Below, one piece after another: positions 1 to 64,000 of a DNA stretch of 64,000 nt; positions within the stretch are counted from its first letter, which is position 1; every line of letters begins with the position of its first letter. The notes under the pieces are model-generated. The model made no database searches and was not told the origin of the DNA. It saw only the letters and a list, made by a program, of their open reading frames with translations. This DNA comes from Archangium violaceum (GTDB lineage Bacteria; Myxococcota; Myxococcia; Myxococcales; Myxococcaceae). The stretch lies in the NCBI RefSeq assembly GCF_016859125.1, contig NZ_CP069338.1, forward strand, positions 2,108,001 through 2,172,000. Direction: 5' to 3'. The translations under genes and the position numbers were made by a program.

Positions 1-540
1 CTCGGCGGAACCCTGGAGGTCATCGCCCAGGACGTGAAGCTCCAGGTGGAGTTCGACCCCGCGCAGGTGGCCCGCTACCGGCTCGTGGGCTACGAGAACC
101 GGAACATCGCCGACAGGGACTTCCGCGACGACAAGGTGGACGCGGGGGAGCTCGGCTCCGGGCACACGGTCACCGCGCTCTACGAGTTGGAGCTCAAGCC
201 CGAAGCGGGCGAGGGCCTGGCCACCGTGCGCCTCCGCGCCAAACGGCCCCGGGGCGAGACGGCCTCGGAGCACGTGTACCGCTTCCCCGCCAGCGCGCTC
301 GCGTCCTCCTTCACCAAGGCGCCCCAGGACCTGCGCTTCGCCACCGCCGTCATGGGCGCCGCGGAACTGCTGCGCCACAGCCCGCACGCCGAACGCTGGA
401 GCCTGGCGCAGGTGGTGAGAATCGCCCGGGACGCCACGCCTCGCGGCAACGCCGAGCGCGAGGAGTTCATCGAGTTGCTGGAGCGCGTGCGCACATTGGG
501 GAGCTCGGTGGCCCGGGGTGGGGGCCACACGGCCAACTAA
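1..540 (+). CDS. VWA/DUF3520 (YfbK-type) protein, C-terminal part
   Basis: The reading frame is open from base 1, so this is the 3' part of a gene that begins outside the window; about 179 residues are present. The visible part resembles the C-terminal DUF3520 domain found after a von Willebrand A domain in YfbK-like proteins: a beta-rich segment with the phrase LVGYENR near residue 27, then VDAGELGSGHTVTALYE, then a helical tail. The VWA domain and its metal site would lie upstream and cannot be checked. In this family the N-terminus is usually exported and the VWA domain is thought to bind proteins, but the function is not established. The GTG at base 34 is internal, not a start. Family assignment is from recognition of these motifs. 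Confidence 0.75.
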   Translation, partial: LGGTLEVIAQDVKLQVEFDPAQVARYRLVGYENRNIADRDFRDDKVDAGELGSGHTVTALYELELKPEAGEGLATVRLRAKRPRGETASEHVYRFPASALASSFTKAPQDLRFATAVMGAAELLRHSPHAERWSLAQVVRIARDATPRGNAEREEFIELLERVRTLGSSVARGGGHTAN

Positions 541-591
541 GCGGAATCATAGAGGTTTACATCCAGGCCCGGGTTCTAGTAGGGCGCAACC

Positions 592-1203
592 ATGCCCATT
601 CTCGCTCTCGTCCGACACGGTCAGTCCCTGTGGAATCATGAGAACCGCTTCACCGGCTTCGTGGACGTTCCCCTGACGGAGAAGGGTCGCTCCGAGGCCC
701 GGGAGGCCGCCAAGGCCCTGGATGGCCTGAAGTTCGACGTGGCCTACACCTCGGCGCTCACCCGCGCCCAGGAGACGCTGGCCATCATCCTGCAGACGCT
801 CGGCCAGCCCATCCCCGTCATCCGCGACGCCTCGCTGAACGAGCGCCACTACGGCGATCTCCAGGGCCTCAACAAGGAGGACGCCGCCAAGCGCTGGGGA
901 GACCACCAGGTGAAGCTGTGGCGCCGCTCCTACGACACGCCGCCCCCCAATGGCGAGTCGCTGGAGATGACGGCCAGGCGAGTGCTGCCCTTCTACGACC
1001 GCGCCATCGCGGGCGACCTGCGCCAGGGCAAGAACGTGCTCGTGGTGGCGCACGGCAACTCCAACCGCTCCCTGGTGATGAAGCTCGACAAGCTCACCGG
1101 CGAGCAGGTGGTGGGACTGGAGCTCGCCACCGGCGTACCGCTCATCTACGAGCTGTCCACCGAGTGCGAGGTCCTCAGCAAGCGCGACACCGCGGCGAAG
1201 TAA
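592..1203 (+). CDS. gpmA: 2,3-bisphosphoglycerate-dependent phosphoglycerate mutase
   Basis: A 203-residue histidine phosphatase superfamily protein that interconverts 3- and 2-phosphoglycerate in glycolysis/gluconeogenesis, cytoplasmic. It begins MPILALVRHGQS, with the phospho-acceptor histidine in the RHG motif (His9). It also has the family segment NRFTGFVDVPLTEKG, the acid region SLNERHYGDLQGLNKEDA, and the second catalytic histidine in VVAHGNSNR. Length is slightly short of the about 230-250 residues usual for GpmA; the LNERHYGDLQGLNK segment still favours a true dPGM over a generic phosphatase. It stands alone, 51 bp after the upstream gene, and the next gene starts 10 bp downstream but looks unrelated. 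Confidence 0.92.
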   Translation: MPILALVRHGQSLWNHENRFTGFVDVPLTEKGRSEAREAAKALDGLKFDVAYTSALTRAQETLAIILQTLGQPIPVIRDASLNERHYGDLQGLNKEDAAKRWGDHQVKLWRRSYDTPPPNGESLEMTARRVLPFYDRAIAGDLRQGKNVLVVAHGNSNRSLVMKLDKLTGEQVVGLELATGVPLIYELSTECEVLSKRDTAAK

Positions 1204-1213
1204 TGCCTGTCCG

Positions 1214-2707
1214 ATGAGGCCCACCTCGATGATGGGCCCCGGCAGTGGCAGTTCCGCGTCACCTCGAACCAGGGCCCTGTCGGTACTTCTGGCCCTGGTC
1301 GCTTTCATGCTGCTCGAAGGGTGCACCGCGGGCCCTCGTCTTCGCGCTCCAGGGAATTCACCGGTAGAGGTGGCGGGCAGCGCAGGTGGCTTCTTCGAGC
1401 AGGAGCCGGATGCGTTCCAGATGGTGCAGGAGGCATGCGGCCTGGAAGGTGCATCACGGCACCCAGTAGGAGCCGCACTCTACCTGGAGCAGGCGCGTCA
1501 ACTCCGGAGCGGGTTAGCGAAAATACGCGTGACGCAGCGGAACTTCGCTCCGCTTCGCGCCCTCTCTCTGTTGCTGCGCGAGGTGCTCACGGGTGGCAAG
1601 CGTGTGGGCTACGCGGAGCTGGTGCGGCGCACGGAGCGCTTCCGACACCTCGTCATGGTGCGCCCGGATGGCTACCTGGTAACGACGCTCCACGGCGAGC
1701 CCATCCAACGACTGGGCGCAGTGAAGCTCGAGGATGGCGAATTCAAGGTGCTCCGGCTCGTGGTCGGAGCCTTCTACTTTTCGCACGGCGGTGTCCTCTA
1801 TCCGGTGAATGAGGCGCTCCAACGGCGCGACACCAGCCCCTGGGCCGAAGTAGGACTGGGGCGAGACCCGCTCAATGCCGCGCTGGATGGGGCGCAGGAG
1901 GCAATGGGTGAACTGGCGCTCGCGCTCGCCCAGTCCATCCTCCACCCCATCCGAAGTGCCGAAGGTCTCACGCAACTACCCACCACGGTGGCACGGCTGA
2001 TTGCATCCTCACCCGAGTACTTCGCGCGCTTTGGCGCCATGTCCTTGCAGGACCAGATACGCGAAGCGGCGCGGCTGTCCACGCACCTGCTCATGATGTA
2101 CGGGGGCGCCGCGGGTACGGTCGGCACGGTGGGGCGCATTGGCCCGTTGGGGTCAGAACTGCCAGTGCTGTCGCTCACAGCTACAGGCGAGCTGTCGTTG
2201 AGCACGGTGGTGGTGTCTGCAGGCACGTTGACGACCACGCTCGGCGCGGGAGTAGGGGCCGTCTCCATCCTCCACATGTCCGTCGCTGGTAACGGTGGCT
2301 GGCCTCCCATGGGTGGTCCCGGCCAGTGGGTGGAAGACACGTCCAGCATGTCCGAACGGTCGCGCGCCTATCAGGCCCAGGTAACGGGCGCTCCCAAGGG
2401 CTGGTGCTACAAGATCTGTCGCAATGGCAGGTGCGTGGAGTACGACGGATATGACCCCAAGACCGGCACCTTGCTGGAAGCCAAGGGCGAAGGGTACGAC
2501 CACTGGTTCAAACCCAATCTCGAGCCCCTATTCGAATTCGAGGGACTGGAAGGATTGGAGAGGCAGGCTCGAAGGCAGACCCAACTGGCCGGAGGGTTGC
2601 GTGTCCGCTGGCACGTGGCGCAGCCCCGAATGGTTCCCATCCTTCAAAAGCTGTTCTCGGAGTGGGGCGTCAAAATCGAGGTGGAGTACACACAGCCCCG
2701 GCTCTGA
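1214..2707 (+). CDS. Lipoprotein with C-terminal Tox-REase-5 nuclease domain (polymorphic toxin)
   Basis: About 497 residues. The N-terminus has a lipoprotein signal (hydrophobic LSVLLALVAFMLL followed by lipobox LEGC), so the protein should be exported and lipidated. Residues about 60-260 are helical and of no family I recognise; about 300-350 is small-residue rich and could associate with a membrane. The last about 100 residues match the Tox-REase-5 restriction-endonuclease-fold toxin domain: WCYKICRNGRCVEYDGYD, then TGTLLEAKGEGYDHWF giving the D...ExK catalytic arrangement, then a helix with RQARRQTQLAGGLRVRWH. A matching Imm52 immunity gene starts 13 bp downstream. The start at 1214 is preferred; in-frame ATGs at 1229 and 1232 would also keep the signal peptide. 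Likely used in kin or competitor antagonism (inference). Confidence 0.82.
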   Translation: MRPTSMMGPGSGSSASPRTRALSVLLALVAFMLLEGCTAGPRLRAPGNSPVEVAGSAGGFFEQEPDAFQMVQEACGLEGASRHPVGAALYLEQARQLRSGLAKIRVTQRNFAPLRALSLLLREVLTGGKRVGYAELVRRTERFRHLVMVRPDGYLVTTLHGEPIQRLGAVKLEDGEFKVLRLVVGAFYFSHGGVLYPVNEALQRRDTSPWAEVGLGRDPLNAALDGAQEAMGELALALAQSILHPIRSAEGLTQLPTTVARLIASSPEYFARFGAMSLQDQIREAARLSTHLLMMYGGAAGTVGTVGRIGPLGSELPVLSLTATGELSLSTVVVSAGTLTTTLGAGVGAVSILHMSVAGNGGWPPMGGPGQWVEDTSSMSERSRAYQAQVTGAPKGWCYKICRNGRCVEYDGYDPKTGTLLEAKGEGYDHWFKPNLEPLFEFEGLEGLERQARRQTQLAGGLRVRWHVAQPRMVPILQKLFSEWGVKIEVEYTQPRL

Positions 2708-2719
2708 GGCCTATCACCT

Positions 2720-3439
2720 ATGAGCGAACCCTATTACGCTGCGGCCTACTGGGGCTGCCGTCCGGAGTCGGCCCAACAGTGCGCCCGGCGAGCCGAGAAT
2801 TTCTTTCGACTCCTGGCGACCTGTCACGCCGACTACGCCCGTTGGTACGAAAAGGCGAGTTCGACCCAGAGAGCACTCCAGCTCCAGTTCGAGCCTACGT
2901 TCGACACCTTCGTGCGCTTCTTCAGCAAGAAGAAGCACCAACTCTGGGACGACGGCTTCTCGTTCGGAGCATGGACAGGCCATGTCGAGAACCAGGGGGG
3001 AATGCTAACGCTCACCTGCGGCTCGCTGGCCGAAGCGGCTCCAAACAACGTCCTCCTCTACTTCCCCTCGGAGCCACCAGGGTGGGACCGCCTGGTCACC
3101 CTCCCCGTGCTCACCAGTGTAATGCGCGCCATGGTGCAGGCCTGGGAGCCAGACTGGGCCGTTGCAGCGCCCCGGGACCTTCGGGAGCACCTGTCTCCGA
3201 CACGACTTCCCGGAACCTTCGTGGGCTGGCTGACGTATTACTCGCGCCAATGGGGTGAAGTGCCGACCCTTCCGGAGCCAGTGCGCGTCGAGTCAGTGGA
3301 GGACAAGGGCGCGCTCGTCGTCCTCACTCCAGAGCGCATCAGCACGACCAACCCAGAGCATGTCGCCCTGAGCCTCCGAGCCCAACAGTCGTTGGAGGAA
3401 CGCGGTCTACTCCGGGAGATTCTTGCAGGAAGACAGTAG
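2720..3439 (+). CDS. Imm52-family immunity protein
   Basis: 239 residues, no signal peptide, predicted soluble. It shows the Imm52 look: an N-terminal AYWGCRPESAQQCARRAENFF segment, a central region with FGAWTGHVENQGG, and a C-terminal strand ending in a helix with LSLRAQQSLEERGLL. Imm52 proteins are predicted partners of Tox-REase-5 toxins, and this gene lies 12 bp after the stop of such a toxin on the same strand, as expected for a toxin-immunity pair. It would neutralise the nuclease domain in the producing cell or its siblings. If the toxin is lipidated and exported, a cytoplasmic immunity protein guards against toxin delivered by neighbours (inference). Confidence 0.82.
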   Translation: MSEPYYAAAYWGCRPESAQQCARRAENFFRLLATCHADYARWYEKASSTQRALQLQFEPTFDTFVRFFSKKKHQLWDDGFSFGAWTGHVENQGGMLTLTCGSLAEAAPNNVLLYFPSEPPGWDRLVTLPVLTSVMRAMVQAWEPDWAVAAPRDLREHLSPTRLPGTFVGWLTYYSRQWGEVPTLPEPVRVESVEDKGALVVLTPERISTTNPEHVALSLRAQQSLEERGLLREILAGRQ

Positions 3440-3668
3440 GCCTCGCAGGGTCCCTCCAAACAACGTCGGTGCGAGGGTTCAGCGGACAGGCTGTCGAGGA
3501 ACGCATGCAGAGTTTCCCGCATCGCCTTACTCGCGAAGCTCACCGGGAAACCTCGGGCATATTGACTTCTTTGACACCGCCCCCTCTCGCGGCTCTCGTC
3601 GCAAGACTCCCACATCCCCACACATGAAATTTGGCGAACTCGCGCAGAGCGTGCCACCGTCTCGGCTC

Positions 3669-4898
3669 ATGACTCTACACAACAACGGACTGACTTCGCG
3701 ACTCGGCGCCGCCGTATGCGCCCTCTTGCTGGCCGCGACAACACCCGGCTGCTCGCTGGTCAAAACACGCGGTCCCCCACCCCACCGTCCCCTCACCCAT
3801 GACCCAGCATGCACAACTGCTCGATGGCCGGCCATCACGGATACGGTTATCGCAGGAGTATTTACCGCAACTGCGGGGACAGCTATAGCAATGAATGTCA
3901 GCGGCGCTCCCAATGCGCAGTCGGACACAAGCGGAATTATTGGCATGCTGGCAATCGCCGCCCCGTTTGCCGTTTCCTCCATTATCGGCTTCACTCGGGC
4001 AAACAATTGCAAGAAAGCAAAGGCTGATTGGACTACCTTCAAAAACAATCAAGAGCACGAGACATATGCTCGGGCGGAGGCGGCCCGAAAAGAAGCCCTA
4101 GCGAAAACAGAGGCCATAGCCGAAGCGACCCGTCGTGCCGAACAGGAGCGGCTCGCAGCCGATCTGGCCCGGCGAAAGGCAAACGAGGAAGCAGAAGCGC
4201 AGCAGAAGAAAGAGCAAGACGCTGATCACACAACAGTCGCGGCCGGTGATTCATCTGCCCAGCCAACAACGTTGGGCACAGACAGAACAGCAAATGCCGC
4301 CACCACAACCACGGCTAACGAGGCGACTACTGGGCGCGCACCCTCCGCGCAAGTCACTGCGATACCACGCGACTATCAAAGTTCCGAAGGATACCAGAAG
4401 GCTCTTTGGGGAATGAGTCGCGCAGAGGTAAAGCGCTTGTACCCGACTGCAGAAGAGGTGGTTGTCGACAAAATGCCCATGCTGGGTTTTCAGGGCACAA
4501 CAGCCGGCCATAAAACCTTGACGGCCTTTGGCTTCACGAATGACAAGCTCGCTATCGTCATAATTGTTCTTACTGACACTCACACATCTGCCGCGCAGTA
4601 TCTTTCGGATTTTTCGAAACTAAAGACGTTGTTAACCAAGAAATACGGTTCCCCGAAAAAAGACGAAGTAACGTGGCGTGACCGCAGCTTGTTTGTGGAC
4701 TCTCCGGATCACTTAGGTACGGCAGTAACGCTAGGTCATGCTGCACTAAACGCCATCTGGGACATCCCTGAATCGATCCTTCTACTCACTGCCGATCAAG
4801 GAGACCTCCGGATCAACGTTCGTATCGCTTACATGAGCAAGGTACTATTCAGAGATTTTGACGCTGCACGAGAACAAGCCAAAATCGATGATCTGTAG
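3669..4898 (+). CDS. Coiled-coil lipoprotein of unknown function
   Basis: About 409 residues. I start it at 3669 (MTLHNNGLTSR...) because this gives a proper lipoprotein signal with lipobox TPGC; the frame is open upstream to 3423 but that part is not protein-like. After the lipid anchor there is a hydrophobic pair of segments (about residues 55-110, TVIAGVFTATAGTAIA and IIGMLAIAAPFAVSSII), then a long Ala/Glu/Lys/Arg helix (about 120-190) of TolA-like coiled-coil character, a Thr/Ala-rich linker, and a C-terminal globular domain of about 170 residues starting near GYQKALWGMSRAEVKRLYP. The base composition is clearly more AT-rich than its neighbours, with many A/T third positions, suggesting acquisition. 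It follows the toxin-immunity pair by 229 bp. Function unknown. Confidence 0.72.
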   Translation: MTLHNNGLTSRLGAAVCALLLAATTPGCSLVKTRGPPPHRPLTHDPACTTARWPAITDTVIAGVFTATAGTAIAMNVSGAPNAQSDTSGIIGMLAIAAPFAVSSIIGFTRANNCKKAKADWTTFKNNQEHETYARAEAARKEALAKTEAIAEATRRAEQERLAADLARRKANEEAEAQQKKEQDADHTTVAAGDSSAQPTTLGTDRTANAATTTTANEATTGRAPSAQVTAIPRDYQSSEGYQKALWGMSRAEVKRLYPTAEEVVVDKMPMLGFQGTTAGHKTLTAFGFTNDKLAIVIIVLTDTHTSAAQYLSDFSKLKTLLTKKYGSPKKDEVTWRDRSLFVDSPDHLGTAVTLGHAALNAIWDIPESILLLTADQGDLRINVRIAYMSKVLFRDFDAAREQAKIDDL

Positions 4899-4973
4899 AA
4901 CCATCGGTCCAAAAGGTTATGAGCAACGGTGGACTGAAGATCAGAGGCATTTTTGCTTGTCAGCCCCATCGGC

Positions 4974-5303
4974 TCAGAAACCCTGAAATACTACCAGTTC
5001 TTGCCCTCGGTCAGATCCATCACGAGGGTCAACATCCGCTTGGGAGATCTTGACCTCTGATTTTTCAAGACGGCAAAGAACGGTATCGGCAACATGCTCT
5101 TTATCGAGTTCTTGAATATGAGCAAGCGGCTCGCTTGGAACTTGTACAAGCGGAGGCACGAGCCACCGTGTTCTCTCGTTCAAGCTTTTAACCTCCGCTC
5201 GAAGCTTCCGAACCTTCAGCGACATGTGCCAAAACGTCTCAATGGTCTGAACAAGACCCCATACCGCCCCCACAACTGCCCCAGCAGCAGTGAACTTGAG
5301 CAT
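4974..5303 (-). CDS. Small membrane-anchored coiled-coil protein, hypothetical
   Basis: 109 residues if started at the ATG complementary to 5301-5303. One predicted N-terminal membrane segment (FTAAGAVVGAVWGLVQ) is followed by a heptad-like region (VRKLRAEVKSLNERTRW) and an acidic C-terminal part. No family recognised. The amino-acid pattern (membrane anchor plus coiled coil) reads like a real protein, and the composition is AT-rich like the convergent lipoprotein gene next door, so both may have arrived together. No clear ribosome binding site is visible before the chosen start. An upstream extension to 5492 runs into the 3' end of the LysR gene and reads as low-complexity noise. Confidence 0.5.
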   Translation of the reverse strand: MLKFTAAGAVVGAVWGLVQTIETFWHMSLKVRKLRAEVKSLNERTRWLVPPLVQVPSEPLAHIQELDKEHVADTVLCRLEKSEVKISQADVDPRDGSDRGQELVVFQGF

Positions 5304-5355
5304 GCGCAGAGTTCGCCACTGGCGTGCCTCGCTCCGGGCGGAAAGGGTGCAGGGC

Positions 5356-6258
5356 TCAGCGTCGTGGGAGGATGTCTCGCGCCATGTCGATGAACGCGCG
5401 CAGCGGGCGGGAGGCTCGCGTCCGGTTGGGGAAGTACAGGAAGAGGCCCGGCACGGTGGGCGCCCAATCTTCCAACACGGGCCGCAGCGCACCGGTGCGC
5501 AGCCAGGGGACGGCCTGGCTCTCGGCCACGTAGGCGAGGCCCAGGCCCGCGGCGGCCATGCTCAGCACCAGCGGCGCGTGATCCGAGGTGAGCGGCCCTT
5601 TCACTGGCATGCTGAGTTCCCGCCGCCCCTGCTCGAATTCCCAATGGTACGGCAGCCCCGTCGAAGGCGAGCGGTAACCCAAGCAGGCATGGTGGGCCAG
5701 GTCCTTCGGCCGCCGCGGAGTCCCGTGCTGCTCGAGGTACGAGGGTGCTCCCACGACGAGGAACCGGAAGGCGGGCGTGAGGCGCACTTGGACCATGTCA
5801 CGCTCCACCGCCTCTGACAGACGGATGCCCGCGTCGAAACCTTCCTCGACGATGTTGACGAACCGGTCCTGCACGGACACGTTGACGCGCACGTGCGGGT
5901 GGACCTCGAGGAATTTCGCCAACACGGGCTCGACCACGAGCGGCAGCGAGAACTCGGGCACCGACAGGCGAAGCGAGCCCGTGAGTTGCGTGGTGTCGGC
6001 GGACAGGTGCTCGAGCGCCGCCAGCGCGGACTGGAGACCCGGCGCGGCGTCTTCCATGAGCCGGCGCCCGGCCTCGGTGAGCGACACGCTGCGCGTGGTG
6101 CGGGCGAGCAGCGCTTGTCCCAGCTTCTCCTCCAACTGGCGGACGGCCTGACTCACCGCGGACGAGGAGACCCCGAGCTCCTTCGCGGCCTGGGAGAAGC
6201 TGCGACGCCGGGCGACGGTGACGAACACGGCCAGGGCATTGAGGGGCGTAAGAGCCAT
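5356..6258 (-). CDS. LysR-family transcriptional regulator
   Basis: 300 residues. The N-terminal winged helix-turn-helix is typical (residues about 5-64: ALAVFVTVARRRSFSQAAKELGVSSSAVSQAVRQLE), followed by the linker helix and a periplasmic-binding-protein-like effector domain (about 90-298) with the DAGIRLSE segment of the CrgA/DsdC-like subgroup. It is transcribed divergently from an aldo/keto reductase with 91 bp between the two starts, the usual layout for a LysR regulator and its target. A direct repeat containing two TTCTAA elements lies immediately upstream of its start and may be its operator. Confidence 0.9.
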   Translation of the reverse strand: MALTPLNALAVFVTVARRRSFSQAAKELGVSSSAVSQAVRQLEEKLGQALLARTTRSVSLTEAGRRLMEDAAPGLQSALAALEHLSADTTQLTGSLRLSVPEFSLPLVVEPVLAKFLEVHPHVRVNVSVQDRFVNIVEEGFDAGIRLSEAVERDMVQVRLTPAFRFLVVGAPSYLEQHGTPRRPKDLAHHACLGYRSPSTGLPYHWEFEQGRRELSMPVKGPLTSDHAPLVLSMAAAGLGLAYVAESQAVPWLRTGALRPVLEDWAPTVPGLFLYFPNRTRASRPLRAFIDMARDILPRR

Positions 6259-6278
6259 TTCTAAGAGATTCTAAAGAG
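6259..6278. promoter_or_regulatory. Direct repeat in the LysR/aldo-keto reductase divergent promoter
   Basis: Two TTCTAA elements begin at 6259 and 6269, 10 bp apart (one helical turn), in the region between the divergent LysR and aldo/keto reductase genes. The spacing suits a regulator contacting one face of DNA. The site abuts the LysR start codon, so it would fit autorepression. This is inference from position and repetition; no classic T-N11-A palindrome was evident. Confidence 0.3.
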
Positions 6279-6349
6279 TGTGTGCGGATTTCGCGTCTTC
6301 ATTCCGCGGCCCCTGGACGGCAATTTGAAGCCATCCACAGGGGAGACAC

Positions 6350-7471
6350 ATGACGACGACACCTCGAATCGACTCGCTGGCGCAGTACCACCTGCTGGGC
6401 CGCAGCGGCCTGCGCGTGAGCCCGCTGTGCCTGGGCACCATGACCTTCGGCACCGAGTGGGGCTGGGGCAGCCCGAAGGAAACCGCCCACCGCATCCTGG
6501 CACGCTACCTGGAGGCGGGCGGTAACTTCGTGGACACGGCGGACGGCTACACGGGCGGCACCAGCGAGCAGCTCATCGGCGAGTACTTCGCGCAACACGG
6601 CGGGCGAGACAGCGCGGTCATCGCGACGAAGTTCACCATCAACACCTCGCCGGGAGACCCCAACGCCGGCGGCAACGGCCGCAAGAACATCTACCGCGCG
6701 CTGGAGGGCTCGCTGCGGCGATTGAAGACAGACTACGTGGACCTCTACTGGCTGCACGCGTGGGACGGCCTCACGCCCGTGGAGGAGGTGATGAACACGC
6801 TCACCCACCTCGTGCGTGAGGGCAAGGTCCGCTACATCGGACTGTCCGACGTGCCGGCCTGGTACTTCGCTCGCGCACAGACGCTCGCGGAGCGTGAGGG
6901 CCTGGAGCGCATCGCGGCGCTGCAACTGGAGTACTCGCTCGTCGAGCGCAACATCGAGCGCGAGCACATCCCGGCGGCACTGGCGCTCGGGGCAAGCATC
7001 ACCCCCTGGAGTCCGCTGGCATCAGGGCTGCTGTCGGGCAAGTACACCCGCGAGGGCGTCCAGGCGAAGGGCGAAGGCCGGCTCCCCTCCGTCTCCTCTT
7101 CCGGCAACCCGGGGTTCACCAAGCTCTTCACCGAGCGCAACTGGGACATCGTCGACGCGCTGAAGGACGTGGCCCGCCAGCTGGACCGGCCTCCGGCGCA
7201 GGTGGCCCTCGCGTGGGTGACGCGCCGGCCCGGCGTGGCGTCCACCCTCATCGGCGCGACGCGGCTGGAGCAGCTCGAGACCAACCTGCGCGCCCTCGAC
7301 GTGGAGATTCCGGCCCCGCTCGCCGAGCGACTGGAAGCCGCCAGCCGCCCCGAGCTCATCAACCCGTACCACTTCTTCGAGGAGGCCTTCTTCACCGGCG
7401 GCATGTTCACGGGAGGCACGACGGTCCGGTCCGAGCCCACGTGGTTCCGGCCGAGCCCGGTCCGCCGGTAG
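6350..7471 (+). CDS. Aldo/keto reductase
   Basis: 373 residues, an NADPH-dependent (beta/alpha)8-barrel oxidoreductase of the AKR superfamily. The catalytic tetrad is visible: Asp62 and Tyr67 in FVDTADGYTGG, Lys94 in IATKF, His136 in DLYWLHAWD. The NADPH-binding end is present (AWVTRRPGVASTLIGATRLEQLETNL). It is longer than the typical 320 residues because of an insertion around NTSPGDPNAGGNGRKN and a C-terminal extension. The start follows GGGGAGACAC, a good ribosome binding site. Substrate unknown. The divergent LysR gene suggests induction by a small metabolite, perhaps an aldehyde (inference). Confidence 0.92.
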   Translation: MTTTPRIDSLAQYHLLGRSGLRVSPLCLGTMTFGTEWGWGSPKETAHRILARYLEAGGNFVDTADGYTGGTSEQLIGEYFAQHGGRDSAVIATKFTINTSPGDPNAGGNGRKNIYRALEGSLRRLKTDYVDLYWLHAWDGLTPVEEVMNTLTHLVREGKVRYIGLSDVPAWYFARAQTLAEREGLERIAALQLEYSLVERNIEREHIPAALALGASITPWSPLASGLLSGKYTREGVQAKGEGRLPSVSSSGNPGFTKLFTERNWDIVDALKDVARQLDRPPAQVALAWVTRRPGVASTLIGATRLEQLETNLRALDVEIPAPLAERLEAASRPELINPYHFFEEAFFTGGMFTGGTTVRSEPTWFRPSPVRR

Positions 7472-7483
7472 GCCGCGTCCGAC

Positions 7484-7516
7484 ACCCGCGCGTACGTGGC
7501 TCCCTCATGCGCGGGT
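7484..7516 (+). terminator. Possible terminator hairpin after the aldo/keto reductase
   Basis: ACCCGCGC (7484-7491) can pair with GCGCGGGT (7509-7516) across a 17-base loop, 13 bp after the stop codon. There is no strong T tract, so efficiency is uncertain. Confidence 0.35.
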
Positions 7517-7643
7517 CTTCCCGCTCCGGGCCAATCGTTAAGAGTACGCACTGTCACGGTTTCAAGAACTGTTGATGAACAGGAAACCCCTGTCCTGCTC
7601 GGTGCGTGCCAGGGCCGGGCTCCCTTTGCCCCGAGTCAATCCC

Positions 7644-8035
7644 ATGACTCAAATGCAAACGTCCGCCACGCGTTGGACTCGCGACTACCTGTTCGACATC
7701 CTGCGCGAACTTGGCGTCGGCTATCTCTTCGGACGACGGACCTGCCCGTGCGGCAGACCTACTACTGGCCGAAGAACGACGGCACCCCGGCGACCCAGGG
7801 CCCGTCCATGCTGATGGCCAGCTATGACGACGGGACGAACATCGGCTTCTGGGACAGCTTCCGGGACAAGCGTGGCCTGGGCTTCGTGCCGGACGTGCTC
7901 GAAGCGGCCTACCGGGACTGGGGCCAGGACCCCCACGGCGGAGGGTGGAACAGCTGGAACATTGGCGTTTGCGATGAGCGCCCCTGGCCCATCATCCGGT
8001 CCCAGGGTGAGGGGCCGATGTGCGTCGACCGGTGA
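7644..8035 (+). pseudogene. Chimeric remnant: start of a ThDP-dependent enzyme joined out of frame to a flavin amine oxidase fragment
   Basis: From 7644 the frame reads MTQMQTSATRWTRDYLFDIL followed by RELGVGYLFG, the N-terminal PYR-domain opening of thiamine-diphosphate enzymes such as benzoylformate decarboxylase or acetolactate synthase, where VPGT would normally follow. At about 7730 this homology stops. In another frame, TDLPVRQTYYWP...SMLMASYDDG...GGGWNSWNIGV...RPWPIIRS reads like the C-terminal third of a flavin monoamine oxidase, itself ending before the usual CGEAYS motif, at a TGA at 8033-8035. Neither part can work. The simplest reading is a deletion that fused two genes once adjacent on the same strand, followed by decay. 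Assignments come from motif recognition only. Confidence 0.6.
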
Positions 8036-8069
8036 CGGCTGATAAAGCGGGAGCTTCGGCTCGAGGCGC

Positions 8070-9014
8070 TCACAACGCATGGCGATCAAGCCAGCTCCGG
8101 ATGGCGCGCGCGATCTCATCAGGCGCGTCTTCAGGCGCATGGTGTCCCGCACGACCGAGCGGGACGATCTCGAGCGCCCGGAGCGTGCTTCGCGCCCACT
8201 CGACGATCTTCGGATCGTTGAGCCCGGTGTCCCCGAACGTCAGCAGGAGCGCTGGTTTCGCAGGCGTGTGCGCAAGCCACTCGCCGTAGCGCTCGATCAC
8301 CGCGGCGACGTCGGCGGGCTCGCCGTCGATGGGGATCTCTCGAGGCCACTGCAGCACCGGGCGCCGCGACGACGGATCCGGGTACGGGGCGTAGTACACG
8401 CCGCGGTCGCTCTCCGCGAGGCCGTGCTGGACGCCATTCGCGAGCGACCGCGCGAGGAACTCGTTCTGCTCGAGCACCAGCTTCTCGCCGACCCCTGGCG
8501 TGCGCAAGGCGCGGAACAGTTGCTCGCCCTGAGGAGCCCAGTCACTCCAGTGCATCGGCCGGAGGAACGTCTCGAATACGACCACGCCGCGCACGCGCTC
8601 CGGGTGCCGCCGCGCCCAGTCCAGGGCGAGAACTCCCCCCCAGTCATAGCCGACGAGCACGACCTCGCGCAGGTCGAGCGCCGCGAACCACGCATCGAGG
8701 TACCGCGCATGATCCGCGAATCGATAGGCGATGTCGGGCTTGCCCGAGCTCCCCATCCCGATGAGGTCGGGCGCGAAGCACCGGCCGCGGCCGGCGAGCT
8801 GGGGGAGCACGTTGCGCCACACGTGCGAGGAAGTGGGGTTCCCGTGCAGGAACACGATCGGCGAGCCGGTCCCGGCCTCTCGGTAGAAGATGAACGAGTC
8901 GAGGACATTGATGTGATGGGCCGTGGACATGGGAGTGCTCCGAGAAAGAAGAGGAGTGGGGGTGTGGCACGCGGCGAGCGCGCCCGCGACGAACCAGCCG
9001 AGCAACCTGTGCAT
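8070..9014 (-). CDS. Alpha/beta hydrolase, haloalkane dehalogenase-like
   Basis: About 314 residues from the ATG at 9014. The core matches haloalkane dehalogenases: FLHGNPTSSHVWRN carries the halide-binding Asn, VLVGYDWGG places the nucleophile Asp followed by the halide-binding Trp, and AGHHAPEDAPDEI gives the catalytic His. Substrate class cannot be read; other Asp-nucleophile hydrolases (epoxide hydrolases, fluoroacetate dehalogenase) share parts of this pattern. The start at 9014 gives an N-terminal segment LLGWFVAGALAAC that looks like a lipoprotein signal. An ATG at 8930, preceded by GGAG at good spacing, would give a plain 286-residue cytoplasmic enzyme. Divergent from a LysR gene (67 bp apart), its likely regulator. 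Confidence 0.78.
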   Translation of the reverse strand: MHRLLGWFVAGALAACHTPTPLLSRSTPMSTAHHINVLDSFIFYREAGTGSPIVFLHGNPTSSHVWRNVLPQLAGRGRCFAPDLIGMGSSGKPDIAYRFADHARYLDAWFAALDLREVVLVGYDWGGVLALDWARRHPERVRGVVVFETFLRPMHWSDWAPQGEQLFRALRTPGVGEKLVLEQNEFLARSLANGVQHGLAESDRGVYYAPYPDPSSRRPVLQWPREIPIDGEPADVAAVIERYGEWLAHTPAKPALLLTFGDTGLNDPKIVEWARSTLRALEIVPLGRAGHHAPEDAPDEIARAIRSWLDRHAL

Positions 9015-9081
9015 GCCCGCATCATGAGGCCGGTGAGTCCTCCCTGTTAGTGATGATGGGTGAGCAGTAAGCTCACCCGCC

Positions 9082-10002
9082 GTGAGCATTCCGATCGCCT
9101 CCCTCGACCTCAACCTCCTCCTGATGCTCCACACCGTCCTCACCGAGCGCAGCGTGGCGCGCGCGGCCGAGCGGCTTCACGTCACGCCGTCCGCGATCAG
9201 CAACGGCCTCGCACGCCTCCGCTCCGCGCTCGGAGATCCGCTCGTGACGCGCAAGGGCCGCGGCATCGTCCCCACGCCGCGCGCGGTCGCGCTCGCGCCC
9301 GCCATCGCACGCGGCCTGCGGGAGCTGGAGCTGGCGATCCACGAGGCCCCGTTCGAGCCGGCGAGCTGCACGCGCTCCTTCACCCTCGCCGTCGCCGATG
9401 CGGGTCAGCTCACCTGGGTACCGCGGATCGCCGCCTCGATGGCCGCGGAGATGCCGAAGGCGCACCTCTCGGTGGTCGGCATCGACTCGCTCGTCTCGCT
9501 CGGCGACTTGACCTCGTCCGCGGTCGATCTGCACATCGGCCTCGCCGGACGGGGCTCGGGCCTGCACATCGCGCCACTGCTGGACGAGCGCACCGTCCTC
9601 GTGGCCCGCCGAGCCCACCCCGCGCTCGGCAAGCGCCTGTCCGCGCGCGAGCTCGGCACGCTCCGGCATGTCGGCGTGGAGATGGTACCGGGCAAGGGCT
9701 TCCGGGATCTCGTCGGCGTCGCGTACGCGCGCTCAGGCGTCCGCCGCCAGCTCGCGATGACGGTGCCCTCGTTCACGGCCGCCGCCGCGGTCGTGGCCGC
9801 GACCGATCTCGTCGCGACGCTCCCGGAGTCGCTCTTCGCCGGGTTGGGCACACGTCTGGGCGTGCGCACCGTCAACGCTCCGGTCCCCGCGCACTCCGTG
9901 AAGATCGCGATGTGTTGGCACGATCGCACCCATGCCGACCCCGCGGCACGGGGCTTTCGCGAGCTTGTCCGGCGTGCGGTCCTGGCCGCGAGACAGGCCT
10001 GA
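9082..10002 (+). CDS. LysR-family transcriptional regulator (NodD-like)
   Basis: 306 residues starting at GTG 9082. It begins with the NodD/PcpR-type opening SLDLNLLLMLHTVLTERSVA, with helix-turn-helix continuing ARAAERLHVTPSAISNGLARLR, and has an effector-binding domain from about residue 90. It is divergent from the haloalkane dehalogenase-like gene, which it probably controls. The 67-bp shared promoter region is short enough for one bound regulator to affect both genes. No ligand can be inferred. Confidence 0.88.
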   Translation: MSIPIASLDLNLLLMLHTVLTERSVARAAERLHVTPSAISNGLARLRSALGDPLVTRKGRGIVPTPRAVALAPAIARGLRELELAIHEAPFEPASCTRSFTLAVADAGQLTWVPRIAASMAAEMPKAHLSVVGIDSLVSLGDLTSSAVDLHIGLAGRGSGLHIAPLLDERTVLVARRAHPALGKRLSARELGTLRHVGVEMVPGKGFRDLVGVAYARSGVRRQLAMTVPSFTAAAAVVAATDLVATLPESLFAGLGTRLGVRTVNAPVPAHSVKIAMCWHDRTHADPAARGFRELVRRAVLAARQA

Positions 10003-10283
10003 CGTGGCCCTACCCCGCCACGGTCAGCACCCCCTTGCCCGGATCCGAAGCCTCCCGTCTTCTCGAAGAGCGCCTCCACGTCCACCGCGGGGGGCGGGCC
10101 ACTCGCCGAGCCGTAGCCCACCAGACGCTTTCATGGCACGTCCCCGCAACAGGCCCCCCACGGCTTCGCACACCGCCCAGACAGCGAAGCTCCCTTGAAA
10201 ATCTCCAGCGGCATCACAGCGGCCTCAAGTTCAAGAGCGCGGAAGGAGCCCGGGTCGTAGATAGTGACGCAGAAAGGACATCC

Positions 10284-11900
10284 ATGACCTCCCTCGACGA
10301 CATCTTCCCCACGGACGAACAGATTCCCGCCAGCGTGCGGCTCCCCGGGTACCTCGAGCAGCGCGAGTACCTCGTTGGAGGCAAGCTTCGGGTCTGGGAA
10401 GGCGAGCTCAACCCCGTGCAGAGCCCGGTCTTCGTGAAAACGCCCCGGGGATTGGAGCCCAAGGTCATCGGCGCCACGCCGCTGCTCACCTCGCGGGAGT
10501 CGCTCGAGGCGCTGGAGGCCGCGGTGAAGGCCTACGACAACGGCCGCGGCGTCTGGCCGAGCATGCGCGTCGCCGAGCGCATCGAGCACGTCGAGCGCTT
10601 CCTCGTGGCCATGCGCGCGCAGCGCACCGCGGTGGTGAACCTGCTGATGTGGGAGATTGGAAAGACGCAGGCCGACTCCGAGAAGGAGTTCGACCGCACG
10701 GTGGACCTCATCGTGGAGACCATCCGCGCGCTCAAGGAGCTGGACCGCACCTCGTCCCGCTTCGTGCAGGATCAGGGCATCATGGCGCAGATCCGCCGGG
10801 CGCCCCTGGGCGTGGCGCTGTGCATGGGCCCGTACAACTATCCGCTCAACGAGACCTTCAGCACGCTCTTCCCCGCCCTGCTCATGGGCAACGCGGTCGT
10901 CTTCAAGCCGGCGAAGTTCGGCGTGCTGCTCATCCGCCCGCTGCTGGAGGCGTTCCGCGACAGCTTCCCGCCGGGCGTCATCAACATCATCTACGGCCGG
11001 GGCCGCGAGACGGTGGGCGCGCTGATGGAGAGCGGCAAGGTGGACGTCTTCGCCTTCATTGGCACCAACAAGGGCGCCAGCGAGCTCAAGCGCATGCACC
11101 CGCGGCCGCACCGCCTGAAGGCCGTGCTCGGGCTGGATGCGAAGAACCCGGCCATCATTCTCGAGGACGCGGACCTCGATAACGCCGTGAAGGAGTGCAT
11201 CACCGGCACGCTGTCCTTCAACGGGCAGCGGTGCACGGCGCTCAAGGTGCTCCTGGTGCACCGGCGCATCGTCGAGCCGTTCCTCGAGCGCTTCACCGCC
11301 GCGGTGGACCGCCTCAAGCCCGGCATGCCCTGGGACCCGGGCGTCGCACTCACCCCGCTGCCCGAGCCTGGCAAGACGGCCTACCTGAAGGGCCTGGTCG
11401 ATGACGCCGTGGCGAAGGGCGCCCGCGTCGTCAACCAACTCGGTGGGCGGACGAACCAGTCGTACTACTCACCCGCCGTGGTGTACCCGGTGACGAGCGA
11501 GATGCGCCTGGCGACCGAGGAGCAGTTCGGCCCGGTCATTCCGGTGATGGTCTTCGACGAGGACGAGGAGGTCATCCGCTACGTCGTCAACTCCAACTTC
11601 GGCCAGCAGCTGAGCATCTTCGGCAAGGACTCCGCGCGCATCGGGAAGCTCATCGACGCGTTCTCCAACCAGGTGGGCCGCATCAACCTCAACTGCCAGT
11701 GCCAGCGCGGGCCGGACACGTTCCCCTTCAACGGCCGCAAGGACTCCGCCGAGGGCACGCTGTCGGTGGCGGATGCGCTGCGGGTGTTCTCGATCCGCAC
11801 GCTCGTCGCGGCGAAGACGACGACCGAGAACACCACGCTGGTGCAGTCCATCCTCACCCGCCGCGAGTCGGACTTCCTCACCACCGACTTCCTCTTCTAG
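10284..11900 (+). CDS. gapN: NADP-dependent glyceraldehyde-3-phosphate dehydrogenase (GapN-type aldehyde dehydrogenase)
   Basis: 538 residues of the aldehyde dehydrogenase superfamily. The Rossmann region has LCMGPYNYPLNET and VVFKPAKFG. The catalytic cysteine is Cys317 in FNGQRCTALK. The sequence around it is closest to the non-phosphorylating GAPDH (GapN) group, which oxidises glyceraldehyde 3-phosphate straight to 3-phosphoglycerate and makes NADPH. One oddity: the residue 34 before the cysteine, where most aldehyde dehydrogenases have the general-base Glu of ELGG, is Gly283 in GLDAKNP. The start at 10284 follows AGAAAGGA. The frame is open far upstream but that part is antisense/shadow of the LysR gene. 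The 280 bp before it hold no gene I can support. Confidence 0.85.
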   Translation: MTSLDDIFPTDEQIPASVRLPGYLEQREYLVGGKLRVWEGELNPVQSPVFVKTPRGLEPKVIGATPLLTSRESLEALEAAVKAYDNGRGVWPSMRVAERIEHVERFLVAMRAQRTAVVNLLMWEIGKTQADSEKEFDRTVDLIVETIRALKELDRTSSRFVQDQGIMAQIRRAPLGVALCMGPYNYPLNETFSTLFPALLMGNAVVFKPAKFGVLLIRPLLEAFRDSFPPGVINIIYGRGRETVGALMESGKVDVFAFIGTNKGASELKRMHPRPHRLKAVLGLDAKNPAIILEDADLDNAVKECITGTLSFNGQRCTALKVLLVHRRIVEPFLERFTAAVDRLKPGMPWDPGVALTPLPEPGKTAYLKGLVDDAVAKGARVVNQLGGRTNQSYYSPAVVYPVTSEMRLATEEQFGPVIPVMVFDEDEEVIRYVVNSNFGQQLSIFGKDSARIGKLIDAFSNQVGRINLNCQCQRGPDTFPFNGRKDSAEGTLSVADALRVFSIRTLVAAKTTTENTTLVQSILTRRESDFLTTDFLF

Positions 11901-11910
11901 CGAGGGGAAG

Positions 11911-13773
11911 TCACCACAGCAGCGACGCCAGCCCGGCGAGTCCCACGAAGAGGAAGTAGAGCGACTCGCCGGCGATGAGCCCACCGCCCACCAGCGACGT
12001 GGTGCTCATGTCCTCCGGCAGCGTCTCGCCCTCGCCGGGCGAGCCCGCCACATGCGGCGCCGGCTTCCGCGCCAGCGTGTTCCACAGCGAGGACACGATG
12101 CCGCCCGCGCCGAACCACAGCGCCGCGGGCAGGGTCACGAAGGCGCCGAACGACGAGGCGTAGGGGCTCGCCAGCAGCAACGAGTCCATCGTCCACCCCA
12201 CCGCGTAACCCGCGCGCGAGCCCTTCACGTAGGCCTGGTAGCGCGCGTTGCGCTTGAGCAGCTTGCGCGCCACCTCGATGGTGAAGCCGAGCACCAGGCC
12301 CAGCAGCAGCGCCTTCACCGTGTAGTCCGACAACGTGCCCAGGCTGCGGATGGCGCCCACGAACTTGTACGTCATCGCCGAGCTCCACTGGCCCACGTCG
12401 ACGTTCGGGAGGTCGATCTGGTTGATGGCCAGCACCGGATAGGCGCTCATGAAGACCTTCGCCAGTCCCACGCACAGCACCGAGCCCATCACGATGCCAA
12501 TCACCTGATAGCGGAACTGGATGGTGCGGTTGGTGCCCAGGCGCCAGCCCGTGGAGCGATCCTGCTGCATGTCACAGCCCACCGACGTGGAGATGAGCAG
12601 GATGCTCGAGGCCATCAACCCCACCACCGGGTTCCTCAGCCCGAGCAGCGACATCAGCAGCACCGAGATGACGAAGGCGCTGGAGATGGGGTTCTGGTCG
12701 GTGATGCCGTAGGAGATGCCGTTGATGAGCACGAAGAGCAGCGACAGCCCCATGCCGAAGAGGATGAAGCCCAACGGCTGATTCAGCAGGTACGTGGCCA
12801 CCCACACCACCGCCACGGCCCAGAAGACCACCCAGGCCAGCAGCCTCGGCAGGTTCACCTGCTTCCACGCGGGCACCTCGTCGGGCGGAGCCTTCACCCG
12901 GTTGCGAACCCGCTCGACCGCCTGCACCGCCAGGAGCGACAGGTCCACCACCGCCGCGCCGCAAATCATGGCCAGACCGATGATGAAACCAATCTTGCGG
13001 AACGGCTCCTGCGCGCCCAGCCAGCCAATCTCCCGGAGATAGGGCGTGAAGGCCGCGCCGACGAGCCCGCCGAGGATGGCCGGCACGGTGATGCGGCTGC
13101 CCACCACCATGCCCGCGCCCACCGTGGAGCCGCTCAAGCCGATGGAGCCCAGGGCAGCGACGTGCTCGGTGAGCCCCGCCACCATCGCGCCCAGGCCGGT
13201 GCCACCACCCAGCTTGGCGATGGAGACCTTCAGCAGGCGCTTGTCGGTGAGCGCCCGGAGGATGTTGGCCACCGCGTAGCCCGAGGGATAGTCGAGCTGC
13301 AACCGGTCCACGAGCAGCGGCGTGTAGAGCATGCCCACGCCCACGCCGAACATGCCCACGCAGCCCACGAAGAGCATCAGGTGCCAGGCCGCCGGCTGCG
13401 GCATGCCCAACCACACCATGGCCTGGATGAGCACGGACATGGCGCACATCGAGGCCACCGAGGCGGCCATCGTCTGCATGTAGTTGGCGCCGTGTTTGCC
13501 CTCGGGGCCATAGCCATAGGTGACGGCGCTGCCGAGGATGCCGGCCAGCACCTGCCCGCCCACGAAGAAGCCCAGGCTGAAGTTCATGTACGAGGCGGCG
13601 ATACCGCCCAGCGGCCCGAGCACGAAGATGGCCACCGCGCTCAGCAGCAGGTGGAACTTCCACGTGCCCGGCGCGGGCAACCAACCAAAGCGAGGCGCAC
13701 TGCCCTCGGAGAAGTCACCAGGGGATGCCGGGGGCGGAGGAGAGGATGGGAGCGGTGAGACGGACTGAGCCAT
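11911..13773 (-). CDS. OPT-family oligopeptide transporter
   Basis: About 620 residues from ATG 13773, with 14 or so hydrophobic segments, so an inner-membrane carrier. Family signs include GLGFFVGGQ-like SLGFFVGGQVLAGILGSAVTYG near the N-terminus, YPSGYAVANILRALTD, and the SVGCDMQQDRSTGWRLGTNR loop typical of bacterial OPT proteins. These are proton-coupled importers of small peptides or metal chelates; substrate unknown. The N-terminus is a Pro/Ser-rich cytoplasmic stretch of about 30 residues. It is convergent with gapN (10 bp between stops) and divergent from a small exported protein. An upstream TTG at 13794 is a less likely start. Confidence 0.88.
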   Translation of the reverse strand: MAQSVSPLPSSPPPPASPGDFSEGSAPRFGWLPAPGTWKFHLLLSAVAIFVLGPLGGIAASYMNFSLGFFVGGQVLAGILGSAVTYGYGPEGKHGANYMQTMAASVASMCAMSVLIQAMVWLGMPQPAAWHLMLFVGCVGMFGVGVGMLYTPLLVDRLQLDYPSGYAVANILRALTDKRLLKVSIAKLGGGTGLGAMVAGLTEHVAALGSIGLSGSTVGAGMVVGSRITVPAILGGLVGAAFTPYLREIGWLGAQEPFRKIGFIIGLAMICGAAVVDLSLLAVQAVERVRNRVKAPPDEVPAWKQVNLPRLLAWVVFWAVAVVWVATYLLNQPLGFILFGMGLSLLFVLINGISYGITDQNPISSAFVISVLLMSLLGLRNPVVGLMASSILLISTSVGCDMQQDRSTGWRLGTNRTIQFRYQVIGIVMGSVLCVGLAKVFMSAYPVLAINQIDLPNVDVGQWSSAMTYKFVGAIRSLGTLSDYTVKALLLGLVLGFTIEVARKLLKRNARYQAYVKGSRAGYAVGWTMDSLLLASPYASSFGAFVTLPAALWFGAGGIVSSLWNTLARKPAPHVAGSPGEGETLPEDMSTTSLVGGGLIAGESLYFLFVGLAGLASLLW

Positions 13774-13806
13774 GGGAGGTGTAGGGTAGCCCAAGGAGAG
13801 AGAACC

Positions 13807-14079
13807 ATGGACACCAACACCCGCCGCAACATCCTGTTCGCACTCACGTTCCTGGCCGGCTGCGCGGTCTCCCAGGTGCGCTGGCTGCCCCCCGCGCTCG
13901 CGCAGTCGGAGACGAGCATTCCGCGCTGGGACTACTACTGCATGCGGCCAGAAATGCCGCTCAACCGCATGGATCCGCGAGACCTCACGCCGCAGCTCCA
14001 GGCCGCGGGCCTACAGGGTTGGGAGCTCGTCACCATCGACAGTTACCGCAACTACTGCTTCAAACGCCCCCTGCGCTGA
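13807..14079 (+). CDS. Small exported protein, DUF4177-like
   Basis: 90 residues with an N-terminal signal or anchor (ILFALTFLAGCAVSQVRWLPPALAQ; the AGC could act as a lipobox, the ALAQ as a signal peptidase I site). The mature part has WDYYCMR...LQAAGLQGWELVTIDSYRNYCFKRP, the short beta-alpha-beta shape with GWELV seen in DUF4177-like proteins. A strong ribosome binding site (AAGGAGAG) precedes the ATG. Divergent from the OPT transporter with 33 bp between starts. Function unknown. Confidence 0.75.
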   Translation: MDTNTRRNILFALTFLAGCAVSQVRWLPPALAQSETSIPRWDYYCMRPEMPLNRMDPRDLTPQLQAAGLQGWELVTIDSYRNYCFKRPLR

Positions 14080-14209
14080 GCACGCCCGCTGCTCTCCTGC
14101 TCGCCCTCCCTTCGCCCGAGCACCGAGACACGGGTGGAACCTTGCTCGATGGGCCATGCCGGGCTGCCTACCTTGGAGCGGGAAGGGAGTTCGAGAGGAG
14201 GGGGAACGG

Positions 14210-15076
14210 ATGAGGTGGCAAGGGGGTCGCCGTAGCTCGAACATCGAGGACCGGCGCGGCATGGGCGTGGGGCGCCCGCTGGTGGTGGGTGGCGGTGCCG
14301 CGACACTCGTGGTCGCCCTCTTGATGATGCTGTTCGGCGGCGATCCCGGAACCGTCCTGTCCGGGGGAGGCCCCGCGATGGGGCCCGGCACCGGCGGCGC
14401 TGGCAGGCCGGTGGACTCCGCTCAGGCGCAGCTCGAGGACTTTGCCTCCGTCGTGCTCGCGGACACCGAGGACACCTGGCCGGACCTGCTCCTGCCCCTG
14501 GGCGTGCGCTACGTCGAGCCACACCTCGTCCTCTTCTCGGACGCGGTGGAGTCCGCCTGTGGCGTCCAGGAGAGCGCGGTGGGGCCCTTCTACTGCCCGC
14601 TGGACGAGCGCGTGTACCTGGACCTCGGCTTCTTCCAGGAGCTGGACCAGCGCTTCGAGGCTCCCGGCGACTTCGCGCGCGCCTACGTGGTGGCGCACGA
14701 GGTGGGGCACCATGTGCAGAACCTGCTCGGCATCTCCAAACGCGTCCAGGCGATGCGGACCCAGTCCCCCGAGGACGCCAACGCCTTGTCCGTGCTGCAG
14801 GAGCTGCAAGCGGACTGCTTCGCCGGCATCTGGGCCCACCACGCGCAGCGTCAGCGCCAGGTGCTCGAGCGGGGAGACGTCGAGGAGGGGCTGACCGCGG
14901 CCTCGGCCGTGGGTGACGACACGCTGCAGCGGCGCGCCCGGGGCCGGGTCGTCCCCGAGTCCTTCACCCACGGCTCCTCGGAGCAACGCGCCTTCTGGTT
15001 CCGCCGGGGGTTCGAGCAGGGCACCGTCGAGGCGTGCGACACCTTCGGCGAGGACGCGCCCGGCCGGACACGGTGA
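14210..15076 (+). CDS. Neutral zinc metallopeptidase (YpfJ family)
   Basis: 288 residues. Residues 1-20 are basic (MRWQGGRRSSNIEDRRG), as in YpfJ proteins, followed by one membrane segment (LVVGGGAATLVVALLMMLFGG), so a membrane-anchored periplasmic or extracytoplasmic enzyme. The active site is AYVVAHEVGHHVQNLLG with the HExxH zinc ligands, and the downstream ELQADCFAG supplies the Glu third ligand. The tail GSSEQRAFWFRRGFEQG is also typical. Start chosen at 14210 because it gives the conserved basic opening; GAGGAGGGGG lies just upstream. Substrates unknown. It stands alone between unrelated genes. Confidence 0.9.
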   Translation: MRWQGGRRSSNIEDRRGMGVGRPLVVGGGAATLVVALLMMLFGGDPGTVLSGGGPAMGPGTGGAGRPVDSAQAQLEDFASVVLADTEDTWPDLLLPLGVRYVEPHLVLFSDAVESACGVQESAVGPFYCPLDERVYLDLGFFQELDQRFEAPGDFARAYVVAHEVGHHVQNLLGISKRVQAMRTQSPEDANALSVLQELQADCFAGIWAHHAQRQRQVLERGDVEEGLTAASAVGDDTLQRRARGRVVPESFTHGSSEQRAFWFRRGFEQGTVEACDTFGEDAPGRTR

Positions 15077-15100
15077 GACGCGCCCGCGGGGCTCCGCGTC

Positions 15101-15589
15101 TCAGATGCGCGTGAAGGACCAGCTCACCGCGTGGCCGTCGGCGTAGGGCATGACGCCGTGGAAGGACCGCGGGTCGCCGTCGAACACCAGCGGCAGGAAG
15201 TGGCGGTCCCCATCCCAGAGCGGCAGGCTCATGATGTCCTTCACCGGGACCCAGGAGAGCGTCCCCTCCGCGTTGCGCTCGTAGGGCGTGCCCTCGAAGC
15301 GGTCGATGCGGAAGACGAAGCCGAGCCAGTCCTCTCCCTTCGGGCCGAAGCCGGGCCAGCTGATGGTGCCTCGCAGCGTCAGCTCCGTGCACTCGATGCC
15401 CGCCTCCTCGCGAATCTCCCGGCGCATGCAGGAGACCACGTCCTCGCCGGGCTCCATCTTCCCGCCGAGCCCGTTGTACTTGCCGAGGTGCGCATCGTTC
15501 TGACGCGCATTGCGATGGATGAGCAGCACCTTCGTCCCGTCCGGGGACATGACGTAGCCGAGCGTGCCAATGATGGGCGTGTAGCGCAT
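15101..15589 (-). CDS. Nudix hydrolase (MutT/8-oxo-dGTP diphosphatase-like)
   Basis: 162 residues. A full Nudix box is present at about residues 37-59 (GGKMEPGEDVVSCMRREIREEAGIE), giving the Mg-binding REIREEAG glutamates. The opening MRYTPIIGTLGYVMSPDGTKVLLIHRN and the segment GKYNGLGGK are typical of bacterial 8-oxo-dGTP diphosphatase-like proteins of this size. It would hydrolyse a nucleoside diphosphate-linked compound, perhaps sanitising oxidised dGTP. The start at 15589 is chosen because the upstream open frame (to 15742) lacks protein character. Confidence 0.88.
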   Translation of the reverse strand: MRYTPIIGTLGYVMSPDGTKVLLIHRNARQNDAHLGKYNGLGGKMEPGEDVVSCMRREIREEAGIECTELTLRGTISWPGFGPKGEDWLGFVFRIDRFEGTPYERNAEGTLSWVPVKDIMSLPLWDGDRHFLPLVFDGDPRSFHGVMPYADGHAVSWSFTRI

Positions 15590-16093
15590 GGAGTGGCTCT
15601 TACCGCTCACGGAGCGCGCCGCAAGAAGGTAGCGGGTAGGTGACAGAGGGCCTACTGCCTCCGGCTCCCGGCCGGAGCCCTTCACGAGGTGTGAAGCACC
15701 ACACGCTTTTTCATCGAACCGAGATTCAAGCAAAACGTCCATTTCCTTTGAGCAAAAATCTTACGGAAAAAATACCGGGTTACGCTGTTTTTACTCGCAG
15801 TCGTGTTTCTCATTGTGTAGGGTGTGAGAGTCCAGGCAGAGCAGCTCCGCATTGGACCAGAGGGGGTTTCATCACGCTGCCACCCAGACCGGGCCCGCGC
15901 GGACTGACGTCAGTCTGCGGGGCGGTCTCGTGCGCTTGTCTGTTGCACCTACCGTTCCTGATGCTCGAGCCGCATTCCCAGGCGAGCCATCGGAACGGCG
16001 GTGACAGGTTTGCGTGCTCACGGGCGAGCAGATACGGGAGTGGTGTGCCCTCCAGCCATGACTCATGCGTCATAGACAAGGAAGGCCTCGAAC
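15590..16093. other. Intergenic region with AT-rich core, divergent promoter
   Basis: About 500 bp between the divergent Nudix and secreted-protein genes with no supported gene. A short GC-rich inverted repeat (CTCCGGC / GCCGGAG) lies near 15658-15677. An AT-rich core runs from about 15700 to 15830, unusual for this genome, and contains a loose -35/-10 pair (TTGAGC, 17 bp, AATACC at about 15748-15776) reading toward the secreted-protein gene. The long leader that would follow may hold a regulatory RNA, but I see no recognisable riboswitch. Confidence 0.4.
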
Positions 16094-17380
16094 ATGAAGA
16101 AATCGTTGCTGTCCGCCGCCGTGGTCGCGATGTCCGTGGGTGCCGCTGGCCAGGCCGCCGCCGCGCCGATGTCCCCCTCCGCCCGCAACGTGGCGCAGTA
16201 CTTCTCCGCCACCGTGCAGGACGCCTTCACCCTGCTGGGGGACACGGATGATGCCACGCTCGTCTATTACGTGCCGCGTCGCGGTGGCGTGGCCGTGCAG
16301 TCGCCGCTGAGCACCTCGCCCATCCCGCGCTTCCAGATCTCCGCCTATTACCCGTCGTTTGGCTTCTTCGCGGGTGAGGAGCTCGTCAATCTGGGTGGCT
16401 CGCTCTCCACCACCAGCGACCTGGGCGCGCTCAGCCTGCTTCAGAGCGAGGCGACCGCGAAGGGCATGCGCATCACCCCGGCTCCGGCGACCAAGGCCCA
16501 GACCAAGTTCCTGCTGTCTGGCTATGCGCCCCCCAATGGCCGCGTCGAGGTCAAGTGTGAGAAGGAGACCTTCCAGATCACCAACCCGACGACGGGGGAG
16601 ACCCGGACGATCACCGTCCCGAAGTGCTACACCCACGAGGATCCGACCCAGCCGTACGACCTCGACACGAACGTGATGTACAAGTTCAACAGCCTGCCCG
16701 CGCTCAACGGCAGTGTCGTGGCCCAGGACATCTCCTTCCAGGCGACCACGCTGCCCGGCTGGACCAACCAGCTGCGCACGTTCATGGCCACGGGCGCCCA
16801 GTGGGACAACGTGCTGTCGGCGAAGATCGACTGGGAGATCAAGACCAGCGAGCTGACCCGCCAGGCGCGCTTCCACGTGAACTGGAAGTCCCTCTTCGAG
16901 CAGGCCAGCGCCTTCGCCGCCTTCCACCTCAGCTCGTGCGTGGACATCGAGGTCCGCGCCTTCTTCCAGCGGCTGGTGCAGTGCTCGGCGGAGAACGAGT
17001 GCGGCATCCGCATCGAGTACCTGCAGTCCAACGGCACCTGGGGCCCCACGGCGCCCAATGACGCCAACTTCATCAACGTGGTGAACGCCGTGCAGAAGCG
17101 GCTCCAGGACGAGCTGTTCAACGAGGTGCGCAAGTACACCACGCCGGTCAATGGCCAGGTGTCCAACCAGACGTCGTCCATCTTCACCCTGCGCGCCAAC
17201 TACGAGAAGCTCATCCTCGAGAAGAACGAGGTGGTCTACATCCAGTACAACCCGGGCCCGACGGACTTCCAGGCGCCCACCATGCTCAACGTGTCCTGCC
17301 TCACGGGCGGCTTCGAGATGGGTCGCGTGAACTGGAACATGAACGATCCGGGCTGCCGCGCGCTGCTGGGCCAGCAGTAA
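16094..17380 (+). CDS. Secreted protein of unknown family
   Basis: 428 residues with a clear signal peptide (MKKSLLSAAVVAMSVGAAGQAAAA, cleavage near AAA-AP). The mature part is beta-rich, with YYVPRRGGVAV early on and several cysteines (VKCEKET, VPKCYTH, SSCVDIE, VQCSAENECG, NVSCLTG, DPGCRAL) that could form disulfides. No domain recognised. It has a strong ribosome binding site (AAGGAAGG) and a long AT-rich upstream region, which suggests regulated expression. A second signal-peptide protein follows after a hairpin; the two may act together, but I see no clear homology between them. Confidence 0.75.
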   Translation: MKKSLLSAAVVAMSVGAAGQAAAAPMSPSARNVAQYFSATVQDAFTLLGDTDDATLVYYVPRRGGVAVQSPLSTSPIPRFQISAYYPSFGFFAGEELVNLGGSLSTTSDLGALSLLQSEATAKGMRITPAPATKAQTKFLLSGYAPPNGRVEVKCEKETFQITNPTTGETRTITVPKCYTHEDPTQPYDLDTNVMYKFNSLPALNGSVVAQDISFQATTLPGWTNQLRTFMATGAQWDNVLSAKIDWEIKTSELTRQARFHVNWKSLFEQASAFAAFHLSSCVDIEVRAFFQRLVQCSAENECGIRIEYLQSNGTWGPTAPNDANFINVVNAVQKRLQDELFNEVRKYTTPVNGQVSNQTSSIFTLRANYEKLILEKNEVVYIQYNPGPTDFQAPTMLNVSCLTGGFEMGRVNWNMNDPGCRALLGQQ

Positions 17381-17394
17381 CCGAGACGTGAGCC

Positions 17395-17435
17395 GGGGGG
17401 CGGGATTCTCCACGAGGAGGGTCCCCGCCCCTCAT
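17395..17435 (+). terminator. GC-rich hairpin between two secreted-protein genes
   Basis: GGGGCGGGA pairs with TCCCCGCCCC (one bulge) across an about 20-base loop, 15 bp after the stop at 17380, followed by CATTTCCCC. It could attenuate or end transcription between the genes at 16094 and 17467. No real T tract. Confidence 0.45.
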
Positions 17436-17466
17436 TTCCCCTCATCCTCCCGCCCCCACAACTTCC

Positions 17467-18291
17467 ATGCGTCTTCCCTACGTCCTTTCCGCAGCCGTGC
17501 TGGGCCTGCTCGCCTTCGTGGCGCCGGCCGCGCACGCCCAGACCGAACCGCCGCTCGACTACGCGCGCACCCTCGAGCAGTCCGGCATGGTGTTCGTGCC
17601 GTACGTGGGCATGAACCGGGGTCCCGTCTACTACACGAGCTACGAGCAGGTTCCGAACGGGCCGCCCACCAACGTCAGTGGGATGCGCAAGCTCATCGTC
17701 AACCTGATCCCAACGGCCCACCGGCAGAACCTGTACAACGGCTTCATCTCCCAGAATGGCATCACCGACGCGAAGGTGCTGCCTCCGGCCAGTGCGTGCC
17801 AGCCGACGGAGGAGATCGCCAACCTGCTCTCCTACATGCCGGCGGGCTACACGCCGAGGATCCTCGCGGGCAACTACCCCATCGCCTGCAGCCTGAGTCT
17901 CTTCTTCCTGAGTGACAGCGAGGCGGAAGTGCTGTCCATCATCAACTCGCGCCCGGTCATCACCCTGCGCGCGTCCATCCCGCTGTGCGACCCGGCGAGC
18001 CAGAAGCTGAACATCTCCCCCATCAACCAGAGGCTCGTGACGGACGGGGTGCTGCAGAGCACCTCCTCGGGCCTGACGGGGAACAGCTGGGACGTCCTCT
18101 TCGAGTCCTCGCGGCTGGCCCAGCTCTCGCCCTCGCTCTTCCTCACCGCGGATCCCCAGGTGGGCTGGGAGGCCTACATCAAGGCGTTCACGCTGGACCT
18201 GAATGCCCAGACGGCCACGATGTCCAGCACCACGGCGAGCCAACCCGTCTACATCTGCACGCCGGACCCGCTGGTGCTGAAGTTCGGGTAG
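17467..18291 (+). CDS. Secreted protein of unknown family
   Basis: 274 residues with a signal peptide (MRLPYVLSAAVLGLLAFVAPAAHAQ, cleavage after AHA). The mature part contains MVFVPYVGMNRGPVYYTSYEQVPNG and several cysteines (SACQPTEE, IACSLSLF, PLCDPAS, YICTPD). No family recognised. It lies 86 bp after another secreted protein on the same strand. No ribosome binding site stands out before the ATG at 17467, but the signal peptide makes this start convincing. Confidence 0.72.
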   Translation: MRLPYVLSAAVLGLLAFVAPAAHAQTEPPLDYARTLEQSGMVFVPYVGMNRGPVYYTSYEQVPNGPPTNVSGMRKLIVNLIPTAHRQNLYNGFISQNGITDAKVLPPASACQPTEEIANLLSYMPAGYTPRILAGNYPIACSLSLFFLSDSEAEVLSIINSRPVITLRASIPLCDPASQKLNISPINQRLVTDGVLQSTSSGLTGNSWDVLFESSRLAQLSPSLFLTADPQVGWEAYIKAFTLDLNAQTATMSSTTASQPVYICTPDPLVLKFG

Positions 18292-18378
18292 GGCGAGACG
18301 CGCTTCAACCCCTGTCAACAGGACGCCAGGAGCAGCCATGGCGGGTGCCGTGGCCACTCCGGCGTGGGAGCACGGGTA

Positions 18379-18690
18379 ATGCCGAGGCATGTGTGGATTC
18401 TGGGTGGGCTCATGTGGTGGACCGCGTGCCCCGGCGAGGGTGGCGTGGAGCCCGAGCAGAGGAAGAGGGAGCTACAGGCCTGCGTCCTCCAGCGCCTGCC
18501 CCCCGCGGAGGCCACGGCCACGGAGTGGAGGGTATCCGGGTACGTGCTGGTGGATGCGTATGTGAAGTGTCAGGAGAAGCCGGAGCAGGCGACGGCCGCG
18601 GACTTCCGCGCCGTGGTGCAGGAGATTGCCCGGCTGGAATCGGATTCCTCGTCGGTGCGGATCACCGCCCTCCCAGGAGGCACGCAGTGA
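18379..18690 (+). CDS. Small putative lipoprotein, hypothetical
   Basis: 103 residues from ATG 18379 (an ATG-less GTG at 18364 is the alternative). The N-terminus MPRHVWILGGLMWWTACPG looks like a lipoprotein signal with lipobox WTAC. The mature part is a helical domain with two more cysteines (LQACVLQ, VKCQEK). Its stop overlaps the GTG start of the following multiheme cytochrome gene (GTGA), so the two are translationally coupled and probably function together. No family recognised. Confidence 0.65.
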   Translation: MPRHVWILGGLMWWTACPGEGGVEPEQRKRELQACVLQRLPPAEATATEWRVSGYVLVDAYVKCQEKPEQATAADFRAVVQEIARLESDSSSVRITALPGGTQ

Positions 18691-19835
18691 AGTGTTTGTT
18701 CGTCCTCATCCTGCTCGTGGGCCCGGGAGCCCTCGCCAGCGCGCTGGAGGTGGACGAGTGCGTCGGGTGCCATACCGCCCGGCGCAACGAGCCGAAGTCC
18801 CGCTTCGCCAACGGCCTGGGGCACTGGAATGACAGCCAATGCTATGGCTGCCACGCGGAGCTGAACGACGTGGCCGCGCAGAAGCAGAAGGGGAAGACGG
18901 ACCGGCGCTACTACGCCGTGCCCGTGCGCGAGGAGAAGCTGGCGCAGCTCGCCACCTCCCCGCTGGCGTACATGAATGCCCCGGAGACCGTGGAGCCACC
19001 AGAGGGGGCCGTCCCCCGGGTGTCCTGGGAGCGGCTCGCGGCCTTCCTGAAGCGTCCGAGCAACCTCTCCCCTCAGCAGGGAAGCCGGGCACCAAGGATG
19101 ATGGCCTACCCCGCCCTCCAGCCCAAGGCGTTGAAGGCCGTGGCGGGTCTCCTGGGGGTGCGGCAGCCGGCCCGGGAGAAGGCGCCCGCGAAGCTGACGG
19201 TGGAGGAGCGGCGCCAGGCCGACGCGCTGTGGACGGCCCGCTGCTTCAGCTGCCATGGAGGCCCGAAGCCGGTGTCGGGCCGGAGTGGTGTGTCGCTGGG
19301 GCTCTACACCGCCGAGTGGCTGCGGGACTACGCGGCCGGGAAGGTCCGTGCGCCTCGCGAGGCGCGCACCATGCCCGTGGTGCCCCTCTCCACCGGAGAG
19401 GCGAAGCTCCTGTACCGGCTCTTCGGAGAGATGAGGGCCGAGGCGGAACGGGAGCTGGATGCGCGAGTCTCCCGACTGAAGTTGGAGGAGATGGCCGTCC
19501 CCACGGAGCTGCCGCCCGCGTTGCTGGGCTATCTCTGGGGGCCGTTCTTCCGGGACGCAACCTGCGTCCATTGTCACGCGACCAGCCCGCGTGCCGCGAG
19601 TGCCTTCACCGCGGACGCGGAGGGCCTGAAGGCCTACCTGCGCCGCGAATCCGGCGAGGAATTCTGGCGCCGGTTGGAGACCCGCGCGCTGGAGGCCGAG
19701 CACGGGCTCGTCGCCGCGCGACCTGGCATGCCCATGGCCGGAGTGGAGCTCCCCCTGGAGCTCCGGCGCGTCATCGCACGCTGGGTGTTGGATGGATGCA
19801 AGGACCCCGAGGGGCAAACCTGGTGCCGTCACTGA
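18687..19835 (+). CDS. Tetraheme c-type cytochrome
   Basis: 382 residues from GTG 18687, with a signal peptide (MKCLFVLILLVGPGALASA). Four CxxCH heme sites are visible: Cys25-His29 (CVGCH), Cys52-His56 (CYGCH), Cys186-His190 (CFSCH) and Cys293-His297 (CVHCH). The spacing suggests an N-terminal diheme part and two C-terminal monoheme cytochrome c-like domains. It is periplasmic or surface-exposed and would carry electrons. No catalytic motif of a known oxidase or peroxidase was recognised. Translation is coupled to the small lipoprotein upstream (4-bp overlap). Partner and pathway unknown. Confidence 0.85.
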   Translation: MKCLFVLILLVGPGALASALEVDECVGCHTARRNEPKSRFANGLGHWNDSQCYGCHAELNDVAAQKQKGKTDRRYYAVPVREEKLAQLATSPLAYMNAPETVEPPEGAVPRVSWERLAAFLKRPSNLSPQQGSRAPRMMAYPALQPKALKAVAGLLGVRQPAREKAPAKLTVEERRQADALWTARCFSCHGGPKPVSGRSGVSLGLYTAEWLRDYAAGKVRAPREARTMPVVPLSTGEAKLLYRLFGEMRAEAERELDARVSRLKLEEMAVPTELPPALLGYLWGPFFRDATCVHCHATSPRAASAFTADAEGLKAYLRRESGEEFWRRLETRALEAEHGLVAARPGMPMAGVELPLELRRVIARWVLDGCKDPEGQTWCRH

Positions 19836-19858
19836 CGGCCATTTCGTCGAGGCTGTGC

Positions 19859-22105
19859 ATGTCTGGTAGGCAATCCCTCCGAGCACGGAGAATGTGTCTG
19901 ACGTTGGCGGTGCTGCTCGGCGTGGGGCTCGTGACGGGTTGTGGGTGGGCACCCGGCGTGGAGGAGTCCATGCCGGGGCGGGTGCGCTCTCCCCTCGGGG
20001 GCCGGCCCGCCGCCGCGAGGCTGGCGCTGGGGCAGTACCACTCGGTGGGCGTGCACTCGGATGGGACGGTGTGGGCCTGGGGGTACAACCGTCAGGGCCA
20101 GCTCGGAAACGGGACGCTCACCGACAGCCCCACGCCGGTGCAGGTGACGTACCTGGGTGGAGTGGTGTCCGTGGCCTCCGGAGACTACCACTCCCTGGGG
20201 CTGCGCTCGGACGGCACGGTGTGGGCCTGGGGTGACAACTACAGCGGCCAGCTCGGCAATGGGACGAACACCGCCAGCCCCGTGCCGGTGCGGGTGAAGA
20301 ACCTGAGCGGAGTGGTCTCGCTCGGCTCCGGGTTCTCCCATGCCCTGGCGCTGCGCTCGGACGGCACGGTGTGGGCCTGGGGCGACAACCGCTACAGCCA
20401 GCTCGGGAACGTGGGGGCGACCAGTAGCAACCTGCCCGTGCAGGTGCCGGGCCTGAGCGGTGTCATCGCCGTGGTGGCCGGCGGCTACTACTCGCTGGCG
20501 CTGCGCTCGGATGGCACGGTGTGGGGCTGGGGCGACAACCGCTTCGGCCAGCTCGGGGATGGCACGACGGCCACGAGGAAGGTGCCGGTGCGGGTGTCGG
20601 ACCTGAGCGGGGTGGTGACCCTCTCCGCCGGCTCCTCCCATACCGTGGCGCTGCGCTCGGATGGCACGGTATGGGCCTGGGGCCTCAATACGTATGGCCA
20701 GCTCGGGGATGGGACGAACACCAACCGGCTCCAGCCCGTGCAGGTGGGCCTGAGCGACGTGATGACGCTGGTCGCCGGCAACTACCACTCGCTGGCGGTG
20801 CGCTCCGACGGCGCGGTGTGGGCCTGGGGTGACAATCGCTACCGCCAGCTCGGCAATGGGACGACCACCAGCAGCCGCGTGCCCGTTCAGTCCGGCTTGA
20901 GCGGAGGCGTCACCCTGGTGGCGGGGTACAAGCACTCGCTCGTGCTGCGCTCGGATGGCACCGTGTGGTCCTGGGGTGACAATGTCTTCGGCCAGCTCGG
21001 GGATGGCACGTTCAACCCCCGGAGCTCCGCGGTGAAGGTGTCGTTCCTGTCGTTGGGCAGGGCGGATGTGACGTCCGGCCAGCTCCACTCCGTGGTGCTG
21101 GACTCGAACGGCTCGGTGTGGGTCTGGGGTGACAACTACAACGGGCAGCTCGGCAATGGGACGGGCCTCGACAGTCTCGTCGCGGCCCCCCTGAACCTGG
21201 GTGGGGGCGTGGCCGTCTCGGCCGGGTTCAAATACACCGTGGTGCTCAAGGCCGACACCACGGTGTGGAGTTGGGGCGTCAACGAGTACGGGCAGCTCGG
21301 GGATGGGACCTTCACGGACAGGCCCCGGCCCGTGCAGGTGGTGGGGCTCTCCGGTGTCTCCGCGGTGGCGGCTGGCAACTACCACGCGCTGGCCTTGCGC
21401 TCGAACGGCACGGTGTGGGCCTGGGGCTTCAACCGCTACGGCCAGCTCGGAGATGGAACGACCACGGACAGGACCCAGCCCGTGCAGGTGGTGGGGCTGT
21501 CCGGAATCGTGGCCGTGGCGGCCGGAGACAGCCATTCCCTGGCCCTGCGCTCGGACGGCACGGTGTGGGCCTGGGGGTACAACTTCGACGGCCAGATTGG
21601 CAGTGGCTCGTACGCCTGGCACATCCAGCCCGTGCAGGTGGCGGGGCTCTCCGACGTGGTGTCCGTGGCCGCTGGCGGCTACCACTCGCTGGCGCTGCGC
21701 TCGGACGGCACGGTGTGGACCTGGGGCTACAACGGCTCGGGCCAGCTCGGGGATGGGACGACGGCGCTCAACAGCCCCTCGCCGGTGCAGGTGGCGGGTC
21801 TGAGCGGCGTGGTGTCCGTGGCCGCCGGCAACTACCACTCGCTGGCGCTGCACTCGAACGGCACGGTGCGCGCCTGGGGCTTCAACTTCGACGGCCAGCT
21901 CGGGGATGGAACGCTCATCAATCGCAACACACCAGTCCAGGTGACGGGCCTGAGCGGCGTGGTGTCCGTGGTCGCCGGGGACTACCACACCCTGGCGCTG
22001 CGCTCGGACGGCTCGGCCTGGGCCTGGGGCTACAACGGCGAAGGCCAGCTCGGGGACGGGACGCGCGACGACACCCTCGTGCCCGTCCGCGTCCTGGGCA
22101 TCTGA
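19859..22105 (+). CDS. RCC1-repeat lipoprotein
   Basis: 748 residues. N-terminal lipoprotein signal (CLTLAVLLGVGLVTGCG, lipobox VTGC), then about 670 residues made of 14 RCC1-type repeats of roughly 48-52 residues, each with a HSLALRSDGTVWAWG-like core followed by GQLGDGT and PVQV. RCC1 domains form seven-bladed propellers, so 14 repeats fit two propellers in tandem. This is known of the fold; the arrangement here is inferred. Repeats at about 21050-21300 are the most diverged (LDSNGSVWVWG, LKADTTVWSWG). Likely a cell-surface binding protein. An alternative start is ATG 19892. It follows the cytochrome by 23 bp and precedes a VWA protein by 6 bp, so it may share their transcript. Confidence 0.88.
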   Translation: MSGRQSLRARRMCLTLAVLLGVGLVTGCGWAPGVEESMPGRVRSPLGGRPAAARLALGQYHSVGVHSDGTVWAWGYNRQGQLGNGTLTDSPTPVQVTYLGGVVSVASGDYHSLGLRSDGTVWAWGDNYSGQLGNGTNTASPVPVRVKNLSGVVSLGSGFSHALALRSDGTVWAWGDNRYSQLGNVGATSSNLPVQVPGLSGVIAVVAGGYYSLALRSDGTVWGWGDNRFGQLGDGTTATRKVPVRVSDLSGVVTLSAGSSHTVALRSDGTVWAWGLNTYGQLGDGTNTNRLQPVQVGLSDVMTLVAGNYHSLAVRSDGAVWAWGDNRYRQLGNGTTTSSRVPVQSGLSGGVTLVAGYKHSLVLRSDGTVWSWGDNVFGQLGDGTFNPRSSAVKVSFLSLGRADVTSGQLHSVVLDSNGSVWVWGDNYNGQLGNGTGLDSLVAAPLNLGGGVAVSAGFKYTVVLKADTTVWSWGVNEYGQLGDGTFTDRPRPVQVVGLSGVSAVAAGNYHALALRSNGTVWAWGFNRYGQLGDGTTTDRTQPVQVVGLSGIVAVAAGDSHSLALRSDGTVWAWGYNFDGQIGSGSYAWHIQPVQVAGLSDVVSVAAGGYHSLALRSDGTVWTWGYNGSGQLGDGTTALNSPSPVQVAGLSGVVSVAAGNYHSLALHSNGTVRAWGFNFDGQLGDGTLINRNTPVQVTGLSGVVSVVAGDYHTLALRSDGSAWAWGYNGEGQLGDGTRDDTLVPVRVLGI
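20030..22102 (+). repeat. 14 tandem RCC1 coding repeats (about 150 bp each)
   Basis: Direct in-gene repeats of about 145-156 bp marked by recurring CTGGCGCTGCGCTCGGA and CGGTGTGGGCCTGGGG. The near-identity of several units suggests recent unit duplication or homogenisation. Confidence 0.85.
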
Positions 22106-22111
22106 GAGGAG

Positions 22112-23113
22112 ATGGAAGTGAAGACCCAGACATTGTCCAGGTTGGGCTCGTACGTGCTCCTGCTCGCCGCCCTCGCGCTGCTCCCATGGGCCGGCGAGGC
22201 GATGGCTCAATCCTTCAGCGAAAGGCACGTCATCATCGTCATCGACCGCAGTGGCTCCATGCAGATGGTGCGGAGCAATGGGCAGACCCGGTTCACCGAG
22301 GCCATCAAGCGCGCCAGGTCCTACGTCAACCTGTCCTCGCCGCTGCCCCGCTCCTTCGCCGTCTGGACGTTCGAGGAGTCCTCCTACATCAAGGAGCAGG
22401 GTTTCGCGGATGCCGCGACCACGCTCGCGACCCTGAACCGACTGAGCGTCGGGAATGGGGTGACGCCCCTCGCCCTCGCGGTCTGTGACGCCGTGGACGA
22501 GCTCCTGCAATACAATCCAGGTGTCACGGCGGAGAAGGTGGTCCGTCTGGTCTCCGATGGCGAGGAGAACAGCACCCCCCCCAGCTCCCCGTGCTACGGC
22601 CCCGACAGCGCCACGCCCTATCCAGACCTCACGATGGATTCCTGGCAGTGGAAGGTCCGCAACATGCTCAAGACGGGAGATCCGTTGAGGGATGACCCGG
22701 GGCCCTACAAGCTCGTGTTCGACGTCGATGTCTTGTATAATTACATCAGCTTCGCCAGCACCGGGAGCCCGGTCCGCGAAGTCTCCTCCACCGGGAGGAG
22801 CGCGGTGCCCGTCCAGCCCAGGTTGACCTCCGCCTATCTTGCCTTTCTCCAGGGCGTGTCCACGGCCTCGGGGGGCACATTCACCGCGATTGGCGATTCG
22901 AGCCCCGTACCGGTCTTTGGAGACACCAACCAGGATTACTGTGTCAACGAAACGGACTACAACCTGGTGCTCGGCTACTACGGCCAAGCGGTTCCTCCCG
23001 CGCCCGCGGCGGCGGATGTGAACCATGACAGGGTGGTCGATTACTATGACTACACCATCGTCGTGAACAATTACGGCTCGGGTTGTGGCGCGAGCTCCGC
23101 GGTGAGCAGGTAG
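22112..23113 (+). CDS. Secreted VWA-domain protein with C-terminal dockerin-like repeats
   Basis: 333 residues. Signal peptide (YVLLLAALALLPWAGEAMAQ, cleavage after AMA), then a von Willebrand A domain from about residue 38 with an intact metal site start, VIDRSGSM (DxSxS), and LVSDGEENS as the later acidic loop. The C-terminal 60 residues contain two calcium-loop motifs, DTNQDYCVNETDY and DVNHDRVVDYYDY, in the pattern of a type I dockerin. VWA domains bind proteins through a metal ion; dockerins bind cohesins. No cohesin is visible in the window. Begins 6 bp after the RCC1 gene. It is a close paralogue of the next gene and of the one at 27398. Confidence 0.85.
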   Translation: MEVKTQTLSRLGSYVLLLAALALLPWAGEAMAQSFSERHVIIVIDRSGSMQMVRSNGQTRFTEAIKRARSYVNLSSPLPRSFAVWTFEESSYIKEQGFADAATTLATLNRLSVGNGVTPLALAVCDAVDELLQYNPGVTAEKVVRLVSDGEENSTPPSSPCYGPDSATPYPDLTMDSWQWKVRNMLKTGDPLRDDPGPYKLVFDVDVLYNYISFASTGSPVREVSSTGRSAVPVQPRLTSAYLAFLQGVSTASGGTFTAIGDSSPVPVFGDTNQDYCVNETDYNLVLGYYGQAVPPAPAAADVNHDRVVDYYDYTIVVNNYGSGCGASSAVSR

Positions 23114-23148
23114 AACGCAGTCAACGCAGGAAAGCGAAAGGAATGAAG

Positions 23149-24159
23149 ATGATGAAGGGTACGATCCAATTGTTGGCGGTCGCCGTTTTCACCCTGGTCA
23201 TGCAGGCGGGCGAGGCTCTGGCCCAGCCCCCTCCGGTCCCCACCGAGCAGCACAGCATCATCGTCGTGGATCGCAGTGGCTCCATGACGGTCACGCGCTC
23301 CGATGGCCAGACCCGCTTCCAGGCGGCCATCCAGAATGCCAAGGACTATGTGAACCTGCCGCTCGCCATCCCCCATTTCTTCTCCGTCTGGTCCTTCGAG
23401 GGCACCAGCTACATCAAGGAGCAGGGGTTCGCGAGCGCCACGACCACGATCGCCACCCTGAACAGGCTGACTGTGGGCACTGGCGTCACGCCCCTGGCCT
23501 ATACGGTCTGCGACGCCATCGACGCGCTCTTCACCTTCAAGCCGGAGCTCGGCAACAAGGCGCGGAAGGTGGTGAAGCTGGTTTCCGACGGTGAGGAGAA
23601 CAGCACGCCGGCCGGCACCCAGTGCCACGGCCCCTCGAGCACGCTGAACACCCCGCCCTACACGGCGGGCTCCTGGGAGTGGAAGGTCTACAACAAGTTC
23701 GCGACCCTCAATCCCAATACGCCTCCTCCCGCGGGTGCCTTCTTCCCGGCGGTGCTCAACGTGACCGTGCTGGGCGGCTACATCAGCCTCCGGAGCGCCT
23801 CGTCCTCCGCGCTCGAGTACTCCCCGGAGGGCCATGCCATGGCGCCGCGCTCCATGTCGAAGCTGGCGGACTTCTACTCGTTCCTCCAGACGCTCGCGCA
23901 GGACTCCGGTGGTACCTTCACCCAGATCGAGGACGCGAAGCCCGCTCCGGTCTTCGGTGATACCAACGGCGACTTCTGCGTGGACGGCACGGACTACAAC
24001 GAGGTCATGGCGAACTTCACCTTCACCGTTCCGCCCGGCAATCCCGCGGCGGACTTCAACAACGACAAGGTCGTCGACTACTACGACTACGTGATCGTCG
24101 TGAACAACCAGGGCGCGGGCGCCGGCTGCGGCTCGAGCTCGCTCCTCATCAACAAGTAG
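23149..24159 (+). CDS. Secreted VWA-domain protein with C-terminal dockerin-like repeats (paralogue)
   Basis: 336 residues from ATG 23149, chosen because AAAGGA at 23137-23142 touches the ATG at 23143 but stands 6 bp before 23149; 23143 would add two residues. Signal peptide (QLLAVAVFTLVMQAGEALAQ), VWA domain with VVDRSGSM and LVSDGEENS, and dockerin-like loops DTNGDFCVDGTDY and DFNNDKVVDYYDY. It is colinear with the upstream paralogue throughout, so a tandem duplication. A strong hairpin terminator follows, ending this transcription unit. Confidence 0.85.
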   Translation: MMKGTIQLLAVAVFTLVMQAGEALAQPPPVPTEQHSIIVVDRSGSMTVTRSDGQTRFQAAIQNAKDYVNLPLAIPHFFSVWSFEGTSYIKEQGFASATTTIATLNRLTVGTGVTPLAYTVCDAIDALFTFKPELGNKARKVVKLVSDGEENSTPAGTQCHGPSSTLNTPPYTAGSWEWKVYNKFATLNPNTPPPAGAFFPAVLNVTVLGGYISLRSASSSALEYSPEGHAMAPRSMSKLADFYSFLQTLAQDSGGTFTQIEDAKPAPVFGDTNGDFCVDGTDYNEVMANFTFTVPPGNPAADFNNDKVVDYYDYVIVVNNQGAGAGCGSSSLLINK

Positions 24160-24183
24160 TCAACCCGGAGAAGTATCTGGCGG

Positions 24184-24215
24184 AAGGAAGGACGGAAGCC
24201 CTCGCGTCCTTCCTT
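24184..24215 (+). terminator. Strong hairpin after the VWA genes
   Basis: AAGGAAGGACG (24184-24194) pairs perfectly with CGTCCTTCCTT (24205-24215) over a 10-base loop, followed by TCGTCGTTTC. It lies 25 bp after the stop at 24159, the position and shape of an intrinsic terminator though the T run is short. Confidence 0.7.
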
Positions 24216-24273
24216 TCGTCGTTTCAGAATGATTCGAGCCACATGCGGTGGCGTGCTCGCCCAGGGGTAGGAG

Positions 24274-27200
24274 ATGCAACTTCGCCGCGAAGCCCTCACG
24301 ATGCTCGTGCTCGCAGCCCTCTCGGCCTGCGACAATCCCCTCCCGCAGCGTGACATCTCCGAGGCGCCCCCTCACGTCCACATCACTTCCCTGGAGCCGC
24401 AGCGGGGTGTGCCCACCCTCCTCTGGAGCCAATCCCGGGAGTCGAGCCCGGAAGCACATTCCACTCCCGAGGCCGCCGCGTCCTGGTACCTGGAGCGGCT
24501 CGCGCCGCTCTACCACCTGGGAGAAGCCACACTCCGCACGGCCGCCATCCACCAGGTGCACGATACGGGCCGCGGCGGCATCCTCGTCTCCTTCCGCCAG
24601 CGCGTCGAGGGTATCGAGGTCCTCGATAGCAAGCTCGAGGTGCTGCTGACGCGTGACCTCCAGCTGGTCGCCGTGGGCGGCAACCTCCAGGAAGCAGACA
24701 GGCCCCGACCATACGCCTTCCGGCTCTCCCATGGGGAGGCCGTGGCGCACGCGCTCGGCGAGCTGTCGCGTGTCGCGGGCGCATCCGCGGACCTGCGTGA
24801 GTTGGAGCCGATGCCAGGAGGATTCCGCGCCTTCGCGCTGGCTCCTGGCAGGGCCTTCGACGGCGCCCGGATGACGCTCGTCGCACCCGCCCGGACGAAG
24901 CGGGTCCTCTTCCCGAGGAATGGCCAGCTCGTCCCCGCGTACTACGTCGAGACCAACCTCGGGACGGATGCGAGCAACAGCTCCAACGCGGAGGCTTTCG
25001 TCGTCTCCGCGGAGGATGGCGCCGTGCTGCGGCGCCAGGAGCTGACCCACGCGGATTCCTTCGAGTACCGGGTCTGGGCGGAGGCGGACGGGGCTGGAAC
25101 CCCCCTCGATGGACCGCAGGCCGACTACACACCACATCCCTCGGGTACTCCGGATGGGACCGGACCCGCCTTCATTCCCCCGCGATGGGTGTCGATGGAG
25201 GGCTTCAACGGAAGGGGAGATGTCTGGCTTCCCCCCGGTGCGACCGAGAGCCGTGGCAACAACGTCGATGCCTATGCGGACCTCTCCGCTCCCGATGGCT
25301 TCACGCCCGGGTCCGACTTCCGCGCGGCGACCGTCCCGGGGAGCAGGCGCTTCGACCATGTCTATGACACGAGCCTCGGACCCCTGGCCCATGCCGAGCA
25401 GACCCAGGCCGCCGTCACCCAGCTCTTCTACACGACCAACTGGCTCCACGATGACTTCTACGTCTCTGGCTTCGACGAGGCCGCTGGGAATGCCCAGGCC
25501 AGCAACTTCGGCCGGGGCGGCCTGGAAGGAGATCCGCTGCTCGCCGAGGCCCAGGGCCATGAAGGCTCCAACAACGCCTTCATGAGCGTGCCCGCGGATG
25601 GTGAGTCACCGCGCATGCAGGTCTTCATCTGGCTGGGTCCGGAGGAGCACTTCGTGGAGGTCTCCGGCCAGCGCTACCCGACAGGCATGGCCTTCTTCGG
25701 CTCGCAGCACTTCCAGGTCACCCAACCCCTGGTGCTCGTGAACGATGGAGTCGCCGCTCCGAGCACTCATGATGGATGTGAGGCCATGGGCGGCGGGCTG
25801 GGTGGAACCGTGGTCATGATCGAGCGTGGGACGTGCCCCATGGCGCTCAAGGCCCGGAACGCCGAGCAGGCGGGCGCCTCGGGAGTCATCATCCTCAACA
25901 ACGTACCGGGCGCCCCACCGCCCCGGATGACGAATGACGACGCGTCGATCGTCGTGAAGATCCCCGTGCTCTCGGTGACGTACGAGGATGGCGAGCGTCT
26001 CGTCCAGCTCGCCGGGCAGCAGGACTCCCTCACCGCGATCCTGTGGCGGGGTTCCATCGATCGTGACGGCTCCCTCGACAACACGCTCGTGGCCCACGAG
26101 TGGGGACATTACCTGCACCTGCGCCTGATGAGCCCGTGCACCACGACCCAGTGCCTCGCCATGAGCGAGGGCTGGGCGGACTTCATCGCCCTGCACATGC
26201 TGCTCCGTGAAGGTGATTCGCTCGAGGGGAGCTACGCCCTCGCCCCCTATGCGGGCGTCGCGCTCGGCAACAACAGCGCCTACTTCGGCATCCGCCGGGC
26301 CCCCTATTCCGTCAACAAGGGCATCAACGACTTGAGCCTCCGGCACATCTCCGAGGGCGAGCCCCTGCCCACCCATCACCCCATGGCCAGCCGGAAGCCC
26401 GGGAACTCGGAGATCCACAACGCGGGGGAGATCTTCGCGAGTCTGTTGTTCGAGGGGTACGTCGCCCTGCTCCGGGAGACGCGGCTTCCCACACCCCGGT
26501 ACAGCTTCCAGACGGCCAGGCGCCGCATGGCCGACTACATCGTCGCCGCGATGAAGCTCGCGCCTCCCAACGCGACCTATACCGAGCAACTCCAGGCGCT
26601 CCTGGCGGTCGCGGCGGCCCAGGATCTGACGGACCACGCGCTCCTCGCCGAGGCCTATGCCCGCCGGGGGGCGGGGCCGAACGCCATCGCCCCACCGCGA
26701 AACTCGGTGGACCTGACCGGAGTCGTCGAGGACTTCTCCGTGAGCAGCCCCGGTTCCGGCTATCCGGTGGCGCAAGCGGGTCCGGACCAGACCGTCCCGG
26801 GTGGCCGACGCGTGCACCTGGATGCCTCCGGAAGCCAGGCGCCGAAGGGTGGCGCCCTGACATTCCAATGGCACCAGGTATCGGGCCCCCCCGTGGTGCT
26901 CGAGGAGGGTGGGAAGAGCGCCGCGACGTTCACCGCGCCCGTGGTGCCCGTGGACACGGTGCTGGCCTTCCGCGTCACCGTGGGGCAGGACAACCGTGCG
27001 ACCGTCGATACGGTGGAGGTCCGCGTGCTCGCCGGGGATTCAGGCCCCGTGGATGGCGGCGTGGACGCGGGCAGTGATGCGGGCGTCGATGCTGGCACTC
27101 CGGATGATGATGCCGGCACTCCGGATGACGACGCGGGCACCGATGCAGGGGTCGAGCCACCTCCGCCGTCCGATGGAGGTACGGAGCCGGATGCTGGCAC

Positions 27201-27372
27201 CGAGAACCCGGGCACCTCCGATCCCGGCTGCGGCTGCGGGGCGGGCTCCGGTGCACCACACTCCACGTTCCTCTTCGCGCTCCTGGCGATCCTCGGGTTG
27301 CATCGAAGCCAGCGAAGACATTCCGCCCGGGGCCCGGCGGGCGCTCGCGCTCCCGGGACCCGAGTCGAGTGA
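24274..27372 (+). CDS. M36 (fungalysin-type) metalloprotease with PA domain, PKD-like domain and MYXO-CTERM tail
   Basis: 1032 residues. The N-terminus MQLRREALTMLVLAALSAC looks like a lipoprotein signal (LSAC). Then a propeptide with FTP-like character (about 60-250) and the M36 catalytic region, with zinc motif HEWGH at 608-612 and the third ligand Glu632 in SEGWADF. A PA domain is inserted at about 480-590 (GTVVMIERGTCPMALKARNAEQAGASGVIILNN). After the catalytic part comes a PKD-like domain (AGPDQTVPGGRRVHLDASGS), an Asp/Gly/Pro linker, and DPGCGCGAG plus a hydrophobic segment and Arg-rich end, the MYXO-CTERM signal processed by a myxosortase. A secreted or surface protease sitting between VWA paralogues. 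Confidence 0.9.
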   Translation: MQLRREALTMLVLAALSACDNPLPQRDISEAPPHVHITSLEPQRGVPTLLWSQSRESSPEAHSTPEAAASWYLERLAPLYHLGEATLRTAAIHQVHDTGRGGILVSFRQRVEGIEVLDSKLEVLLTRDLQLVAVGGNLQEADRPRPYAFRLSHGEAVAHALGELSRVAGASADLRELEPMPGGFRAFALAPGRAFDGARMTLVAPARTKRVLFPRNGQLVPAYYVETNLGTDASNSSNAEAFVVSAEDGAVLRRQELTHADSFEYRVWAEADGAGTPLDGPQADYTPHPSGTPDGTGPAFIPPRWVSMEGFNGRGDVWLPPGATESRGNNVDAYADLSAPDGFTPGSDFRAATVPGSRRFDHVYDTSLGPLAHAEQTQAAVTQLFYTTNWLHDDFYVSGFDEAAGNAQASNFGRGGLEGDPLLAEAQGHEGSNNAFMSVPADGESPRMQVFIWLGPEEHFVEVSGQRYPTGMAFFGSQHFQVTQPLVLVNDGVAAPSTHDGCEAMGGGLGGTVVMIERGTCPMALKARNAEQAGASGVIILNNVPGAPPPRMTNDDASIVVKIPVLSVTYEDGERLVQLAGQQDSLTAILWRGSIDRDGSLDNTLVAHEWGHYLHLRLMSPCTTTQCLAMSEGWADFIALHMLLREGDSLEGSYALAPYAGVALGNNSAYFGIRRAPYSVNKGINDLSLRHISEGEPLPTHHPMASRKPGNSEIHNAGEIFASLLFEGYVALLRETRLPTPRYSFQTARRRMADYIVAAMKLAPPNATYTEQLQALLAVAAAQDLTDHALLAEAYARRGAGPNAIAPPRNSVDLTGVVEDFSVSSPGSGYPVAQAGPDQTVPGGRRVHLDASGSQAPKGGALTFQWHQVSGPPVVLEEGGKSAATFTAPVVPVDTVLAFRVTVGQDNRATVDTVEVRVLAGDSGPVDGGVDAGSDAGVDAGTPDDDAGTPDDDAGTDAGVEPPPPSDGGTEPDAGTENPGTSDPGCGCGAGSGAPHSTFLFALLAILGLHRSQRRHSARGPAGARAPGTRVE

Positions 27373-27397
27373 TTCCCCCCCACAACCAGGAGGACAC

Positions 27398-28033
27398 ATG
27401 AAGACGAACCCCCCCAAGCTCCAGCTGCTCGCAGCCGTCGCTTTCAGCCTGCTCATCTCATTCAACGAGGCCGCGGCCCAACCGCCCACCGAGCGGCACA
27501 CCCTCATCCTCATCTCGAATGGCGAGTCCATGTCGACGGTGGGTGCCGACGGCATCACACGCCTTGAAAGAGCGATCCAACAGGCGAGGAACCTCGTGAA
27601 TCTCCCGTTGTCCATCCCCCAGTACTTCGCCGTCTGGACGTTCGAGGGCTCCTCCTACATCGAGTGGCAAGGCTTTTCGAGCGCCACCACCACACACCTC
27701 ACGCTGAACTCCCTTCAGGTCGGCTCCGGCACCTCCCATCCTCTCGCCTACGCACTCTGTGAGGCCGCGGACAGGCTCCTCGCATACAGGCAGGGGACGG
27801 TCACCGCGCAAAAGATGGTGTACCTGCTCACCGATGGCGAGGAGAACAGCACCCCGGTGGGGACCCAGTGCTACGGCCCCAGCAGCGCATTGGATGCCCC
27901 GAATTTCACTCCAGGCTCCTGGGAGTGGAAGGTGCGCAACAAGTTCGCGACGGGCAACCCCAACACACCGCCCGCGAGTTACAGCTACCCGCTCGTGAAC
28001 TTGTCGAATGCCTGGAGCGGGTACATCCAGTGA
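27398..28033 (+). CDS. Shortened VWA paralogue with altered metal site
   Basis: 211 residues after an excellent ribosome binding site (AGGAGG, spacing 6). Signal peptide (LLAAVAFSLLISFNEAAAQ), then a domain colinear with the VWA proteins at 22112 and 23149, including YFAVWTFEGSSYIEWQGF and LLTDGEENSTPVGTQC. Two differences: the metal-site opening DRSGSM is replaced by SNGESM, losing the first Asp, and the protein stops at WSGYIQ, the point where the paralogues continue for another 70-110 residues including the dockerin-like repeats. It may be a decaying copy or a metal-independent variant; the intact start signals favour expression. Confidence 0.72.
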   Translation: MKTNPPKLQLLAAVAFSLLISFNEAAAQPPTERHTLILISNGESMSTVGADGITRLERAIQQARNLVNLPLSIPQYFAVWTFEGSSYIEWQGFSSATTTHLTLNSLQVGSGTSHPLAYALCEAADRLLAYRQGTVTAQKMVYLLTDGEENSTPVGTQCYGPSSALDAPNFTPGSWEWKVRNKFATGNPNTPPASYSYPLVNLSNAWSGYIQ

Positions 28034-28037
28034 GTGC

Positions 28038-29897
28038 TCAGTCCCGGTAGCCCCGGGCTTGAAGGTTGAACAGGTGCGCGTAGCGCCCGTTGCGCGCCAT
28101 CAGCTCCGTGTGGCTGCCCAGCTCCTCCACCTCGCCGTTGTGCAGCACGGCGATCCGGTCCGCCATCCGCACCGTCGAGAAGCGGTGTGAAATCACCAGG
28201 GCGATCCGGTCCGCCGCCAGCTCCTGGAACCGCTCGAACAGCACGTGCTCCGACTCCGCGTCGATGCTCGCCGTCGGCTCATCCAGGATGAGCACCTCCG
28301 CGTCCTCCCGCATGAAGGCCCTCGCCACCCCGAGCTTCTGCCACTGTCCTCCGCTCAGCTCGTGCCCCTTCTCGAACCAGCCTCCCAACATCGTGTCGTA
28401 CTGCTTCGGCAGCGTCGCGATCACCCCGCTCGCCCCGCCCTGCTCCGCCGCTCGGACGATCCGGTTCCGGTCCTCCAGCGCCGGCACGTGCCCCAGTCCG
28501 ATGTTCTCCGCCACGTTGAACTGGTAGCGCACGAAGTCCTGGAACACCGCCCCGAACCGCGAGCGCAGATCCTCCGGATCCATGTCCTTCAGGTTCACGC
28601 CCCCGTAGAGGATTTCTCCCTCCGTCGGCTCGTACAGCCGCAGGAGCAGCTTCACCAGCGTGCTCTTCCCCGCCCCGTTCTCCCCCACCAGCGCCAGTTT
28701 CTCCCCCGGCTCCAGCCGCAGCGACAGGTTGCGCAGCGCCCACGCCTCCTTCCCCGGATAGCGGAACGACACGTTGCGCAGCTCGATGGCGTTGCCCCTC
28801 CCCCTCGAAGCCGTCAGCGCCGGCACCACCCTGGGCGCCTCCTGGCCCGTGGGTATCTCCAGGTACGCGAAGAGGTTGCTCATGAAGAGCGCGCCCTCGT
28901 ACATGCTGCCCACGCTCGAGAGGCTCCCCTGGAACGCCGCCTGCCCCTGCCGGAACACCCCCAGGTACAGCACCATGTCGCCCACCGTGATGGAGCCCCG
29001 CGCCGCTCGGTCCGCCACGAACGCGTAGCACCCGTAGAACGCCCCCAGCGACAGCAGCCCCAGCCCCAGCCCCCACCCCATCCGCTTCATCGCCAGCGCC
29101 CGGTCCTCCTGGAAGAACTTCTGGAACAGCGTCCGGTAACGCCCCAACACCAGCGGGCCCAGCCCGAACACCTTCACCTCCTTCACGTGGTTGTCCCGCG
29201 TGAGGATCCACTCCAGGTAGTTCAGCTTGCGGCCCTCGGGTGCCCGCCACGAGTGCAACCGGAATCCCTCCCCCGCCAGCCGCGCCTCCGCGATGAACGC
29301 CGGGATGCTCGCCGCCACCAGCACCACCACGCTCCACGGAGAGAGCGATACCAGCAGCACCGCGTACGTCGACAACGTCACCAGGTTGCGCACGATGGTG
29401 AACGCGTCCATCACCAGCCCCAGGGGCCGGCTGTTCGCCTCGCGCCGCGCGTTCTGCATCTTGTCGTACGTGTCCGAGTCCTCGAAGTGCCTCAGCTCCA
29501 GCTGTAGCGCCTTCTCGAGGATGCGCTCGTTGAGCAGGTTGCCCAGGTTGGCCCGTACCAGCTCACGCGTCAGCGACAGCGCCCGGTCCACCATCGCCGA
29601 GCCCACCATCAACCCGAACTCCAGCACCACCAGTCGCAGCACCTGCGTCCGCACGGCGTCGCTCCCGTCCTTCGCCGCCGCCACCACCCCGTCCACGATG
29701 AGCTTGCCCACCCAGGCGATCGCCGCCGGCAGCACCGCCGCCACCAGGGTGAGCACCGCCAGCATCACCGCGCCTCGGGGACTCGATGCCCAGAAGAGGC
29801 GGAAGGTGCCCGGCAGCTGCCGGAAGAGGCTGCCCGTGTTCTTCAGCCGGACTTTGAGGGGTTGGGGAGGACGAGGGGCGGAATACGGAGGAGACAC
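28038..29897 (-). CDS. ABC transporter, fused permease and ATPase
   Basis: 619 residues from GTG 29897, preceded by AGAGGG at good spacing. The N-terminal half (about 40-345) is a six-helix exporter permease; the C-terminal half (about 375-615) is the nucleotide-binding domain with Walker A GENGAGKST, signature LSGGQ, Walker B VLILDEPTAS and the switch His in VISHRFST. A half-size exporter of this kind works as a homodimer. Substrate is not evident. It ends 4 bp from the stop of the convergent shortened VWA gene. Confidence 0.92.
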   Translation of the reverse strand: MSPPYSAPRPPQPLKVRLKNTGSLFRQLPGTFRLFWASSPRGAVMLAVLTLVAAVLPAAIAWVGKLIVDGVVAAAKDGSDAVRTQVLRLVVLEFGLMVGSAMVDRALSLTRELVRANLGNLLNERILEKALQLELRHFEDSDTYDKMQNARREANSRPLGLVMDAFTIVRNLVTLSTYAVLLVSLSPWSVVVLVAASIPAFIAEARLAGEGFRLHSWRAPEGRKLNYLEWILTRDNHVKEVKVFGLGPLVLGRYRTLFQKFFQEDRALAMKRMGWGLGLGLLSLGAFYGCYAFVADRAARGSITVGDMVLYLGVFRQGQAAFQGSLSSVGSMYEGALFMSNLFAYLEIPTGQEAPRVVPALTASRGRGNAIELRNVSFRYPGKEAWALRNLSLRLEPGEKLALVGENGAGKSTLVKLLLRLYEPTEGEILYGGVNLKDMDPEDLRSRFGAVFQDFVRYQFNVAENIGLGHVPALEDRNRIVRAAEQGGASGVIATLPKQYDTMLGGWFEKGHELSGGQWQKLGVARAFMREDAEVLILDEPTASIDAESEHVLFERFQELAADRIALVISHRFSTVRMADRIAVLHNGEVEELGSHTELMARNGRYAHLFNLQARGYRD

Positions 29898-30010
29898 GCC
29901 CTCTGTCTAACCCAGCCCTCCCACGCGTGCCGCATCTCGCGCGGCCGGGTGCCCCCCTTCCGGCCTCCGAGGCTATGATGGCCCGACTTCCCTCTCCTGG
30001 AGACTCCTCG

Positions 30011-30523
30011 ATGAAGCGCTTCGTCATCGTCTTCGACAATGAGCCGGCGGAATCGGCTCCCTGGATGGCCAGCGCCTGCTCGGCCGCCGGGCTGACCTTC
30101 GTGGACAACGACGCCATCACCGATGTGATCTCCGAGAACAAGGACGCCCAGAAGCTCATGCTCCAGGGCGGCCTGCCTCCCGGCGAGAACCCCCAGCTCG
30201 CCCCCTTCTACAAGGCCGCGCTCGACAAGGTCGCCGCGGACAAGCAGCGCGTGGGCCTCTACAGCGCCAGCTGGCTGCTCTACCTGGGCCAGGCCGATGG
30301 CTGCGTGCTCGACTTCGCCGGCCTCGAGGAGCAGCGCAAGAAGGGCCTCGCCTCCGGCGTCCCCCAGAAGACCGCCGACGAGTACGTCGCGAAGTACTCC
30401 GCCCAGCTGCAGGAGCGCGCTCGCAAGGTGCTCCCCGCCGACCGCATCCTCGTGCTCCCCGCCCACGAGAAGGACGCGAAGAAGGCGGAGCTCGCCGCCG
30501 CGTTCATCAAGAAGCTCGGGTAG
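30011..30523 (+). CDS. Hypothetical cytoplasmic protein
   Basis: 170 residues from ATG 30011, with GGAG 9 bp upstream. It begins MKRFVIVFDNEPAESAPWM, a beta strand followed by a helix as in Rossmann-like folds, but no nucleotide-binding loop is visible. The rest is Ala/Lys-rich helix (LEEQRKKGLASG, YVAKYSAQLQERARK) ending KAELAAAFIKKLG. No family recognised. Codon use is typical of the genome. It lies between the divergent ABC transporter and a second aldo/keto reductase; the 92-bp gap downstream makes a shared transcript possible but uncertain. Confidence 0.65.
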   Translation: MKRFVIVFDNEPAESAPWMASACSAAGLTFVDNDAITDVISENKDAQKLMLQGGLPPGENPQLAPFYKAALDKVAADKQRVGLYSASWLLYLGQADGCVLDFAGLEEQRKKGLASGVPQKTADEYVAKYSAQLQERARKVLPADRILVLPAHEKDAKKAELAAAFIKKLG

Positions 30524-30615
30524 AGTCAGACGCGCCACGACGTCGTTGCCCTCTGGAGCAAAGCGCGGGAGATTGCCCGCTGGCCCTCGCTCGAGGGACT
30601 CAGGAGGAACACACG

Positions 30616-31584
30616 GTGGAGCGTCGAAGACTGGGGCGGTCGGAGATCGAAATCTCCGCCATCGGTTTGGGGTGCTGGCAGTTCTCCGAGGGGTTCGGTC
30701 TTGCGGGTGGCTTCTGGGAGGCATTGCCCTCCGAAACGGTCCAGGAGATCGTCGATGCGTCCTTGCATGGCGGCATCAACTGGTTCGACACCGCCGAGGC
30801 CTACGGCAATGGCCGCTCGGAGAAGGCGCTCGCCGCGGCCCTCACGCGCCTGGGCAGGAAGCCCGGTGACGTCGTCGTCGCGACCAAGTGGTTTCCCTAT
30901 CCCTTTCGCGGCGCCTCCAGCATCCGTAACACCATCGACGAGCGGCTCGCGTGCTTGAGCCCCTTCCCCGTCGACCTGCATCAAATCCACCAGCCCTTCG
31001 CGTTCACCACGATCGCCGCCCAGGCCAACGCCATGGCGGACCTGGTCCAGGCCGGGAAGATCCGAACGGTGGGCGTCAGCAACTTCTCCGAGAAGCGCAT
31101 GCGCGCGGCCCACGCGGCGCTCGCGGCCCGGGGCATCCCGCTCGTCTCCAATCAGATGCAGTACAGCCTGCTCGACCGGCGCATCGAGTCCAATGGCGTG
31201 CTCGCCGCCGCCAAGGAGCTCGGTATCACGATCATCGCGTACTCGCCGCTCGCGCAGGGTCTGCTCTCGGGCAAGTTCCACGATGACCCGACGCTCATCC
31301 AGAAGAGCGTGGGCCCGCGCAAGTACCTGCCCAACTTCCGCGCCAAGGGCCTCGCGCGCAGCCGCCCGCTCATCGACGAGCTCCGGAAGATCGCCGCCGC
31401 CCATGGGGCCACCGCCTCCCAGGTCGCCCTCAACTGGCTGACCCACTTCCACGGGGACACGGTGGTCGCCATCCCCGGCGCGACGAAGCGGCGCCACGCC
31501 GAGGAGAACGTCGGCTCGATGGGCTTCAAGCTCTCTCAAGAGGAGCTGAACCGCATCGACGAGCTGTCACGCCCGTTCCGCTAG
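30616..31584 (+). CDS. Aldo/keto reductase
   Basis: 322 residues from GTG 30616, placed 9 bp after GGAGGA. The AKR tetrad is visible: Asp58 and Tyr63 in WFDTAEAYGNG, Lys91 in VVATKW, His125 in LHQIHQ. The cofactor-binding end is VAIPGATKRRHAEENVGSMGF. Its length and TAEAYGNGRSE motif place it near the YajO/IolS-like group; substrate unknown. It is a different AKR subgroup from the one at 6350. Its stop codon shares the palindrome CTAG with the stop of the convergent downstream gene. Confidence 0.9.
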   Translation: MERRRLGRSEIEISAIGLGCWQFSEGFGLAGGFWEALPSETVQEIVDASLHGGINWFDTAEAYGNGRSEKALAAALTRLGRKPGDVVVATKWFPYPFRGASSIRNTIDERLACLSPFPVDLHQIHQPFAFTTIAAQANAMADLVQAGKIRTVGVSNFSEKRMRAAHAALAARGIPLVSNQMQYSLLDRRIESNGVLAAAKELGITIIAYSPLAQGLLSGKFHDDPTLIQKSVGPRKYLPNFRAKGLARSRPLIDELRKIAAAHGATASQVALNWLTHFHGDTVVAIPGATKRRHAEENVGSMGFKLSQEELNRIDELSRPFR

Positions 31585-32555
31585 AAGAGCCTCCAACCCA
31601 CCTCGAGCCAGGCCATGGGCGCCTGGTAGCCGAGGCGGTAGTGGTCGCGCCACTCGTAGGCGCCGCCCAGGGACACACGCACCCGGGACACGTCCAGGGC
31701 CAGCCCGAGGCCGGCCCTCGCTCCGCCGCCCCCGGAGTCCATCGTGTAGAGCAGAGGGCCGCCCGTCGCATAGACCTGCAGGCCGTAGCGCGGATTGGGC
31801 TCGACGAGCGGATAGGCCAGCCGCACGTCCGCCATCAGCAGGAAGACGGGCGTGGAGGTGCCCACGGAGGAAGAGAGCGCCGTGAGGCCCACGCCTCCCC
31901 GCAACCCGTGGATGAGGTGCACCGTGCCCTGGGCGCTCACCCCCAACAGCGGCAGGGGGAGCGCTCTCTGGAAATCGGCTTCGCTGTGAATACCGGCGTA
32001 CAGCTGGAACGCGCCGAAGAGCGGGGGCTCCGCGGCGGGCTCACTGTCGACGGGAGGAGGCGCCTCCGCGGCCGGCGGGGGCGTGGCCTCCGCCAGCGCG
32101 GCCTGCTTCGCCGCGGCCTCGGCGGCGGCAGCGGCGGCGGCGGCCTTCTCGGCCTCGAGCCGCTCGCGCTCCGGGCAGTCGATCCGCAGCATCTCGAAGA
32201 GGCCGTCCTGCTCCTCGGTGGGATTGCTCAGCGGTAGACTGGCGAGGGGCTCCAGCTTCAACGCACGGCAGTGGGCGGCTTCCGCTTCCGGGAGCTTCTC
32301 GAGGCGCTGGTACAGGACGCCCCGCATCAGCTCGACCCACAGCTGCTCCTCGGTTCCGAGGTTCTCGGTGCACTCGGGCGTGGAGAGCTCGGTGAGGGCG
32401 GCATCGTACTTCTGGGTGGACGAGAGACGGGCCACCTTGCGGATGCAGGCGTTCTTCGTCTTCTCGGGCAGGGTGACACGCATCGCCGGCGCGGCGAGGG
32501 TCGGAAGCGGGAGGATGGGGACCAGGGTCAGAACAGCCGACAACAAGCGCTTCAT
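31581..32555 (-). CDS. Probable outer-membrane beta-barrel protein with helical N-terminal domain
   Basis: 324 residues from ATG 32555. Signal peptide (LLSAVLTLVPILPLPTLAAP), then a cysteine-containing helical domain (about 25-125) resembling TPR-like counting repeats (VLYQRLEKLPEAEAAHCRALKLEP), an Ala-rich coiled segment followed by a Pro-rich linker (about 130-170), and a C-terminal region of alternating strands ending in EVGWRLF. A final Phe on an amphipathic strand is the outer-membrane barrel signature. Function unknown. It lies 105 bp downstream of the large repeat protein on the same strand and may be co-transcribed with it. Confidence 0.7.
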   Translation of the reverse strand: MKRLLSAVLTLVPILPLPTLAAPAMRVTLPEKTKNACIRKVARLSSTQKYDAALTELSTPECTENLGTEEQLWVELMRGVLYQRLEKLPEAEAAHCRALKLEPLASLPLSNPTEEQDGLFEMLRIDCPERERLEAEKAAAAAAAAEAAAKQAALAEATPPPAAEAPPPVDSEPAAEPPLFGAFQLYAGIHSEADFQRALPLPLLGVSAQGTVHLIHGLRGGVGLTALSSSVGTSTPVFLLMADVRLAYPLVEPNPRYGLQVYATGGPLLYTMDSGGGGARAGLGLALDVSRVRVSLGGAYEWRDHYRLGYQAPMAWLEVGWRLF

Positions 32556-32660
32556 GGTGATGGTACTCGTGGCAAGGCGCCCCCCAGGGCGATTGAAACC
32601 CGCCGACACCATACACCCAGGAGCCCCCGCCGCGGCATGGGGCTCGTGGGTGGAGCGTCC

Positions 32661-35600
32661 TCAGGCGCCGATGAGGCCCTGCTGGAATTCCTGGAGGTTG
32701 CCGATCAGATCGGCGGCTCCCTTGATGACCTTGGCCGTCCCGAGCACGATCTGCAACGGGCCTGTAATACTGTTCAGGCCCGGCACCACGCCGGCGATGT
32801 CCAGGCCCAGCTGGCCCGCCGTCAGCGCGATGTTGAGCGGATCCTTCGGATCCTTGTGCAGCTCGTCCCACAGGTCCTTCGCGCTGCCAATGGCGCTGCC
32901 CGCGCTCACGATGTTGCCCAGCAGGGGCACCGACTTGAGGCCCGCCCTCGCCGCGAACTTCGTGGCCTCCCGGGTGATCTTCTCCTTGAGCTCATCCGGC
33001 AGCGCATCCACGAACCGGCCGAACATCCGCGTGAGGTTCTCGATGCCCTGACTGCCGAAGGGCAGCTCCTGGCCCGCCACCTCGAAGTGGTCCCCCTGCG
33101 TGAGCAGCGCCCCACCCGCCTGGGCGATCTCGTTCAGCGCCCCGCCCACGTCGCCGTGCGCCAGCTTCTCGGCCGCCTCGAAGAGGTTCGTCACCGCGCC
33201 CGAGTCCACCATCGCCGCGTTCAGCTCGCTGTCGGCGAACAGCTCGCCGAGGCTGCCCGGAATCTTCGACAGCGAGTCGAGGAACGCCTTGGCGGCCTCG
33301 GGAGCCGTCTCGGCGATCGCCTTGCCCGTGGTGGCGACGCCCGCCACGAAGCCACTGAGATCTCCTCGCTGCAGGGCCCCGAAGGCATCGCCCAGCGCCT
33401 TGCCCACATCGTCGTTGCCGAGCAGGCTCGCCGCCGCGACCAGGGTGTCCCTGGCCCAGTCCGGCACGTGCAGCTTGTCCGCCAGGGCACCGACCATCCG
33501 GCCTCGGAGATCCGGCGGCACGTCCGCCAGCGCCTTGCCGAGCGACTGGAGGGCCTCACCCGGCTGGCCGCTCGCCAGCTGCTGGCCGGCCTGCATCACG
33601 TCGAAGATGGCGCCGCCCAGCGACGCGATGTCCTTGCCGTCCTGGATGCCGAACGGGGCGAGTTTCTCCATCAGGCCCGCGTTCTTCGCCAACGCGTTGC
33701 CGGCCGCCGTGGCCAGCTTCTCGTTGGTCAGCAGCTCCTTGGTGCCCTCCACCAGGTCGCCCGACATCATCTTGTCGAAGGACGCGTGCAGGTCCTGGTT
33801 GGTGACGAGCTCGTGGACGAAGTCCTTGTCCGTGAGCAGCGACCGGGCCACGCCCGCGAAGCCCTGGTCCGAGAGCTTGCCGGCCGTCGTGGTGATGGCC
33901 TTCTCGATGATGGACGGCGGCATCTTGCCCGCCGCGTCCTTGAGGCTCTTGAGCGCGACCTGGAAGTCACCCTGGCCCAGCGCCTGGCCGGCCTCGAGCA
34001 GGTCCGGCAGCGCACGGCCCGCCTGGATGAGCTCGGACGGGGTGATGCCCAGGCTGGTGATGTTGTTGCGCAGGCCCTCGGGCAGCTTGCTGACGAGCCG
34101 CTCGCCAATCTTGTTCAGCAGGTCCGGCGACGCATCCGCCGCCTTGCCCAGCGCGGTGATGCCGTCATCGAACTTGCCCTCGGAGAACGCCTTCACCGCA
34201 TCGAACAGGTGCGGCGCGGCAGCGCCCGCCTGGAGCAGATCCTTCGAATCCAGGCCCGCCTTCGACAGCATCTCCTGGACGCGCGGGTCCTCACTGAGCG
34301 CCGTGAGCGCCGTGTCGCGCGCCGCGTCGTTGCCCAACAGTCCGCGCAGGCCCTCCAGGCGTGTGGACTCGTTGAAGAGCTTGCCCACCTGCTCATGCAG
34401 CTCGCCATTGGTGACGACCTGCTCGAGGAACGCCTCGTTGGTCAGCAGCGTCTTCGCCACGCCGAACTGGCTGGGGAGCTGCTGCGCCAGGCCCTTCAGC
34501 GCCTGCGTCGTGAGGTCCGGCGCGGCAATTGCCGCGTCCTTCAGGCTGTCGAGGGCCTTGCCCCACTCGCCCTTGCTCGCCGCGTCCGCCGCCTCGTACA
34601 GGTGCGGCAGCGCCGGTCCCGCAGTGCGGATCTGCTCCGGCGTGATGCCCAGCTTCGCGAACTGGTCCTTCACGCTCTGGGGCAGGAGCTTCTCGACCTT
34701 CTCGCCCAGCTTCACCGCCAGACCCGGCGCGGCCTCCACCGCCGCCTGGATGTCCGCCAGACCGCCCTTCACGTCACCCGCGCGAATCTTCTCCGCGGCA
34801 TCCAGCAGCTTCGGCGCGGCCGCTCCCAGCTCCACCAGGTCCTTCGGCTCCAGGCCGACCTTCTTGAGTGCATCCTTGATGCCCGGGTCATTGCCGAGCG
34901 CCGTGAGCGCCGCGTCTCGAACCTTGTCGTTGCCCAACAGCCCACGCAGGCCCTCCAGGCGCGTGGACTCGTTGAAGAGCTTGCCCACCTGCCCGTGCAG
35001 GTCCCGGTTGGAGACGACCTGCTTGAGGAAGGCCTCGTTGGTCAGCAGCGTCTTCACCGCGCCGAACTGGCTGGGAAGCTGCTGCCCCAGGCGCTTCATC
35101 ACCTGCGCCGAGAGGTCCGGCGCGGAGATCGCCGCCTCCTTCAGCCCCTCGAAGGCCTTGCCCCACTCGCCCTTGCTCGCCGCGTCCGCCGCCTCGTACA
35201 GGTGCGGCAGCGCCGGTCCCGCCATGCGGATCTGCTCCGGCGTGATGCCCAGCTTCGCGAACTGGTCCTTCACGCTCTGGGGCAGGAGCTTCTCGAGCTT
35301 CTCGCCCAGATTCGCCGCCAGACCCGGCGCGGCCTCCACCGCCGCCTGGATGTCCGCCAGACCGCCCTTCACATCACCCGCGCGAATCTTCTCCGCGGCG
35401 TCCAGCAGCTTCGGCGCGGCCGCCCCCAACCCCACCAGGTCCTGAGGCTCCAGGCCGACCTTCGCCAGCTGCGCCTTGATGGTCTTGTCGTTCGCCAGCG
35501 CGCCCAGCACCGCGTCGCGCGCACTGTCGTTGCCGAGCAGCTCGCGCAGGGCCCCCGTATCCGCCGGGTTCGTGATCAGCTTGCCAATCGAGGCATGCAG

Positions 35601-36134
35601 CGCGTTGTTGGTGACCAGCTCCTTGGCCACCTTCTCATCCGTCAGCAGCGACTTCGCCGGCCCCTCGGGCAGGTTCTGGGCCAGACCCCGGATGGCCTTC
35701 TGCGCCACTTCGGGCGAGGCCAGCGCCGCGTTACGCAGGTGCTCCAGCGCCTGCTCCGGGTGCCCTCCCTTCACCGACTCGGCGGCCTTCTTCAGGTGCG
35801 GCTCCGCAGCCTGCCCCGCCTTCTTGAGGTCGTCCTCCGTCAGGCCGATCTTCGCCAGCGAGCCCCCATCCGGAGCACCCGTGGGCTGCGCCGCCGCGGG
35901 CGCCGTGGTGGACCCCAGCCGCTGCGCCTGCTGGCCGCGCTGCGCCGACGTGGTCTGCCTGCCGCTGTCGAAACCATCCCCCGTCCGCCGAGAAGTCGCC
36001 TCGTTGCGCCTCGCGGCGCCCTGGCCTCCGTTCCCGGTCGTCCCCGGCTGGTTCTTCGTCGTGTTGGCGGGCTTCGGCTCCGGCGGCTTCGGCTTGTTGT
36101 GGGACTTCGGACCACCGGTTCTGTCGATCGCCAT
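32661..36134 (-). CDS. Large protein of tandem helical repeats, unknown function
   Basis: 1157 residues from ATG 36134. No signal peptide: the first about 85 residues are Pro/Lys/Thr/Gln-rich and disordered. The body is built of two recurring modules. Module A (about 45 residues, TPR-like) has the pattern A-x-P-x-L-x-x-A-A ... G-D/E ... A-x-x-x-L ... A-x-P-x-L ... L-P; I count about ten copies. Module B (about 65 residues) opens with LLTNEAF and contains LHxQVGKL and RxLLGND; there are four copies. The central part follows an A-A-B order with a 200-residue period. The C-terminal about 90 residues have Gly/Ala-rich hydrophobic stretches (LGNIVSAGSAIGSAKDLW, LGLDIAGVVPGLNSI) that could insert in a membrane. 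I recognise no family; a scaffold or a repeat effector are possibilities. Confidence 0.8.
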   Translation of the reverse strand: MAIDRTGGPKSHNKPKPPEPKPANTTKNQPGTTGNGGQGAARRNEATSRRTGDGFDSGRQTTSAQRGQQAQRLGSTTAPAAAQPTGAPDGGSLAKIGLTEDDLKKAGQAAEPHLKKAAESVKGGHPEQALEHLRNAALASPEVAQKAIRGLAQNLPEGPAKSLLTDEKVAKELVTNNALHASIGKLITNPADTGALRELLGNDSARDAVLGALANDKTIKAQLAKVGLEPQDLVGLGAAAPKLLDAAEKIRAGDVKGGLADIQAAVEAAPGLAANLGEKLEKLLPQSVKDQFAKLGITPEQIRMAGPALPHLYEAADAASKGEWGKAFEGLKEAAISAPDLSAQVMKRLGQQLPSQFGAVKTLLTNEAFLKQVVSNRDLHGQVGKLFNESTRLEGLRGLLGNDKVRDAALTALGNDPGIKDALKKVGLEPKDLVELGAAAPKLLDAAEKIRAGDVKGGLADIQAAVEAAPGLAVKLGEKVEKLLPQSVKDQFAKLGITPEQIRTAGPALPHLYEAADAASKGEWGKALDSLKDAAIAAPDLTTQALKGLAQQLPSQFGVAKTLLTNEAFLEQVVTNGELHEQVGKLFNESTRLEGLRGLLGNDAARDTALTALSEDPRVQEMLSKAGLDSKDLLQAGAAAPHLFDAVKAFSEGKFDDGITALGKAADASPDLLNKIGERLVSKLPEGLRNNITSLGITPSELIQAGRALPDLLEAGQALGQGDFQVALKSLKDAAGKMPPSIIEKAITTTAGKLSDQGFAGVARSLLTDKDFVHELVTNQDLHASFDKMMSGDLVEGTKELLTNEKLATAAGNALAKNAGLMEKLAPFGIQDGKDIASLGGAIFDVMQAGQQLASGQPGEALQSLGKALADVPPDLRGRMVGALADKLHVPDWARDTLVAAASLLGNDDVGKALGDAFGALQRGDLSGFVAGVATTGKAIAETAPEAAKAFLDSLSKIPGSLGELFADSELNAAMVDSGAVTNLFEAAEKLAHGDVGGALNEIAQAGGALLTQGDHFEVAGQELPFGSQGIENLTRMFGRFVDALPDELKEKITREATKFAARAGLKSVPLLGNIVSAGSAIGSAKDLWDELHKDPKDPLNIALTAGQLGLDIAGVVPGLNSITGPLQIVLGTAKVIKGAADLIGNLQEFQQGLIGA
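34261..35460 (-). repeat. Two tandem 600-bp coding repeats
   Basis: Units 34261-34860 and 34861-35460 lie in exact 600-bp register, for example the same stretch at 34561 and 35161. Identity is highest in the half encoding the two A modules (34549-34860 against 35149-35460) and lower in the B module. The period preserves the frame (200 codons). Confidence 0.85.
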
Positions 36135-36286
36135 GATGGAATCTCGCGAAGGCCCCGCATCCCCTCCGGGGTGCGCGCGGCTCGGGGTATGTGGGGGGGC
36201 TGTCTGCTTCCAGATTATCGAAGTTGGAGATTTCCAGTTGCGTCCCACCGGAGCCCCCACTCCGGCGGGAATCTTGACGCGAGGCG

Positions 36287-36523
36287 TCAGGGCTTGGCGT
36301 CGGGGTCGAGGCCCTTGTTCACCGCCTCGATGGCCTTCTCCGTGAGCTCGATGGCCCTGGCGCGGTGGCCGGCCTTGTCCTCGGGGGCCGTCTTCAGCGA
36401 GGCCAGCGCGTAGCGCAGGTGCACGAGCGCCGCCTCCAGCTTGGGCTGCTTCTCGGCGAAGGCACGCTGCGTGAAACCACCCAGGGCGAAGGCGACGGCG
36501 ACGGCGATGACGGTGCGACGCAT
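36287..36523 (-). CDS. Small periplasmic protein, hypothetical
   Basis: 78 residues with a signal peptide (TVIAVAVAFALGGFTQRAFA). The mature 50 residues are a predicted helical pair (LEAALVHLRYALASLKTA, HRARAIELTEKAIEAVNKG) of the kind seen in small myxobacterial periplasmic proteins. GGAG is present 8 bp upstream of the ATG. It precedes the large repeat protein by 152 bp on the same strand. No function can be assigned. Confidence 0.7.
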   Translation of the reverse strand: MRRTVIAVAVAFALGGFTQRAFAEKQPKLEAALVHLRYALASLKTAPEDKAGHRARAIELTEKAIEAVNKGLDPDAKP

Positions 36524-36782
36524 CAGGAGACTCCCGTGAGGAAGGGTTGAACCGCGGGCCCATCATCCGCGAGCCCCCGTCAACCGTTCCACAAGCCGCC
36601 TGTAGGAACTTCAGGCTTCAGGGTGGCCGGTCACACCTCGGCGCATCTCCACGTGCATCGCCCAACGGAAGACGGGGGGCTTGGCGCGTCCAGAGCAGAA
36701 CAAACCCTGTAGTTCCGCCAGGAATGGCTCGGCAAAGCCTTTGCAGAGGGCCCCAGGCGAAGCTTTCCAGAGGGGGTGCGCG

Positions 36783-36947
36783 ATGCGCGGAGTCATCACC
36801 GGACGTGAGGTGCTCGAGAACCTCGGACTCATCTACCGGGAGTTCGGCGCCGCCTGTCTCCTGCGCTGTCTGTGGGTCATCCTACGCGGGCGCAGCACCA
36901 CCTTCCTCGAGGTGGCCTGTCAGCCCGAGCCGGACCGCTACCGCTAG
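36783..36947 (+). CDS. 54-residue hypothetical protein
   Basis: Starts MRGVITGREVLENLGLIYRE after GAGGGGG at good spacing and ends LEVACQPEPDRYR. One amphipathic helix and a short hydrophobic stretch (ACLLRCLWVIL), with cysteines. Its stop codon shares a CTAG with the convergent RIO kinase stop, an economical packing that supports it being real. The frame stays open upstream to 36681, but the ribosome site favours 36783. No family known to me. Confidence 0.6.
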   Translation: MRGVITGREVLENLGLIYREFGAACLLRCLWVILRGRSTTFLEVACQPEPDRYR

Positions 36948-38272
36948 GACTCGTCGTCCGGCTTCGCCGGGGATGGGCTGGGAGCCGCCGGAGTCTTCTG
37001 CACGTAGGAAACCTGCGGACCGCCGCCCCCCCGACCCTGACGCGGCCCACGCCCGGAGCCATCGTCCCTCCGCTGCTCCGGAGGACGGCCACGCGGGCCC
37101 TGCTGCTGACCGCGCTGCTGCTCCGAGGGCCTCGCGCCCTGCTCCCGCCACGGACGCTGACCGTCTCCGTTTCCCTGGGGGAAACGCTCGCCCCGAGGAC
37201 GATCGCCCCGCGGCGGAGGACGGTCTCCCCGAGGACGCATCTCCCGGGGCCCCTGCGGCTCCGAGGGCCTCGCGCCCTGCTCGCGCCACGGGCGCTGGCC
37301 CTCTCCGTCCACCCGAGGCGGGCGCTCACCCTGGGGACGCTCGCCCCTCGGGAAACGCTCGCCCTGGGGCCGGTCTCCTCGCTGCTCGAAGCGCTCGCCC
37401 TGGGGTCGGTCTCCGCGCGGGAAACGCTCGCCCTGGGGTCGGTCTCCCCGGGGATGTCCCCCGCCAGAGCCGCCGCCCGGGCCATTGCGCGGACCGGAGA
37501 AGCGGCGATCGCGCGGCCCGCCCTCGCCCTGGAAGCGCCCCGTGGGCACGAAGTCCGGCGTCAGCTCGCGCTTCACGTACGCCCGCCAGATTTCGTGCGC
37601 GTCGCCCGAGCGCGAGCGCAGGCTGGGGTCCGTCGCCTCGAAGTAGCGGCGCAGGTTCTCGAGGTCGCGCTTGAAGAAGAACTCGGCCTGGCTGTTGGCC
37701 GCCGCGTCCACCACCTGCGGGAAGTCGATGATGGTGGCCCCGCGGTTGCCCAGCAGGATGTTGAAGGCCGACAGGTCCCCGTGGATGAGGTCGCAGCACA
37801 GCATCCGGATGGCCTGGTTGCGCAGGTCGAAGTACAGCGCCGAGGCCTCCTCGGGCGTGAGCGCGGCCTCCTCCAGCCGCGGCGCCGGGTGGCCCTCGAG
37901 GTCCAGCACCAGCTCCATCAACAGCACGCCCTCGTAGAACATCACCGGCCTGGGCACGCAGACGCCGGCCGCGTACAGCTTGCCCAGGGCGTCCGCCTCC
38001 GCCGTCTTCCACGCGTCCTCGGCGGCCTGCACGCCGAAGCGGCTCCCCTTGGCGATGGCCCGCGCGGTGCGGCTGTTGCGCACCTGCCGGCCCTCCCGGT
38101 AGCCCGAGTTGTTGCGGAAGTTGCGGTGCTCGCGCTCCTTGTAGATCTTCGCCGCGACGACCTCGCCGCCGTGGCGAACAAGGTACACGTCCGCCTCCTT
38201 GCCACTCTTGAGGCGGCCCACCACCTCGTCAATCACACCATCGGTCAGCAGGACTTGGAGCGCTTCGTTCAT
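36944..38272 (-). CDS. RIO-family protein kinase/ATPase with Arg/Gly-rich tail
   Basis: 442 residues from ATG 38272. The kinase-like domain (about 1-235) has KSGKEADVYLV (nucleotide loop), AAKIYK (ATP lysine), LIHGDLSAFNILL (catalytic loop) and IIDFPQVVD (metal-binding Asp), the RIO1 arrangement. In other organisms RIO proteins act in ribosome maturation; in bacteria the role is little known. From about residue 245 on, the protein is low-complexity: repeats of GDRPQGER, FPRG and Gly-rich runs, predicted disordered and basic, as in RNA-binding tails. It lies 50 bp downstream of the desaturase gene on the same strand. Confidence 0.85.
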   Translation of the reverse strand: MNEALQVLLTDGVIDEVVGRLKSGKEADVYLVRHGGEVVAAKIYKEREHRNFRNNSGYREGRQVRNSRTARAIAKGSRFGVQAAEDAWKTAEADALGKLYAAGVCVPRPVMFYEGVLLMELVLDLEGHPAPRLEEAALTPEEASALYFDLRNQAIRMLCCDLIHGDLSAFNILLGNRGATIIDFPQVVDAAANSQAEFFFKRDLENLRRYFEATDPSLRSRSGDAHEIWRAYVKRELTPDFVPTGRFQGEGGPRDRRFSGPRNGPGGGSGGGHPRGDRPQGERFPRGDRPQGERFEQRGDRPQGERFPRGERPQGERPPRVDGEGQRPWREQGARPSEPQGPREMRPRGDRPPPRGDRPRGERFPQGNGDGQRPWREQGARPSEQQRGQQQGPRGRPPEQRRDDGSGRGPRQGRGGGGPQVSYVQKTPAAPSPSPAKPDDES

Positions 38273-38322
38273 TCGTTCGCGTGTCGGAAGTCCCGGAGTC
38301 CTACCACGTATTCCGGGCGACC

Positions 38323-39897
38323 TCAGCCTACACGAGCCGTGGACTCGGCCGTTACCCCTTCGACCGGTGGGACATACGGCCAGCCGGGCAGGGGCCCCTT
38401 TCCCGCCTCCCTGGACAGGTAATCCGCCGCGATGTTGGCGCTCTCCATGATGGTCAGCAGCCCACTCCCCGGGTGCGTCCCGCCTCCCACCCAGTAGAGC
38501 GACTCGACGCTGGGGCTCTTCACATGTGGGCGCAGGGGGCCCAGCTGCGTCCAGTTGTGCGACAGGTTGAACACGGCGCCCCGGAAGACGTTGAAGTCGT
38601 CCCGCCACGTCTCCGCGGTGAAGTAGCGCTCGGCCCGGATGTGCTGGCGCACCCCCTTCATGCCCACCTTCTCCAGCATGGCTGGAATCCGCTCGCGCAT
38701 CGTGCGCTCCGTGGCCGCCCAGTCCACCGGACGCGAGGTGTTGGGCGTGGGCACCAGGACGTAGAGGGTCGAGTGGCCCTCGGGCGCTCCCGACCTGTCC
38801 GTCACGCACGGATTGCAGACGTAGAAGGGAGGGTCCTCCAGGTCCAGCTCCTGGTCCTCCAGGGCCACCTTGTCCGTGCGCCGCGCGCTCTCGGAGAGGT
38901 AGATGAGGTGGTGGGGCAGGTCGTCCCAGACGCGGTCCAGCCCGTAGTAGGCCATGAAGGTGCTGCACGAGTACTTCGCCCGCTCCAGCGCGGCATCCGT
39001 CAGCCGGGTGCCCGCGCGAGCCTCGGCGGGGACGAGCTTCTGGGCCGCATAGGGCAGGTCCGCGTTCACCACCACCGCGTCCGCCTCCAGCCGCTCACCG
39101 CCCTTCAGCCGCACGCCCGCCGCGCGGCCATACTCCACCAGCACCTGCTCCACCGGAGTGCCCAGACGGAAGGTGGCCCCCAGGTCCTCCGCGCACTTCA
39201 TCATCCCCCGAGCCAGCGCCCGGAAGCCGCCCTCCACGTGCCACACCCCGAAGGCCAGCTCCAGGTAGGGGATGATGCTGAACACCGAGGAGCACGTGGT
39301 GGGGTGCAGCCCCAGGTATTTGGAGGGGTAGGAGAGCGCGTAGATGAGGCGGTCGTCGTGGAAGTGCTCGTCCAGGTGCTTGTAGAGCGTCTGCCACGGC
39401 TTGAAGCGCAGCGTGGGGAGCAGCCGCCAGGGGGCGTAGTAGGCGAGGCTGTCGGCGTGCGTCGCCATGAACTTCTCGTAGGCGAGCGGGTACTTCACCC
39501 GGCTCTCCTCCAGCCAGCGGCGCAGCGCGGGCCCCTTCTCCGCGCCGAACTTCGCCACCTCGCGCTCCATCCGCGCCGCATCTCGCGTGGTGTCCAGGTA
39601 CGTGCCGTCCCAGAAGTGCACCCGGGTGTTGGTGTCCAGAGGCACCAGCTTCGCGTAGTCGGAGATGCGCTTGCCCGCGCGCTCGAAGATGCGCTCCAGG
39701 ACGCCGGGCAGTTGCATGATGGAGGGCCCCGTGTCGACGGCGTACTCGCCCCGCTCGCCCAGGGTGAGCCCCTTCATCCGCCCCCCGGGCACCGGCTCCT
39801 TCTCCACCACCGTGACCTTCAGGCCCAAGCCCGCCAGGTTGATGGCCGCCAACAGGCCCCCGGGTCCCGCTCCCACGACGATGACGTGACGTACCAT
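38323..39897 (-). CDS. CrtI-family phytoene desaturase/carotenoid oxidoreductase
   Basis: 524 residues from ATG 39897. The FAD-binding opening is VIVVGAGPGGLLAAINLAGLG followed by VVEKEPVPGGRM, and the C-terminal CrtI signature is WVGGGTHPGSGLLTIMESAN. The middle has DTGPSIMQLPGVLERIF, typical of CrtI-type desaturases. It would introduce double bonds into phytoene or act on a related carotene. Myxobacteria make carotenoids, usually from a dedicated gene cluster; here no other carotenoid gene is seen nearby, so the substrate is uncertain. It is divergent from a lipoprotein gene with 83 bp between starts. Confidence 0.85.
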   Translation of the reverse strand: MVRHVIVVGAGPGGLLAAINLAGLGLKVTVVEKEPVPGGRMKGLTLGERGEYAVDTGPSIMQLPGVLERIFERAGKRISDYAKLVPLDTNTRVHFWDGTYLDTTRDAARMEREVAKFGAEKGPALRRWLEESRVKYPLAYEKFMATHADSLAYYAPWRLLPTLRFKPWQTLYKHLDEHFHDDRLIYALSYPSKYLGLHPTTCSSVFSIIPYLELAFGVWHVEGGFRALARGMMKCAEDLGATFRLGTPVEQVLVEYGRAAGVRLKGGERLEADAVVVNADLPYAAQKLVPAEARAGTRLTDAALERAKYSCSTFMAYYGLDRVWDDLPHHLIYLSESARRTDKVALEDQELDLEDPPFYVCNPCVTDRSGAPEGHSTLYVLVPTPNTSRPVDWAATERTMRERIPAMLEKVGMKGVRQHIRAERYFTAETWRDDFNVFRGAVFNLSHNWTQLGPLRPHVKSPSVESLYWVGGGTHPGSGLLTIMESANIAADYLSREAGKGPLPGWPYVPPVEGVTAESTARVG

Positions 39898-39980
39898 GGT
39901 GCGAGGAGGATGCCCGAGAGCCGCGCGGGTTTCAGCCATCCCCGCGAGAAGGTGTCTCCCATAGGTATAGGCTGGCCCCC

Positions 39981-40550
39981 ATGTCCGGAATGAAGCGGTT
40001 CGCCAGGTGGCCCCTGGGTCCACTCCTCCTCGCCCTGGGGTGCTCGGCGCCCCGGCCCGTCGAAGGCGTCTGGCGCCCGGGCCCTGGGGAGGATACGGAG
40101 CACATTCCGGGACCGATGAAGAACCTCGGACCGATCGACGCCTACGCGGACGCGCTGAAGGCGGCCTGCCCGCTCATCCTCTCCAAACCCAACGCAACCG
40201 TGGGCTACCTCGTGGACCTGAATCCCGAGTTGGCGGTCCGGACCGCGACCGAGTACTGCGCCTGGCTCTATTACACGCCGGAGCACAAGTACGAGATGAG
40301 CATGCTGACGGACCTGTCGAAGCTGGATGACCTCGTCGCCAACAAGAAAACCTGTCTGCTCCCCACGTTCGTGCGCGACCCTCGCTACGAACGAGGCGAA
40401 ATCAAGTACATCTTCGCCCTCCACAATCAATACATTCCCGCCACGCGTGAGCTCATGACGTGGAGCCAGATAGATGGCAACTGGGAAAGGACGGAGTACG
40501 GAATCGTCAGTTGGATCAATGATAAGACCTACCGACTCGACAAAATATAG
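39981..40550 (+). CDS. Lipoprotein of unknown function
   Basis: 189 residues. Lipoprotein signal (FARWPLGPLLLALGCSAP, lipobox ALGC). The mature part is a globular domain with DAYADALKAACPLIL and a second half rich in Tyr/Trp (YCAWLYYTPEHKYEMSML). No family recognised. Followed 36 bp later by another lipoprotein on the same strand; the two share Tyr-rich, Ile-rich beta segments and may be functionally linked. Confidence 0.7.
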   Translation: MSGMKRFARWPLGPLLLALGCSAPRPVEGVWRPGPGEDTEHIPGPMKNLGPIDAYADALKAACPLILSKPNATVGYLVDLNPELAVRTATEYCAWLYYTPEHKYEMSMLTDLSKLDDLVANKKTCLLPTFVRDPRYERGEIKYIFALHNQYIPATRELMTWSQIDGNWERTEYGIVSWINDKTYRLDKI

Positions 40551-40586
40551 ACAGCCTTCCGCCGGAATCCATACCTCGGGCATGTC

Positions 40587-41381
40587 ATGATACCAAGAAA
40601 GCTGATTTTCGTCACCACCCTCGCCCTCTCGAGCTGTGTACGGAAGCCGGAACAATTCTCGACACCAGCGGGACACGACAGGTCCATCATCTTCCCGCTA
40701 TCCGTCGGGCAGGGCCTTGTCGAGGTGGAAGCACGGAAAGCAACCTACGACCTGGATGGAGAAGTCATGAAGGCCCTGATGGTTGCCGCCAATGACTACA
40801 TTCCTCCCGGTATCCGTGACCCTCCGTGCTGGGCCCGACATGAAGCGCTCACATACCGGTTCACCCGCCGGGAGGACATCATCTTCGTCTACATCGGCGA
40901 GAACTTCGAGTATTGCGACCGCAAGCTCAGACCGATTCACCATGGTGCGAAATACGCGATCAGCAAGGATGGCCGTATCCTCCGGCGCGTCATTGATGGT
41001 TTCGATGAGGATGATCACGTCTGGCGCCTGAGAACACCCGATGGCGGGACGGTGACAGTCGTCACGGAGTCGAGAGACAGCCCCGACCTGGAGGATTTGA
41101 ACGAGCCTGACAGTGGAATCCTGAAAATCACCACGGACCCCGTGAACATGCCGGATGTGATGGTCATCGAACCGATCAAGGACTCCAAGCCAATCAAAGA
41201 GGGCAATGGAATCGTCCCAGGCATGTCAATGCTACCATTCGATGGAGGAGACGGCTGGGAGTATCGGGAAGGCAGACTCGTTACCGTGCCCCAGGGCCCC
41301 TCACCGGCGCCCGCCCCAGACCTTGATGGAGGAACTCCCGACGCGGGCGTCGATGGAGGCTCTCCAGGAGACGGTGGGTAG
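40587..41381 (+). CDS. Lipoprotein of unknown function with Asp/Gly-rich tail
   Basis: 264 residues. Lipoprotein signal (MIPRKLIFVTTLALSSCVRK, lipobox LSSC). The mature domain has alternating charged strands (YRFTRREDIIFVYIGENFEY) and ends with a Pro/Asp/Gly tail (LDGGTPDAGVDGGSPGDGG) of the sort common in myxobacterial surface proteins. No known domain. It forms a pair with the lipoprotein upstream. The convergent histidine kinase ends 8 bp away. Confidence 0.7.
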   Translation: MIPRKLIFVTTLALSSCVRKPEQFSTPAGHDRSIIFPLSVGQGLVEVEARKATYDLDGEVMKALMVAANDYIPPGIRDPPCWARHEALTYRFTRREDIIFVYIGENFEYCDRKLRPIHHGAKYAISKDGRILRRVIDGFDEDDHVWRLRTPDGGTVTVVTESRDSPDLEDLNEPDSGILKITTDPVNMPDVMVIEPIKDSKPIKEGNGIVPGMSMLPFDGGDGWEYREGRLVTVPQGPSPAPAPDLDGGTPDAGVDGGSPGDGG

Positions 41382-41389
41382 GGGAAGTC

Positions 41390-44011
41390 TCAGTGTCCCC
41401 CCTGCCCGGCCGGGTGTCGGGGCAGCCGCACCGTGAACGTGGTGCCCTCCCGCTCCGTGGAGCGCACCGCCACCGTTCCCCCATGCGCCTGGACGAGCTG
41501 CTCGACGATGTAGAGCCCCAACCCCAACCCGGCGCTGGTCGACGAGGGGGGCTCTTCCTCCGCGAACCGCCGGAAGGGCTCGAAGATGGACTCGAGCCGC
41601 TCGGGCGGAATGGGCGGGCCCTCGTTGTGCACCTCCAACCGGACGCCCCCGTCCTCCCCATGCAGCACGATGCGGACCCGCGTCTCCTCCGGACTGTAGT
41701 CGAGCGCGTTCTTGCCCAGGTTGACGAGCAGCTGGGTGAGCCGGTCCGGGTCCCACTCCCCTCGTAGGTCCCCCTCCACCTCCAGCTCCACCACCCTCCC
41801 GGGACGCCCCGCCTCCAGCTCGTCCACCACCTCGCGGCAGAGCGCGCCCAGCTCCACCTCCCGCGGGCTGATGGGAATGCCTCCCCCCAGCCGCCCCCGC
41901 GCGAAGTCGAGCAGATCGGAAATCATCCGCTTCATGCGCTCGGCGCTGGTGACGATGCGGCGCACCCCCTTCACGTGCCGCTCGCCCAGGTCCTCCAAAC
42001 GCAGCAGCGCGTGGGCCGACAGGAGGATGGCGTTGAGCGGGTTGCGCAGATCGTGCGAGACGATGCTCATGAAGCGCTCGCGGAACTCCGCCGTCCGGCG
42101 CAGGTGCTCCTCCGCGCGCTTCTGCTCGGAGATCTCCACCACCACCGAGCCCAGCCCGGAGATGGCGCCGTCCTCGTCGCGGACCGGGTAGAAGCTGACC
42201 AGCCAGTACCGCCTGACTCCAGGCGAGGCGGGCGTCTCACCCGATATCTCCACATCCATCACCGGCTGCCCCGTCTCCAGCACCCGCCGCAGGAAGGGCT
42301 CCACCTGGGAGGCGAGGTCCGGCAGCACCTCGCGCAACCGCTTCCCCAGATGCTCATGGGAGGGCAGCCCATTGATTCGGGCCAGGCGCTCATTGAGGCG
42401 GACGAAGCGCAGGTCCATATCCCAGAAGCCCAGCCCCACGGGCACCGTCTCCATGATGACGTCCAGGCGGGACAGGGCCACCTGAGCGGCGGTACGCGCC
42501 CGCAGCTCGGCATCATAGAGGCGCCCCCGCTCCAACGCCTGGGCACACTGGCCGACGACCACGAGCATCCATGCCCGCTCGTCCTCGGGGAAGGGGTGCC
42601 GCCTGTGGAAGGACAACCCGATGGCGCCCAGGGCCCGGCCCTCCACCCAGAGCGGCAGGGCGGCGAAGGCGCCGTACTCCTCCACCTGGGGGTGCCCCCT
42701 CCACTCCGGGTAGTCCACCAGGAAGGCCTCGCGCGACTCATAGAAGATGGGGGCCCCCGTGCGCACCGCCTCGCGGAACATGATGCGGGTGTCGGACGGG
42801 AAGTGCGTCCACTCGCGCATCTCCTCCTCGAGGTAGCCGGTGGTCTCCAGCAGGTCGAACCACTGGCCGTCCTCCGACAACAGCCCGAGCGAGCCGCCCG
42901 CGGCCCCCAGCGCCCGCACCGCCTTCTCCACCACCACGTGGGCCACCTCGGCGCCGCTGAGCGCCTGCGACAGCGCGGCCGTCACCTCCTGGAGACGGGT
43001 GGTGCGCGACTCCTGCTCCCTCAGCCGCGCCAACGCCCGCTCGGCCTGCTCTCGCGCCTGGCGCTCGCGCGCGGCCAGTTGCGCCTGGAGGATGAGGAGG
43101 GTGGCCCGCCCCACCATCGCCCGGAAGAGGAGCATGTCCTCGTTGGAGAACTCGAAGGCGGTGCGGCTGCCCATCATCGCCACCCCGAGGACCTCCTCCC
43201 CCTGCATCAGCGGCACCCCATAGAGGCCCCGCGTCCCCTGGCTCCGGAAGGCCCCCGTCTTCACCTGCGGGGCCGTGGCCGCCGAGCGCAGCGCCATGGG
43301 ACGCCGCTCGGTGGCGATGCGGCCACAGAAGCCCTCACCCATCCGCATGCCGAAGCCGGAGGTCACCAGCTCCTCCAGGCCCACCGAGGCCCTCGCCCGG
43401 AGCAGGTCCCCCTCGCGCAGCAGCAGCGTGACCGAATCCACCGCCGTGGTGGACTCCAGGATGACGCGCAGCAACTTCGGCAGGAAGACGTCCAGGTCCT
43501 CCGTCCCGAGCGCCGCCTGGGAAATGCGCTCGAGGACCTGGAAGGTCCGCTCGCGCGCCCTCGCATGCCGGGCAACGGCGGCGGCCACCAGCTCGTCGAA
43601 GGCCCCATTGAAGCGCTCCAGCTCCCAGAGGAGCGCGGCCAGCTCGCTCGGAGCGGTGCGCTCGAGGTGATCGGCGTAGAGCCGGAGGATGCTGGTACGC
43701 AGGGCCGAGTACTCGCCGGACGCCTCCTCCAGGTCATAGCCCAGGTCCAGGCGCTCCAGCGCGTCGAGCTCCGGCGTCTCCGCTAGCGCCCCGTGCTCGG
43801 CCCCCCGGTGGAGCGCTTCCAACATCCCCGCCATCCGGTCGAGCAGGAGCGGCAGGTGGGTGCCGAGCCGGGGATGGGGGAGGCCCCGGGTGCCGGGCAG
43901 CAGGCGCACCGCCCGCTCCCAGTGCTCCAGGATGCGTGAGCGGTGCTCCCGGATGAACTCGTGTAGAAGCAGGCGCCCCGAGGTCTCCAGGGTTGTTGGA
44001 TGCTCCGCCAT
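41390..44011 (-). CDS. Hybrid-sensor histidine kinase: RsbRD, two GAF, PAS, HisKA, HATPase
   Basis: 873 residues from ATG 44011; no membrane segment, so cytoplasmic. Domains in order: RsbRD-like N-terminal domain (about 15-150, LLHEFIREHRSRILEHWERA), GAF (about 165-310), a coiled coil (about 318-355), second GAF (about 360-515), PAS (about 535-655, overlapping its end with the dimerisation domain) and HisKA with phospho-acceptor His653 in VSHDLRNPLNA. The ATPase domain has NLGKNALDYSP (N box) and GLGLGLYIVEQ (G box). The RsbRD domain is known from stress-signalling stressosome-type regulators. No receiver domain and no obvious cognate regulator next to it; the divergent Che operon starts 216 bp away and may be a partner. 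Confidence 0.88.
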   Translation of the reverse strand: MAEHPTTLETSGRLLLHEFIREHRSRILEHWERAVRLLPGTRGLPHPRLGTHLPLLLDRMAGMLEALHRGAEHGALAETPELDALERLDLGYDLEEASGEYSALRTSILRLYADHLERTAPSELAALLWELERFNGAFDELVAAAVARHARARERTFQVLERISQAALGTEDLDVFLPKLLRVILESTTAVDSVTLLLREGDLLRARASVGLEELVTSGFGMRMGEGFCGRIATERRPMALRSAATAPQVKTGAFRSQGTRGLYGVPLMQGEEVLGVAMMGSRTAFEFSNEDMLLFRAMVGRATLLILQAQLAARERQAREQAERALARLREQESRTTRLQEVTAALSQALSGAEVAHVVVEKAVRALGAAGGSLGLLSEDGQWFDLLETTGYLEEEMREWTHFPSDTRIMFREAVRTGAPIFYESREAFLVDYPEWRGHPQVEEYGAFAALPLWVEGRALGAIGLSFHRRHPFPEDERAWMLVVVGQCAQALERGRLYDAELRARTAAQVALSRLDVIMETVPVGLGFWDMDLRFVRLNERLARINGLPSHEHLGKRLREVLPDLASQVEPFLRRVLETGQPVMDVEISGETPASPGVRRYWLVSFYPVRDEDGAISGLGSVVVEISEQKRAEEHLRRTAEFRERFMSIVSHDLRNPLNAILLSAHALLRLEDLGERHVKGVRRIVTSAERMKRMISDLLDFARGRLGGGIPISPREVELGALCREVVDELEAGRPGRVVELEVEGDLRGEWDPDRLTQLLVNLGKNALDYSPEETRVRIVLHGEDGGVRLEVHNEGPPIPPERLESIFEPFRRFAEEEPPSSTSAGLGLGLYIVEQLVQAHGGTVAVRSTEREGTTFTVRLPRHPAGQGGH

Positions 44012-44226
44012 GCCCTGAAGATGGAGCCGCCGCCATTCGTGAGGCCTCCACCCCTCGATGCACGCCCGGCAGCACCCTCCCGGGGCACCCGCCGGGGGGA
44101 ACGTCATGCAGCAGGGTGGACCCGGCGATGCACGACGTCCACCATCTGCCAGGTCTCCGCGTTACCCTCCACACGAGCAACCAGGACAAGCCGCCCGGTC
44201 CTACACTGTACACCTTAGGGAGACGC

Positions 44227-44703
44227 ATGGTGACGCCGACGCCTCGCGAGGTCCTTCTCTTCACGCTGGAGGGGCAACGCTACGCGCTGCACATGGAGGA
44301 CGTACGCGAGCTGGCCCGGGCCGTCCGCCTCACCCCCCTGCCCCGCGCCCCCGCCGTGGTGGAGGGCCTGCTGAACCTGCGCGGCGAGCTCCTCCCCGTC
44401 CTGGACATGCGCCAGCGCTTCCGCCTGCCCGCCCGCCCGCTCTCTTCCTCGGACCACCTCGTGGTGGCCCAGGCGGGCTCCCGCCGTGTCGTGCTGCGGG
44501 TGGACCGGGCCGAGGGCCTGCTCTCCCTTGAGCCGGGCAGTCTCGATTCGACGCCCGGAGAGCTGCCGGGCGTGGGCTACGTGGCCGGTGCCCTCAAGCT
44601 GCCCGATGGGCTCGTGCTCCTGCATGACCTGCGCACCTTCCTCTCGGAGGCGGAGGCGCTGGAGTTGGAGGAGGCGCTCGCACAGGAGGGAGTCTCCCGG
44701 TGA
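44227..44703 (+). CDS. cheW: CheW-type coupling protein (first of two)
   Basis: 158 residues forming a CheW domain: LLFTLEGQRYALHMEDVRE, VEGLLNLRGELLPVLDMRQRF and a final strand pair with LPDGLVLLHDLRTFL. It couples the chemoreceptor to the CheA kinase. The start at 44227 follows GGGAG-like sequence; the open frame upstream is not coding. It is the first gene of a six-gene operon in which each stop overlaps the next start by 4 bp, which implies translational coupling and fixed stoichiometry. Confidence 0.9.
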   Translation: MVTPTPREVLLFTLEGQRYALHMEDVRELARAVRLTPLPRAPAVVEGLLNLRGELLPVLDMRQRFRLPARPLSSSDHLVVAQAGSRRVVLRVDRAEGLLSLEPGSLDSTPGELPGVGYVAGALKLPDGLVLLHDLRTFLSEAEALELEEALAQEGVSR

Positions 44704-46181
44704 GCGGCGACGACTCCCGGAGCTGGCGCCATCCCGGCTATGTCCTGGTCCTCGACCTCGTCGCCGCGCGCGCGGGCCTGCTGCCGCCGAGCTGCCCTCC
44801 AGCCGCCATGGAGGGCATCGACCGGGCCATGGCCCGCGTGGGCCTGTCCAACGACTTCGACGCCTACCGCGCGCGGCTCGAGGCGGACCCCGCGGCGATG
44901 GATGACCTGCTGGTGGAGCTCACCATCGGGGAGACGTACTTCTTCCGCAACCCGGAGCACTTCGACTTCGTGCGCCGCGAGGTGCTCCCGGACCTGCGCC
45001 GGCTCCGGGGCCCGGGGCATGTGGTCCGCGCATGGAGCGCCGGCTGCGCCTCGGGAGAGGAGCCCTACTCCCTGGCGGTGCTCCTCATGGAGGAAGGCTA
45101 CGGGGCGCACATGGAGGTGCGGGGCACGGACGTGTCACGCGCGGCCCTCGCCCGGGCCAGCGTGGCCAGCTACGGCGAATGGTCCCTGCGCGGCACCGAC
45201 GCCGGCCGCATGCGGCCCTTCCTGCTCCCGGAGGGCAAGCGCTACACCCTCGCCCAGGAGGTGCGTGAGCGCGTCCATTTCGGCTACCTCAACCTCGCCG
45301 AGGACTCCTGGCCGTCCGCGGCTCACGGCATCTGGGGCCTGGACATCATCTTCTGCCGCAATGTCCTCATCTACTTCAACCGCCTCACCATCGAGGCGGT
45401 GGCCCGGAGGCTCCACGCCGCGCTCGCCGAGGGCGGCGTCCTCATCACCGGCCCCTCGGATCCTCCGCTCGGCGAGTACGCGCCCTTCGAGACCCTCGTC
45501 ACCGACTGGGGCATCGCCTACCACCGGCCCGTCCCGGGCGACACCACCCGGATGCACTCCCTGCGCCTCATTCCGGCCCCCGATCCGGCTCCCGCGCCGG
45601 CTCCCCTCGAGCCGACTCCCGCGCCACCGGCCCCCACCGTGCTCCCGCCTCCTCCGCCCGCGCTCCCCTCCCCGGCCGGACCCGAGGGACTGGAGGGAGC
45701 GAAGCAGGCCCTCGCCCGAGGAGACTGGCACGAGGCGGCGCGGCTGGCCGGGGCGCTCCAGGAGGACCCGGGCGCCGCGGCGGTGGCGGTGCGGGCCCTG
45801 GCGAACCTCGAGCCACTGGCCGCCGTGCGCGCCTGTGCCGAGGCCGCCGCGCGTCACCCGCTCGCCGTGGAATTGCGCTACCTGGAGGCGATGTTGCTGC
45901 TGGGGCTCGGCCGATTGCAGGAGTCCGAGCGCGCCGTGCGACAGGCCCTCTACCTCGAGCCCTCGCTGGCCGTGGCCCACCTCATGTTGGGCCACATCCT
46001 CCGGCGGCAGGGGGACAGGGAGGGGGCCCGACGTGCCTTCCGCGCCGCCGAGTCGCTGTGCGCCACGCTCCCTCCGGACACCCCGGTGTTCCTGGCCGAC
46101 GGCGAACGCGCGGGCAGGTTGATAGAGGTAGCTCGCGACGAGCGCACCCGGTTGGAAGCCCATGAGGAGACGCGTGGATGA
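44700..46181 (+). CDS. cheR: CheR-type methyltransferase with C-terminal TPR
   Basis: 493 residues from GTG 44700 (4-bp overlap with cheW). CheR domain at about 20-285: TIGETYFFRNPEHF, the S-adenosylmethionine motif VRAWSAGCASGEEPYS and IIFCRNVLIYF. A Pro-rich linker (about 290-325) leads to TPR-like repeats (about 335-480; e.g. LGRLQESERAVRQALYLEPSLAVAHLMLGHILRRQGDREGA has been cut short here). It methylates receptor glutamates, using the TPR part for docking. CheR with a TPR tail is typical of Wsp and other non-motility chemosensory pathways. Confidence 0.9.
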   Translation: MSGDDSRSWRHPGYVLVLDLVAARAGLLPPSCPPAAMEGIDRAMARVGLSNDFDAYRARLEADPAAMDDLLVELTIGETYFFRNPEHFDFVRREVLPDLRRLRGPGHVVRAWSAGCASGEEPYSLAVLLMEEGYGAHMEVRGTDVSRAALARASVASYGEWSLRGTDAGRMRPFLLPEGKRYTLAQEVRERVHFGYLNLAEDSWPSAAHGIWGLDIIFCRNVLIYFNRLTIEAVARRLHAALAEGGVLITGPSDPPLGEYAPFETLVTDWGIAYHRPVPGDTTRMHSLRLIPAPDPAPAPAPLEPTPAPPAPTVLPPPPPALPSPAGPEGLEGAKQALARGDWHEAARLAGALQEDPGAAAVAVRALANLEPLAAVRACAEAAARHPLAVELRYLEAMLLLGLGRLQESERAVRQALYLEPSLAVAHLMLGHILRRQGDREGARRAFRAAESLCATLPPDTPVFLADGERAGRLIEVARDERTRLEAHEETRG

Positions 46182-46807
46182 CAGGAGGCGATGACGCGAA
46201 GGGAGGCGGGTTGGACTGGGCCGCCGCCTATAGGAAGCTGGCCCGGCTCGCCGCCGAGACCCGGGCCGCCACCCGGGTCGACCCCGAGCGGGAAGCGGCG
46301 CTGCTCGAGGAACGCGCACGGCTCCTGGCACGGCCGCTCGACCGCCAGTCCCGGACAGGCCCCCTGCTGGAGCTGATGCACTTCCGCGCCGGCGAGCAGG
46401 GCTACGCGCTGGAGACCCGCTTCATCCTGGAGGTGCTGCGCGTCCCGGAGCAGCTCGTCCCCCTGCCTGGCGCGCCGGACCTGCTGCGCGGCCTCACCCT
46501 GCTGCATGGCGAGGTGCTCGCCGTGGTGGAGCTCTCTCCCCTCTTCGGACGGGCCGCGCCCACCACCCACGGGCCCATCCTGGTGGTGGGCTCGGGCCGG
46601 CCGGAGCTGGGCCTGCGCGCCGACGCGGTGGAGGAGGTGCTCGTCGTCTCGCGCGACACGCTCCTGCCCCCCCCGCCCGTGCTCGACACGCGGGAGCGGA
46701 CACTCGTGTCCGGCATCAGCCGGGACGGAATCATCGTACTGGAGGGAGAGGCCCTGCTGGGGGATGGTCGCCTCTTCTTCGACCTCTCCGAGGAAAGGAT
46801 CGCATGA
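46178..46807 (+). CDS. cheW: CheW-type coupling protein (second, with N-terminal extension)
   Basis: 209 residues. A helical N-terminal extension (about 1-60, [16 protein letters not shown]) precedes the CheW domain (about 62-205: [46 protein letters not shown]). The extension matches the architecture of WspD-like proteins. Two CheW proteins in the same operon could bind different faces of the receptor array. Overlaps its neighbours by 4 bp on both sides. Confidence 0.88.
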
Positions 46808-48453
46808 GTATCGGGAAGAAGATCGCCCTGGGCTTTGGCTTGTCCCTGCTGGTGCTGCTCGCCGTGGCACTGGTGGCCTACCAGGGCGCGCGGCAGCTCA
46901 CCGAGACCGCCGAGAAACTGGTGGAGAGCCGCGACCAGGGCCGTGCCATCCGGGAAGTCCGCTCGAGCCTCGTGGATGCCGAGACCGGCCAGCGTGGCTT
47001 CCTCCTCACCGGCGAGGAGCGCTACCTGGAGCCCTACGAGCAGGCCCTCCGGGAGCTGAACTCGGAGCTGGAGACCCTGCGCAAGTCGCTCCGGGACGAG
47101 CCGGAGCAACTCGCGCGGCTGGCCCGCATCGAGCCCCTCATCCGCGACAGGCTCGCCGAGCTGGACCTGGTCCTCCGCCTCCGGCGGGAGCAGAACCTGC
47201 CGGCGGCGGTGGTCCGCCTCCAGCAGACGCGGGGCAAGCAGCTCATGGAGCAGATCCGCCAGCAGATCGGCGAGATGCTGGAGACCGAGAACCAACGCTG
47301 GAACCAGTTCGAGCAGGAGGCCCGGAGAAGCTCCGAGCGCAGCATGGTGGTGCTGGGGCTGGGCACGCTGCTGGGCTTCCTCATCGTCGTCCTGGGCAGC
47401 TACCGCGTCACCCGGGGCATCACCGAGCCCCTGGACAAGCTGGTGAAGGGCGCCGAGCAGATCGGCCGGGGTAACTTCGCCCACCGCATCGACGTGCACC
47501 ACCAGGACGAGACGGGTGAATTGGCGCGCGCCTTCAACGCCATGGCCGAGCGCCGCCAGCAGGCCGAGGCGCTGCTGGCGAAGCAGGCCGAGGAGCGCGA
47601 GCACACCCTGCGGACGGTGGCCGAGTTCGTCAACCAGCTCGCGGGCACCACGGCGGAGGTGCTCGCCAGCACCACGGAGCAGGTGGCCGGGGCCCAGGAG
47701 CAGGGCAGCGCGGTGGCGCAGACGGTGAGCACCATCGAGGAGATCGCGCAGACGTCGGACGAAGCCGCGGGCCGGGCGCGCGCGGTGAGCGAGTCGGCGC
47801 GCCACTCGGAGGAGGTGGGCAAGAGCGGCAAGCGCGCGGTGGAGGAGGCCATCACCTCCATGAGCGCCGTGCGCGAGCAGGTGGAGTCCATCGCCTCGCG
47901 CATCCTCGCCCTGGCCGAGCAGGCCCAGGCCATCGGCGACATCATCACCACCGTCAACGACATCTCCGAGCAGACCCACATGCTGGCGCTCAACGCCTCC
48001 ATCGAGGCCAGCCGCGCCGGCGAGCATGGCCGGGGCTTCGCCGTCGTGGCCGCCGAGGTGAAGGCCCTGGCGGACCAGTCCAAGAAGGCCACCAACCAGG
48101 TGCGGCAGATCCTCGGGCAGATCCAGAAGGCCACCCAGGGCGCGGTGATGACGACGGAGGAGGGCACCAAGAGCGTGACCTCGGCCACCCGGGTCGTGAC
48201 GCAGGCGGGCGCCCACATCCAGACGCTCAGCGAGCTGCTCTCCCAGGCCTCGCTCACCGCGGCGCAGATCTCCGCCTCGGCCAGCCAGCAGGCCACCGGT
48301 ATCGGGCAGATCCGCCAGGCCATGCGCGACGTGAGCCAGGCCACCCAGCAGACGCTCACCAGCACCCGGCAGACGGAGCGGGCGATCCAGGAGCTCAACA
48401 TCATGGGCCAGAAGCTCAAGGGCCTGCTCAGCGAGTACGGACGCGCGGCATGA
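46804..48453 (+). CDS. Methyl-accepting chemotaxis protein, CHASE3-HAMP
   Basis: 549 residues. First membrane segment at about 9-29 ([21 protein letters not shown]), a helical CHASE3-like periplasmic domain (about 35-180, with [22 protein letters not shown]), a second membrane segment (about 182-202, [19 protein letters not shown]), HAMP (about 203-256) and a cytoplasmic signalling domain with the hairpin tip [26 protein letters not shown]. It would sense an unknown extracytoplasmic signal. The only receptor in the operon, so likely the dedicated input. Confidence 0.9.
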
Positions 48454-50603
48454 CGATGGACCGGGACAGGCTCGCCCAGGCGTTGATGGCCACGTTCCTC
48501 GAGGAGCTCGAGGAGCACGTGGCCGCGCTCAACCGGGACCTGCTCGCGCTGGAGAAGAACCCCGCGCCCCCTCGCTTCGGCGAGCTGATGACGTCGCTGC
48601 TGCGCACGGTGCACAGCGTGAAGGGAGCCTCTCGGGCGGTGAGCGCGGGCGTCATCGAGATGGCCTGCCACCGGCTGGAGGAAGTCCTCGCGGCGGTGCA
48701 GCGCCTGATGCGCGCGCCCCCGGAGCTGATGGAGCTGTGCTTCACCGCCGCGGACGCGCTGGACGACGCGGGGCGGCGGCTGGCGCAGAAGCAGGACATG
48801 AAGGGCTCGCCGCTGGAGGCCCTGCTGCCCCGGCTGGAGGCGGCGGCCCGTGCCCCCGGGTCCCTCCGGCCCGCGCCCCCGGTGGCCCTGGAGCCGGTAC
48901 GCACCACCCAGCCCGGGACGCCCCCTCCCTCAACTCCCCCGGAGGCTCCCGCCCCGGCAGCGGAGGGATTGCCGGTGCGCGTATCCGCCCAGAAGCTGGA
49001 CGCCCTGCTGGCCCGGAGCGGCGAGCTGCGCGTGGCGGGCCTGCGCATGGAAGGCCGGGTGGAGCTGCTGGAGACGGTGCGCGAGGAGTTGCACCAGCTC
49101 CGCCTCCAGTTGAAGGGCGCGGAGGAAACGGCGGCGCGGCGGTTGGAGACGCGGCTGGCGCAGCTCGGCCGGGCGCTCGCGGCGGACCGGCGGACGCTGC
49201 TGCAGGCCACGAGCGGCCTGGACGAGGAGGTGAGGCGCGCGCGCACGCTGCCCTTCGCCGAGGCCTGCGCGGGACTGGAGCGCACCACGCGGGACCTGGC
49301 ACACGCCGCGGGCAAGGAGGTGGGGCTCGAGGTGCGGGGTGGCGCGCTGGAGCTGGACCGCTCGCTGTTGCAGGGCCTGCGCGAGCCCCTGCTGCACCTG
49401 GTGCGCAACGCGGTGGCGCACGGGGTGGAGACGCCAGCGGAGCGGCGCGAGGCGGGCAAGCCCGAGGAGGGCCGGGTGACGTTGTCCGCGAGGCTGCGCG
49501 GGGGCCGGGTGCAGGTGATGGTGGAGGACGACGGGCGGGGGTTGGACCTGGCCAGCATCCGCGCGCGGGCGCGGGCCCGGGGACTCCCCGTGCTGGAGGA
49601 CGCCGGGGACGTGCGGCTCATCTTCATGTCCGGCCTGTCCACGGCGGATTCGGTGACGGCCGTGTCCGGCCGCGGGGTGGGGCTGGACGTGGTGCGCTCG
49701 CAGGTGGAAGGGATGCGCGGCGGCGTGGACGTGACCTTCGAGCCGGGCCAGGGCACGCGCTTCGTCCTGGACGTGCCCCTCACGCTCAGCACGCTGCGGG
49801 TGCTGCTGGTGACGGCGGGAGGGCAGACCTTCGCGGTGGCGGGAGAGAGCGTGGAGCGGCTGTTGCGCCTGGGGCCCGGGGACGTCCGGGTGGTGGAGGG
49901 ACGACAGCTGTGGACGGCGCCCCAGGCCCTGGTGCCACTGGCCACGCTGGCCACGGTGCTCGGCCTGCCCGACAGTGTGCCGCGCGCACGCCCCGGGGCC
50001 ATGGTGCTCGGCTCGGGCGAGCTGCGCGCCGTGCTGGTGGTGGACGAGGTGGTGGCCGAGCAGGAGGTGCTCATCCGCGGCCTGGGTGCGCGCATCCGCC
50101 GCGCGCGCCACGTCACGGGAATGGCGGTGCTGCCGGACGGGCGCCTGGCCCCCCTGCTCAACGCCCACTCGCTGGTGCGCGCCGCCGAGGGCCGCACCGC
50201 CCCCTCGGGCCTCTTCCCCACTCCCGTCGAGAAGAAGGCCCGCCGGCGCGTCCTGCTCGCCGACGACTCGATGACCACCCGCGCCCTGGAGCAGAGCATC
50301 CTCGAGGCGGCCGGCTACGACGTGCTCGCGTGCGTGGACGGGCAGGAGGCCTGGGATCGGCTGCAGGCGGAGGGAGCCGAGGCCATCGTCTCGGACGTGG
50401 AGATGCCGCGCATGGACGGCTTCGCCCTCACCGAGGCGGTGCGCGGTTCACCGCGCTTCAACCGGCTGCCCGTGGTACTCGTCACCGCGCGCTCCAAGCC
50501 CGAGGACAGGGCGCGGGGCCTCCAGGTGGGCGCCAGCGCCTACCTGGTGAAGAGCGCATTCGACCAGACCCAACTGCTGGAGACCCTGAGGCAGCTCCTA
50601 TGA
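48450..50603 (+). CDS. cheA: CheA-type histidine kinase with C-terminal receiver (hybrid)
   Basis: 717 residues. Hpt domain with phospho-acceptor His55 in [10 protein letters not shown]; a proline-rich linker with no recognisable CheY-binding domain; dimerisation and ATPase domains ([13 protein letters not shown] box, [18 protein letters not shown]); a CheW-like domain (about 445-580); and a receiver (about 595-717) with the phospho-acceptor Asp in [13 protein letters not shown]. The hybrid CheA-REC form is the WspE/FrzE arrangement, where the receiver acts as an internal output or phosphate sink. Overlaps its neighbours by 4 bp. Confidence 0.92.
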
Positions 50604-51658
50604 AGCCCGACAAGCTCCGCGTTCTCGTCGCCGAAGACTCCCCCACCGCCCGGCGCCTGCTGGTGGAAATCCTGCGCGCCGACCCCGCCTTCGAGGTGGT
50701 GGGCGAGGCGAAGGACGGCCTGGAGGCACTGGAGCTCACGCGCCGCCTGCGGCCGGACCTGGTCACCATGGACATCCAGATGCCGAACATGGATGGACTG
50801 GAGGCCACCAAGCGCATCATGACGGAGGTGCCCACACCGGTGGTGGTGGTGTCCACACTGGTGGAGCGAGACATCCAGACGTCCATGGCCGCGCTGCGCT
50901 CCGGAGCGCTGGCGGTGCTGCAGAAGCTGGTGGGCCCGCAGGCGCCGGACTTCGAGGACGAGGCCCGAAGGCTGCGCGACACGGTGAAGGCCATGGCCGA
51001 GGTGAAGGTGGTCCGGCACTGGCCCACGCGCGAGGCCCCTCCCACGCCGAGTCCTCCGATGACGCCGGCCCGCAGGACCAGGCCCGCGCTGCTGGCCATC
51101 GCCGCCTCCACGGGAGGCCCCGCGGCGCTGCACCGCATCCTCTCGGAGCTGCCCGCCGGCTACCCGCTGCCCATCCTCGTGGTGCAGCACATCGCCCTGG
51201 GCTTCGCCCGCGGACTGGCCACGTGGCTGGACAGTGTGTGCCCGTTGGAGGTGAAGGTGGCCGAGGACGGCGAGGCCCTGCGTCCGGGCGTCGTCTACAT
51301 CGCCCCGGATGATCGGCACCTCGGGGTGCGGGCCGACAGGTACGTGGAGGTGTCCAACGCGGCGCCGGTGGGCGGCTTCCGGCCCTCCGGCTCCTGGCTC
51401 TTCCGCTCGGCGAGCCGGGTCTTTGGCCCTTCCATGGCCGCCGCGGTCCTCACGGGAATGGGACAGGATGGTCTGGATGGTTTGCGGGAGGTGCATGAAG
51501 TCGGCGGCTGGGTGATGGCCCAGGACGAGGCCACCAGCGTCATCTACGGGATGCCTGGCGTGGCGGTGGCCGCCGGAATCGCCGATGAGATCCTCCCGCT
51601 GGGCGACTTCTCCCGGCGCTTCCGGGAGCTCGCCGGCCTGGAGGGCGAGCCGGTATAA
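50600..51658 (+). CDS. cheB: CheB-type protein-glutamate methylesterase
   Basis: 352 residues. N-terminal receiver (about 1-125) with the phospho-acceptor Asp58 in LVTMDIQMPNMDG, then the methylesterase domain with the catalytic Ser in IAASTGGPAAL, His in VVQHIALGF and Asp in TGMGQDGLDGL. It removes receptor methyl groups for adaptation. Starts at ATG 50600 overlapping the cheA stop (ATGA). The last gene of the six-gene coupled operon; in Wsp pathways a GGDEF response regulator would come next, but here a histidine kinase follows after 144 bp. Confidence 0.92.
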   Translation: MKPDKLRVLVAEDSPTARRLLVEILRADPAFEVVGEAKDGLEALELTRRLRPDLVTMDIQMPNMDGLEATKRIMTEVPTPVVVVSTLVERDIQTSMAALRSGALAVLQKLVGPQAPDFEDEARRLRDTVKAMAEVKVVRHWPTREAPPTPSPPMTPARRTRPALLAIAASTGGPAALHRILSELPAGYPLPILVVQHIALGFARGLATWLDSVCPLEVKVAEDGEALRPGVVYIAPDDRHLGVRADRYVEVSNAAPVGGFRPSGSWLFRSASRVFGPSMAAAVLTGMGQDGLDGLREVHEVGGWVMAQDEATSVIYGMPGVAVAAGIADEILPLGDFSRRFRELAGLEGEPV

Positions 51659-51802
51659 GAGGAACAGGCACGCCGCGTGCGCCCGTAGTAATAATTATCT
51701 TCTGGTCGACGGTCGCCGGAATGCCCGGCAATCGGGCTAGACTGCTCCCAGGTGAAATGAAATGAAGAAGAGGAGAGCCCTTACGCCCGTTGTGGCGACA
51801 CC

Positions 51803-53482
51803 ATGAGTCTGCCCACGTCCGGATTCGAGATGGCGTTCAAGGCCCTGCCGGAACCGTCCTACCTCCTGGACGAGGCGGGCCGTCTGCTGGCCTGCAGCAC
51901 GGTAGGCGCGAGCGTCCTGGGAATGCCCCCGGAGCTGCTCGCCGGCCAGTCCTGGGCCCGGTTGGCGCTCGGCGCCGAGGAAGCGGCCCTGCTGGAGTCC
52001 GGCAGGGCCGTGGCGCTGGCCACCGGAGCGCCGCACTCGGTGCAGGCCACCTGGCCGAGCGCGACGGGGGCCCGCCCCCATACCTTCTGCTTCACCCCGG
52101 TGGCTGACGGCTCGGGACCCGCGCGGGTGTTGGTGACGGTGCGTCCGCTCACCGAAGCGGAGGCCGTGTATTCGCGCGCCCTGGCGCTGGAGCAGGCCTC
52201 GCGCGCCGAGGTGGAGGCCGCCGAGCGCCGGCAGTCCTTCCTCTACCAGGCGATGACGACGCTCTTCGCCCATCCGCCGGATCCACAGGGCATGTACACG
52301 CTGCTGGCCCACCTGGCGGTGCCGGACCTGGCGGACTGGTGCCTGGTGGACGCGGTGGAGCAGGGCCCGTGGGTGTCGCGCGTGGCGGTGGCGCACCTGG
52401 ACCCGACGCAGACGGAGCAGGCGAACGCGCTGTCCAGGCGCTTCGAGCGGCGCGAGGCGCCCGTGGGCGTGCTGCGGGTGCTGCACACCGGAGAGCCCGA
52501 GCTGGTCCCGGCGGTGACGGACTCCCTGCTGCGCGCGGCCGCCTCCGAGCCCGAGCACCCGGCGATGCTCAGCCTGCTGCAGGCGCGCTCGTACATGATC
52601 ATCCCGCTGAAGGCGCGGGGGCACACGCTGGGGGCGGTGACGTTCGTCTCGGCGGCCTCGGGGCGGCGCTACGGCCCGAGCGACCTGGCGCTGGCGGAGG
52701 ACCTGTGCGTGCGGGCCAGCCTGGCCATCGACAACGCGCGGCTCTTCGGCGAGTCGCGGCGGGCGACGCGGGCGCGCGAGGATCTGCTGGCGGTGGTGTC
52801 GCACGATCTGAAGAACCCGCTGGGAGTGGTGCAGCTGGCATCGGCGCTGCTGCTGCGGGGCGCACAGGGGAAGCCGGGCAGCGAGCAGGTGCAGAAGCAG
52901 GCGGGCCGCATCCAGGCGGCGGCGGACCGGATGGGCCGGCTCATCTCGGACCTGTTGGACTGGGGCCGGATCGAAGCGGGCGGACTGCCGTTGGAGCCGT
53001 CGGAGCAGGACCTGGCGTCGCTGGTGACGGAGGCGCTGGAGAGCGTGCGTCCGCTGGCGGAGGCACGGGGGCTGAGGGTGACGGCGGAGCTGCCGGACGA
53101 GGGCGTGCGGGTGAAGTGCGACCGGACGCGGGTGTTGCAGGTGTTCGGCAACCTGCTGGGCAACGCGGTGAAGTTCACACCGGACGGCGGGCAGCTGACG
53201 GCGGGAGCACGGGTGTTACGGGACGAGGTGCAGCTGTGGGTGAAGGACACGGGCACGGGAATCCGGCCCGAGGCGCTGCCGCACGTCTTCGAGCGCTACT
53301 GGCAGGCGAAGGACGCGGAGAGCCGGGGCACGGGCCTGGGGCTGACGATCGCCAAGGGCATCGTGGAGGCGCACGGGGGCCGCATCTGGGCGAGGAGCGA
53401 GTGGGGCCAGGGCAGCACCTTCACCTTCTCGCTACCGATGCACGGCAAGAGCGCGAGGCGGAACACCCACTCCGCCATGTAA
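51803..53482 (+). CDS. PAS-GAF histidine kinase
   Basis: 559 residues, no membrane segment. PAS at about 8-115 (FKALPEPSYLLDEAGRLLACS), GAF at about 150-310, HisKA with phospho-acceptor His334 in VVSHDLKNPLGVVQ, and the ATPase domain with NLLGNAVKFTP (N box), DTGTGIRPE and TGLGLTIAKGIVE (G boxes). It has no receiver domain. The separate 144-bp leader with an AT-rich patch and a short inverted repeat (GCCCG/CGGGC at about 51723-51737) suggests its own promoter. It could feed or read the chemosensory operon upstream (inference). Confidence 0.88.
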   Translation: MSLPTSGFEMAFKALPEPSYLLDEAGRLLACSTVGASVLGMPPELLAGQSWARLALGAEEAALLESGRAVALATGAPHSVQATWPSATGARPHTFCFTPVADGSGPARVLVTVRPLTEAEAVYSRALALEQASRAEVEAAERRQSFLYQAMTTLFAHPPDPQGMYTLLAHLAVPDLADWCLVDAVEQGPWVSRVAVAHLDPTQTEQANALSRRFERREAPVGVLRVLHTGEPELVPAVTDSLLRAAASEPEHPAMLSLLQARSYMIIPLKARGHTLGAVTFVSAASGRRYGPSDLALAEDLCVRASLAIDNARLFGESRRATRAREDLLAVVSHDLKNPLGVVQLASALLLRGAQGKPGSEQVQKQAGRIQAAADRMGRLISDLLDWGRIEAGGLPLEPSEQDLASLVTEALESVRPLAEARGLRVTAELPDEGVRVKCDRTRVLQVFGNLLGNAVKFTPDGGQLTAGARVLRDEVQLWVKDTGTGIRPEALPHVFERYWQAKDAESRGTGLGLTIAKGIVEAHGGRIWARSEWGQGSTFTFSLPMHGKSARRNTHSAM

Positions 53483-54111
53483 GCAACTCCCTCTCCCTCC
53501 GGGAGAGGGTCGGGGTGAGGGTATCGAGGACCCTGAGTTCCAACCGCGCGGAGAGCCTTCTCCCTCGCATCATCCACGACGTTCAGGATGCGGGAAGACG
53601 ATGGGAAGACCCGCTCCGCCAACCCGCCGAGCTTCAGGGCCTTCTCCAGCGTGTCCGTCCTCCGCTCGGTGACCCAGAAGTCCATGAGCCCCGCCCATGA
53701 GTTCTCGAGCGCGCGCAGGGCACTCGCCGCACTCTCTTCAAAGCGCGTCTCCGCCAACTTGGACGAGTTGCGAAAGACATACATGAAGTGGGCGAGCTCC
53801 AGCAGAGCCGGAGCACCCCGGCCCGATGCATGCACGGCATCCTCCAGCAAGCACTGAATCTCCGTGAGTGCCTGTTCCGAAGCGACTCCGGGCTCATCGG
53901 TCAACCGCAACAGCCGCGCGAGTTCCAATAGGTTGGGTGTGAAGGCGGGACATGCCCGAGCCAGAGCACGAAGCCGCTGAAGCTGCTCCGGACTCGCCTC
54001 GTTGGCAGAGCCAGCCTCCCGAGCCGCTCGCATCCAATTCAGCATCTCGGGAAGGTGGCCGCGATCCTCCGAGAAGACGTTTCCCTGTCGTACGAGAAAG
54101 GAGGGGGACAA
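53296..54111 (-). CDS. Hypothetical protein; C-terminus reads through a palindromic element
   Basis: 271 residues from TTG 54111 (ATG 54045 is an alternative, 22 residues shorter). The first about 195 residues look like a genuine helical protein (LARACPAFTPNLLELARLLRL, ALLELAHFMYVFRNSSKLAETRFEESAASALRAL). After RALRAVG-like sequence the frame enters PHPDPLPEGEG, which is the translation of a GC-rich palindrome widely seen between bacterial genes. It then runs 187 bp antisense through the end of the histidine kinase gene. The natural stop was probably lost when the element was inserted or the end deleted. Family unknown. Confidence 0.5.
   Translation of the reverse strand: MSPSFLVRQGNVFSEDRGHLPEMLNWMRAAREAGSANEASPEQLQRLRALARACPAFTPNLLELARLLRLTDEPGVASEQALTEIQCLLEDAVHASGRGAPALLELAHFMYVFRNSSKLAETRFEESAASALRALENSWAGLMDFWVTERRTDTLEKALKLGGLAERVFPSSSRILNVVDDAREKALRAVGTQGPRYPHPDPLPEGEGVAYMAEWVFRLALLPCIGSEKVKVLPWPHSLLAQMRPPCASTMPLAIVSPRPVPRLSASFACQ
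53489..53509. repeat. REP-like palindrome
   Basis: CCCTCTCCC (53489-53497) and GGGAGAGGG (53501-53509) form a perfect 9-bp stem with a 3-base loop, followed by TCGGGGTGAGGGT. It lies 6 bp after the histidine kinase stop, so it can also serve as a bidirectional transcription or decay block. Confidence 0.65.
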
Positions 54112-54179
54112 CCCCCGCTGAGAAACCGCGTGACCCGGGTTCCGGCGGCCCCGTCCGCCCGGTTATCGTGCGTGCGCCC

Positions 54180-54851
54180 ATGCGCTCCCTCCTCTTCGCC
54201 CTCCTCGCGTTCTCCATTGCCGAGCCCGCGCACGCGCAGTGGGAGGGCGCCGACCCGCCCCCCACCCCACCCGCGCGCGCCCTGCCCGGCTCGCAGCTGC
54301 GCGTGGACCTCGGTGCCCTCACGGGCGGCTACACGCACGGAGGCGGCGCCTCGATGGAGCCCTTCGCCGCCCAGGCCGCCTCGGGCCACCTCCTGCTCGA
54401 AGGCCTCACCCTCGACGGCGGCGTCCTCTCCCTCGTGCCCCTGCAACGCGGCGGCGCGGGCGCCAGCCTCACCCTCACCGCCCGTGTCGGCTACACCGGC
54501 GAGCGCTGGAGCCTCGTCGGTGGCCCCGTGCTCGGCATCGCCTACTCCGCGCGACCCGTCCTCCAGGTGCTCCCCTCCGTGAAGGCCCTCTACCGCGTGG
54601 GCCCCGTGGACCTGCACGCGGGCCTGCTCGACCTGCACGGCCTCGTCCCCGCCCACCTCGGCGCCTCCTGGAAGGGGCTGGGCCTCGCGTACGTCCTTCC
54701 CCTCGGTGCCCGCGCCTGGGCGAGCCTCCCCCTCACCTCCACCCTGAGCCTGCGCGTGGAGGGCTTCGCCTTCCGCCTCGCCAGCGCCCAGTCCGCGATG
54801 CTCACCGTGGGCCTCACCGCCCGCCCCTCTTCTCCAGGAACCCGGCCATGA
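54180..54851 (+). CDS. Exported beta-barrel-like protein, hypothetical
   Basis: 223 residues from ATG 54180. Signal peptide (LLFALLAFSIAEPAHAQ, cleavage after AHA). The rest is strongly strand-forming with alternating residues and aromatic girdle hints (YTGERWSLVGGPVLGIAYSARPVLQV, LRVEGFAFRLASA), consistent with a small outer-membrane barrel, though the last strand does not end in Phe. Its stop overlaps the start of the GH1 gene (ATGA), so the two are co-translated; an outer-membrane porin for the sugar released by the glycosidase is one possibility. Confidence 0.65.
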   Translation: MRSLLFALLAFSIAEPAHAQWEGADPPPTPPARALPGSQLRVDLGALTGGYTHGGGASMEPFAAQAASGHLLLEGLTLDGGVLSLVPLQRGGAGASLTLTARVGYTGERWSLVGGPVLGIAYSARPVLQVLPSVKALYRVGPVDLHAGLLDLHGLVPAHLGASWKGLGLAYVLPLGARAWASLPLTSTLSLRVEGFAFRLASAQSAMLTVGLTARPSSPGTRP

Positions 54852-56254
54852 GCTCCCGCGCCCTCTTCCTCGGCCTCGCCCTGCTCACGAGTTGCAGCGA
54901 GCGCCCCTCCTTCGACCCGGCGACGGTGAACGCCACGCCCATCGGCAAGGGGCTGCCCCGCGACTTCCTGCTCGGCACCTCCACGTCCTCCCATCAAATC
55001 GAGGGGGGTAACGAGAACGACTGGGCCGAATGGGAGCGCGGCAGCTTCCCGGACGGCACGCCCCACATCAAGGACCGGAGCGTGTCGGGCCCGGCCTCGG
55101 ACTCGTGGAACCGCTTCGACGAGGACGTCGCGCTGATGAAGCGCCTGGGCTCCAACGCCTACCGCTTCGGCATCGAGTGGAGCCGCCTGGAGCCCACTCC
55201 GGGTGCATGGAATACCGAGGCCGCCGAGCGCTACCGTCAGTGGGCCCACACGCTGCGCGCGCAGGGCATCCAACCCATGGTGACGCTCCACCACTTCACG
55301 CTTCCCACCTGGGTGGCCGCGGCGGGCGGCTGGGAGAACCCGGCCACCCTGGACGCCTTCGAGCGCTTCTCGGGGAAGGTGGCCGAGCTGCTCGGCGCCG
55401 ACGTGGACTGGTGGTGCACCATCAACGAACCCAACGTGCAGGCGGTGTTCGGCTACATGGACGGCGTCTGGCCACCGGGGAAGCAGGACACCGTGGCCAC
55501 GGCGAACGTGCTGGCCAACTTCCTGGAGGCCCACGTCCGTGCCTCGCGCCAGCTGCGCATCCACGACACGTGGGACGCGGACGGGGACGGCAAGGCCACG
55601 CTCATCGGCCTGGTGCACCATGTGCGCGTCTTCCAGGCCGCCAGCGGCTCCACCCCGGACATCGCCATCGCCGGCCTCACGGATGACTTCTTCAACGAGA
55701 GCATCGCCAACGCCCTGCGCACCGGCCATCTCTCGCTCTTCGTGCCCGGCTCCGTGTCGCTCGAGCGGGACATCGAGGGCCTGGAAGGATCCAGCGATTA
55801 CCTCGGCATCAATTACTACACACGGGACCACGTCAGACAGGACACCTCGCCCTCCTTCTCCCACAAGTACGTACCCACGGGGTACGACACCAACGATCTG
55901 GGCTGGGAGCTCTACCCGGAGGGCCTCTACCTCTTCCTCAAGAGGTACGCGGCGATCGGGGTGCCACTGGTGGTGACGGAGAACGGAATGGATGACCGGA
56001 CCGGAGAGCGACGCCCCTACTACCTGCGCAGCCACCTGTACGCGGTGGAGCGGGCGGTGGCCGAGGGGGTGCCGGTGAAGGGCTATTTCCACTGGAGCCT
56101 GCTCGACAACTTCGAGTGGGCGGAGGGCTACGAGCCGCGCTTCGGGCTGTTCCGCGTGGACCGGAGCAGCGCGGAGTTGACGCGTCAGGCCACTCCCGCG
56201 GTGGAAACCTTCCGGGAGGCCGCGCGTAACCTGGGGTTGACACCCACTCCCTGA
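54848..56254 (+). CDS. Glycoside hydrolase family 1 lipoprotein (beta-glycosidase)
   Basis: 468 residues. Lipoprotein signal (ALFLGLALLTSCSE, lipobox LTSC), so exported, unusual for GH1 enzymes, which are mostly cytoplasmic. The catalytic acid/base Glu is in CTINEPNVQA and the nucleophile Glu in VVTENGMDD; further family motifs are FLLGTSTSSHQIEGG near the start, NAYRFGIEWSRLEP and GYFHWSLLDNFEW. It should cleave a beta-linked disaccharide or glycoside; substrate not readable. An acidic DTWDADGDGKA loop is reminiscent of a calcium site. Confidence 0.9.
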   Translation: MSSRALFLGLALLTSCSERPSFDPATVNATPIGKGLPRDFLLGTSTSSHQIEGGNENDWAEWERGSFPDGTPHIKDRSVSGPASDSWNRFDEDVALMKRLGSNAYRFGIEWSRLEPTPGAWNTEAAERYRQWAHTLRAQGIQPMVTLHHFTLPTWVAAAGGWENPATLDAFERFSGKVAELLGADVDWWCTINEPNVQAVFGYMDGVWPPGKQDTVATANVLANFLEAHVRASRQLRIHDTWDADGDGKATLIGLVHHVRVFQAASGSTPDIAIAGLTDDFFNESIANALRTGHLSLFVPGSVSLERDIEGLEGSSDYLGINYYTRDHVRQDTSPSFSHKYVPTGYDTNDLGWELYPEGLYLFLKRYAAIGVPLVVTENGMDDRTGERRPYYLRSHLYAVERAVAEGVPVKGYFHWSLLDNFEWAEGYEPRFGLFRVDRSSAELTRQATPAVETFREAARNLGLTPTP

Positions 56255-56304
56255 TGGCGGGAGTGCGAAAATCTCAGTAAGAACGACCAGACAGGAGTAA
56301 CACC

Positions 56305-56796
56305 ATGGGCGTGATCCAGTTCATCGACGAGTTCCGCGCGCTCCACACGAAGGCGCGGCAGGGGAAGCTGGGTGAGACCGAGCGGCCGGCCTACCTGGCG
56401 GCGCGCGAGCAGTTCGCGCGGGCCCTGTTGAACGCCCAGGGCCTGATGTTGGACGGGGCCGAGGCCCGGCGGCACTACCGCGTGGCGCACCAGCTGCCGG
56501 TGGAGCTGCAGATGGCCTATGGCAACGTGTGGACGAACACGCTGGACATCTCGGCGGGTGGCTTCTCCGTGATGCTGCCGCACGCGGTGGACGTGAAGGA
56601 GCGGCCGAGCGCGCTGCTGTACCTGCCGGACGGCTCGACGCTGGCGGGCCGGGTGCGGGTGGTGTCCCAGTTCCAGAGGGCGGACAAGCACCGCGCCTCG
56701 TTCGCCTTCCTGGATCTGACCGAGCGCGAGTGCGAGCTGCTGGAGGGCTTCCTCATCGACTTCGCGCTCGAGCGGGTGGGCATCACCGCTCCGTAA
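56305..56796 (+). CDS. PilZ-domain protein (first of tandem pair)
   Basis: 163 residues. PilZ motifs for cyclic-di-GMP: ARRHYRVAHQL (Rxxx R-like) and LDISAGGFSVML (D-x-S-x-x-G). An N-terminal helical part (FIDEFRALHTKARQGKLGETERPAYLAAREQFARALL) precedes it. Strong ribosome binding site (AGGAG). It is a close paralogue of the next gene. No attached output domain, so it would act by protein contact. Convergent with the second chemosensory operon. Confidence 0.88.
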   Translation: MGVIQFIDEFRALHTKARQGKLGETERPAYLAAREQFARALLNAQGLMLDGAEARRHYRVAHQLPVELQMAYGNVWTNTLDISAGGFSVMLPHAVDVKERPSALLYLPDGSTLAGRVRVVSQFQRADKHRASFAFLDLTERECELLEGFLIDFALERVGITAP

Positions 56797-56833
56797 GGGC
56801 CTCCGCCCGACCGGAACGCCACGGGGAGTCGTG

Positions 56834-57319
56834 ATGAGCGCCAATCTGTGGGTAGAGCAATTCCGGACGCTCCATTCGCATGCGCGCAAGGGGTCGCTGC
56901 CCGAGGACGAGAGACGGCGCTACATGGCCGCGCGGGAGCAGTTCGCGCGAGCGCTGACGGCGGCCCAGGGCATGCGCCTTCCACCCGGGCAGTCGGCGCG
57001 CCGGACGTTCCGCATCGCACAGGGACTGCAGGTGGACCTGAGCTTCGCCACCGGACCGATGCGGACGCTGACGCTGGATGTGTCGGTGGGGGGCTTCTCG
57101 GTGATGCTGCACAAGCCGCCCTCCGAGTCGGAGGAGCCGGGCTTCACGCTGCGCCTGCCGGGCAACCTGGAGCCGGTGACGGGCCGCGCGAAGCTGGTGT
57201 CCTCGCAGCGCAAGATTGGGACCCACCGCGTCTCGTTCGCCATCCAGGGGCTCGCCGAGAAGGACGCCGAGCGGCTGGAGACGGCGCTGTTCGACCTCGC
57301 GCTGGAGCGCATCAAGTAG
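56834..57319 (+). CDS. PilZ-domain protein (second of tandem pair)
   Basis: 161 residues from ATG 56834 (GGGGAG 6 bp upstream; the GTG at 56831 is less likely). Same layout as the upstream gene: EQFRTLHSHARKGSLPEDERRRYMAAREQFARAL then ARRTFRIAQGL and LDVSVGGFSVML. The two share length and motif order, so they are a tandem duplication. In the motif arginines both retain the RxxxR spacing (ARRxxR). Its stop overlaps the convergent cheR stop by 8 bp. Confidence 0.87.
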   Translation: MSANLWVEQFRTLHSHARKGSLPEDERRRYMAAREQFARALTAAQGMRLPPGQSARRTFRIAQGLQVDLSFATGPMRTLTLDVSVGGFSVMLHKPPSESEEPGFTLRLPGNLEPVTGRAKLVSSQRKIGTHRVSFAIQGLAEKDAERLETALFDLALERIK

Positions 57320-58223
57320 GGCCGCCGCCCCCCGCGGGCTGCGAGGACTTCGCGCAATAGATGTTGGGAGCCACGCAGCGAGCGGGCTCGGCGCCGCCGG
57401 TGAGGCTCTCCGCGTGCCCCAGGAAGAGGTAGCCCGTCGGCTGCAGCCGGCGCAGCAGCGAGCTCAACACCTGCGCCCGGGCCTGGGCCCCGAAGTAGAT
57501 GAGCACGTTGCGGCAGAAGACGAGCTCGAAGGGCCCCTCCGGCCAGCCGCGCTCGTCGTTCAGGTTGACGCGCGCGAAGCGCAGCACCGCCCGCAGCTCC
57601 GCGCCCGCCTTCATCCACCCCTCCTGGCTGCGCACCCCCTTGAGCATGAAGGTCCGCAGCAGGGGGCGGGGGATGCTCGCCGCCCGCTCCACCGGCCAGA
57701 GCCCCTGCTTCGCCCGCTCCAGCGCCCAGGTGGACAGGTCCGTCGCCAGCACCTCCAACTCCCACCCCGAGCCCGGAGGGAAGTGCGCGAGCAGCGTCAT
57801 CGCCAGCGAGTAGGGCTCCTCACCCGTCGAGCACCCCGCGCTCCACACCCGCGCGCGACGGGCCATCAGCCCCTGCGCCGCCCGCCGCGTCCACTCCGGG
57901 AAGACGCGCTGCCGCAGGAACTCGAACTGCCCGGGCTCGCGGAAGAAGTGCGTCTCGTTGGTGCAGAGGCAGTCCAACATCCGCACCCGCTCCGCCTCGT
58001 TGCCGCGCATGCAGACGAACCGGTAGTAGGCACCGAAGGACGTCAGCCCCAGCGCCCGCACCCTCCGGGACAACCGCCCCACCAGCAGCGCCTGCTTCGA
58101 GGGGCCCAGGTGGATGCCCGCCTCCCGCTCCACCAACGTCTGGAAGAGGGAGAACTCCCGCTCCGTCAGCGGGAGCGGACCCACGCCGGACACGAGTGGC
58201 TCCGAGGAACCGCCCCCCCTCAT
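57312..58223 (-). CDS. cheR: CheR-type methyltransferase
   Basis: 303 residues from ATG 58223. CheR N-terminal domain (LTEREFSLFQTLVEREAG, LCTNETHFFREPGQF) and S-adenosylmethionine domain (VWSAGCSTGEEPYSLAM, LVFCRNVLIYF). It lacks the TPR tail present in the other CheR of this window. It is the last gene of the second chemosensory operon; its ATG overlaps the cheW stop by 4 bp. An upstream extension of the frame to 58481 overlaps cheW and is not credible. Confidence 0.92.
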   Translation of the reverse strand: MRGGGSSEPLVSGVGPLPLTEREFSLFQTLVEREAGIHLGPSKQALLVGRLSRRVRALGLTSFGAYYRFVCMRGNEAERVRMLDCLCTNETHFFREPGQFEFLRQRVFPEWTRRAAQGLMARRARVWSAGCSTGEEPYSLAMTLLAHFPPGSGWELEVLATDLSTWALERAKQGLWPVERAASIPRPLLRTFMLKGVRSQEGWMKAGAELRAVLRFARVNLNDERGWPEGPFELVFCRNVLIYFGAQARAQVLSSLLRRLQPTGYLFLGHAESLTGGAEPARCVAPNIYCAKSSQPAGGGGPT

Positions 58224-58750
58224 GCGCCCCCACCGGCCGCGGCCCCCACCAGTCCCAGCAACTCCTCCGCGGACAACATCCGGTCCAGGTCCAACAAGAG
58301 GATGAAGCGCTGCTCCTGCCGGCCCATGCCTCGCAGGTAGTCCACCGGCGTGCGCGTGCCGAAGGCGGGCGGCGGCTCGACGTCGTCCGGCCCCAGGTCG
58401 AGCACCTCGCTCACCGAGTCGGCCAGCAGCCCCAGCGTGGTGCGCTCGCCGTCCATCACGGCCTCGACGATGACGAAGCACGTCCAGCGCGTGATGGGAC
58501 GAGGACCCAGTCCCATCTTCACCGCCAGGTCCACCACGGGCACCACCCGGCCGCGCAGGTTGATGACGCCCAGCACCGAGGAAGGCATCCCCGGCACCCG
58601 CGTGATGGGCACGTGCTCGATGATCTCCCGGATGCGCAGCAGCTCGATGGCGTACGTCTCGCCGGCCAGGGAGAAACCCAGGTACTGCGCCGGACGGGTG
58701 ACCTCGGAGAGGGTATTCGTGTTCGGGCTCATGGGGGGGAAGACCTTCAT
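58220..58750 (-). CDS. cheW: CheW-type coupling protein
   Basis: 176 residues from ATG 58750, one base after the MCP stop (TAG G ATG), which implies coupling; ATG 58732 is a shorter alternative. CheW domain: YLGFSLAGETYAIELLRIREII, VLGVINLRGRVVPVVDLAVKMGL, LGLLADSVSEVLDL, RFILLLDLDRML. It couples the two receptors upstream to CheA. Confidence 0.92.
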   Translation of the reverse strand: MKVFPPMSPNTNTLSEVTRPAQYLGFSLAGETYAIELLRIREIIEHVPITRVPGMPSSVLGVINLRGRVVPVVDLAVKMGLGPRPITRWTCFVIVEAVMDGERTTLGLLADSVSEVLDLGPDDVEPPPAFGTRTPVDYLRGMGRQEQRFILLLDLDRMLSAEELLGLVGAAAGGGA

Positions 58751-58751
58751 C

Positions 58752-60410
58752 CTAGAAACGCTTGAAGTCGTGACCCGGCGTGGGCGCCATCTGCATCGGC
58801 AGCGCCTGCGCCACCACCTTCAGTCCCTGCGCGGGCGAGTGCACGGGAGGGGGCGTCGCGGCGGGCCTCGGCACGTGTACCGGCTGCACCGCCCGCCCCG
58901 CCTCCGCCACTCGGAAGAACGTCATCATCTGCTGCAGCGACTCGGCCTGCGCCGCCAGCTCCTCCGCCGTCGACGACAGCTCCTCCGCCGCCGACGCGTT
59001 TCGCTGCGTCACCTGGTCCACCTGCACCATCGCCCGGTTCATCTGCACCACTCCACTCGCCTGCTCCCTCGACACCGCCGCCACCTGCTGCACCAGCTCC
59101 GCCGTCTTGCGAATCGACGGCACCAGCTCCTTGAGCAACATCCCCGAGCGCTCCGCCACCTTCACGCTGCTCCCCGCCAGGCTCCCTATCTCCTTGGCCG
59201 CCTTCTGACTCCTCTCCGCCAGCTTCCTCACCTCCGAGGCCACCACCGCGAATCCCCTCCCGTGCTCCCCCGCCCTCGCCGCCTCCACCGCCGCGTTCAA
59301 CGCCAGCAGGTTCGTCTGGTAGGCAATCTCCTCCACGATGGAGATCCGCTCCGCTATCGCCGCCATCGCCTCCACCGTCTCGTTCACCGCCAGCCCACTC
59401 TCCTCCGCGTCCGCCGCCCCCCTCATCGCCATCGCCTCCAGCTGCTTGCTCGTCTCCGCGTTCTGGCTGATGGACGCGCTCAGCTGCTCCAGGCTCGTCG
59501 TCGTCTCCTCCACCGACGCCGCCTGCGTGCTGGTCCCCTGTGACAGCGCCTGCGCCGCCGCCGCCACCTGCCCCGATGCTCCCGACAACGAGCCCACCGC
59601 TCCCCTCACCTCTCCCAGCACGCTTCCGAAGCGCTGCACCATCTCCCTCATCCCATCCATGATCCGCGCCGCCTCGTCGCGCCCCCTCACCTCGATGCTG
59701 GTGGTGAGGTCTCCCGAGGCCAGCTTGCTGGTGAGCCCCATCGCCTCCTGCAGGGGCCGGACGATGCTGCGCGACAACAGCCACGCCAGCAGCACCGCCA
59801 GCACCGGCCCCACCACGCCGCCTCCCACCAACATGAGCTTCACCAGTTTCACCCCGCTCCTGGCGACCTCGCTCCGCTGATCACGATGGATCTGCTCCTC
59901 CTGGTGGATGGCGTTCGCCAGCCCCCCCATGGACTCCACGAGCTTCTGTCCCCGGGCGTCCCTGACGTACGCCACGAGCTGCTCCATGGACGCACGTCCG
60001 GCGTCCACATCCCGGCGCAGCGCCACCTGGCGCTCGGCGTAGGGGAGGAACTTCTGATGGTACTGGTCCAGCAGTTGTTGCAGCTGTTCCTGCTGGTGCG
60101 GGTTGTCCATCGTCAGCGCCTTCACCGTGGAGTGGCTCTCGAGGAACTCGGACTTCCGTTGAGGCACGAGCTCGAGGAAGGCATCGTCACCGGTGAGCGC
60201 GAAGCCGTGTACCCGGGCCTCATGATCGCTCAGGGCGATGCCCATGTTCCGGACTTCCAACAAGCCCTCGTAGGAGCGGTAGTTGTTCGCGGCCGAGATC
60301 ACCAGACTCTGGAAGAGAACGAAGGTTCCCCAGGCGACCGCGGCGAGCAACGTGACGAACGTGCCGAACCCGAGCTGCAGCTTCCGAGTGATGCTGACGT
60401 TTTCGAACAT
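58752..60410 (-). CDS. Methyl-accepting chemotaxis protein with CHASE3-like sensor (second receptor)
   Basis: 552 residues. First membrane segment at about 11-33, a helical CHASE3-like periplasmic domain (about 35-190, [24 protein letters not shown]), a second membrane segment (about 192-212, [20 protein letters not shown]), HAMP (about 213-266) and the signalling domain with hairpin tip [26 protein letters not shown]. It ends DFKRF, as does the paralogue upstream, a possible tether for CheR or CheB. The ATG follows AGGGG at spacing 6. The signalling domain is identical at the DNA level to that of the next receptor upstream. Confidence 0.92.
58913..59697 (-). repeat. 785-bp exact duplicate of 60629-61413 (MCP signalling domain)
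   Basis: Base-by-base reading shows no mismatch between 58913-59697 and 60629-61413 (offset 1716), followed by about 100 bp with a few differences. The copies lie in the two tandem MCP genes and stop near the HAMP/membrane boundary. Confidence 0.93.
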
Positions 60411-60419
60411 GGAGGACCC

Positions 60420-62126
60420 CTAGAAGCGCTTGAAGTCGTGGTCCGAGCTGGACGACGCGCGCTCGGGGACCGCCGGGAATGACGACGTCGGCAGCTGCGT
60501 CGGCATCGCCTGTGCCACCGCCTTCAGCCCCTGCGCGGGTGGGGGCATCGGGAGGTGCGCCGGCGCGGGCCTCAACGAGCGCGCCGGCTGCGCCATCCCC
60601 TGCACCGCCCGCCCCACCTCCGCCACCCGGAAGAACGTCATCATCTGCTGCAGCGACTCGGCCTGCGCCGCCAGCTCCTCCGCCGTCGACGACAGCTCCT
60701 CCGCCGCCGACGCGTTTCGCTGCGTCACCTGGTCCACCTGCACCATCGCCCGGTTCATCTGCACCACTCCACTCGCCTGCTCCCTCGACACCGCCGCCAC
60801 CTGCTGCACCAGCTCCGCCGTCTTGCGAATCGACGGCACCAGCTCCTTGAGCAACATCCCCGAGCGCTCCGCCACCTTCACGCTGCTCCCCGCCAGGCTC
60901 CCTATCTCCTTGGCCGCCTTCTGACTCCTCTCCGCCAGCTTCCTCACCTCCGAGGCCACCACCGCGAATCCCCTCCCGTGCTCCCCCGCCCTCGCCGCCT
61001 CCACCGCCGCGTTCAACGCCAGCAGGTTCGTCTGGTAGGCAATCTCCTCCACGATGGAGATCCGCTCCGCTATCGCCGCCATCGCCTCCACCGTCTCGTT
61101 CACCGCCAGCCCACTCTCCTCCGCGTCCGCCGCCCCCCTCATCGCCATCGCCTCCAGCTGCTTGCTCGTCTCCGCGTTCTGGCTGATGGACGCGCTCAGC
61201 TGCTCCAGGCTCGTCGTCGTCTCCTCCACCGACGCCGCCTGCGTGCTGGTCCCCTGTGACAGCGCCTGCGCCGCCGCCGCCACCTGCCCCGATGCTCCCG
61301 ACAACGAGCCCACCGCTCCCCTCACCTCTCCCAGCACGCTTCCGAAGCGCTGCACCATCTCCCTCATCCCATCCATGATCCGCGCCGCCTCGTCGCGCCC
61401 CCTCACCTCGATGTGGGTGGTGAGGTCTCCCGAGGCCAGCTTGCCGGTGAGCCCCACCGCCTCATGCAGGGGCCGGACGATGCTGCGCGACAACAGCCAC
61501 GCCAGCAGCACCGCCACCAATGGCCCCACCAGTCCTCCCGTCACCAGTATCCGCGCAACGGAGTGCGCCTGATCGTCGGTCTCCTCGATGAGACGACGGC
61601 GCTGCTCCAGCACGTCCTGCCGGAGGAGCGCCGACACGCCGGACATGCTCTCCAGGCTCTTTCCTCCCTTGTCCTCCTTCACGTACTCGACGAGCTGCTC
61701 CAGGGGGACACGGCCCGCGTCCACATCCCGGCGCAGCGCCACCTGGCGCTCGTAGTGGGAGAGGAACTTCTGCTGGTACTGGTCCACGAGCTGTTGCAGC
61801 AACTCCTGCTCACGCGGGAAGTTGGCCGTCAGCACCTTCAGCCGGGCAAGGGCCTCGAGAAACGTGGCCTGACGCTGGGACACCGGCTCGAGGACGTCCT
61901 CGTTGCCCGTGAAGGCGTACTCCAGCGCCCGGTGCTCCATGTCCATCACGTTGATGTGGATGGCCTGCAGCTCCAACCGCACATCATGCGAGCGGTAGTA
62001 CCCATTATTGCTCACCAACCTATCGAAGAAGGCGTAGGACCCCCAGATGACGGCGGCGAGCAACACGACGAGGAATCCAAATCCGAGCTGCAGCTTCCGG
62101 GAGATGGTGAAGTTCTTGAGCAGCAT
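60420..62126 (-). CDS. Methyl-accepting chemotaxis protein with CHASE3-like sensor (first receptor)
   Basis: 568 residues, the same layout as the downstream paralogue: membrane segment (about 11-33), CHASE3-like sensor (about 35-190, [22 protein letters not shown]), second membrane segment, HAMP, signalling domain with [26 protein letters not shown], Pro/Ala-rich tail (about 510-555) and DHDFKRF end. The sensor half differs clearly from the paralogue while the signalling half is identical. 9 bp separate its stop from the next MCP start. Confidence 0.92.
60629..61413 (-). repeat. 785-bp exact duplicate of 58913-59697 (MCP signalling domain)
   Basis: Partner of the repeat at 58913-59697. Beyond 61413 the match decays toward the second membrane segment and is lost in the sensor domains. 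This pattern fits recent gene conversion between older tandem paralogues. Confidence 0.93.
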
Positions 62127-62168
62127 GGGTGTCCTTCGAGAGGTTTGAGGATCCAGACCATCAGGGCT

Positions 62169-63779
62169 TCAGCCCATGACGGCCCGCTGGCGGATGGCCG
62201 TGCGCAGCAGGGTGGGCACGTCCAGGACGAGCCCCACGCGACCGCTGCCGAGGATGGTGGAGCCGGACACGCCGGGCAGGTGGCGGAAGAGCCGGCCCAG
62301 CGGCTTGAGGACGCACTGGCCCTCGCCATACAGCGCGTCCACCACCAGGCCCGCCCGGCTCCCACCGTGGCCCAGCACGACGACACTCTCCCGGGCCGGC
62401 ATGGGGCCCTGCACCCCCAGCACCTCGCGCAGCCGCAGGTAGGGCAGCGAACGGCCTCGCAGGCTCAACACGCCCGCACCGGACTGCCCGTTGCGCTCCG
62501 CGGGCAGCTCCAGGCACTCGCGCACCGCCGCCAGCGGCAACACGTACGTCTCCTCGCCCACGCCCACCGAGAAGCCCTGGATGGTGGCCAGCGTCAGCGG
62601 CACCCGCAACGTCACCGTGGTGCCCTTCCCCTCCTCGCTGCGCAACGTCACCAGGCCCCGCAGCGCCTCCACGCTCCGGCGCACCACGTCCATGCCCACC
62701 CCGCGCCCGGAGACCTCCGTCACCGCCTCCGCCGTGGACAGCCCCGGCACGAAGACGAGATCCTCCAACTCCTCCACCGTCATCCGCTCGGGCTCCATCC
62801 CCAGCGCGAGCGCCTTCTCCCGCAGCCGCGCGTAGCGCAGACCCCGGCCATCGTCGGACAGCTCCACCACCAGCGAGCCCGGCTCGTGGAAGGCCCTCAG
62901 CACCAGCGTGCCGCACGCCTCCTTCCCCGCCGCACGCCGCTCCTCCGGCGTCTCCAGCCCGTGGTCCACCGCGTTGCGCACCAGGTGCAGCAGGGGCTCG
63001 CGCAGGCCCTCCACCAGCGCCGTGTCCACCTCCACGTCCTCACCCTCCAACACCAGCCTCGCCCACTTGCGCTCCACCCGCGTCAGGTCGCGCACCGTGC
63101 GCAGGTGCTGCCGGAAGAGCGGACCCACCGGCACCATCCGCACCCGCATCACCTCTTCCTGCAGCTCCTCGTGGAGGCGGTCCGCCTCGCGGTGCACCTC
63201 CAGGGCCTCCTCGGCCGTGCCCGTGCTCAGCACCTGCGAGAGCCGCGTGCGCGCGATGGCCAGCTCTCCCGTCAGGATGGCGATGCGGTCCAGCTTCTCC
63301 ACGTCCACGCGCAGCGTGCGCCCGCGCCGCCCTCCCACCTCCACCGCCGACTCCTCCGCCGGCACGGCGTACACCACCCGCGGAGACTCCCGCTGGCGCA
63401 ACGACTCGCAGCAGGCCCGCAGCCGCTCCACCAGCCCCTCGTCCTCCTGTGCCGGCCGCTCCTGTCCCGCCAGCACCGCCTGCAACAACTCCCGCAGCCG
63501 GTCCACCGTCGCCAGCAGCAGCGTCACGTGCTCGTCGGACACCGGCAGACGCCGCTCCAGCAGCGTCTCCAGCACGTCCTCCAGCACGTGCGCCACGTCC
63601 GTCATTCCGGAGAGGCCCAGCGCGCCCGCCGCCCCCTTCACCGTGTGCGCGCCCCGGAAGATGGACCGCAGCCGCTCCTCGTCCGGGTGCTCCTCCAGCG
63701 AGACGAGGGTCTCCTCCATCTCGGTGAGGAGCTCCCCCGACTCCTCCGCGAAGGTGGCGAGCAGCCGCTCGCGATCCAT
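62169..63779 (-). CDS. cheA: CheA-type histidine kinase
   Basis: 536 residues from ATG 63779 (GGGGAG about 10 bp upstream). Hpt with phospho-acceptor His45 in GAHTVKGAAGALG; a short linker; dimerisation domain (LDRIAILTGELAIARTRL); ATPase domain (HLVRNAVDHGLE N box, [23 protein letters not shown]); and a CheW-like domain (about 400-530, FSVGVGEETYVLPLAAVREC). No receiver domain, unlike the other CheA. The phosphorylated partner is not visible in the window; the partial gene upstream or genes beyond the edge may encode it. Confidence 0.93.
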   Translation of the reverse strand: MDRERLLATFAEESGELLTEMEETLVSLEEHPDEERLRSIFRGAHTVKGAAGALGLSGMTDVAHVLEDVLETLLERRLPVSDEHVTLLLATVDRLRELLQAVLAGQERPAQEDEGLVERLRACCESLRQRESPRVVYAVPAEESAVEVGGRRGRTLRVDVEKLDRIAILTGELAIARTRLSQVLSTGTAEEALEVHREADRLHEELQEEVMRVRMVPVGPLFRQHLRTVRDLTRVERKWARLVLEGEDVEVDTALVEGLREPLLHLVRNAVDHGLETPEERRAAGKEACGTLVLRAFHEPGSLVVELSDDGRGLRYARLREKALALGMEPERMTVEELEDLVFVPGLSTAEAVTEVSGRGVGMDVVRRSVEALRGLVTLRSEEGKGTTVTLRVPLTLATIQGFSVGVGEETYVLPLAAVRECLELPAERNGQSGAGVLSLRGRSLPYLRLREVLGVQGPMPARESVVVLGHGGSRAGLVVDALYGEGQCVLKPLGRLFRHLPGVSGSTILGSGRVGLVLDVPTLLRTAIRQRAVMG

Positions 63780-63817
63780 TTCCAAGGTTCTCCCCCTCTC
63801 GGGAAATCGCCGCCCGC

Positions 63818-64000
63818 TCAGGATGGCGTGCCGGCGGCGATGCCGCGCGCGCAGTACAAGGCCCTCGCCCCTTCCGTCGCGAGCAGCTCCAGCAGCTCGC
63901 GGTCCTCGGGCTCGAGGCGGGGTTTGTGGGGCAGCAGCCCGAACAGCACCATCATTCCCAGGACGTGGTCGCCCAGCTTCAGCGGCACGCACGCGCGCGG
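63818..64000 (-). CDS. GAF-domain protein, C-terminal end
   Basis: Only the last 60 codons are in the window; the gene continues beyond base 64000. The end reads VPLKLGDHVLGMMVLFGLLP, then LEPEDRELLELLATEGARALYCARGIAAG, the closing strands and helix of a GAF domain. It lies 38 bp upstream of cheA on the same strand and so probably belongs to the same operon, perhaps as a GAF-containing response regulator or sensor. Confidence 0.65.
   Translation of the reverse strand, partial: PRACVPLKLGDHVLGMMVLFGLLPHKPRLEPEDRELLELLATEGARALYCARGIAAGTPS

Follow-up and report, generated by a model that had tools for sequence, protein, structure and literature searches.

Nine genes, all on the plus strand, form an island of about 12.4 kb (15641 to 28035) in the window, the stretch of 64,000 nucleotides of Archangium violaceum DNA that was analysed. 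In order, they encode two exported orphan proteins (F3 and F5), a small putative lipoprotein (F6), an exported tetraheme c-type cytochrome (F4), an RCC1 lipoprotein (F2), two VWA proteins (VWA1 and VWA2), an M36 metalloprotease and a third, truncated VWA protein (VWA3). An earlier note on this DNA had described a block of exported genes here. Its genes and coordinates were correct, and so were its gaps of 23, 6 and 35 bp (starts at 19859, 22112 and 23149). The claimed richness in export signals also held: a strong hydrophobic N-terminus was found in 8 of the 9 island proteins, versus 14 of the 41 other genes called in the window, membrane proteins included (Fisher p 0.0065). The block had been incompletely drawn, however, as F6 was missed and the orphans F3 and F5 belong to the core.

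F3 (16094 to 17380, 428 aa) and F5 (17467 to 18291, 274 aa) matched no named family in Pfam, NCBIfam or PDB profile searches. No homology was found between the two. F6 (18379 to 18690, 103 aa) gave no significant match; it has a conserved lipobox-like cysteine, and its gene overlaps the cytochrome gene by 4 bp. AlphaFold models of F3 and F5, built on two-row alignments of the window and L009 proteins, were of low confidence (mean pLDDT 37.6 and 35.0), and PDB profile searches with alignments of F3, F5 and the cytochrome were uninformative (one match, E 0.69). F3 and F5 have conserved cysteines, several of which are missing from the plasmid copies described below. We infer that F3 and F5 fold, can form disulfides and act as subunits outside the cytoplasm. 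No conserved promoter was visible by eye 5' of F3.

The RCC1 lipoprotein and the tetraheme cytochrome reported upstream of the VWA genes were confirmed: F4 (18687 to 19835) has Pfam cytochrome domains and four CxxCH motifs, and F2 (19859 to 22105, alternative start 19892) has 14 RCC1 repeats by Pfam, which would make up two propellers. When six of the 16 myxobacterial copies of F4 were aligned with the plasmid copy, the four CxxCH motifs and Met138/139, Met229 and Met348/350 were invariant, and no histidine beyond the CxxCH sites was. Such residues would fit mostly His/Met hemes of high potential. His339 and Met96, too, do not vary when all 16 myxobacterial cytochromes are compared, so that heme ligation is a guess.

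VWA1 (22112 to 23113) is an exported protein with VWA and dockerin domains, and VWA2 (23143 to 24159; start at 23149 or, equally good, at 23143) is its tandem paralogue. Both exceed the VWA_2 (PF13519) cut-off (E 8.5e-7 and 5.8e-6) and keep an intact MIDAS, the motif DxSxS...T...D. Dockerin_1 lies over its cut-off of 22.9 bits in VWA1 (27.2 bits, E 4.6e-6) and below it in VWA2 (20.0 bits, E 8e-4). VWA3 (27398 to 28033), possibly a pseudogene, is without dockerin, has lost the first MIDAS aspartate and stays below the VWA_2 cut-off (24.8 versus 27 bits); its counterpart in a genome of another genus (G033) ends at the same point, with a dN/dS of 0.41 between the two. None of the island VWAs reached the cut-off of PF00092. 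Of the three VWA paralogues in the earlier note, VWA1 and VWA2 thus carry a dockerin and VWA3 does not. In the M36 metalloprotease (24274 to 27372), Pfam recovered the M36 (PF02128, E 7.1e-61), PA and PKD-like parts that had been read from the sequence, but the MYXO-CTERM-like end is just short of the cut-off of its model (19 versus 20 bits), and the protein scores well below that of NCBIfam myxo_dep_M36 (NF038112; 899 versus 1500 bits).

The borders of the island were set from empty sites and from the alignment with G033. In the six genomes with an empty site, five congeners and one other genus, homology on the left ends at 15640 (5 of 6) or 15655 (1 of 6), and on the right it restarts at 28035-28038 in all six. 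In G033, a colinear block of 88.9% DNA identity aligns over 15643-28034, its leftmost 100 bp being weak by eye at the junction. Outside the island, the NUDIX hydrolase gene on the left (15101 to 15589, minus strand) occurs at the empty sites, and the ABC transporter gene on the right (28038 to 29897, minus strand) is 89-92% identical in all five congeners. Compared with G033, dS is 0.10 for F3, 0.13 for F5, 0.14 for F2 and 0.18 for F4, below the 0.35-0.65 of three flanking genes, and flank-like for VWA1 (0.36) and VWA3 (0.41). F3 is 94% identical to a copy in another genus, versus 54% for the cassette copy and 67% for a second copy without cytochrome in the congener G003. No integrase, transposase or relaxase family was detected among the island proteins (Pfam and NCBIfam; Pfam only for F6), and no target-site duplication was obvious by eye at the junctions. 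Very probably, this myxobacterium gained the island by transfer from a relative. The site is empty in all five congeners because the block was horizontally acquired, and a divergent cassette lies elsewhere in one of them (G003). Taking absence from close relatives as a refutation of the module, as the earlier note had suggested, would therefore have misled.

The order F3-F5-F6-tetraheme cytochrome-RCC1 lipoprotein, usually followed by a VWA-dockerin gene, was found at 16 loci, in 15 of the 96 genomes and 4 of the 26 genera of the family. These loci are spread over nine genomic contexts (one, L074 in G061, is on a 10-kb contig with scant right flank), and core order and strand are preserved in all of them. 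F6 is present at every locus (15 gene-called, the 16th via tblastn), and its 4-bp overlap with the cytochrome gene is kept at 14 of the 15 loci where it is gene-called. F3 and the cytochrome match the identical 15 genomes (Fisher 8e-18), to which F3, F5 and F4 are confined among 195 genomes of the phylum, barring weak or remnant matches. Two deep cassette groups exist, and one genome, G058, holds both (54.5% identical). Another, G072, has a half-decayed cassette, in which an unfiltered search with the window cassette proteins found only F5 and F6. An F5 counterpart beside a distant F3 relative in G073 was also sought; two of the three following genes were compared and showed no similarity.

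Pairwise identities of F3, F5, F4 and F2 correlate with one another (rho 0.72-0.92) and hardly with those of rpoB (rho 0.12-0.23, with a slight signal for F2 and F5, p 0.03-0.04; 119 of 120 pairs, the same-genome pair G058a/G058b being left out). This indicates that the core genes are transferred together. Trees and correlations omit the additional F3 paralogues of L081 and L082. VWA identities give a rho of 0.40-0.58 with the core and of 0.58 with rpoB; VWA-family matches occur in 31 of the 96 genomes versus 15 for the cassette, 16 genomes having VWA without cassette. The tie between VWA and the core may thus be a loose one. The M36 family (F13) is present at 3 of the 16 loci, and both the protease and VWA3 look like add-ons. 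The cassette genes almost certainly constitute a coherent module. In this respect the earlier idea of an unrecognised exported module stands, but not its centring on the VWA and M36 proteins, the least conserved part. In a limited literature search, no title or abstract start among the matches listed described the cluster.

Genes for F3, F5 and the cytochrome follow each other in the same order on plasmid pSU1 of the marine gammaproteobacterium Agarilytica rhodophyticola (44%, 32% and 34% identity, respectively), F5 and cytochrome being 4 bp apart. They are annotated as hypothetical proteins and cytochrome c. The cluster is flanked by F3-like proteins, and one F3 paralogue has galactose-binding domains of the F5/8 type C family, fitting an extracellular role. 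Another plasmid protein, P0014, was rejected as an F3 relative (weak match, E 0.0011). No relative of RCC1, VWA or F6 was found in the 31-kb pSU1 stretch. Since the order F3-F5-cytochrome recurs on a gammaproteobacterial plasmid, the cassette is horizontally mobile. F3 had no match in phage records, and pattern scans of viral contigs for F3 and the cytochrome revealed no relative, such scans missing distant copies. Phage defence was rejected, with 0 PADLOC matches at E 0.01 for the nine island proteins.

These genes point to a redox system, at the surface or in the periplasm, that has not been described before. The best explanation, to which we give somewhat less than even confidence from sequence comparisons, would be a mobile cassette encoding an exported multi-protein complex, a niche-specific module for redox chemistry and binding at the surface that would come and go as other accessory islands do. 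The most likely mechanism, proposed tentatively, is a complex in the envelope or at the surface: the cytochrome would move electrons for a reaction at F3 and F5, and RCC1 and VWA proteins would serve for docking. F4 would link this reaction to the respiratory chain by shuttling electrons. As an outer-membrane lipoprotein, the RCC1 protein with its double propeller would act, alongside the VWA-dockerin proteins of calcium/MIDAS type, in binding and display at the cell surface or on vesicles; the M36 protease would have joined the same strand, and possibly the same transcript, in this strain. With similar caution, one may suppose that F3, F5 and the tetraheme cytochrome form the core of a new class of mobile redox machine, working outside the cytoplasm, that occurs in two phyla as well as on a plasmid and would oxidise a surface-bound protein or polymer. 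Its binders would be swappable: RCC1 and VWA-dockerin proteins in myxobacteria, galactose-binding F3 paralogues in the marine gammaproteobacterium.

Several observations count against the proposed complex. The cassette encodes no enzyme with an established redox active site that could be the partner, and in G003 and G032 F3 paralogues lie near RCC1 with no cytochrome nearby, so that the cytochrome is not always needed. The looser link of VWA to the core, the pSU1 stretch free of RCC1, VWA and F6 relatives, and the flank-like dS of VWA1 and VWA3 also speak against it.

In the adhesion, predation or matrix-processing module that the earlier note had considered, VWA-dockerin and RCC1 proteins would bind prey or matrix, M36 would digest it and the cytochrome would be incidental. 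RCC1, VWA and PKD, which are often binding domains, are indeed found in island proteins, and the galactose-binding domains of the pSU1 paralogue agree with such a role. Locus L075 pairs VWA-dockerin with an S8-dockerin protease, at L081 an S8 protease accompanies F3 and RCC1, and a study of M. xanthus vesicles names M36 proteases and an RCC1 protein among their cargo (PMC4158809). However, M36 occurs at 3 of 16 loci, versus all 16 and the plasmid for the cytochrome, which is thus not incidental. Protease genes being common in these genomes, a neighbouring protease is weak evidence, and we consider this alternative rather unlikely. Acquisition or oxidation of a metal or cofactor, F3 and F5 binding a metal or small ligand that the cytochrome oxidises or reduces for uptake or detoxification, is less probable still: the conserved cysteines, the exported cytochrome and a patchy, plasmid-borne distribution, as niche traits have, would suit it, but no porin, TonB receptor, permease or metal regulator is present among the island proteins, and several of the cysteines are missing in the plasmid copies. 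That the genes are no functional unit, just an array of exported genes shaped by ancient inheritance and differential loss, with only apparent mobility, is already disfavoured and very improbable. In its favour, the two deep groups, both in G058, would let the deepest split be put down to paralogy and loss; F2 and F5 keep a slight rpoB signal, and neither mobility gene nor target duplication was seen. Against it, the gene order, with its 4-bp gene overlap, persists where proteins are about 50-60% identical and even between phyla, and empty sites, core dS below flank dS, nine contexts and congruent core identities all argue otherwise.

Unnamed protein families and a conserved tetraheme cytochrome move between genera as a unit, with a core that spans two phyla and a plasmid; spread of this kind marks a real, selectable system. 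Its function can be tested directly on defined targets, namely F3, F5 and the cytochrome, and comparison material is at hand in pairs of close relatives with and without the cassette (G069 carries it, G072 a remnant), the half-decayed G072 copy and the reduced plasmid version.

Among known systems, MtrCAB-type porin-cytochrome conduits resemble the island in that a multiheme c cytochrome for export is encoded beside other exported proteins in an operon-like array. The island differs by only four hemes, conserved methionines suggesting His/Met ligation, and no decaheme partner; no porin family was found in it (Pfam and NCBIfam for eight of nine proteins, Pfam only for F6), and F4 scored 21 bits with the OmcA/MtrC model (cut-off 209). 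A further difference is that the hosts are probably aerobic. Cohesin-dockerin systems (cellulosomes) share the type I dockerin on exported proteins, but here it sits on a VWA protein, and no carbohydrate-active enzyme family is found in the island. The cellulosome idea was rejected, as cohesin was above cut-off in none of 19 genomes (G060 had a sub-cut-off match, E 7e-4). The island protease shares the M36 catalytic domain and a MYXO-CTERM-like end with myxosortase-dependent M36 proteases and M. xanthus MepA; it is shorter, falls well below the NCBIfam subfamily cut-off and is accessory in a mobile cassette. The pSU1 cluster, with its F3-like flanking proteins and without VWA, RCC1 or F6 in the stretch considered, differs in composition from the island and shares with it the order F3-F5-tetraheme cytochrome.

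The island at 15641-28035 of the window (G000:C1:2108001-2172000, from a source genome of 12.68 Mb) holds nine genes, all on the plus strand. Two exported orphan families, F3 (16094-17380) and F5 (17467-18291), are followed by F6, a putative small lipoprotein (18379-18690), a tetraheme c-type cytochrome with four heme-binding motifs (F4, 18687-19835) and an RCC1 lipoprotein (F2, 19859-22105). Next come VWA1 (22112-23113) and VWA2 (23143-24159), both with an intact MIDAS motif, an M36 metalloprotease (24274-27372) and a third paralogue, VWA3 (27398-28033). The named domains are backed by Pfam and NCBIfam, except for VWA3 and the dockerin of VWA2, which fall under the cut-off. Export-like N-termini are enriched in the island, with eight of nine genes versus 14 of the 41 other called genes of the window. 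The exported block that an earlier note had observed at 16-28 kb is confirmed. Pfam scans of F3 and F5, extended to 18 and 16 relatives respectively, gave no family below E 0.05, and neither matched a solved structure; F6 had no Pfam match above cut-off.

A conserved cassette almost certainly exists. In the 16 loci read from 15 genomes, the order and strand of F3-F5-cytochrome-RCC1 are common to all. Gene calling places F6 between F5 and the cytochrome gene at 15 loci, 14 of which show a 4-bp overlap of F6 with the latter; at the 16th (G003), tblastn recovers F6 at full length. A same-strand VWA gene lies 0-126 bp after RCC1 in 14 of 16 loci, whereas in G003 and G058b it is upstream, on the opposite strand. 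M36 is present at only three of the 16 loci (the window, G033 and G032), so that the earlier note was wrong to place the centre of the block at VWA-M36. Its suspicion that the exported module matches no described system was borne out, no description having been found in a limited literature search.

Sorted by the flanking families they have in common, the 16 loci represent nine genomic contexts, and the cassette tree has two deep groups, one cassette from each being present in G058. F3 and the cytochrome match an identical set of genomes, 15 of 96 in the family Myxococcaceae and 4 of 26 genera. Among 195 genomes of the phylum, F3, F5 and F4 are confined to these 15, with some exceptions: G072 retains a remnant consisting of F5 and F6 alone, G073 has a distant relative of F3, and three genomes yield weak cytochrome fragments. 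The G072 remnant (L106:9676-10843) sits between flanks common to G069, a natural loss in progress. The distant F3 relative leads a run of four genes without Pfam match (L107:5664-9625), three of which seem by eye to have a signal peptide; this may be a third cassette version, highly divergent. A small family (130-173 aa; L061:14612-15091, counterparts in L062, L063, L065 and L072) adjoins the cassette in five of 16 loci, with no Pfam match in the one member scanned; by eye, pieces of it seem left upstream of F3 in G059 and G066.

The core genes are inherited together: pairwise identities within F3, F5, F4 and F2 correlate with one another (rho 0.72-0.92) and little with rpoB (0.12-0.23). Those of VWA correlate more weakly with this core (0.40-0.58), and at 0.58 with rpoB; VWA is therefore more loosely tied to the cassette. 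Sixteen family genomes that have no cassette also contain VWA-family matches (E 0.001). At four cassette-free loci (L075-L078, in G004, G063, G062 and G016), VWA-dockerin genes lie between large F8 proteins (724-835 aa) and the subtilase family F19, with a weak dockerin in the one subtilase scanned (L075). Neither VWA3 nor its G033 counterpart has a dockerin, and the first MIDAS Asp is missing from both. At 0.41, the dN/dS of VWA3 does not demonstrate decay. Another truncated VWA, 212 aa long, occurs separately in G055.

Outside the phylum, a search of 72,556 plasmid records gave a single match, the same one for F3, F5 and the cytochrome: pSU1 of the gammaproteobacterium Agarilytica rhodophyticola, with 44%, 32% and 34% identity, the myxobacterial order, and only 4 bp separating the F5 and cytochrome genes. 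In L141:12407-19847 of this plasmid, the trio is flanked upstream by an F3 paralogue that has two F5/8 type C domains, and downstream by a weak F3 relative of 535 aa. No relative of RCC1, VWA or F6 was found in the 31-kb pSU1 stretch; the unit common to both is therefore F3-F5-cytochrome. VWA1 matched none of the plasmid records, and F3 no phage record. We infer that RCC1, F6 and VWA are a myxobacterial extension, and M36 and VWA3 late additions. For the wider distribution, a single plasmid record gives little to go on.

The simplest reading of the island is horizontal transfer, which sequence comparison makes very probable; this mobility was missed in the earlier interpretation. In all five congeners, and in G033 (a different genus) at the syntenic position, DNA homology stops at 15640 (15655 in G004) and restarts at 28035-28038, with about 110 bp between the flanks in G003, 100 bp in G005 and 40 bp in G033. 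The insertion point (15640-15641 / 28035-28036) is a variable spot, occupied by 2.6-3.1 kb of other DNA in G002, G004 and G006. G033 carries the same 12.4-kb block (88.9% DNA identity) at another site, near glycolysis and secG genes, and in both genomes it ends one base past the VWA3 stop. Between the two, dS is 0.10-0.18 in F3, F5, F2 and F4, versus 0.35-0.65 in three flanking genes, and mixed for the rest (VWA2 0.19, M36 0.25, F6 0.25, VWA1 0.36, VWA3 0.41). The window's F3 is 94% identical to that of G033; against congener G003, the figure is 54% for the copy in the cassette and 67% for a second copy that lacks a cytochrome, while rpoB groups the source genome with G003 (96.7%, versus 95.1% to G033). 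The island showed no integrase, no transposase and no target duplication.

As to function, F3, F5 and the cytochrome could form an extracytoplasmic complex. The cytochrome would trade electrons with a reaction at F3/F5, and the RCC1 lipoprotein and VWA-dockerin proteins would bind or display; as a whole, this mechanism is rather doubtful. None of the 19 genomes searched had a cohesin scoring above cut-off. In an alignment of six of the 16 myxobacterial cytochromes with the pSU1 copy, the four CxxCH, Met138/139, 229 and 348/350, and Cys371/380 are invariant, the sole other invariant His being within the fourth CxxCH; His339 and Met96 are also invariant among the 16. The conserved Met suggest mostly His/Met, high-potential hemes, which argues against a low-potential, mineral-reducing wire. 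A second F3 paralogue, without cytochrome, adjoins giant RCC1 proteins of 1085-1091 aa (the one scanned has 21 repeats) in G003 (L081:3222-17026) and G032 (L082:6327-16124), next to a subtilase of the S8 family; the L081 subtilase, the one scanned, has PKD/Ig domains, and its family is also in L082. This supports a link between F3 and RCC1, and shows that the cytochrome can be dispensable. Vesicles of M. xanthus carry both M36 and RCC1 proteins (PMC4158809), which makes display on vesicles plausible.
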